Positions 1 to 25,321 of a stretch of DNA of 25,321 nucleotides are shown here, piece after piece. This DNA comes from a virus. The stretch lies in IMG/VR virus record IMGVR_UViG_3300009502_000187, positions 1-25,321 of that record; one strand, given 5' to 3'. Numbering within the stretch: position 1 is the stretch's first letter; each line of letters starts with the position of its first letter. The notes below the pieces were generated by a model that searched no databases, was not told the origin of the DNA, and saw nothing but the letters and a program-made list of their open reading frames with translations. Made by a program: the position numbers and the translations under genes.

Positions 1-39
1 AATCGCTTCTAATAACTTTTGCAGTTTTTCTTTATTCAT
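1..39 (-). CDS. Start of a leftward gene cut by the window edge
   Basis: Only the first 13 codons (MNKEKLQKLLEAI) are visible, reading left off the window. The start is supported by its leader: the 22 bases at 44-65 are identical to the leader in front of the gene starting at 1293. It lies downstream of the methyltransferase gene, separated by about 45 bases, and is probably the next gene of the same leftward operon. The few lysine- and leucine-rich residues suggest a helix but do not allow a family call. Confidence 0.5.
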   Translation of the reverse strand, partial: MNKEKLQKLLEAI

Positions 40-84
40 AGTCTTATTTATTAAAAGTATTAAATCTAATATCTATAAGGGGGC

Positions 85-606
85 TTAAATTACAATATCA
101 CTTGCTACTTCGTTGCCCCATACATCCCATCCTTCTGTTTTTTGTCTTGCGAATAGTTCTATTCTATTCCCATTAGGATAAATTGTATTTATGATGTCCC
201 GAAAAACTTGTGGCTTCTTGCTGTGTTCCGTTCTTGCTTCCGAAACTACACTATCAAATAATTTTCTAACTTGTGGGGTGCATTTCCCTTTTGTGGCTAT
301 TAACAATAATTCGTGTCTGACAGAATTATAATGACCCATATTATGACTAATTTTATCCCATACGAAACTGCTTTTATATTTGAACCCCCACGCTTTTATA
401 ATTTCAAATACTACCTCTAACAATGGTGAAGTTACCCAGATAAATAATACGGCATCTTTTTCGGTTAATTCTTTTATAGGCAATTCGCACAACTGCTTGA
501 TACTCATTGTTGAATAGTGCTTGATACAACCTCCCAGCAATTTTGTATTCTGTTTGTCATTATAACTCCACGGTGGGTCTGCATATATTATTTGGTATTT
601 TTCCAT
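85..606 (-). CDS. MT-A70 family adenine-specific DNA methyltransferase
   Basis: This 173-residue protein has the MT-A70 catalytic motif DPPW at residues 10-13, preceded by the IIYA strand. It also has the family's conserved segments: TEKDAVLFIWVTSP (about 48-61), WGFKYKSSFVWDK (about 73-85), the RHELLLIATKG strand (about 98-108) and a C-terminal NRIELFARQKTEGWDVWGNE motif that closes the fold. It should transfer a methyl group from S-adenosylmethionine to N6 of adenine in DNA. Orphan enzymes of this kind in phages usually protect phage DNA from host restriction, and no restriction partner is visible here. Its start and upstream bases lie in a 38-bp repeat shared with the Cys-repeat gene at 2313. 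The length is normal for small phage members. Confidence 0.92.
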   Translation of the reverse strand: MEKYQIIYADPPWSYNDKQNTKLLGGCIKHYSTMSIKQLCELPIKELTEKDAVLFIWVTSPLLEVVFEIIKAWGFKYKSSFVWDKISHNMGHYNSVRHELLLIATKGKCTPQVRKLFDSVVSEARTEHSKKPQVFRDIINTIYPNGNRIELFARQKTEGWDVWGNEVASDIVI

Positions 607-637
607 AATTTTTATATTTTAATTATAACTTATCTAT
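600..637. repeat. 38-bp direct repeat, copy 1 (gene junction and leader)
   Basis: This stretch is identical to 2307-2344. Read on the minus strand it carries the last codons (IDKL stop) of the HNH gene and the AT-rich leader and ATG of the methyltransferase gene. The second copy carries the leader and ATG of the Cys-repeat gene. Both copies place the same untranslated sequence before a leftward gene, which suggests duplication of a translation-start module. Confidence 0.9.
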
Positions 638-1024
638 GAGGGCTAGCTTTCTATGATATTTTTCACGATGGTGTTTTATGCAGACCCAGTTTATTTCTAA
701 TGGTTTAGAGTAATCTTCGTGGTGAGCTTGAACTTTCATCTCTCCGCATACTTCACAAGGTTGTTTTATAATCTGACCTATTTTAATTGCGTACCTTGCA
801 AGTTGCCTTGCTCTCCATTTTTCAGGATACCTATCCATCATTTTTCGGCTCATTACGTTTTTCGCCTTTTTGTTTTTAGCGTAGTTTTTGTAGTATCTTG
901 TTCTATCAATTGACCGATAACAGTCTCTACAATCATAATTGTATCCGTCAATTTTTGCTTTATTTCGCCAAAATTCCGTAATAGGCTTAATTTGTTTACA
1001 CCTTGAACATTGTTTTTGTTGCAT
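623..1024 (-). CDS. HNH endonuclease with N-terminal zinc ribbon
   Basis: This 133-residue protein starts with a two-pair zinc ribbon (Cys6/Cys9 and Cys32/Cys35) followed by a basic helical linker. The C-terminal HNH (beta-beta-alpha metal) domain has Cys90/Cys93, then HHEDYSKPLE at 101-110 and the zinc-closing C115-IKHH pattern. HHxDYSKP followed by W-x-C-xx-HH is typical of small phage HNH nucleases. Such proteins are usually free-standing homing or DNA-nicking enzymes, and some assist packaging, although this one is far from the terminase. Its start lies inside the longer Cys-rich gene 853-1293, and its last four codons come from a duplicated 38-bp segment, so it may be a recent arrival. 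Confidence 0.85.
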   Translation of the reverse strand: MQQKQCSRCKQIKPITEFWRNKAKIDGYNYDCRDCYRSIDRTRYYKNYAKNKKAKNVMSRKMMDRYPEKWRARQLARYAIKIGQIIKQPCEVCGEMKVQAHHEDYSKPLEINWVCIKHHREKYHRKLALIDKL

Positions 1025-1293
1025 ACTTGTATTTTATCACACTCCTTAATGCTTTGCAAGTCCCACTCTCCAACTCCTTCGGGCTTAAATTCACAATCTT
1101 TATGATGTGCTTTACCCATATTGCAATTACACTTATCAAGGGTGTTGGTTTTACAGGTAGAGCAGATTTCAGCTTCGTTGCTTCTGCCACAAGTGTGTTT
1201 TCTTTCAAGACCGCCTGATATTCTATTACCAGCTTCTTGCTCACATCTTATGCAGTAATTTGTTTGACCTTCTTTTGTATCTTTGAATGGCAT
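853..1293 (-). CDS. Cys-rich protein, paralogue of the next gene, 3' end overlapped by the HNH gene
   Basis: This ORF encodes 146 residues. The first 95 or so look genuine: they contain CIRC, CSTC, a TLDKC segment, HHKDC and the signature KPEGVGEWD. Both TLDKC and KPEGVGEWD recur in the neighbouring protein at 1319-1597, so the two are paralogues. After about residue 90 the reading frame runs for 172 bases inside the HNH gene in another frame, and that tail is unlike the paralogue's. The simplest reading is that the HNH gene replaced the original 3' end. The Cys pairs suggest zinc binding, but the function is unknown. The start is backed by a leader that is repeated at 44-65. Confidence 0.6.
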   Translation of the reverse strand: MPFKDTKEGQTNYCIRCEQEAGNRISGGLERKHTCGRSNEAEICSTCKTNTLDKCNCNMGKAHHKDCEFKPEGVGEWDLQSIKECDKIQVCNKNNVQGVNKLSLLRNFGEIKQKLTDTIMIVETVIGQLIEQDTTKTTLKTKRRKT

Positions 1294-1297
1294 AATT

Positions 1298-1319
1298 TTA
1301 TTTATTAAAAGTATTAAAT
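1298..1319. repeat. 22-bp leader repeat (second copy at 44-65)
   Basis: These 22 bases are identical to 44-65. In both places the segment lies a few bases upstream of a leftward ATG (1293 and 39). Read on the minus strand it is an A/T-only leader except for one C, containing AATAAATAA and no Shine-Dalgarno. This second reused leader, distinct from the 38-bp one, suggests that translation starts here depend on an AT-rich context. Confidence 0.75.
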
Positions 1320-1597
1320 TATGGTTTCTTTTTTGTTGCCCGCTCCCCTTTCCACTTTGCCTTTTCTTGGAGGAGTAATGAAATCACCTTATCAACTACA
1401 AACTTCCTTACTCCTCTTGACTCTACAAATACAAAGTCTTCCATCAACTTATCCCACTCACCAACTCCTTCGGGCTTAACCTTATTTTGCGGACAAGAAG
1501 GATAGCCACCATTCTTATGTACTACTCCGTGTTTCGCACATTTATCAAGGGTATTTTTACATTGTTTGCAGGTTTTTGTTTTATTGTTGGTTGGCAT
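1319..1597 (-). CDS. Small Cys-rich protein with PEGVGEWD motif
   Basis: This 92-residue protein has a probable zinc knuckle (CKQC near residue 10, then TLDKC and SC) followed by KPEGVGEWD and a helical, basic C-terminus ending ATKKKP. It is a paralogue of the protein at 853-1293, and the C-terminal half seen here (KLMEDFVFVESRG and onward) shows what that one may have lost. Its stop codon overlaps the 22-bp leader repeat of the downstream gene, and it begins 3 bases after the Cys-repeat gene stops, so it is in the same leftward operon. I do not recognise a functional family. Confidence 0.75.
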   Translation of the reverse strand: MPTNNKTKTCKQCKNTLDKCAKHGVVHKNGGYPSCPQNKVKPEGVGEWDKLMEDFVFVESRGVRKFVVDKVISLLLQEKAKWKGERATKKKP

Positions 1598-1599
1598 AG

Positions 1600-2313
1600 T
1601 TATTGAATAATTGCCCGATAAGTTTTTCCCCCGACTTCTACTTTGACCTCTTGACCCTTTAGAGAATTATTTTCAATTTCCAACCCTGTAATTTTCTTGA
1701 ACATTTTTTCATCAAAGTTTGGTAAACCTTTAACCCACTCCTTAAATTCTTTGCTTGCAGTTTTCCAGCCTTCTTTCCAAGCATCTTGATAACTTAATAC
1801 TTTTAAATACCCTCCAATTTCTTTCCAAACACTTACGTTTTCTTTCTCGTCATCTGTAATATCTTTTTTATCAACCCACACTGAAACTGGGAGTTTAAAC
1901 GAAGGCTGTGAACTATATATTTTATCAAAGGTTTCTTTTGAAACGTCTTTATTAAAAATTCTATAATTCTTTTGGTAACCTTCTCCTTTACTTTCGTATT
2001 TTCCATCTCCAAAACAAAATATCATTCTTTCTGACATTTTTAACCCAGAAGAAAACTTGCAGGAGTTGCAGGAGTTGCAGAAGTCGCAGGAGTCGCAGGA
2101 GTAGCAGGAGTTGCAGGAGTTGCAGGAGTTGCAGGAGTTGCAGGAGTCGCAGAAGTCGCAGGAGTCGCAGGAGTTGCAGGAGTAGCAGGAGTAGCAGGAG
2201 TTGCAGGAGTCGCAGAAGTTGCAGGAGTTGCAGGAGTTGCAGAAGTCGCAGGAGTTGCAGAAGTCGCAGGAGTTGCAGGAGTTAATATTTTTGTAGTTTT
2301 TATTTGTTTCCAT
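1600..2313 (-). CDS. Protein with 25 tandem X-S/F-Cys triplets plus a C-terminal globular domain
   Basis: This 237-residue protein has two parts. Residues 11-85 are 25 uninterrupted triplets ending in Cys, with Asn, Asp or Tyr first and Ser or Phe second. Residues 86-237 form a mixed, probably globular domain with aromatic positions (SVWVDKKDITDDEKENVSVW, YQDAWKEGWKTASKEF) and a KVEVGGKTYRAIIQ end. A Cys every third residue would suit a metal-loaded or disulphide-linked rod, or a three-residue helical solenoid, but this is inference. Similar Cys-triplet proteins occur in metagenomic phages without an assigned role, as far as I know. It starts in the second copy of the 38-bp leader repeat. Confidence 0.85.
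   Translation of the reverse strand: METNKNYKNINSCNSCDFCNSCDFCNSCNSCNFCDSCNSCYSCYSCNSCDSCDFCDSCNSCNSCNSCNSCYSCDSCDFCNSCNSCKFSSGLKMSERMIFCFGDGKYESKGEGYQKNYRIFNKDVSKETFDKIYSSQPSFKLPVSVWVDKKDITDDEKENVSVWKEIGGYLKVLSYQDAWKEGWKTASKEFKEWVKGLPNFDEKMFKKITGLEIENNSLKGQEVKVEVGGKTYRAIIQ
2059..2283. repeat. 9-bp tandem repeat array encoding Cys triplets
   Basis: The array holds 25 head-to-tail copies of a 9-base unit that reads (AAC, GAC or TAC)-(TCC or TTC)-TGC on the minus strand. Units differ almost only at the first base of codon 1 and the middle base of codon 2, and TGC is invariant. Homogeneity at the DNA level indicates expansion by slippage or unequal recombination, so the copy number probably varies between relatives. 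Confidence 0.95.
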
Positions 2314-2344
2314 AATTTTTATATTTTAATTATAACTTATCTAT
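2307..2344. repeat. 38-bp direct repeat, copy 2
   Basis: This is identical to 600-637. Here the minus-strand sequence that encodes the end of the HNH protein in copy 1 (ATAGATAAGTTATAA) lies in the untranslated gap after the 45-residue gene at 2363-2500. The ATG at its other end starts the Cys-repeat gene. Confidence 0.9.
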
Positions 2345-2362
2345 TATTTTTCATATTATTTA

Positions 2363-2500
2363 TTAAGATTCTTTTTCTACTTTTTTAATCATACAAAATG
2401 TTCCATCCTGCTTGGTTTCTACAACCTCATACTCTTGGCTATTTAACAAATGGATTGCTGGGACATCTACATCTACGATTATTTGTATTGTTGTTTTCAT
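2363..2500 (-). CDS. 45-residue hypothetical protein
   Basis: The short ORF begins ATGAAAACAACA and ends TCTTAA. It encodes MKTTIQIIVDVDVPAIHLL followed by a charged segment with EYEVVETKQDGTFC and a lysine/glutamate-rich end. It fills the gap between the genes at 2515 and 2313 in the same direction and starts 14 bases after the upstream stop. The alternation of hydrophobic residues, then VVETKQDGTFCMI, suggests a small beta-rich fold. No family is recognised. It is called from position, codon use and operon fit. Confidence 0.65.
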   Translation of the reverse strand: MKTTIQIIVDVDVPAIHLLNSQEYEVVETKQDGTFCMIKKVEKES

Positions 2501-2514
2501 AGTTGTTTAGTTAA

Positions 2515-2739
2515 TTATAATAATTTAGGCTGGATATCGTCTGGTTTCCAGTCAAAATATACTAATCTGTATTTCCCCCGGCCGAACTTATCATCCATAT
2601 ATTCAGAATATCCTGTTGGTTTTTTACCATTCAAAGACATATATTCTGAACCACATTTAACTATCTGAGCCGGGTAATAGTATTTTTCAGGAAACGCTAT
2701 TTGTCCGTTAAATATTGTTTTAACTTGGATTGGCTTCAT
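2515..2739 (-). CDS. 74-residue hypothetical protein
   Basis: The protein begins MKPIQVKTIFNGQIAFPEKYYYPAQIVKCG and is rich in Tyr, Lys and Asp, ending with the beta-like run YRLVYFDWKPDDIQPKLL. Its start overlaps the 3' end of the NinB-like gene by 20 bases, which points to coupled translation within the leftward operon. There are no membrane segments or known motifs. The predominantly beta composition is all that can be said of structure. The competing plus-strand frame at 2450-2668 is rejected as antisense. Confidence 0.65.
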   Translation of the reverse strand: MKPIQVKTIFNGQIAFPEKYYYPAQIVKCGSEYMSLNGKKPTGYSEYMDDKFGRGKYRLVYFDWKPDDIQPKLL

Positions 2740-3061
2740 AGAAATTAAGTTGTTCTTCCGAAGGCCATTCTACGTGTATTCCTATTTTAGCAAGGTTACG
2801 ATTAAACTCATCATAGATATCAGACATTTCTTTAGTGGTTAGTTCGGATGTACTGCTTTTAAGATATTTTGCTTTGCCTAATGCTCGGAATACTGACTTA
2901 ACCGATTCGGCAGAATTATCAACTTCATTAACTGCTTGTAAAAGAACCCTTTGGGAGATACCGGCAAAGGTTAGTTCCTGTGCCAACATCTCACACCAGA
3001 GGTGCAAACTACGATTCTGCTGGTTAGTTCTTTTAGAAGTTTGGTTCTCCGTACTGTCCAT
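2720..3061 (-). CDS. NinB/lambda Orf-like recombination protein (tentative)
   Basis: This 113-residue protein has an N-terminal RTNQQNRSLHLWCEMLAQEL segment and, towards the end, SSTSELTTKEMSDIYDEFNRNLAKIGIHVEWPS. The first motif resembles the conserved QNRxxW core of NinB/Orf proteins, which bind single-stranded DNA and help load recombinases. The second, ELTTKEMxxxYDxxNRxL, recurs in many phage proteins found beside ssDNA-binding and annealing genes. It overlaps the zinc-ribbon gene by 29 bases and is followed by an overlapping small gene. The context (zinc ribbon, HNH, methyltransferase) fits DNA metabolism. Exact family membership is uncertain. Confidence 0.55.
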   Translation of the reverse strand: MDSTENQTSKRTNQQNRSLHLWCEMLAQELTFAGISQRVLLQAVNEVDNSAESVKSVFRALGKAKYLKSSTSELTTKEMSDIYDEFNRNLAKIGIHVEWPSEEQLNFYEANPS

Positions 3062-3491
3062 AGTTTCTTTGGTTATTTTCTTCCATATTGCTATCTTCGG
3101 TCATTGATTTTACTGTCTGTTGCCTTGTTTGTTTAGGATACCATACAACGTGTTTGCAATTAGGATTTGTGCAAAATGAACCAGACCACTGTCTGCCATT
3201 CTTAACCCCGGACTTCTCCTTCATTGGACTCCCACACTTTGAACAAGGCTCACTATTATCGCTGTTTATCGCTTTATTTGGGGTTGTAGCGAGTTTTTGT
3301 GCAAAACTGGTACTTTCGGTAGGTGCAGGGTATTTTTCGTGTAAACGACCATTTATTGCGTAGGCTAAATCCTCTAATTGTGAGAATACTATGGCATCTT
3401 TGCCTTGATATGAGCCACAAAGAGATGAAAATATACTTTGAAAACTTATACGCTTATCACGAGATTCCCACATTTTGTTTTCGTTTTCCAT
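3033..3491 (-). CDS. Zinc-ribbon protein, probably DNA-binding
   Basis: The 152-residue protein has an N-terminal domain (residues 1-55, with FQSIFSSLCGSYQGKDA and DLAYAINGRLHEKYP), a low-complexity linker and a zinc ribbon at 83-112: Cys83, Cys86, Cys107 and Cys112, with W and F between the pairs. This spacing resembles topoisomerase-type C4 ribbons that contact single-stranded DNA. The tail (130-152) is acidic and polar (MTEDSNMEENNQRNYGQ), like the protein-docking tails of ssDNA-binding proteins. It starts 1 base after the stop of the 78-residue gene and overlaps the NinB-like gene, a context suggesting a recombination or replication accessory protein. No catalytic motif is visible. Confidence 0.7.
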   Translation of the reverse strand: MENENKMWESRDKRISFQSIFSSLCGSYQGKDAIVFSQLEDLAYAINGRLHEKYPAPTESTSFAQKLATTPNKAINSDNSEPCSKCGSPMKEKSGVKNGRQWSGSFCTNPNCKHVVWYPKQTRQQTVKSMTEDSNMEENNQRNYGQYGEPNF

Positions 3492-3492
3492 A

Positions 3493-3729
3493 TTAGTTTT
3501 TGTTTAATTTTTCTAATTTCTCGGCAATATAATCTCTTGCTCCTTGAACATATTGTATTTGTGCGTGTTTTTCTGCTAAATCCATCAGTTCTTGCTTATC
3601 CATATCATCAATCCATTGGTCATATAAGTTATCGCAGTTATCTTTGGTTACTGGGACTCCACCATACTCATTCCCTTCAATAAGAATTTCCATTAACCTA
3701 TCTTCAAATGTTTTTATTTTAACTGTCAT
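3493..3729 (-). CDS. 78-residue hypothetical protein behind a structured leader
   Basis: The protein (MTVKIKTFEDRLMEILIEGNEYGG, then DNLYDQWIDDMDKQELMDLAEKHAQIQYV) is acidic and helical, without known motifs. Its ATG lies 7 bases from the end of a long RNA stem (3737-3826). The purine-rich AAAGGG that could act as its ribosome-binding site forms the 3' edge of that stem, so translation may be controlled by the fold. It is followed after 1 base by the zinc-ribbon gene, so any control could reach the whole downstream DNA-metabolism block. The function is unknown. Confidence 0.75.
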   Translation of the reverse strand: MTVKIKTFEDRLMEILIEGNEYGGVPVTKDNCDNLYDQWIDDMDKQELMDLAEKHAQIQYVQGARDYIAEKLEKLNKN

Positions 3730-3736
3730 ATATTTT

Positions 3737-3832
3737 CCCTTTCAGATCCATTCTGCCGATGTCCTCATACCTTGACCCGTTACGAGTGGTAGTATAAGTT
3801 TCCCGAGCAGAACAGATGTGGAAGGGCGTAAC
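3737..3832 (-). ncRNA. Structured RNA: 20-position stem, upper stem and apical pseudoknot
   Basis: Read leftward, 3826-3807 pairs with 3756-3737 in 18 of 20 positions (two of them G-U, two mismatches). Above an asymmetric internal loop, CTTATAC (3798-3792) pairs with GTATGAG (3770-3764). The apical loop exposes CGTAAC (3784-3779), which is complementary to GTTACG (3832-3827) just 5' of the long stem and would form a 6-bp pseudoknot. The G-U pairs become A-C mismatches on the other strand, so the minus strand is the likely transcript. The segment looks richer in G and C than its neighbours. It ends 7 bases before the ATG at 3729. It could be a riboswitch-like leader, a protein-binding site or a processed small RNA. 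It matches no family I recognise. Confidence 0.7.
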
Positions 3833-3844
3833 TGTTAATAATTA

Positions 3845-4045
3845 TTAATAAGGAGCGTCGCCGTTCTCTTTCCAAGATTCAAATAAATCATTTTCGGTGA
3901 TACTCATATCCTTACTTTCTAATCTTTCTATTAAGTTCTCTGTTTTAATGGCTTCGTTAAACTCTGCTTCTGATAACTTACCTTCTTGAAAGAATTTTAC
4001 TATTTGATTTTTTCTTTCTAATTTTTGTTTTAATTCTTTTGTCAT
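3845..4045 (-). CDS. 66-residue charged coiled-coil-like protein
   Basis: The protein is almost entirely charged and helical: MTKELKQKLERKNQIVKFFQ, then LSEAEFNEAIKTENLIERLE, with heptad-like Leu and Ile spacing. It is the first gene after the leftward promoter at 4094-4123, with an untranslated leader of about 40 bases. The structured RNA element follows it within the same transcript. An early regulatory or host-interaction role would fit its size and place, but nothing in the sequence proves it. Confidence 0.7.
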   Translation of the reverse strand: MTKELKQKLERKNQIVKFFQEGKLSEAEFNEAIKTENLIERLESKDMSITENDLFESWKENGDAPY

Positions 4046-4093
4046 TTTATTTTATAATATTTAATTTTATTTTGTTTAGCCGACCTTTAGTAT

Positions 4094-4123
4094 ATTGTAC
4101 TTTATAGTATAGACACCTGTCAA
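4094..4123 (-). promoter_or_regulatory. Leftward sigma70 promoter with palindromic -35 region
   Basis: On the minus strand TTGACA (4123-4118) and TACAAT (4099-4094) are 18 bases apart. The -35 lies in GACAGGTGTC (4121-4112), a palindrome with a GG centre. The 14 bases at 4112-4125 are identical to 4672-4685 at the other leftward promoter. Transcription would start near 4087 and read the 66-residue gene and the rest of the cluster. Confidence 0.65.
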
Positions 4124-4130
4124 TAACAGT

Positions 4131-4649
4131 TTATCCCCTGTTGTCCTTTTCCATTTTGTTGCGAGTCATTTCTAAATTCAAATGACATTTATGACAAAGA
4201 GTAATCATCTTATTCAAGTTTTTTCTATCACACTCATCTACACTTAAATAAGGAGCTTTACCATCAAATTCTTCATCGTTGTGGTGAACATCAAATCTTC
4301 TTTCTCCTACTTTCCATACCTTTCCACAGATTTGACAAGTATGGTTATCTCTAATTCTGATAATTTCTCTTAATCTTTCTCTTGTACAACTGGCCATACC
4401 TGTTAGCGCAGTTATATTCACTCCGGTGAGCAAATATTTTCCACCGATATTTAAGAGATAATTATTAATTTTTAAATTATCTTGAAACTTTTTTAATTCT
4501 TCTTTTTTAATAATAGATTCAGGTATAGGTGATTTGTATCCACTATATATTTGATGAACTCTTTGCCTAGTAATACCTAAAAATCTACCGACTTCGGCAT
4601 AAGTATATTTTTTGTTTATTAAATTTATAATTATTGTTTTTCTTTCCAT
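4131..4649 (-). CDS. HTH-HNH protein
   Basis: This 172-residue protein joins two domains. Residues 14-40 form a helix-turn-helix (YAEVGRFLGITRQRVHQIYSG), like the sigma-factor or resolvase-type domains in phage HNH proteins. Residues 90-165 form an HNH domain with Cys105/Cys108, the catalytic VHHNDE at 121-126 and Cys152/Cys155 with His156. The linker is basic. It is expressed from a promoter whose -10 box ends only 5 bases before the ATG, so the mRNA should be leaderless or nearly so. It may be a DNA nickase or homing-type nuclease. The HTH could also bind the palindrome in its own promoter, but that is only an inference. Confidence 0.85.
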   Translation of the reverse strand: MERKTIIINLINKKYTYAEVGRFLGITRQRVHQIYSGYKSPIPESIIKKEELKKFQDNLKINNYLLNIGGKYLLTGVNITALTGMASCTRERLREIIRIRDNHTCQICGKVWKVGERRFDVHHNDEEFDGKAPYLSVDECDRKNLNKMITLCHKCHLNLEMTRNKMEKDNRG

Positions 4650-4654
4650 ACCTT

Positions 4655-4683
4655 ATATTAATTTATTAATGGACACCTGTCAA
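4655..4683 (-). promoter_or_regulatory. Leftward sigma70 promoter giving a leaderless HTH-HNH transcript
   Basis: On the minus strand TTGACA (4683-4678) and TAATAT (4660-4655) have the ideal 17-base spacing. The ATG at 4649 is 5 bases past the -10 box, at or next to the predicted transcription start. The -35 overlaps the same GACAGGTGTC palindrome as the promoter at 4094-4123, so both are probably controlled by one regulator. Confidence 0.7.
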
Positions 4684-4716
4684 TAGTCTAAAAAACGAAT
4701 GGGGGATAACTCACTA

Positions 4717-4745
4717 TTGCATTACTTTTATGGTCATTGTAAAAT
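4717..4745 (+). promoter_or_regulatory. Rightward sigma70 promoter for the replication genes
   Basis: TTGCAT (4717-4722) and TAAAAT (4740-4745) are 17 bases apart. Transcription would begin near 4752, giving a leader of about 77 bases to the ATG at 4829. It faces away from the leftward promoter at 4655-4683, making this gap the divergent control region. It overlaps the upstream ATG at 4730, which argues against that start. Confidence 0.55.
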
Positions 4746-4762
4746 GTAAATATATTATTAGT

Positions 4763-4808
4763 CTTGTAGATATAGATAAGGGCATCTACTTACAAGGCGG
4801 GTGTCCTT
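4763..4808 (+). promoter_or_regulatory. Possible pseudoknotted leader of the replisome organizer gene
   Basis: GTAGAT (4767-4772) can pair with ATCTAC (4784-4789), and AAGGGCA (4778-4784) can pair with TGTCCTT (4802-4808) with one G-U. The pairs interleave, so they form either an H-type pseudoknot or two alternatives. The element ends 20 bases before the chosen ATG. The stems are short enough to arise by chance. Confidence 0.3.
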
Positions 4809-4828
4809 TTCTTTATCGCAAAAAATAT

Positions 4829-5347
4829 ATGGCGAATCGTAGAATGTTTAGTAAAGAAATAATTGGCAGTGATTCTTTTTTAGACCTGCCGGTATCAAGT
4901 CGGGAATTATATTTCCAACTTGGTATGTATGCCGATGATGATGGTTTCGTTTCCCCTAAAAAAGTAATAAGGATGGTTGGTTCGTCTGACGATGATTTAA
5001 AAATACTTTTGGCGAAAGAATATGTTTTACCTTTTAAAAGTGGCGTGATTGTCATAACCCACTGGAAAGATAATAATTACCTACGGTCTGACAGATATAC
5101 ACCAACGGTACACCAAGATGAGCTTAAATTGGCTCAAACAGATATGGTGTACCAACGGTACACCCAGTATAGGATAGGAAAGGATAGTAAAGAAGAGGAT
5201 AGAGGACTTTCTTCTAAAAAAAAACCTACTTATAGGGGGATGAGTATGCGTAAACAGGGAAACAAATGGTTTTGCCTTCCATTAGAGGGAGGACAATGGT
5301 TAGAGTTTGCCGCCCCAGAAAGTGAAATTGAATGGAAAACAATATGA
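4829..5347 (+). CDS. DnaD-like phage replisome organizer
   Basis: The start at 4829 gives a 172-residue protein beginning MANRRMFSKEIIGSDSFLDL, the usual N-terminus of phage replisome organizers. It continues with LYFQLGMYADDDGFV, the RMVGSSDDDLKILL winged-helix segment and VIVITHWKDNNYLRSDRY. These proteins bind the phage origin and recruit the host helicase. The open frame extends upstream to 4730, but that part is atypical and overlaps the promoter. The C-terminal third is a basic, variable linker plus a short domain (RKQGNKWFCLPLEGGQWLEF). The gene contains iteron-like repeats (5091-5164), as expected if the origin lies inside it. Its TGA overlaps the next gene's ATG at 5344. Confidence 0.82.
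   Translation: MANRRMFSKEIIGSDSFLDLPVSSRELYFQLGMYADDDGFVSPKKVIRMVGSSDDDLKILLAKEYVLPFKSGVIVITHWKDNNYLRSDRYTPTVHQDELKLAQTDMVYQRYTQYRIGKDSKEEDRGLSSKKKPTYRGMSMRKQGNKWFCLPLEGGQWLEFAAPESEIEWKTI
5091..5164. repeat. Two iteron-like repeats, possible replication origin
   Basis: ACAGATAT followed by ACCAACGGTACACC occurs at 5091-5114 and again at 5138-5164, with 2 and 5 bases between the two parts. In the second copy GGTGTACC-AAC-GGTACACC (5146-5164) is a perfect 8-bp inverted repeat. The 14-mer is read in different frames in the two copies (PTVH against YQRYT), so the DNA rather than the protein is conserved. Phage initiators often bind such sites inside their own gene. Confidence 0.55.
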
Positions 5348-5694
5348 AAAAAATAAAACCGGCGAAAATTAAAATTTCCGAGCATCAGATACAGCGTTGC
5401 GTGTTAGATAGGCTGGCTTATACAAACAATGTTTATTATGTACGCAATAATAGCGTGGCCGGTAAATTTGTAAGAGCTGATGGTTCTTGTGGATGGGTGA
5501 ATAACGCAAAGAAGGGCAGCCCCGACATAGTTCTGTGTAAAAATGGACTTTGGATAGGTTTAGAGATTAAAACACTTATAGGGAAACAATCTCCCGAACA
5601 AGAACAGGCCGAAAAAGATATACGGGACGCCGGTGGATTGTATTTTATTGTCAGAAGTGTAGAAGATTTAGAACAGATTTTGGATTGTATTTAA
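5344..5694 (+). CDS. VRR-NUC domain nuclease
   Basis: With the start at 5344 the protein has 116 residues. It carries the VRR-NUC/PD-(D/E)XK signature: an N-terminal HQIQRCVLDRL helix, KKGSPDIV with the metal-binding Asp61, the strand GLWIGLEIKT with Glu74 and Lys76, then GKQSPEQ and GGLYFIVRS. Family members nick or resolve branched DNA structures, and phage versions usually sit beside replication genes as here. An in-frame ATG at 5332 adds four residues. I prefer 5344 because ATGA overlaps also couple the genes at 6180, 16117 and 22526. All expected catalytic residues are present. Confidence 0.87.
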   Translation: MKKIKPAKIKISEHQIQRCVLDRLAYTNNVYYVRNNSVAGKFVRADGSCGWVNNAKKGSPDIVLCKNGLWIGLEIKTLIGKQSPEQEQAEKDIRDAGGLYFIVRSVEDLEQILDCI

Positions 5695-5712
5695 TGCACA
5701 GGGTTAGTATGT

Positions 5713-5741
5713 TTGACATAGACCCAAAAAAAGAGTATAAT
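5713..5741 (+). promoter_or_regulatory. Perfect consensus sigma70 promoter
   Basis: TTGACA (5713-5718), a 17-base spacer and TATAAT (5736-5741) match the sigma70 consensus at all 12 positions. Transcription should begin near 5748, about 10 bases before the ATG at 5758, leaving little room for a ribosome-binding site. Confidence 0.85.
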
Positions 5742-5757
5742 TATCTAAAATAAATCT

Positions 5758-5955
5758 ATGGCATTTGATTCTAAATATTACTCAGAGAAAAAGCAGAAGT
5801 TAATCTCAAAAGCTAACCAGCTTCAGCAAGATTATTTGCAGGGAGCATTTAGATTCACTGGAGAACTAAATGATATACAGGCCGAATTGCAAACAATAAA
5901 CGAATGGGAGAAGGAAAATTCACCAAAAATAAAAGAAGTTAAACCTCCTAAATAG
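5758..5955 (+). CDS. 65-residue coiled-coil protein with its own promoter and terminator
   Basis: The protein (MAFDSKYYSEKKQKLISKAN, then QLQQDYLQGAFRFTGELNDIQAEL and a lysine-rich, proline-containing tail) is mainly alpha-helical with heptad-like spacing. It has no recognised domain, signal peptide or membrane segment. It stands alone between a perfect consensus promoter and an intrinsic terminator that overlaps its TAG stop, so it is probably made abundantly from a short monocistronic mRNA. Possible roles are an early host-takeover factor, an anti-defence protein or a structural accessory protein. None is supported directly by the sequence. Confidence 0.75.
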   Translation: MAFDSKYYSEKKQKLISKANQLQQDYLQGAFRFTGELNDIQAELQTINEWEKENSPKIKEVKPPK

Positions 5956-5970
5956 AGGTTTTTGTATTTT
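5941..5970 (+). terminator. Intrinsic terminator overlapping a stop codon
   Basis: AAACCTC (5941-5947) pairs with GAGGTTT (5955-5961) around a 7-base loop and is followed by TTGTATTTT. The stem includes the end of the 65-residue gene and its TAG, closing the transcript that begins near 5748. Confidence 0.75.
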
Positions 5971-5971
5971 C

Positions 5972-5997
5972 AAGCGACTTCGGTCGTTTACTTCTTT
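5972..5997 (+). terminator. Second terminator-like hairpin with UUCG tetraloop
   Basis: AAGCGAC (5972-5978) and GTCGTTT (5983-5989) form a 7-bp stem (one G-U) capped by the very stable C(TTCG)G loop. The pyrimidine-rich ACTTCTTT follows. It is in tandem with the terminator at 5941, which suggests strong insulation from the virion operon. Confidence 0.65.
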
Positions 5998-6000
5998 GTA

Positions 6001-6037
6001 TAACCTATATGGTTACAGAAGAGCCACTGTAGTGGCT
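6001..6037 (+). promoter_or_regulatory. Two short hairpins before the virion operon
   Basis: TAACC/GGTTA (6001-6005 with 6011-6015) and AGCCAC/GTGGCT (6022-6027 with 6032-6037, loop TGTA) lie between the tandem terminators and the ATG at 6052. Neither is followed by a T-run. They may protect the 5' end of the operon mRNA or be a processing site. No convincing promoter is visible in this gap. Confidence 0.4.
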
Positions 6038-6051
6038 TGAGAATAAAAATT

Positions 6052-6183
6052 ATGTATTACCAATTCCAAAACTTCTTTTATGATTTGTCGGATATGTTCA
6101 ATAACCTTGTGCCGGGATTGATATTTGTAACGATAATAATACTGTGGGTTAAGTTGATAGGTTGGGTAGACAAACACCTATGA
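6052..6183 (+). CDS. 43-residue single-pass membrane protein
   Basis: This ORF encodes MYYQFQNFFYDLSDMFNNLV followed by one strongly hydrophobic segment (about residues 19-38: VPGLIFVTIIILWVKLIGWV) and a short charged end (DKHL). Its TGA overlaps the ATG at 6180 (ATGA), so it is translationally coupled to the next membrane protein. The size and topology resemble holin or spanin-like accessory proteins, but no lysis enzyme is next to it. It is the first gene of the rightward packaging and virion operon. Confidence 0.7.
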   Translation: MYYQFQNFFYDLSDMFNNLVPGLIFVTIIILWVKLIGWVDKHL

Positions 6184-6563
6184 TAAAGAAAGATTTGTTT
6201 CTGTGGTATGTAAAAATAGATGCTTGGAGATTGCGTGGCGGTTATTGGAAAGACACCCTATTCGGATATTTAAGTATCAACACGATAATTCAGGGAGTAA
6301 CAGTTGGAGGGATCTTAAAGCTGACGATGTTCCAGAACCTACCGATGTGGACATTTGTAATGTTTATTGTTATAGGGGGATTAGCATTAGAGTTTGTTAA
6401 AATGTTAATAGGCTGGATAGATTTCCATTATGGGATATGGGAGAGACAGGCCGAGTGGGGTCAGAAACAACAACAGAATGCGCCGTTTAATAAAGAGTTG
6501 GTTGCTACACTAAATAACATCTGTGATAAGTTAGGAGTTCGTAGCGAATTCAAAGATTTATAA
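6180..6563 (+). CDS. 127-residue membrane protein, holin-like (tentative)
   Basis: The start at 6180 (MIKKDLFLWYVKIDAW) is preferred over 6162 because it makes an ATGA overlap with the 43-residue gene. There are two hydrophobic segments, at about residues 30-50 and 57-76, separated by a short turn, then a cytoplasmic-type tail (IDFHYGIWERQAEWGQKQQQ, ending NICDKLGVRSEFKDL). Two close membrane helices with a charged C-terminus fit a class II holin or another small phage membrane protein. The placement just before the terminase is consistent with a lysis or exclusion role, but no motif proves it. Confidence 0.65.
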   Translation: MIKKDLFLWYVKIDAWRLRGGYWKDTLFGYLSINTIIQGVTVGGILKLTMFQNLPMWTFVMFIVIGGLALEFVKMLIGWIDFHYGIWERQAEWGQKQQQNAPFNKELVATLNNICDKLGVRSEFKDL

Positions 6564-6564
6564 T

Positions 6565-6732
6565 ATGGATTGCACAGTAATAACAAAATGTGATTTTCCT
6601 CCCTGCCACCCGAACATACAAGATTGTTTATTCACTGTACAATGGGGAGATTTATTACAAACTTTATTTTATTTATTTGTTATAGGATTTTTTATATGGT
6701 TAGCAGTAATGCTTATTAAAAATGTTTGGTGA
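6565..6732 (+). CDS. 55-residue Cys-containing membrane protein
   Basis: The ORF begins 1 base after the previous stop. The N-terminal half carries four Cys (3, 9, 14 and 21) and CDFPPCHPN, and residues 32-51 form a hydrophobic segment (QTLFYLFVIGFFIWLAVMLI). A Cys-rich head with a C-terminal membrane helix suggests a small protein held by disulphides outside the membrane or by metal inside it. It is called from gapless placement and membrane-protein composition. Its function is unknown. Confidence 0.6.
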   Translation: MDCTVITKCDFPPCHPNIQDCLFTVQWGDLLQTLFYLFVIGFFIWLAVMLIKNVW

Positions 6733-6808
6733 TTTAATATTAGGAATAGTAATAGGAATATTAATAATGGTAGTAATAAATAACAATGGAAGAATATCCG
6801 AACCTTAA
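6722..6808 (+). CDS. 28-residue membrane microprotein
   Basis: MFGDLILGIVIGILIMVVINNNGRISEP is one hydrophobic helix followed by a polar end. It overlaps the previous gene by 11 bases and the small terminase gene by 23, a tight packing typical of this operon. So short an ORF could arise by chance, but it keeps the run of small membrane genes unbroken. Confidence 0.4.
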   Translation: MFGDLILGIVIGILIMVVINNNGRISEP

Positions 6809-7097
6809 ACCATTTGTACCGGGAGACCCAAGAATAAATTTGAAAGGAAGACCAAAGCGCAAGACAATCAAAGAGAGAGTGATAGACTACTTAGAAGAAC
6901 ATCCAGATGATATGGAGGGATTTGTAAAACATTTTGTAGAAAAGAATCGTGATTTAGCTTGGCAAATGTTAGAAGGAAGGCCACCACAAGATATAACCTC
7001 CGGCGGAGAGAAAATAAATCCACTGCCGATATTAAATGTCACTTTACAGCCAAACAACAGCAACCAACAGAATACTGAAACTGAACAAAAGACTTAG
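6786..7097 (+). CDS. Small terminase subunit candidate (DUF5681-like)
   Basis: This 103-residue protein begins MEEYPNLKPFVPGDPRINLKG and contains GRPKRKTIKERVIDYLEEHP, a basic GRPK motif as in DUF5681 proteins that precede phage large terminases. A helical segment follows (MEGFVKHFVEKNRDLAWQMLEGRPPQDITS), then a Gln/Asn-rich tail. The position directly before, and overlapping by 62 bases, the large subunit supports a DNA-recognition role in packaging. It lacks a clear classical HTH, so the call rests on motif and context. Confidence 0.7.
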   Translation: MEEYPNLKPFVPGDPRINLKGRPKRKTIKERVIDYLEEHPDDMEGFVKHFVEKNRDLAWQMLEGRPPQDITSGGEKINPLPILNVTLQPNNSNQQNTETEQKT

Positions 7098-8226
7098 AAT
7101 TATACAAGGTGGCACTTCTGCCAGTAAAACAGTAAGTATAATATTATATTTAATAGCAATGGCACAGTCGGATACAATTCCGACATTAACAAGTATAGTA
7201 TCAGAGTCATTTCCACATCTTAGAAGGGGAGTAGAAAGAGATTTCCTTAATATTTTAAAGGAACATCACTACTTCATTGATAAACTGTGGGATAAGACAA
7301 ATCATATTTATACATTTGAAACAGGAAGTCAGATTGAGTTTTTCTCAGTGGATCAATCAGAGAAAGTTAGAGGTGCAAGGCGTGATAGATTATTTATAAA
7401 CGAGTGCAATAACGTAAAGTTTACAGCATTTGAGGAATTAGAGGTTAGAACCAAAGACTTTATATTTCTTGATTATAATCCTACAAACGAGTTTTGGTTA
7501 TTCACAGAAGTAGAACCAAAGAGAACAGACTGGGAGAAAATAATTTTAACTTATAAAGATAATGAGGCATTATCAAAAGAAATCATTGCAAGCATTGAGC
7601 AAAGAAGAAATAGGGCAGACTGGTGGAGAGTATACGGACTCGGTGAGCTTGGTGAGATTGAAGGTAAAATCTATAAAGACTGGCAGATTATATCCGATAT
7701 ACCACACGAAGCAAGGTTGGAGTGTTACGGGTTGGATTACGGATACACTAACGACCCTACCGCAATTACTGCAATTTATTATTGGAACGGAGGATATATT
7801 CTTGACGAAATAGCTTATAACAAAGGACTCAGTAATAAAGATATTGATGACATACTTAAGAATCAACCACAGGCCACAGTAGTTCCGGACAGCGCAGAAC
7901 CTAAGAGTAATGATGAGTTAAAGAAATATGGCTTAACAGTTATTCCGGCCGAGAAAGGCAAAGATTCAGTAAGACACGGTATAGACTTGGTAAAGATGCA
8001 AAGGATTAGTATAACTCAACGCAGTATAAACATAATCAAAGAATACAGGAATTACTTATGGGAAGTTGATAAAGACGGAAAAGTATTAAACGTTCCTGAA
8101 CACGAGTTTAGTCATTCAATGGATAGTATTAGATACGGAATGAGTTATTTATTAAAGAACCCAAAAATAGATTTAAAACAATTTACCTCTCAATTTTCAA
8201 CGAGGGATGAAAATACAAACAGATAA
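7036..8226 (+). CDS. terL: Large terminase subunit (ATPase and nuclease)
   Basis: This 396-residue packaging motor protein has an N-terminal ATPase with Walker A GGTSASKT at 25-32 (Ser replaces the usual Gly before Lys) and Walker B DRLFINECNN at 117-126, with Glu123 as the likely catalytic residue. A coupling segment, FLDYNPTNEFWLF, follows at 144-156. The C-terminal RNase H-like nuclease has GLDYGYTNDPTA (Asp234), VVPDSAEPKS (Asp285) and HSMDSIRYG (Asp363). It cuts concatemers and pumps DNA into proheads through the portal. It overlaps the small subunit gene by 62 bases, which requires a start inside it. An 18-base gap with a GGCGG motif separates it from the next gene. Confidence 0.93.
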   Translation: MSLYSQTTATNRILKLNKRLRIIQGGTSASKTVSIILYLIAMAQSDTIPTLTSIVSESFPHLRRGVERDFLNILKEHHYFIDKLWDKTNHIYTFETGSQIEFFSVDQSEKVRGARRDRLFINECNNVKFTAFEELEVRTKDFIFLDYNPTNEFWLFTEVEPKRTDWEKIILTYKDNEALSKEIIASIEQRRNRADWWRVYGLGELGEIEGKIYKDWQIISDIPHEARLECYGLDYGYTNDPTAITAIYYWNGGYILDEIAYNKGLSNKDIDDILKNQPQATVVPDSAEPKSNDELKKYGLTVIPAEKGKDSVRHGIDLVKMQRISITQRSINIIKEYRNYLWEVDKDGKVLNVPEHEFSHSMDSIRYGMSYLLKNPKIDLKQFTSQFSTRDENTNR

Positions 8227-8227
8227 T

Positions 8228-8237
8228 TAATCGGCGG
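8228..8237 (+). promoter_or_regulatory. TAATCGGCGG ribosome-binding-like motif, copy 1
   Basis: TAATCGGCGG ends 7 bases before the ATG at 8245. The same 10-mer occurs at 8530-8539 and 11754-11763, each ending 6 bases before the start of a structural gene. The spacing is that of a Shine-Dalgarno, but the core is GGCGG, not GGAGG. Confidence 0.6.
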
Positions 8238-8244
8238 AAAACAA

Positions 8245-8532
8245 ATGTACGGCTCAAGCAGAACAACAATTAAAAACTTAACAGGAACGCCATCGGCTTC
8301 AGCACAGGTATTAGCCGGTGAAGGTTGGCTTTCAGGATATACTTGCAATGCTACTTCGTCAGGCACTATTGCTTTGTATGATGCTTTGACAGCAACAGGC
8401 ACAGCGGTATTTAATGCAACTCCAACGGCGAGTGAAACAGTGATATTGCCCAATATACACTTCAAAACAGGATGTTTTTGTACAATAGGTGGAACGTCAA
8501 TTAATATTTCATTTTATACTTTAGAGCAATAA
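8245..8532 (+). CDS. 95-residue beta-rich structural protein (decoration-like)
   Basis: The protein begins MYGSSRTTIKNLTGTPSASA and continues with Gly/Thr/Ala-rich beta strands (LSGYTCNATSSGTIALYDAL, TGTAVFNATPTASETVILP) and FKTGCFCTIGGTSINISFYT at the end. The composition matches small head-decoration or fibre-like proteins. It lies between terminase and portal and has its own GGCGG motif, and the portal gene repeats that arrangement 13 bases later. The GSSRT segment, with the same 16 bases of DNA, recurs in the fibre protein at 25159. The exact function is unknown. Confidence 0.65.
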   Translation: MYGSSRTTIKNLTGTPSASAQVLAGEGWLSGYTCNATSSGTIALYDALTATGTAVFNATPTASETVILPNIHFKTGCFCTIGGTSINISFYTLEQ

Positions 8533-8545
8533 TCGGCGGGAATAA

Positions 8546-10372
8546 ATGTCAGACCTCACAATCTATGAATTAGTCCGGAGAAACGAGAATAACCATATAC
8601 TCGGTAATGTAAAAACGAGTAAATATGTTTATAGTAATTTCTATGAAGATGTCTCAACTATTGAGGCGTATTTGAATAGCAGACATATTACTGGTGATAA
8701 AGATTCACTCGGTAGGGACAAACCATTTTTTAATATAGTATTAGGCGCAAGAAACATTTGGTTCAGGGCTACTGACTTAGACAGAAAGAATATAGTTGCA
8801 AAGTCCAAAAAAGCAAAGGACAGGATTGCTTCGTTTTTGTTTACAATACACGTTAACAAGTGGATGAAAGATGAGAACTTCGGTAAATATTTGAATGATT
8901 GGGGATTGCAGTTAGCCAGTTACAACTCCGCCGTTACTAAGTTTGTAGAGAATAAAGATGGTTTGCACATCAAAGTTATCAGTTGGGATAAGTTAATCCC
9001 AGATACATTAAACTTTGACCAAAACCCAAAGATTGAGATATTAGAACTAACTCAAGAAGAACTAAGAAGTAATCCAAGTTATGACCAAGAGATAGTTGAG
9101 AACCTTATTGAAGCACAGGTAACAAGAAAGACCATAGACAGACAATCAAAAGATGTTAATAAGTCAAACTATGTAAGGTTGTATGAGGTACACGGAGAGA
9201 TGCCGTTGTCTTGGCTTACGGGAAAAAAGAAAGACGAGAACGAGTATGTTCAGCAAATGCACGTAATCAGCTTTGTAGCAGGAAAAGCATCTAATACATT
9301 TGATAACTTCACACTATATTCAGGCCAAGAGAAACAAGACCCATATTACTTAACTCAACTGATACCTGCCATAGACGGCTCAATATCGCTTATGGGAGCG
9401 GTTAAAACTCTGTTTGATGCTCAATGGATGACTAACCATACCATTAAGAATATTAAAGACCAATTAGACTTAGCTTCTAAACTCATATTCCAAACTAACG
9501 ATCCGGCGTATGCTAACCAGAATGTATTAGAAAACATAGAGCAAGGGCAGATTATGGTTTATCAGGAAGGTAAGAACGAACTAACTCAAGTACAAAACAA
9601 TAGCCACGACATACAAGCATTGCAGAACTTTATGGGAGAGTGGAAACAGTTGACTCAAGAGGTTACAAATACCCCACAAGTAATGCAAGGTTCAGCAAGT
9701 TCTTCACAATCGGCTTATGCTAAAGAAGCTTTGATGCTACAACAGGCACAACAGAACTTTGACATAATGACACAGAATAAAGGTTTAGCCTTAGAGGAAA
9801 TGTTTAGAAAATATATAACGCCATATATCTTAAAAGGACTTAACAACTCTAAAGAAATAGCCACTGAATTAGACGCCTATGGCATAGACCAAATAGACAA
9901 GGCATACATTTCTACAACTGCCGCTAAAAGATTCAACCAAAAGGCAATTAACGCTGTTTTAAACGATTCTGAACTGCCATCACTGGCTCAAGAACAGCAA
10001 TCGGCACAACAAGAACTTCAAGATATGGGTTCTATGAGGTTTATTAAACCAGACGAAATGACAGATATGGATTGGAAAGATTACTTTAAAGGATTTGAAG
10101 CAGATGTGGAATATCAAATAACAGACGAGAATGTTGATAAAAATAATGTTTTAACCGGATTGAATGGAGTATTTCAGACAATAGTCAGTATGCAAGGCAG
10201 ACCAATGACTCCGGCGGAGAAATTAGTATTTAACAAAATTCTTGATAACCTCGGAACAGTAAATCCGGCCGAAATACAGGAAACAACGAATAATCAGCCA
10301 CAACAACCAGTAATGCCTAACGGTGGTATGGTCGGCGCTGGTATGCCAATGAATAATCAATTAACCCAATAA
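8546..10372 (+). CDS. Portal protein
   Basis: This 608-residue protein sits where the portal belongs, directly after the terminase block. It has the expected mixed N-terminal region (FNIVLGARNIWFRATDLDRKN), a crown and wing region, and a long helical stem segment (ISLMGAVKTLFDAQWMTNHT, then QNFMGEWKQLTQEVTNTPQV). VMQGSASSSQSAYAKEAL is a typical portal tunnel-loop region. The C-terminus is a Gln/Asn/Pro/Met-rich flexible tail. It would form the dodecameric ring at one capsid vertex through which DNA enters and leaves. A TAATCGGCGG motif ends 6 bases before its ATG and overlaps the preceding stop. Confidence 0.85.
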   Translation: MSDLTIYELVRRNENNHILGNVKTSKYVYSNFYEDVSTIEAYLNSRHITGDKDSLGRDKPFFNIVLGARNIWFRATDLDRKNIVAKSKKAKDRIASFLFTIHVNKWMKDENFGKYLNDWGLQLASYNSAVTKFVENKDGLHIKVISWDKLIPDTLNFDQNPKIEILELTQEELRSNPSYDQEIVENLIEAQVTRKTIDRQSKDVNKSNYVRLYEVHGEMPLSWLTGKKKDENEYVQQMHVISFVAGKASNTFDNFTLYSGQEKQDPYYLTQLIPAIDGSISLMGAVKTLFDAQWMTNHTIKNIKDQLDLASKLIFQTNDPAYANQNVLENIEQGQIMVYQEGKNELTQVQNNSHDIQALQNFMGEWKQLTQEVTNTPQVMQGSASSSQSAYAKEALMLQQAQQNFDIMTQNKGLALEEMFRKYITPYILKGLNNSKEIATELDAYGIDQIDKAYISTTAAKRFNQKAINAVLNDSELPSLAQEQQSAQQELQDMGSMRFIKPDEMTDMDWKDYFKGFEADVEYQITDENVDKNNVLTGLNGVFQTIVSMQGRPMTPAEKLVFNKILDNLGTVNPAEIQETTNNQPQQPVMPNGGMVGAGMPMNNQLTQ

Positions 10373-10374
10373 AT

Positions 10375-10479
10375 ATGACAGAAGAAACAAAAATAGAAAC
10401 AACAGAGCCAACGGCGGAAGCTCCTGTAGAAGTAAAAGAGCCAGTAGCAGAACCGGAAACTCTTGTTATAAGAGCATAA
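10375..10479 (+). CDS. 34-residue acidic peptide
   Basis: The ORF begins 2 bases after the portal stop and ends with TAATG, shared with the next gene's ATG at 10479. The peptide (MTEETKIETTEPTAEAPVEV, then KEPVAEPETLVIRA) is a Glu/Pro/Thr tract without secondary structure. Its only clear property is translational coupling between its neighbours. It may be a leader that controls the next gene or a small scaffold-like cofactor. Confidence 0.5.
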   Translation: MTEETKIETTEPTAEAPVEVKEPVAEPETLVIRA

Positions 10480-11072
10480 TGGATGAACAACCAACACAAC
10501 CAAAGAAAAGGCAGACAATGAGGTATTCAGACGATGAACTCCAAGCAATTAAAGGAGTATTCGCTGAAAATGAAGACCTTTTAAAAGCAATCAGGAAAGT
10601 ATTTTATCAGATGCCATTATCAGCATTAGACCTATCTTTATTACAGATACCTTTTGCTAACAAACCATTAAATCAAAAAGTATTACGAAAGACATTTCTC
10701 CCTACTATCACAGGAGACGCTCCAATACAACAGAACTTTGATTTATGGTTGACACTTGCCTTAAAGGATATGCCGGTAGAGGAAGCCGCAGTCCATATGA
10801 AATCAGTAGGATTATGGATTGAATACATAAAACAACAACTGAAAGCTATTGAGACAGGTAAGTACCAAGTTAAAAAACCTAAGATTAGCTTTGAAGGATT
10901 AACAGATATTAAAGATAAAGTAAGTTGGGAAATGTACGCTGAAATGTTAGCAAGGAATACAATAATAAATCACGTTGAACAACAGCTTAGACAATTGGAT
11001 TTATTAGCCGGTAAAAAAGACGAAACGCCAGAACAGACTATTGAGAGATTAAGCAAGGATTCAAATAAATAA
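10479..11072 (+). CDS. 197-residue head-region protein of unknown function
   Basis: The protein is largely helical. A basic N-terminus (PKKRQTMRYSDDELQAIKGV) is followed by alternating charged and hydrophobic helices (FAENEDLLKAIRKVFYQMPL, NHVEQQLRQLDLLAGKKDET). The ALDLSLLQIPFANKPLNQKVLRK region resembles proteins that follow the portal in metagenomic podovirus-like phages. The place between portal and scaffold suggests a head-assembly role. It begins in a TAATG overlap with the 34-residue peptide and is followed by a structured 58-base gap. Confidence 0.7.
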   Translation: MDEQPTQPKKRQTMRYSDDELQAIKGVFAENEDLLKAIRKVFYQMPLSALDLSLLQIPFANKPLNQKVLRKTFLPTITGDAPIQQNFDLWLTLALKDMPVEEAAVHMKSVGLWIEYIKQQLKAIETGKYQVKKPKISFEGLTDIKDKVSWEMYAEMLARNTIINHVEQQLRQLDLLAGKKDETPEQTIERLSKDSNK

Positions 11073-11080
11073 AATTAAAA

Positions 11081-11126
11081 TTGTGTAGCCTCACTCCAAA
11101 AGGCATTAGAGCTGCCAAGCTCACAA
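11081..11126 (+). promoter_or_regulatory. Three-way-junction-like leader before the scaffold gene
   Basis: TTGT (11081-11084) and ACAA (11123-11126) can close a junction holding two hairpins: GCCT/AGGC (11088-11091 with 11101-11104) and GAGCT/AGCTC (11109-11113 with 11118-11122, loop GCCA). It ends 4 bases before the ATG at 11131, which has no Shine-Dalgarno. It shares the order GTGTAG-GCC-GGCATTA with the element at 13866-13905. Confidence 0.4.
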
Positions 11127-11130
11127 AACT

Positions 11131-11721
11131 ATGGACACAAACATTGATGACTCCAACATCCCAAATGGAGAGGAAGTAGTCCTTAAACCTACACCTGAAG
11201 CAGGATTGCCAGTTGACCCTGTAGAGGTAGAACCGAAAGACGAAGATGCAACTGACACAGATGCTCTAAAGCAACGCAATCAGGAACTTTACGAGCAACT
11301 TAAAAAGGCTAAGGGTTTTGCCAGAGACAAAGTGTCCGGCAAATGGGTTAAGAAAGAAGAAGCAAAGCAACCCGAATTAGTAGGAGTTGCAGTTAACCCA
11401 AAAGGCATTAACTTAGATGAGATTTATACTCTTGTTAAAGCTAATGTTCCATCAGACGACAAAGACGAAGCCGTTTTGTATGCCCGAAGCCATAATATGT
11501 CAGTAGATGCCGCACTTAAAACAGAAGAATTGAAATCAATTCTGAGAATAAGGGCAGATTACAGGAAGTCAGCAGAAGCCGCAAGCGTTACTAATGCTCG
11601 TTATGGTGGCCATAAACCATCAGAGGAACAGATATTGGCTGATGCAGAGAAAGGAATATTAGCTGACCCTGAAACAATGGCAAACTTGTCTTTTAAAAGG
11701 AAACTGGGTGGAAAGAAATAA
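11131..11721 (+). CDS. Scaffold-like head protein
   Basis: This 196-residue protein has an acidic, proline-rich, disordered N-terminus (residues 1-45). A probable coiled coil (ALKQRNQELYEQLKKAKGFA), a middle region with VSGKWVKKEEAKQP and a basic C-terminal end (ANLSFKRKLGGKK) follow. Acidic and helical proteins ending in a basic tail directly upstream of the coat gene are usually scaffolds, whose C-terminus binds coat subunits during prohead assembly and which then leave or are cleaved. No protease is seen in the window. The call rests on architecture and position rather than on a sequence match. Confidence 0.7.
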   Translation: MDTNIDDSNIPNGEEVVLKPTPEAGLPVDPVEVEPKDEDATDTDALKQRNQELYEQLKKAKGFARDKVSGKWVKKEEAKQPELVGVAVNPKGINLDEIYTLVKANVPSDDKDEAVLYARSHNMSVDAALKTEELKSILRIRADYRKSAEAASVTNARYGGHKPSEEQILADAEKGILADPETMANLSFKRKLGGKK

Positions 11722-11753
11722 CTGTGGCGGGGAACGGTTAAGGTAAATTAACT

Positions 11754-11763
11754 TAATCGGCGG
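11754..11763 (+). promoter_or_regulatory. TAATCGGCGG ribosome-binding-like motif, copy 3, deciding the coat start
   Basis: GGCGG at 11759-11763 ends 6 bases before GTG at 11770. An ATG at 11768 is immediately followed by TGA and cannot be the start, so the motif spacing selects the GTG. A small GTTAA/TTAAC hairpin (11737-11752) lies just upstream. Confidence 0.6.
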
Positions 11764-11769
11764 AATAAT

Positions 11770-12642
11770 GTGACTACAACAGGAACAAATACTTTAGCCT
11801 CGTATGCTTACAGGGCTAAATTCAAATCAGCAACACTTCAGCAAATTTTAAGAAGGAACTTAATTGCAGAAGCTATTTGCGATGCAGATAGAACAGATAG
11901 TTATTTAATCAAAAATCCATATGGTTCTCAGCCAGTAGCTCAGATTACAGCTATTACAGGAACATACACGATTGATGATTACACAATAACAACCGACAGT
12001 TTAACAGTTAATAACGAAATCAAAGTTGCAAACCAAGTTTATGACTTTGAACAAGTGCTGTTGAACTACGATATGTTTGTTAACAGGGTAAACGAGGAAG
12101 CTTATTGCTTCGCTGCAGCAGTTGACCAACTCGTTCTTAATGGGATGGGGTACTCTTGCACAGGAGCTTATACAACTCCAGTCGGAGGTTTTACAACAGC
12201 TTCAAACGTGTTGACAATTATTGCTAACTTGCAATCAAAAGTTGCCGGTTATGAATCGCAATATAAAGACACATTCTTGGTAGTTGAGAACACTGACTTG
12301 CCTGGTATTCAGATTGCACAGGCCACAAATGGATTCGCCTATGCAGACCAAGCATTAACAAACGGATTGGTTAAGAACATAATGGGAACTGACATTTATG
12401 TTACACGAACAGGAACATTCACAAACTCAGCCATTGGAGCAGTATTAACTTCTCCGCAAATGAGTGGATGCAGATTGTTTGGAGTGAAGAATGTGGTTAC
12501 TTATGCTGAACCAAGAGGTGTACAATTTGAGGAAAAGTCAGTATCAGGAAAGACAGGTAAAGAAGTAGTAACTTGGGGTTATGTCGGATATGCGGTATGG
12601 GCAACCAAGGCTGCATTAATAGTAAAAATAACATTAGCTTAA
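11770..12642 (+). CDS. Major capsid (coat) protein
   Basis: This 290-residue protein follows the scaffold candidate. It has the layout of HK97-fold coat proteins: an N-terminal helical arm (TLASYAYRAKFKSATLQQIL), a beta-strand domain (PVAQITAITGTYTIDDYTIT) and a long spine-helix region (VNRVNEEAYCFAAAVDQLVL). The A domain has LVVENTDLPGIQIAQATNGF, and the C-terminus is rich in strands (GYVGYAVWATKAALIVKITL). It should assemble the icosahedral shell. The start is GTG behind a GGCGG motif. Its stop codon lies within a 9-bp stem (AGCTTAATA) of a complex downstream RNA, which may affect mRNA decay or coupling to the next gene. Confidence 0.83.
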   Translation: MTTTGTNTLASYAYRAKFKSATLQQILRRNLIAEAICDADRTDSYLIKNPYGSQPVAQITAITGTYTIDDYTITTDSLTVNNEIKVANQVYDFEQVLLNYDMFVNRVNEEAYCFAAAVDQLVLNGMGYSCTGAYTTPVGGFTTASNVLTIIANLQSKVAGYESQYKDTFLVVENTDLPGIQIAQATNGFAYADQALTNGLVKNIMGTDIYVTRTGTFTNSAIGAVLTSPQMSGCRLFGVKNVVTYAEPRGVQFEEKSVSGKTGKEVVTWGYVGYAVWATKAALIVKITLA

Positions 12643-12744
12643 TATAACTTTCTCCCTTATCGGGAGAATAAGATAACTTATTAAGCTGACTCCCCGCCGG
12701 ATTTGGCGATGATAAGTTATCCTTTCTCCCTGTAAGGCGAAGGG
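12636..12744 (+). promoter_or_regulatory. Multi-hairpin region after the coat gene with competing pairings
   Basis: Visible stems are: AGCTTAATA (12636-12644) with TATTAAGCT (12679-12687); TTCTCCC (12650-12656) with GGGAGAA (12662-12668); GATAACTTAT (12672-12681) with ATAAGTTATC (12712-12721); and CGCC/GGCG (12695-12708) inside the last. CTTTCTCCCT recurs at 12648 and 12722, so GGGAGAA has two possible partners. The 9- and 10-bp stems share bases and compete. No long T-run follows, so this is more likely mRNA protection, processing or partial attenuation than a simple terminator. Confidence 0.6.
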
Positions 12745-12765
12745 CATTAAACTAACTATAATACT

Positions 12766-13002
12766 ATGGCAGTTACAAGCAGTACCAACCCCAGCGTTGA
12801 AAGAGTAGGACTTCCTGGAGGTGTAATAATTACCGCAGGGACAGCAGGCTATACAGCCGCCTTAATAGCAGGTTTGATAGGAACAGCAGTTGCAATAGGC
12901 AGTGGCGCACAAAATGGTTCAATATATATTTGTACCAGTGCAACTACACCTGGTGTATGGGTAAACGTAGCAGGAACTTGGACACAATTAACGATTAACT
13001 AA
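12766..13002 (+). CDS. 78-residue small virion protein (decoration-like)
   Basis: The protein (MAVTSSTNPSVERVGLPGGV, then a Gly/Ala/Thr/Ile-rich middle and GSIYICTSATTPGVWVNVAG) is short, beta-rich and uncharged. The closing TPGVWVNVAGTWTQLTIN is common at the ends of phage tail or decoration proteins. It follows the coat gene after the structured gap and precedes the connector block, a common place for head-decoration proteins. A TATAAT immediately upstream has no -35 partner and is too close to the ATG to be a promoter. Confidence 0.65.
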   Translation: MAVTSSTNPSVERVGLPGGVIITAGTAGYTAALIAGLIGTAVAIGSGAQNGSIYICTSATTPGVWVNVAGTWTQLTIN

Positions 13003-13019
13003 GAAACTTGTGATTCTTT

Positions 13020-13041
13020 CCAGCTCCTTTATGGGAGTTGG
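13020..13041 (+). promoter_or_regulatory. 8-bp hairpin before the 13057 gene
   Basis: CCAGCTCC (13020-13027) pairs with GGAGTTGG (13034-13041) with one G-U around a 6-base loop. GCAAGGATAACAATT follows and contains AAGGAT, a plausible Shine-Dalgarno for the ATG at 13057. It is one of several stems that precede genes in the 11-14 kb region. Confidence 0.5.
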
Positions 13042-13056
13042 GCAAGGATAACAATT

Positions 13057-13845
13057 ATGGAAGAAACATTCACTATCCAAAGAGTAGTAGATATTGTCCG
13101 TAAGATGAGAAAGGTTACTTATGTTGGACTACCAAACGACCCAGACGATGTAAGACGAGAGGTAACAGATTTAAAGATACTGGAAGATGGAACATTAAGG
13201 GCTTACTTAAAAGGAGAGAAATACCCAGTAAGATTCTTTACACCGCAGGAAACAGTCAATATAGTATCGGTTTATAAAAGGATATTTTCGTCTTTTTTAA
13301 AAAAGGGATTAGTCGGGATAATAATTATCCTTATTAGCCAAAAAGTATGGAGAGAATGGTTTGAAAGAATATTTAATGCTTACCCAATATTGCTGAAAGA
13401 AGAACATTATTCTCAACCAGTAAAAGAAATTAGAAGGATATTAAAAATAGAACCAATATTTAAAGATGCAATAACCTTAATACTTGAGAATGATATGGCT
13501 TATAGATATAGGATGCAGGATATATTAGGGGAAATTAACAAAGTAGCATTTAACAAAAACCCGATTAAAGAACTCAAAAGACTATTAGATTTAATGATTG
13601 AAAGAGATGATGGATATTGCCGGGACATTTGGAAGAAAGCACGAAAGTTTATATGGTTGTTAAGATTTTATGGGTTGAAAGATATTAAGCAGTTTGTCAA
13701 TGATTTGAATATAAAAGAAGTTAAGTTATCAGTTGAAGATATTTATTGGACAAGTATAGTTCCTTCTTATAATTATAGAGGGTTTTCGTATAAAGAGAGA
13801 TTAAAACAATATACGGCGGAAAAAGAGAGTATAGTGAATCAATAG
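13057..13845 (+). CDS. 262-residue helical protein with one hydrophobic segment
   Basis: The N-terminal 70 residues look globular, with beta strands (LKILEDGTLRAYLKGEKYPVRF). Residues 84-94 (GLVGIIIILIS) form a short hydrophobic stretch. The rest is a basic, helical domain rich in Lys, Arg and Ile (VKEIRRILKIEPIFKDAITL, then KNPIKELKRLLDLMIERDDG and KKARKFIWLLRFYGLKDIKQ). The position between head decoration and connector suggests a head-tail or virion-associated protein. The basic helical domain could contact DNA, but that is inference. I do not recognise the family. Its TAG stop is followed by the interleaved RNA stems at 13855. Confidence 0.65.
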   Translation: MEETFTIQRVVDIVRKMRKVTYVGLPNDPDDVRREVTDLKILEDGTLRAYLKGEKYPVRFFTPQETVNIVSVYKRIFSSFLKKGLVGIIIILISQKVWREWFERIFNAYPILLKEEHYSQPVKEIRRILKIEPIFKDAITLILENDMAYRYRMQDILGEINKVAFNKNPIKELKRLLDLMIERDDGYCRDIWKKARKFIWLLRFYGLKDIKQFVNDLNIKEVKLSVEDIYWTSIVPSYNYRGFSYKERLKQYTAEKESIVNQ

Positions 13846-13854
13846 TAAATAATT

Positions 13855-13905
13855 AACCTGTAATTCGTGTGTAGTGCCTTTCTTACAGGTTGGGCATTAC
13901 ACACG
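13855..13905 (+). promoter_or_regulatory. Interleaved 9-bp and 13-bp stems (bistable RNA or pseudoknot)
   Basis: AACCTGTAA (13855-13863) is fully complementary to TTACAGGTT (13883-13891). CGTGTGTAGTGCC (13866-13878) pairs with GGCATTACACACG (13893-13905), with one G-U. The order is a-b-a'-b', with linkers of 2, 4 and 1 bases. Those linkers are too short for both full stems to form together, so the two helices should compete or share a partial pseudoknot. No T-run follows. The element ends 6 bases before an HNH remnant and upstream of the connector gene. Confidence 0.65.
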
Positions 13906-13910
13906 GGTGA

Positions 13911-14066
13911 AAAACAAAAAAAATAGGATGGGCAAACGCAGACCACAAATATTTAAGAAATTTAAGTGATTGGATTTCTTTATGTTCCGAGTGCCACGGT
14001 TATTACGACCGAGTCAACGGATTAAGAAGAAGACTAACAAAAATTTGCCAACAGTACAACCATTAG
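13911..14066 (+). pseudogene. HNH endonuclease remnant (C-terminal part)
   Basis: The frame reads, after a TGA at 13908, KTKKIGWANADHKYLRNLSD followed by WISLCSECHGYYDRVNGLRRRLTK and ends at TAG (14066). WANxDHKYxRNLxDWxxLCxxCHxxYD is the C-terminal half of a common phage HNH family. The usual upstream CxxC knuckle and any ATG, GTG or TTG start are absent, so this is a 51-codon fragment. A 13-codon ORF (ATG at 13928, MGKRRPQIFKKFK) runs in the neighbouring frame and cannot supply the N-terminus without a frameshift. It overlaps the first 97 bases of the connector ORF. Confidence 0.7.
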
Positions 14067-14797
14067 TATTTAGTGATCCCACTAATAAACAAGGAGTTTA
14101 TGAAGATATTTTATTTTTAACTTGTGCCAACACTACATCTTTCCCTAAGAATGATGCAGTTCGCTTGGTTAATTTGGGTTTAGATTCAGTATGCGACCTC
14201 ATACAGACAGTAGATACCAATTGGGCGTTTGAGGATTTAGGTCAGTCAGACTTGCCCATTGGATTAATGGATTTCACCGCCGGACAACAGGATTATGGGA
14301 TTGATAACGACTTTCTTTCTATTAGAGGAGTATGGGAGAATACAACTCCTGGCACAGGTACTGATACTTGGAAGGAATTGACACGACTTGATAAGTCAGT
14401 TTTGAATAGCGACTCTGCTGTTCCTAACCTAATGTTAAACTCTCAACGAGGTTATTGGATAGATGGAAACTCAATATACTTTAAACCTACACCAAGCTCA
14501 ACGACAACAGGTAATAACTCTACTTTTATAGGTTATGGATTTAAGGTTTTATTCCAGAGAGCTATAAACTATATAGCCACAGATGCCACATCAGCTAATC
14601 TTGGTTATTCTCCGCTATTTTACAGATTAGCGGCACTTTATGCTGCAAGAGATTATTGTATGGTAAATAGTTTAGACCAAGTAGATAGGGTTTTACAACA
14701 AATAGCAATTCAGGAACAACGATTAAAACAGAATTACGCAAGAAGAAATAAGACACAAAATAAACGAATGAGTGTCGCACAAGTAAACGATAAATAA
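13982..14797 (+). CDS. Head-tail connector (adaptor) protein, start uncertain
   Basis: From about residue 25 the protein looks genuine: YEDILFLTCANTTSFPKNDA, VRLVNLGLDSVCDLIQTVDT, a beta domain with FTAGQQDYGIDNDFLSIRGV, PNLMLNSQRGYWIDGNSIYF, and a C-terminal helix (FYRLAALYAARDYCMVNSLD, then QVDRVLQQIAIQEQRLKQNY) with a basic tail. A DYC-like helix at the end and a central beta domain are seen in podovirus adaptor proteins that seal the portal and dock the tail. The first residues (MFRVPRLLRPSQRIKKKT) are read from DNA that encodes the HNH remnant in another frame. The original start may instead be TTG at 14045. An in-frame TTG at 13970 is also possible. Confidence 0.72.
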   Translation: MFRVPRLLRPSQRIKKKTNKNLPTVQPLVFSDPTNKQGVYEDILFLTCANTTSFPKNDAVRLVNLGLDSVCDLIQTVDTNWAFEDLGQSDLPIGLMDFTAGQQDYGIDNDFLSIRGVWENTTPGTGTDTWKELTRLDKSVLNSDSAVPNLMLNSQRGYWIDGNSIYFKPTPSSTTTGNNSTFIGYGFKVLFQRAINYIATDATSANLGYSPLFYRLAALYAARDYCMVNSLDQVDRVLQQIAIQEQRLKQNYARRNKTQNKRMSVAQVNDK

Positions 14798-14799
14798 TT

Positions 14800-15717
14800 A
14801 TGCCAACGAAACTATTTTATCCGGTTGCAGGGAGCAATAGTCCAATGGATGGTTATGTTATGCGAAGTGGGGTCAACCAAACTTGGGCTAACATAAGGGC
14901 AGGGGCAGGAACAGCCAGTAGTGCTTCAGGCACAGAACTTACAGTACAAGCTACATCTTCAACCACCAGAAACCAATGGGCGTATATTATAAGGGCTATA
15001 TTGTGTTTTGACACATCATCTTTAACAGCAGGAGCAGTTATATCGTCAGCAACTTTACATTTATATGGTTCTGCAAAAAGAAAAGATACCAACGAATTAG
15101 CAATAAATATATTTACTTCCACACCGGCAAGAACAGCTACAATAGCAGATTCTGATTATAGCCAGTTAGGAAACACGGCCTTGTGTGATACTGCGATTGC
15201 ATACACTACTTGGTCAACGTCAGGATATAACAACTTTGCCTTGAATGCCGCAGGCATATCAGCAATTTCAATAACAGGAGTAACAAAATTAGGACTAAAA
15301 TCAACATTAGATACTTCAGATACGCCACCGACTTGGGTAAGCGACAAGAATGATTATATTTCTGCTTGGGCGGCTGACAAGGGAACTATTTATAAACCAT
15401 ATTTAGAAGTAACATATACAACACCGACTTATACATTAGTTTATACCGCCAGTAATGATGGTAAGATAACAGGATCTACAACCCAAACTGTATATCACGG
15501 AGGAGATGGGACAACGGTAACCGCAGTTAATTATAGATATGCTGATTTTGACGGTTGGTCTGATGGTTACCCAACTGCCGTAAGAACCGATACTAATGTA
15601 GTGGATGACTTATCAGTAACCGCTAATTTTAGCTCAAGATGGGCAAAACCAGGTAAGCATTCAACCACCGTTGTTAAACCTACAAAACATTCAAGTTCTT
15701 GGGTATTAAAAACATAA
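14800..15717 (+). CDS. Virion surface protein with DNRLRE-like and InlB-like repeat domains
   Basis: The first 200 or so residues form a beta-sandwich with DGYVMRSGVNQTWANIRAGA, NQWAYIIRAILCFDTSSLTA and VISSATLHLYGSAK. This matches the pattern of DNRLRE/CBM-like domains (R-x-x-L-x-FDTSxL followed by SATLxLY). Residues of about 210-280 (YTLVYTASNDGKITGSTTQT, FDGWSDGYPTAVRTDTNVVD, LSVTANF) match the InlB B-repeat or bacterial-repeat fold. Both domain types occur in secreted adhesins, so this is probably an exposed tail or head protein that touches the host surface. The Lys/His/Ser-rich end lacks a known function. It begins 2 bases after the connector gene. Confidence 0.7.
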   Translation: MPTKLFYPVAGSNSPMDGYVMRSGVNQTWANIRAGAGTASSASGTELTVQATSSTTRNQWAYIIRAILCFDTSSLTAGAVISSATLHLYGSAKRKDTNELAINIFTSTPARTATIADSDYSQLGNTALCDTAIAYTTWSTSGYNNFALNAAGISAISITGVTKLGLKSTLDTSDTPPTWVSDKNDYISAWAADKGTIYKPYLEVTYTTPTYTLVYTASNDGKITGSTTQTVYHGGDGTTVTAVNYRYADFDGWSDGYPTAVRTDTNVVDDLSVTANFSSRWAKPGKHSTTVVKPTKHSSSWVLKT

Positions 15718-15718
15718 A

Positions 15719-16120
15719 ATGGAAAATAACCGACTATTAGAAAATAGAATAACGGCATTGGAAAAGAAACTATCTTATCCGATAGATATCAATTTTCAAA
15801 AAGTACTTGAACAGGTTAATTTTAATGTATTTAAAGTTGCTATGCTAAAGGGTGGATTTATTTATGCAGGGAGTAGCGATACCTTGCCTGGAAGTTGGAA
15901 AATTGAAAACATCGGTGTTGGTAACGGACACTTTAGAATCACACATAATTTAAAAACATCAAAATATATAGTAGTTGCAACCCCGATAGATAACGGCGGA
16001 GTAGTTTCTGGCATAACTACAACCACCGCCGTAAATAGTTTTGATATTTTTACATATACATCAACAACATTTGTTACCCCGATTAATGCAGATTTTAATT
16101 TTATTTTAATAAAAATATGA
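15719..16120 (+). CDS. 133-residue tail-associated protein
   Basis: The N-terminus (MENNRLLENRITALEKKLSY) is a short coiled coil. The rest is a beta domain with LKGGFIYAGSSDTLPGSWKI, FRITHNLKTSKYIVVATPID and a final FNFILIKI strand. ITHNLxTxxYxVxATP is a pattern seen in phage fibre and baseplate-type proteins, so a trimeric tail-associated protein is likely. It starts 1 base after the previous stop and its TGA overlaps the next ATG (16117), so the two are coupled. Confidence 0.68.
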   Translation: MENNRLLENRITALEKKLSYPIDINFQKVLEQVNFNVFKVAMLKGGFIYAGSSDTLPGSWKIENIGVGNGHFRITHNLKTSKYIVVATPIDNGGVVSGITTTTAVNSFDIFTYTSTTFVTPINADFNFILIKI

Positions 16121-17889
16121 AAATAACAATCCCAAATCAACAAACTTCAACTTGGGTACAACCTAATAAAGGAGAACTTTTAGGGAGTTTATGGGCTTCG
16201 TGGAATTTAGATTTATTATCAAATCCTGGGAAGATTAGGATTTCTCCTAAAACTATTCCTACACTTATACCATTGGATTCAGGTGTTGGGGCTATCACTG
16301 ACACACCTTTTGCATTTGTACAATCTGTCGCTGAGGGTAGTAAGAAATGGTACGCACTATGTGGCAGGGAGATATATAGTTTGATTACAGGAACTTGGAC
16401 CTTAATGTCTACTGGTGCAACCGGTAATGTGTATAGTTCTGATATTTGTGATTTTAACAATGGATTAGTATTTTCTTTGGGGGCGAGTGTAAGTTATTTA
16501 AAAAACACCTGGACTCACACTTGGAATAGTATAACCTTATTATCTGGTGCAGGATATGGAGGATTATCGCATCCTGTATGCAATGGATTTAATAATTTAC
16601 TTTTAATAGGAAATGGGAATAATATAGTTTCAGTTGATGTATCAGATAATGTTAATGCTACGGCAGTAATTTTACCTACTACTTATTGGGTAGAATGGAT
16701 TAAGAGTTCATCCACTGAATACTGGATAGGAACTAAAAATGCTTTGGGCGGTGAAGCTAAAGTATTCTTTTGGGATGGTTATTCTGAAAACTATAATTAT
16801 GCATATAATATTCCTTCACAATTCTGTTTTTCAGGGGTTATAGGCAGAGATGGAGTGCCTTATGTAACTAATGCTTACGGACAACTATTAAGATTTAATG
16901 GTTCAGCTTTTGTAGAGGTCGGTAAATTACCTGTTGCGAACTTTAAGCAGTATCAATTAGCCGGAGCAACTCCAATATCATCTGATGGGTTTGCACCTAT
17001 ACATAGAAATGGAATGGCAGTTGTTGAGGATGAGATACTTATACTTGTTAATTCAGGATTAAACTCCACTAATAGCAAACTATTAGAAAATCAGTTATCA
17101 GGTATTTGGTGCTATTCAGAAGATAACGGCCTGTATCACAGATTTTCTATAACCAAGAATGACGGCGCACACGCTTATGATTATGGTTCACCTGAAATAA
17201 ATATCGCAGGGGCATTATTTCCTTTGCCTAAGAATGATGGTTCGTTCTACGCAGGAGCTTCAGTATATTCAAACTTAAGTGGAACAGGAGCGATAAACAC
17301 ACTTTCAACGCTTGATACAACAGACACTACTGCCAAGATGGGGTATTTTATTACAACACAATTTTATACACAGGAAGTGCAAGAGAATTGGCAGAAAGTA
17401 GCTTTGCTTTTAAAACCTTTATTAAGTGCTTCAGATTATATAACTATAAAATATAGGGCAATGGGTTTAGATCCATTAGGCAGGACAATGAAAAAGTATG
17501 ACGACTTAGCAGCACAAGCAGTTATAACAGGGACTTGGGATTCAACTGCTTCATTCACAGTAACTTCAACAACTGGATTGAATATAGGAGACGAGATAGA
17601 GATTCTATCTGGTATTGGTTCGGGATTGTCAACTTCTATCACTAATATTGTCGGGACAACCATAACTATTGAAAGTGCTTTTGCGGCGGCAACTGGTACA
17701 TTTACTTTTAGGAACGAGGGATGGACTAAAATAGATACGATACAAGATTTAGTAACAATGAATAAAAAGTTTCCAATTGCATTAAATACTACTTGGGTAC
17801 AATTTAAGGTGATAATGTGTGGTTCTGGAAATAGTCCAGAGATTGATAAGTTAATAAGTATTAGTGATGTACAATTAAAAGCAATTTAA
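16117..17889 (+). CDS. Tail nozzle-like beta-propeller protein
   Basis: The 590-residue protein has repeated beta-blade-like segments with Trp and Gly (PFAFVQSVAEGSKKWYALCG, ICDFNNGLVFSLGASVSYLK, GFNNLLLIGNGNNIVSVDVS, YWVEWIKSSSTEYWIGTKNA, GRDGVPYVTNAYGQLLRFNG), then a C-terminal beta region with MGYFITTQFYTQEVQENWQK. This alternation resembles the propeller of podovirus tail nozzle proteins such as T7 gp12. It would cap the short tail and hold the exit channel. It directly follows connector and tail-associated genes with an ATGA overlap. The sequence match is structural in kind only, so the specific name is tentative. Confidence 0.65.
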   Translation: MKITIPNQQTSTWVQPNKGELLGSLWASWNLDLLSNPGKIRISPKTIPTLIPLDSGVGAITDTPFAFVQSVAEGSKKWYALCGREIYSLITGTWTLMSTGATGNVYSSDICDFNNGLVFSLGASVSYLKNTWTHTWNSITLLSGAGYGGLSHPVCNGFNNLLLIGNGNNIVSVDVSDNVNATAVILPTTYWVEWIKSSSTEYWIGTKNALGGEAKVFFWDGYSENYNYAYNIPSQFCFSGVIGRDGVPYVTNAYGQLLRFNGSAFVEVGKLPVANFKQYQLAGATPISSDGFAPIHRNGMAVVEDEILILVNSGLNSTNSKLLENQLSGIWCYSEDNGLYHRFSITKNDGAHAYDYGSPEINIAGALFPLPKNDGSFYAGASVYSNLSGTGAINTLSTLDTTDTTAKMGYFITTQFYTQEVQENWQKVALLLKPLLSASDYITIKYRAMGLDPLGRTMKKYDDLAAQAVITGTWDSTASFTVTSTTGLNIGDEIEILSGIGSGLSTSITNIVGTTITIESAFAAATGTFTFRNEGWTKIDTIQDLVTMNKKFPIALNTTWVQFKVIMCGSGNSPEIDKLISISDVQLKAI

Positions 17890-17903
17890 AGGCGTAAAAA
17901 TAT

Positions 17904-19085
17904 ATGGCAACAAACATACCAATTAATGCTCCAGGTCAACCAGGATATGATAATTCTGCTTATAACCCTAACAACGACCCAACCTATAAAGGATCTATGA
18001 GTGCTACTGCTTTGAGTAATCCTATCAAACCTGCAGATACGCAGTCTATTTATGCTGATATGCAAACAAAGTTAGGAGCGATACACGACAGTTTAAATAG
18101 TTATATTGCCGCTAATAATCCTGCACCGACAACTAATACAACTGATACTGGTATATCTCCTGATATGAAAGCTATTTTAAATAGTTACGTTCCACCGACT
18201 CAACCAGATTACGCCGGAGCCGAAACTACCGCCGGAATACCCGACAAACAAAAAACAGTTAATGATTTAACTGCTCAAATAAACGCTTTTAATGCTAATC
18301 AACAGGTGCAGGAACTTAAAATGAAGAACGAAGGTATAAGCAACGGTGCTATTCAGGGTAGGGATTTTGCCTTAGAAAGGCAAAACGCCATTGCAGTTTT
18401 ACCATTACAAGCACAATTATCCGCCGCACAAGGTGATTTAACTACCGCTACTGCACACTTAGATAAACTGTTTGGCTATCAACAGGATTATGCTAAAGCG
18501 ATGATGGATTTTAATAATAAGAAAATAGATGCAGTTTATAATTATGCAACGAAAAAAGAGCAAGATGCTTTAGATGCTAAAAAGGTTACTGATGCACAAG
18601 CATTTACTACCCTACAGAATAATCTCAACCAGGCACAAACTTGGGCTACTACAGCTATCTCTCAAAGACAGGGTGATTTAGCTTCAAAAATTATGGCATT
18701 AGATCCAAAAGCAACTGATTATCAAACTAAGTTAGGTACATTAGCAGGGCAGATTAAACCTAATGCGGTATCAACATCTAATACTACATTTACTTCCGGT
18801 GGAAAAACTATATCAGATTCAGCTATTGTTGCAGGACAATCTAAATTGAACACAAGTAGGGGAGGAGACGGGTATGCTAATTCAGGTACTTATTTAACAA
18901 TGTTAGATTTGTGGAGTAAGGATGGAATGGATATAAATGATTTTTTCAAGAAATATCCTCCAAAAATATACTTGAACCCAAAGGATGCGAGTATCCCACA
19001 ATATATTAAAGATATGTTAAAAGCGAATAACGGATTAAATATCTCATCGGAAGATATAAGTGGAGCATTAAACAATAATCAATAA
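17904..19085 (+). CDS. Internal virion or ejection protein with coiled coil
   Basis: The 393-residue protein has a disordered N-terminus rich in Asn, Pro and Thr (residues 1-105). A long helical coiled-coil region (about 110-265) follows, with VNDLTAQINAFNANQQVQEL, ERQNAIAVLPLQAQLSAAQG and YQQDYAKAMMDFNNKKIDAV. The C-terminal domain is compact (GDGYANSGTYLTMLDLWSKD, YLNPKDASIPQYIKDMLKAN). Such proteins lie before the giant internal protein in podovirus-like phages and are thought to be ejected with the DNA. There is a 14-base gap with AAAGGCG upstream and 3 bases to the next gene. The enzymatic function, if any, is not visible. Confidence 0.65.
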   Translation: MATNIPINAPGQPGYDNSAYNPNNDPTYKGSMSATALSNPIKPADTQSIYADMQTKLGAIHDSLNSYIAANNPAPTTNTTDTGISPDMKAILNSYVPPTQPDYAGAETTAGIPDKQKTVNDLTAQINAFNANQQVQELKMKNEGISNGAIQGRDFALERQNAIAVLPLQAQLSAAQGDLTTATAHLDKLFGYQQDYAKAMMDFNNKKIDAVYNYATKKEQDALDAKKVTDAQAFTTLQNNLNQAQTWATTAISQRQGDLASKIMALDPKATDYQTKLGTLAGQIKPNAVSTSNTTFTSGGKTISDSAIVAGQSKLNTSRGGDGYANSGTYLTMLDLWSKDGMDINDFFKKYPPKIYLNPKDASIPQYIKDMLKANNGLNISSEDISGALNNNQ

Positions 19086-19088
19086 ACT

Positions 19089-22000
19089 ATGGGAGTATTT
19101 GAAGATTTTATCACTGGTGCAAAGGGAACATCTACAAGTTCATTTAGCAACTTTGTATCTCCACAAACACCGACTTTATCTTCAACCACTATGGGTAGCG
19201 GTGCTTATTTAGATAAAAATAATCAGATACAATTCCCTAATGTTGCTAAACCCAACATTAATACTGATTTAAAAATATCCTCACCATCAGGTAAACCAAC
19301 CTTAGAGGCAGATATATTTGGTAGAGCGCCGACAGCAGAAAGTACCCAAGCAGGGAAACAAGGCTTGTGGGCTTCTTTAGCTAAAGATATTGTTAGTGGA
19401 TTTAGCAAGGCCGTGCAGTTTATAGCACAACCTGCCGCACAATTTGGAGCTTCAACAACAGTTCCATTAGGAACTACATATACTCCACAAGGAAACTTTG
19501 AAAAGTGGTTAATGGGAGACCAACCAATTAAACCTATACAAGAACAATATGCTGAAACTCAAAAAGCGATAGCGCCTACTTATGGGAAAGTGCCATCTGT
19601 TATTATCGCCGGTACTGCTATATTTGGTGGAGGTGGACTAAACTTACTCCCTGTTGGAGGAGAAAAGAAACTTGCAGAAACTTTGTTAAAAGAATCAGAC
19701 CCATCTGCTATCGCACAAATACTTCGTAAAATAGGAGTAGGAGAAGATTTAATTTTACCTTATGCAGAACAATTTGCTGAAGCTAAAACTGCAGACGAAG
19801 TATTAAAAGGAATGTCATCTTTAGATAGTTTAGTACAAGCAACTGCAAAGACTAAGCCAATAGTTCAAGGAGTAGATGCCCTCGCCCAAGAAGCAACCAA
19901 GTATAAGAGTGCGGAGGAGTTTGTGAAGGCAAATAATAAACCAACTACCGCTTGGGAAATAAGACCAACCCTAGATTTTACTGGTAAAAGTCCTGTTACA
20001 ACTGTATTCAGCGAAGCAGAAGCAAAAGCATCGGTTGAGAACTTAAAAGAATTAGGATTTAATCCATCTGTAAACATAAAAGAAAATGTATTACCAACCA
20101 AATCCCAACTCACTGACATATACAACCAAGCAGTTAAAACAGCACCAGAGGCAAAATTAGGGGGTACAGTGGTATCAGACATAGCAAAAGGTGGTAAAGT
20201 AGCCCAAGAGTTTAGGGGAGATAAATTAAACCTTACACCTGAACTTACAAAAGGAGTAACACAAAGATTAACTGCATTAGGTTTAGATACAAGAAATGTT
20301 AGAAGTCTTGCAGATGTAGAAAAAGCCGCACAGAGTTTAGGACTTGATACCAACGCCTTAATAAAAGAAGTTGCTAATAACAGGATTACCGATAAAGAAG
20401 TTGTCGGATTACGAAACCTTATAAACAACAATGCACAACTGATAGTTAAACTTAACGGAGAGTTAGAAAGAAATCCTGCAAATGCACAATTACTTAACTT
20501 ACAGATAGGAAAAGCAGAAGCACAACTCAACGCCGCACTTTCTAAATTAGTTAAAGGTGGGACTGAAGCAGGTAGAACGGTGTCGGCTTTTAGGATAATG
20601 GCACAGAATACTCTTGAGCCATCGTTTTGGCTTACACAAGCACAGAAGATGTTAGGAAATAGATTGCTCACACCAGAAATACGAGCAGGAATACTTGACC
20701 TTATAAGCAAAGGTGACAGGCAAGGACTCTCAACTTTTATATCAATGTTAAGAAAATCATCTTTAACTGAAAAGGCAATAACTCTTTGGAAAGCAGGACT
20801 TTTAACTTCTCCGACAACTCATATTGCTAACATCACAGGAAACGTAACAATGAATGTTTTGGAAACATTAAAAGACGTACCTTCAACTGGAATAGATATT
20901 TTAGCTTCATTATTTACAGGCAAAAGAACTACAACCATTAGTGCTGGAACTATCTCAGCTAAGGTTAAAGGTTTAATGCAGGGTGGTGGAAAAGCATTGG
21001 ATTATCTAAAAACTGGAATATACCCTGAAAGTATTTTAACTAAATACGATATTCCAAGAGTGGTTAATTTTAATAACAAGATACTTAACGGATATACACA
21101 AGGTATATTTCGTTCATTAGGTGCAGAGGATATTGTATTTAGACAAGCATCTATTGGAGAATCTTTGGCAAAACAAGCCGAGGTAATGGCGAAGAACGAA
21201 AAACTTGCTGGACAAGCATATAAGACAAGAGTTGGAGAATTGCTACAAGCACCTACTAATGAAATGGTAGTCAATGCTATCAATGAATCAGAGTATGCCA
21301 CTTTTAACAATAAGAATGTTTTGAGTAATATGATTTCAGGTGCTAAAAGAGCAGTATCTGGGAGTCCTTTAACCGAAGCAAGTATAGAATTAATAGCACC
21401 TTTCACTAAAACACCTACAAATATAGCCGCAAGAATCGCAGACTATTCTCCTTTGGGATTTATCAAGGCGATATTAAGCCAAACAAGGGTATCAACACGA
21501 GGTCAAAAAGCATTAGTAGAAGATTTAGGCCGAGCATTAACTGGAACTTCGGTAATAGGAGTCGGTGCATATTTAGCATCACAAGGTATGCTTACTGGAA
21601 ATGCTCCTGCCGCCGATGCTGCAAGAGACCAATTCTATGCAGAAGGCAAACAACCTAATGCAATTAAGTTATGGGGACACTGGTTATCTCTCAACAGGAT
21701 TTCTCCTATGGGTAATTTATTGACAATCGGTGCTAATTTCCAAGAAGCCAGTAAAACTAAAAGTGGGTTTGGTCTCGGAGCACAAACATTATCATCTGGG
21801 ATAAAAGGACTTTCAGACCAGACTTTTTTGCAAGGAATATCAGGAGCATTAGGAGCTGTAAACGATACAACTCCAAATCAAACTAACACCCAGAAGTATA
21901 TCAACTCAACAGTTTCTTCAGTAGTTCCGACAGTTATTGGAAAGATAGCCAGAACGGTTGACCCGAAATTAAGATTATCTGAAGGAGTATTACAAGCCAT

Positions 22001-22529
22001 CCAGGCTAAAATACCAGGACTCACGCAAGGACTTCCGGTTAGAAGAGATATATTTGGAAATCAAGTCAGTTCCGGTGGGGGAAGGTTATCATTGATAGAC
22101 CCATTTAATACTCAGAAAGCAATAAATAATCCGGTGATAAACGAAGCTAAAAAGGTAGGAGTTAATATCGGGCTTGCTAATCAAACAGTTTCAGGTATAA
22201 AACTTACCGATGCAGAATATAGTCAGTATCAAAAGGTTCAAGGTAAGATATTAGAAAAGTATTTAACTGCACTTATAAAAGATGGAAATTACCAGAACTT
22301 AGGTGCTAACGATAAAGAGAAACAATTTAGCAAATCAATAACAGATGTAAGAAGTCAGGTCAAAGATGTTATATTTCCGGCGTTAATGATTAAAAGATAT
22401 GGGTTGTCCAACGATACAAATCCACAAATACTTACAGACTTGATTATCACACTTGGTAATGAACAGAAGTTTAAACAAATGAAAACAACACAGCAAGCAA
22501 AGGTAATAAAAAAGTTATTACAACAATGA
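19089..22529 (+). CDS. Giant internal virion (ejection) protein
   Basis: At 1146 residues this is the largest complete protein in the window. The N-terminus is low-complexity and hydrophobic (FIAQPAAQFGASTTVPLGTT, VPSVIIAGTAIFGGGGLNLL). The middle is helical and charged. A domain near residues 560-860 (LWKAGLLTSPTTHIANITGN, then LIAPFTKTPTNIAARIADYS) carries the xPFxxTPxNI motif found in giant phage polyvalent or internal virion proteins. SVIGVGAYLASQGMLTG is a membrane-like helix. It likely enters the host during DNA ejection and helps cross the envelope. No lysozyme or transglycosylase catalytic motif is seen. Its stop overlaps the next ATG (22526). Confidence 0.75.
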   Translation: MGVFEDFITGAKGTSTSSFSNFVSPQTPTLSSTTMGSGAYLDKNNQIQFPNVAKPNINTDLKISSPSGKPTLEADIFGRAPTAESTQAGKQGLWASLAKDIVSGFSKAVQFIAQPAAQFGASTTVPLGTTYTPQGNFEKWLMGDQPIKPIQEQYAETQKAIAPTYGKVPSVIIAGTAIFGGGGLNLLPVGGEKKLAETLLKESDPSAIAQILRKIGVGEDLILPYAEQFAEAKTADEVLKGMSSLDSLVQATAKTKPIVQGVDALAQEATKYKSAEEFVKANNKPTTAWEIRPTLDFTGKSPVTTVFSEAEAKASVENLKELGFNPSVNIKENVLPTKSQLTDIYNQAVKTAPEAKLGGTVVSDIAKGGKVAQEFRGDKLNLTPELTKGVTQRLTALGLDTRNVRSLADVEKAAQSLGLDTNALIKEVANNRITDKEVVGLRNLINNNAQLIVKLNGELERNPANAQLLNLQIGKAEAQLNAALSKLVKGGTEAGRTVSAFRIMAQNTLEPSFWLTQAQKMLGNRLLTPEIRAGILDLISKGDRQGLSTFISMLRKSSLTEKAITLWKAGLLTSPTTHIANITGNVTMNVLETLKDVPSTGIDILASLFTGKRTTTISAGTISAKVKGLMQGGGKALDYLKTGIYPESILTKYDIPRVVNFNNKILNGYTQGIFRSLGAEDIVFRQASIGESLAKQAEVMAKNEKLAGQAYKTRVGELLQAPTNEMVVNAINESEYATFNNKNVLSNMISGAKRAVSGSPLTEASIELIAPFTKTPTNIAARIADYSPLGFIKAILSQTRVSTRGQKALVEDLGRALTGTSVIGVGAYLASQGMLTGNAPAADAARDQFYAEGKQPNAIKLWGHWLSLNRISPMGNLLTIGANFQEASKTKSGFGLGAQTLSSGIKGLSDQTFLQGISGALGAVNDTTPNQTNTQKYINSTVSSVVPTVIGKIARTVDPKLRLSEGVLQAIQAKIPGLTQGLPVRRDIFGNQVSSGGGRLSLIDPFNTQKAINNPVINEAKKVGVNIGLANQTVSGIKLTDAEYSQYQKVQGKILEKYLTALIKDGNYQNLGANDKEKQFSKSITDVRSQVKDVIFPALMIKRYGLSNDTNPQILTDLIITLGNEQKFKQMKTTQQAKVIKKLLQQ

Positions 22530-22669
22530 ACTTTTGGATTAAAGAAACATTTTTAGCGATAGTACAATTTATAGGGTATATGGCGTATTTGTTGATGATT
22601 ATGTTTATCCTATATTTTATTTTAATGGTGATTCCATATTTATTCACATTGTTCCCATATGGCAACTAA
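22526..22669 (+). CDS. 47-residue membrane protein
   Basis: MNFWIKETFLAIVQFIGYMA is followed by YLLMIMFILYFILMVIPYLF and TLFPYGN. Almost the whole protein is hydrophobic, enough for one long or two short membrane helices. It begins in an ATGA overlap with the giant internal protein and its end overlaps the fibre gene start by 11 bases. A holin-like or virion membrane-peptide role is possible. There is no lysis enzyme in the window to pair with it. Confidence 0.6.
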   Translation: MNFWIKETFLAIVQFIGYMAYLLMIMFILYFILMVIPYLFTLFPYGN

Positions 22670-25321
22670 AAAAGAAAAGTTAGCACAAGCAATTAAACAG
22701 GGAAAGATACGAGATGATAAAAGTGCTTTTGCGTTTGTATTAGAAGAAAAGAAAAAAGAAGAACTAATACAAGAACTCCTACCAGAAATAAAACAAATAC
22801 AAAGGGGGGACAAGGGAGACCCAGGTAAAGATGGTTATACTCCAGTAAAGAACAAAGATTATTTTGATGGAGAAAATGGGTATACTCCAATTAAAGGAAA
22901 AGACTATTTTGATGGAGACCCTGGCAAGCCAGGAGTACCAGGGAAGTCTCCCAACGTCTCTACAGTCGTTTCTGAAGCCACCAAACAGGTCATTACAGCG
23001 TTAGAACCCTTAATACCTACAATAGAGCAAATATCTAACCAGATACCTGTTTTAAGCAATGAAGTTAGAGATGCGCTGGAATTACTTACCGGAGACGAAA
23101 GACTTGATGCTTCTGCAATAAAGAATCTACCTAAGCCAGGTCAAATAATTGGTGGTGGATCTACGGCACGTTCACTTTACCAACTTTTAGATGTACATTT
23201 AACCGCTCCGGCTAATGGAGAGACTTTAATATATAATTCTGCAACTAATCAATGGGAGAATGGAATAAGTTCTGGTGGCACTTGGGGTTCTATCACAGGA
23301 ACTATCACCGACCAAACAGACCTAATAAACTATCTCACAAATAATTATTATCCCCTCTCCACCAACCCAGCAGGGTATTTAACAGCCGAAACAGACCCAC
23401 TATTTCAGACCTGGCTACAAGCACCTTTCTTTGATTCTCTTGTAACCTTCAATGATGACATCCACGCCAACAAAGACTTGTATTTAGGTGGGACTCTTTA
23501 TGCTTCCAAAGTAGTAGCCGACACTATTCTTTCTACCACCCTAAAAACCAATGACTTATACGCAGGCTACGCCAAGATTACTGATTTAGATTTAGGAAAC
23601 CAGATTTTAGACGGCAGTTTTCAAGGTAAGTTTTACGGAGATGGCAGAGGACTTAAGATTACCGAATTAGAACCACAATTTACAGACTGGATGGATAATC
23701 CTCACTTCTTACACGCTTTACCAGGATTTAATATAGACGGAGATGTTTACCAATTAGGCACTTTTACAACAGGTTCAGTACTTACGAATACTTTAAACGT
23801 AGCAGGACTTACGAATCTTTCAGACACAGTAATCAATGGAGAACTGACTTTGACTCAACCTTTAGATGGATTTTTCAATGGGATATTTCAAGGAGATTTT
23901 TATGGAGATGGAGGAGGACTTTATGGAAATATTTCTCAATGGACTAACGATGTTGGATATATTACTTCTTTTGTTGGATTACCTTCTTATCACACAGTAA
24001 CAGTTGGAGCAACGGACTGTGCATTTACTGTAATTCAAGATGCTATTGATTACTGCGTAGCTCAAAGCCCTACCCAAACAGACCAGTGGAATGTTATTAT
24101 TTACCCAGGAGATTATAATGAAAATCTTGTATTTGGAACTTGGGTAAACCTTATAAATATGGGAGGTGGAGCTCCAGGAGACAGCGGAGTAATAGTCCAC
24201 GCCACTAATGCTCTAGCAACGACTACGGACTGCACAGTAACAGGCATAGACTTTGTTTTAGACCCAGGTGCAGGTGGAACAGTTTCAATGGTGGTTGGCG
24301 GAGCAATTACAGGTTATAGAACAAGATGCGTATTTGAAAATTGTAAGTTCTTAATTAAGCAAACCGATACCCAGACAGCTACAGAAATCAGAATTATAGA
24401 CATTGAAGATACCGGAGAAATATTTTTACACAACTGCGTAATGTCAGTTAGATGCACACCAGCAACAACTTGTGTATTTTCAGCACTTTACAACAATGCT
24501 TCAGGTAGAATTTATGTTCAGAATTTAGCTTTAACAGAATTTTCAGTAGTAGGGACAACGACTGGACAATACTTCTCATACAGAACTTCTAATGCTGTAG
24601 GACATTTAGACACCATAGGAGATGTAGTGTTTAAAGAATGTATGGACTTTGGAGGAACACCCACGACTAACTTCGTATTTTGGAATGATGCACCTGCTAA
24701 CGGAGGATGTAATGCTTTCGGAATTTCAGGATTAGATGTAGGAGTGAATAGTACAGTAGTTGGTGGAGCAAATAAACAGTTGATTAACTTTGGAGGAACA
24801 TACACCGATAAAATACACTCAAGCAACCAACAAGAACTTTATGATGTAGCCAACAGAACAATCTGGTCTCACGGAACTAATAACAAAATGCTGGAATGGA
24901 ACACGACAGTAACTGACCCAACTAATTATGGATTCAAGTTTTACAACTGGCCATTAAGGGACACCGCAGGAATTTATCCTTACTACGACAACATAACTAC
25001 CGCTTATGGAGCTGATATAGGCAAGACAACTGCTATTTATAAGAACGGATATTTTACAGAACTTGATGTTTATGCTCCCACTAATGGAAAAGGAAGATTA
25101 GTAGTTAAAGGAACAGACAATACTTCAACTAATGATGTAACCCTGACTAACAGACTGCACGGCTCAAGCAGAACGCACTATATTCAGGATTCAGGGGATG
25201 ATGGGACATTTGTAGAATATTGCAATAATTCAATATTCAATGGAAATTCAATAGCGACAGTTTCTCCTTTCACGGTATTCACACCAAGTATAACAGGACT
25301 TTATAGAATAAATTATTATGC
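22659..25321 (+). CDS. Tail fibre: collagen-like, pectin-lyase-like and C-terminal head domains (3' end outside window)
   Basis: The frame is open from ATG 22659 to the window end (887 codons). Residues 1-48 form a charged, helical N-terminus. Residues of about 49-95 carry collagen-like and related repeats (GDKGDPGKDG, two DYFDG repeats with GYTPxK, then GDPGKPGVPGKS). Repeated strand motifs follow, with FQGKFYGDGRGL and FQGDFYGDGGGL. Near residue 450, HTVTVGATDCAFTVIQDAID and WNVIIYPGDYNENLVF match the start of pectin-lyase-like beta-helices. The visible end (ATVSPFTVFTPSITGLYRIN) resembles a C1q/TNF-like trimer head. The protein should bind the host surface. Because it lacks an in-window stop, its full length is unknown. 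Confidence 0.85.
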   Translation, partial: MATKKEKLAQAIKQGKIRDDKSAFAFVLEEKKKEELIQELLPEIKQIQRGDKGDPGKDGYTPVKNKDYFDGENGYTPIKGKDYFDGDPGKPGVPGKSPNVSTVVSEATKQVITALEPLIPTIEQISNQIPVLSNEVRDALELLTGDERLDASAIKNLPKPGQIIGGGSTARSLYQLLDVHLTAPANGETLIYNSATNQWENGISSGGTWGSITGTITDQTDLINYLTNNYYPLSTNPAGYLTAETDPLFQTWLQAPFFDSLVTFNDDIHANKDLYLGGTLYASKVVADTILSTTLKTNDLYAGYAKITDLDLGNQILDGSFQGKFYGDGRGLKITELEPQFTDWMDNPHFLHALPGFNIDGDVYQLGTFTTGSVLTNTLNVAGLTNLSDTVINGELTLTQPLDGFFNGIFQGDFYGDGGGLYGNISQWTNDVGYITSFVGLPSYHTVTVGATDCAFTVIQDAIDYCVAQSPTQTDQWNVIIYPGDYNENLVFGTWVNLINMGGGAPGDSGVIVHATNALATTTDCTVTGIDFVLDPGAGGTVSMVVGGAITGYRTRCVFENCKFLIKQTDTQTATEIRIIDIEDTGEIFLHNCVMSVRCTPATTCVFSALYNNASGRIYVQNLALTEFSVVGTTTGQYFSYRTSNAVGHLDTIGDVVFKECMDFGGTPTTNFVFWNDAPANGGCNAFGISGLDVGVNSTVVGGANKQLINFGGTYTDKIHSSNQQELYDVANRTIWSHGTNNKMLEWNTTVTDPTNYGFKFYNWPLRDTAGIYPYYDNITTAYGADIGKTTAIYKNGYFTELDVYAPTNGKGRLVVKGTDNTSTNDVTLTNRLHGSSRTHYIQDSGDDGTFVEYCNNSIFNGNSIATVSPFTVFTPSITGLYRINYY
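22833..22920. repeat. Two-copy repeat encoding GYTPxK...KDYFDG in the fibre
   Basis: Two consecutive units encode GYTPVKNKDYFDG and GYTPIKGKDYFDG, separated by EN, flanked by collagen-like G-x-P residues. The units diverge at synonymous positions, so the duplication is old. Such blocks vary in number between related fibres. Confidence 0.75.

Follow-up and report, generated by a model that had tools for sequence, protein, structure and literature searches.

An intergenic RNA with two mutually exclusive helices in an uncultured tailed phage, read tentatively as a two-state translation element

The gap upstream of the gene at 3729 in IMG/VR record IMGVR_UViG_3300009502_000187, which is covered in full by the stretch analysed here (25,321 bases, "the window"), contains a structured RNA. 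On the minus strand (3832-3737) a long hairpin, B, is formed by arms b and b', and a short arm a next to its foot is complementary to a segment a' in its apical loop. The minimum free energy fold of the growing chain changes from an early hairpin A (a:a') to B, and the order a-b-a'-b' is kept in relatives, in gaps of unrelated sequence. We tentatively read the element, with somewhat less than even confidence, as a two-state cis-acting mRNA device that would time or couple translation of the gene at 3729; that A would live usefully long in vivo, that translation would respond and in which direction is what we infer from these computations.

Genomic context

The window has a leftward gene cluster opposing a rightward one, the latter with terminase, portal and capsid genes. 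Besides the genes listed in Table 1, the leftward cluster contains small genes of unknown kind, and Pfam and PHROG searches gave no match for either the upstream 66-aa gene or the downstream 78-aa gene of the element. The first-pass annotation had described the gap of the element as the only sizeable one in this cluster, which overlooks an 85-nt gap at 4046-4130 with a promoter-like site. TTGACA/TATAAT-like sites occur at the corresponding place in three related loci (L003, L082 and L104). Gaps or leaders downstream of such promoters in L104 (3375-3560 and 3049-3200) and L082 (3140-3295) begin with long hairpins and are followed by an ATG shortly after their end. Gene starts in the window are A-rich and nearly devoid of Shine-Dalgarno motifs, and its promoters are sigma-70-like. 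The leftward protein at 1600-2313 opens with long cysteine-rich repeats of CNSC/CDFC/CYSC type, which is unusual in a phage early gene.

Terminase relatives in IMG/VR amounted to 423 matches, of which the best 80 were used. By this protein the nearest named phages are Flavobacterium phages (46% identity), and related loci occur in MAGs labelled Nanoarchaeia, Aenigmatarchaeota, Elusimicrobia and Bacteroidales.

Table 1. Coordinates of the element, its neighbouring genes and other structured gaps in the window
Feature	Position	Strand	Remarks
MT-A70 gene	85-606		Leftward cluster
NinB-like gene	2720-3061		Leftward cluster
Downstream gene, 78 aa, unknown	3493..3729	-	Initiation region adjoins hairpin B
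Arm b' GCAGAATGGATCTGAAAGGG	3737..3756	-	3' arm of hairpin B; ends 7 nt short of AUG
Upper stem 3' arm GGTATGAG	3764..3771	-	Part of hairpin B
Arm a' CGTAAC	3779..3784	-	Apical loop; partner of arm a in hairpin A
Upper stem 5' arm CTTATACT	3791..3798	-	Part of hairpin B
Arm b CCCTTCCACATCTGTTCTGC	3807..3826	-	5' arm of long hairpin B
Arm a GTTACG	3827..3832	-	5' arm of alternative early hairpin A
Upstream gene, 66 aa, unknown	3845..4045	-	Stop codon (3847-3845) 12 nt ahead of arm a
Sigma-70-like promoter TTGACA-N18-TACAAT (11/12)	4094..4123	-	Upstream of the operon of the element
HNH gene	4131-4649		Leftward cluster
Structured gap after capsid gene	12634..12743	+	Crossing 11-bp helix TTAGCTTAATA / TATTAAGCTGA
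Hairpin-only relative, without a'	13003..13056	+	Resembles L172 element
Compact sister element, a-b-X-a'-b'	13853..13908	+	a 13853-13863, b 13864-13877, X 13878-13882, a' 13883-13893, b' 13894-13908

Structure of the element

Read along the minus strand, the gap runs stop, 12 nt, a, b, 22 nt, a', 22 nt, b', 7 nt, ATG, and each 22-nt spacer includes one arm of the upper stem (the 5' arm before a', the 3' arm after it). The main stem described in the first-pass annotation was recovered between 3826-3807 and 3756-3737, where 18 of 20 positions pair, two of them as G-U, as was the upper stem (3798-3791 against 3771-3764). The fold of 3715-3850 on this strand has -42.9 kcal/mol, as against -23.5 +/- 3.35 for shuffled versions (z -5.78; none of 200 shuffles was as stable), which places it in the top three of the window's fold peaks. 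The reported enrichment in G+C is borne out (47.5% in the segment, 36.5% in the window), and so is the lack of a known family: no Rfam 15 covariance model matched the window at its gathering cut-off, nor any of eight related loci, and permissive settings returned unrelated weak matches only. ARAGORN detected no tRNA or tmRNA at the element. The structured RNA upstream of the gene at 3729 is real. A conserved peptide was rejected as an explanation of the gap: all three minus-strand frames contain stops there, and no shared sequence is seen in the matching gaps of two relatives, L007 and L003.

The complementarity of GTTACG and CGTAAC, previously proposed as an apical-loop pseudoknot, is present, but not as a helix that could accompany the complete stem. 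Arm a is separated from the stem by 0 nucleotides and its partner a' lies ~27 bp distant, at the far end of the stem; given A-form geometry, this missing linker and this distance imply that a:a' and the full 20-27 bp stem are mutually exclusive within a molecule. The element would therefore not form a classical H-type pseudoknot, in which both helices are present together. Since the complete helices exclude each other, a:a' would be an alternative to b:b', would belong to an incomplete pseudoknot whose lower stem is open, or would join two molecules. The evidence fits the first of these, an alternative hairpin that forms earlier. In the element itself the helix has 6 bp, and the same score is reached in 9% of trials with shuffled flank and loop (p ~0.09).

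Order of folding during chain growth

Folding during chain growth was followed through equilibrium folds of growing prefixes, which do not represent kinetics. The probability of a:a' in the element is 0.99 at 66 nt, when a' has just been transcribed; within ~10 further nucleotides hairpin A is displaced by the upper stem, after whose emergence the probability is 0. The same succession, in which a:a' is the best fold as soon as a' has emerged and is later replaced by B, was found in the element, L007, L003, L203, L002, the window element at 13853, L230 and L093. At the level of equilibrium prefix folding, an early best hairpin thus gives way to a stabler fold that excludes it. L172 differs, as a hairpin further upstream competes there and at none of the steps examined was hairpin A the best fold.

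Counterparts in related phages

No DNA homologue of the segment was detected by blastn, local blastn or exact pattern search; the downstream gene had no relative among phages or in IMG/VR, and a profile of the gene that follows it (A3) found none either. Counterparts were for this reason limited to loci reached via the terminase, L007 and L003. L007 is the nearest relative by terminase (85%) among the best 80 of the 423 matches. Its early-operon gap at 1934-2016 places arms CCTTATG and CATAAGG around a 21-bp stem whose sequence is unrelated to the window, ahead of a homologue of window gene 3033 and with NinB next in both phages. In L003 the early-operon gap at 4699-4838 has AATGAGTC and GACTCATT around another long stem, again of unrelated sequence; this phage has the HNH gene in common with the window (41%), and its match to gene 3033 is weak (E 0.003). 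The downstream genes of the three elements may not be orthologous. Hairpin B ends 7 nt from the ATG in the window, 9 in L007 and 10-14 in L003.

Trials of a:a' gave p values of 0.004 in L007 and 0.001 in L003, and for the crossing arm a Fisher combination over these two and the element gave p 5e-5. The relatives support a:a', which is weak in the element alone. Unconstrained duplex energies failed to separate real from shuffled sequences, and helix-density scores were used instead. With these, a descriptor scan for a-b-a'-b' over all collected loci gave 28 sites scoring at least 27 (0 in shuffled sequences) and a strict compact scan 21 sites scoring at least 28 (again 0), counts that both include some sites in both orientations or on duplicate contigs. 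Under a stricter null, in which 5' flanks and loops were swapped among 120 real intergenic hairpins, 9 cases scoring at least 8 were observed where 1.5 were expected. The distance from the end of b' to the AUG in a-b-a'-b' elements is mostly 6-12 nt.

A compact sister family

The window has a second, compact element with this order of arms, at 13853-13908 (TTAACCTGTAA - TTCGTGTGTAGTGC - CTTTC - TTACAGGTTGG - GCATTACACACGGGT), and related versions are present in seven other phages (L230/L012, L172, L175, L093, L002, L203 and L017/L019). Helix a has 8-11 bp and helix b 10-19 pairs in this family, with no linker or nearly none, and the spacer X reads CTTTC or CTTTAC. Both crossing helices are kept via paired changes, the letters varying on both sides: the junction pair of helix a, for example, is AT, GC, TA or CG depending on the member. 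The combined p is 4e-16, and in most relatives an ATG lies 6-10 nt downstream. The hairpin at 13003-13056 resembles the L172 element minus a', which indicates that a' can be lost.

Other structured gaps

In relatives with a gap of 60-200 nt after the capsid gene, all 63 unique gaps are folded, with z below -2 and a median of -7.5 against mononucleotide shuffles; in a few relatives this gap is short instead. The RNA (12634-12750, plus strand, in 63 distinct relatives) comprises one hairpin located at the stop, an upper one whose loop is CCCACCGAT-like, and a further, third strand able to re-pair with the first hairpin. A CCACC-like motif occurs in 53 of the 63 gaps and is predicted to be unpaired in 46 of these, as against 16 expected. 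Re-pairing could be tested in 49 gaps, and in 30 of them the first hairpin has a 3' arm whose additional pairing with downstream sequence surpasses that in all 50 shuffles. This conserved RNA is absent from Rfam and is likely a new family. The lineage thus habitually has alternative pairings between stop and start, and the element at 3832-3737 is a modest case of this. A further strong fold on the plus strand, at 5955-6050, follows the gene at 5758-5955 and ends just before an ATG; by eye it resembles a four-way junction with a TATTTTCAAG/CTTGAGAATA closing stem and three hairpins.

Alternative explanations

Because most hairpins in these gaps have no a' arm, the strongest rival is a generic intergenic hairpin (an insulator, an mRNA stabiliser or an RNase III site as in T7), where only B matters and the apical match is incidental; we consider it quite possible, if short of probable. 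Gaps longer than ~40 nt are commonly filled by hairpins in these phages. The RNase III sites between T7 genes are long hairpins between stop and start codons, and the stem length of the element (~20 bp) agrees with that model, stems of at least 20 bp being predicted to suit the enzyme. The two-state reading is further weakened by the modest a:a' of the element itself (6 bp, p 0.09), its life of ~10 nt and the frequent absence of a', so that hairpin B may be the sole essential part. A plain hairpin, however, needs no crossing arm, as the T7 model has none, and this arm recurs at the matching place in L007 and L003 and covaries strongly in the compact sisters. Another rival is a true tertiary structure: a:a' could combine with part of b into a compact pseudoknot, the lower stem being open or the helices side by side, or mediate a kissing dimer. 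Helix a has ~11 bp, one A-form turn, in many sisters, which could reflect a fixed geometry, and X is short, pyrimidine-rich and similar in sequence across them. We nevertheless regard this as improbable, since a and b have no linker while b spans 14-28 bp, which makes an H-type fold impossible with b complete, since helix lengths vary (a 6-14, b 10-28) and since the chain-growth folds alternate.

The arm order resembles the alternatives of an attenuator, and inverted repeats may be DNA sites, so a transcription terminator or attenuator, or a DNA-level recombination or binding site, could be envisaged. The GC-rich stem followed by a U-tract of an intrinsic terminator is not present, however, as the U-tract is absent and a terminator scan found none at the element; moreover, letters vary freely while pairing is kept, and the elements lie between stop and start on the coding strand, which leaves this explanation very improbable. 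HDV-like ribozymes have the arm order P1-P2-P1'-P2', and the element is highly structured and upstream of a gene, as a ligand-binding riboswitch or self-cleaving ribozyme might be. Yet aptamers and ribozymes keep a conserved core, whereas no sequence is conserved among L007, L003 and the window, and no Rfam match was obtained even permissively, apart from the unrelated weak ones; compared with HDV-like ribozymes the stems are also too long and P3/P4 are missing. We give this explanation hardly any credence. An integron attC site and HDV-like, twister, hammerhead or pistol ribozymes were rejected, given the lack of an Rfam match. Of the three roles suggested in the first-pass annotation, a cis-acting structured RNA is the one supported, through the z-score, the lack of an Rfam family, the shared design of L007 and L003 and the covarying sisters; we see no sign of a ribozyme or of a small RNA in its own right.

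Possible mode of action

The sequence AAAGGG, formerly put forward as the ribosome-binding site closed over by the stem, is unlikely to serve as one: 29 of 30 checked starts in the window have no Shine-Dalgarno motif, and no clear one is found in b' of L007 or L003, so a hairpin that sequesters such a motif is not what we see. Initiation in the non-Shine-Dalgarno bacterium Flavobacterium is tuned by structure near the start (PMC6847099). Taken together, starts of this kind and the tuning of initiation by start-proximal structure lead us to propose that the element acts on translation through two states.

In this model the element would be a cis-acting two-state unit of a polycistronic mRNA, filling the gap from the upstream stop (3845) to the next AUG (3729). 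Because a' emerges ahead of b', the short hairpin A would form first; with the emergence of the upper stem and b', the far stabler hairpin B (~-40 kcal/mol) would replace it. With its end 7 nt from the AUG, B reaches into the stretch that a ribosome normally covers at initiation, and it would damp initiation on the finished mRNA. Initiation would accordingly be open while A lasts or B forms slowly, and damped with B complete. Arm a is so close to the upstream stop that a ribosome terminating there would mask it. Either the lifetime of A or a ribosome on this stop could set the duration or strength of downstream translation.

Relation to known systems and implications

Few examples are known of transient folds that time translation, all of them studied by hand (MS2, hok and aapA). 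In the maturation-gene leader of MS2 a transient fold is followed by a stable one that shuts initiation, which confines translation to young RNA (PMC6733600). The proposed element is alike in that a metastable fold yields to a stable one, but the MS2 leader is a cloverleaf in an RNA phage, whereas the unit that we describe, from sequence alone, has the order a-b-a'-b' without linkers and lies between genes of a tailed phage that has a DNA genome and A-rich starts. Successive hairpins also yield to a stable fold during transcription of the hok and aapA mRNAs (PMC6733600); these are toxin-antitoxin mRNAs that are kept inert, whereas a and a' are located in a phage intergenic gap, upstream of a start region. 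Translational coupling by RNA unfolding, for example of f1 genes VII and IX (PMC12548453), has in common with the element a hairpin that ends just upstream of the next gene, near the upstream stop. There the upstream ribosome enters the hairpin, whereas here the hairpin lies past the stop codon and only arm a would be reachable.

A broader proposal, which we think rather unlikely to hold, is that an uncultured tailed-phage lineage reuses a sequence-free stop-a-b-X-a'-b'-AUG design, in which linkerless exclusive helices would provide a folding timer for each downstream gene under non-Shine-Dalgarno initiation. Structured intergenic gaps that Rfam does not list are frequent in this phage group. 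If the family is true, with pairing order kept and letters free, selection would act on the folding order itself, and its signature would make such timers searchable in phage genomes, whose operons tune dozens of genes from few promoters.
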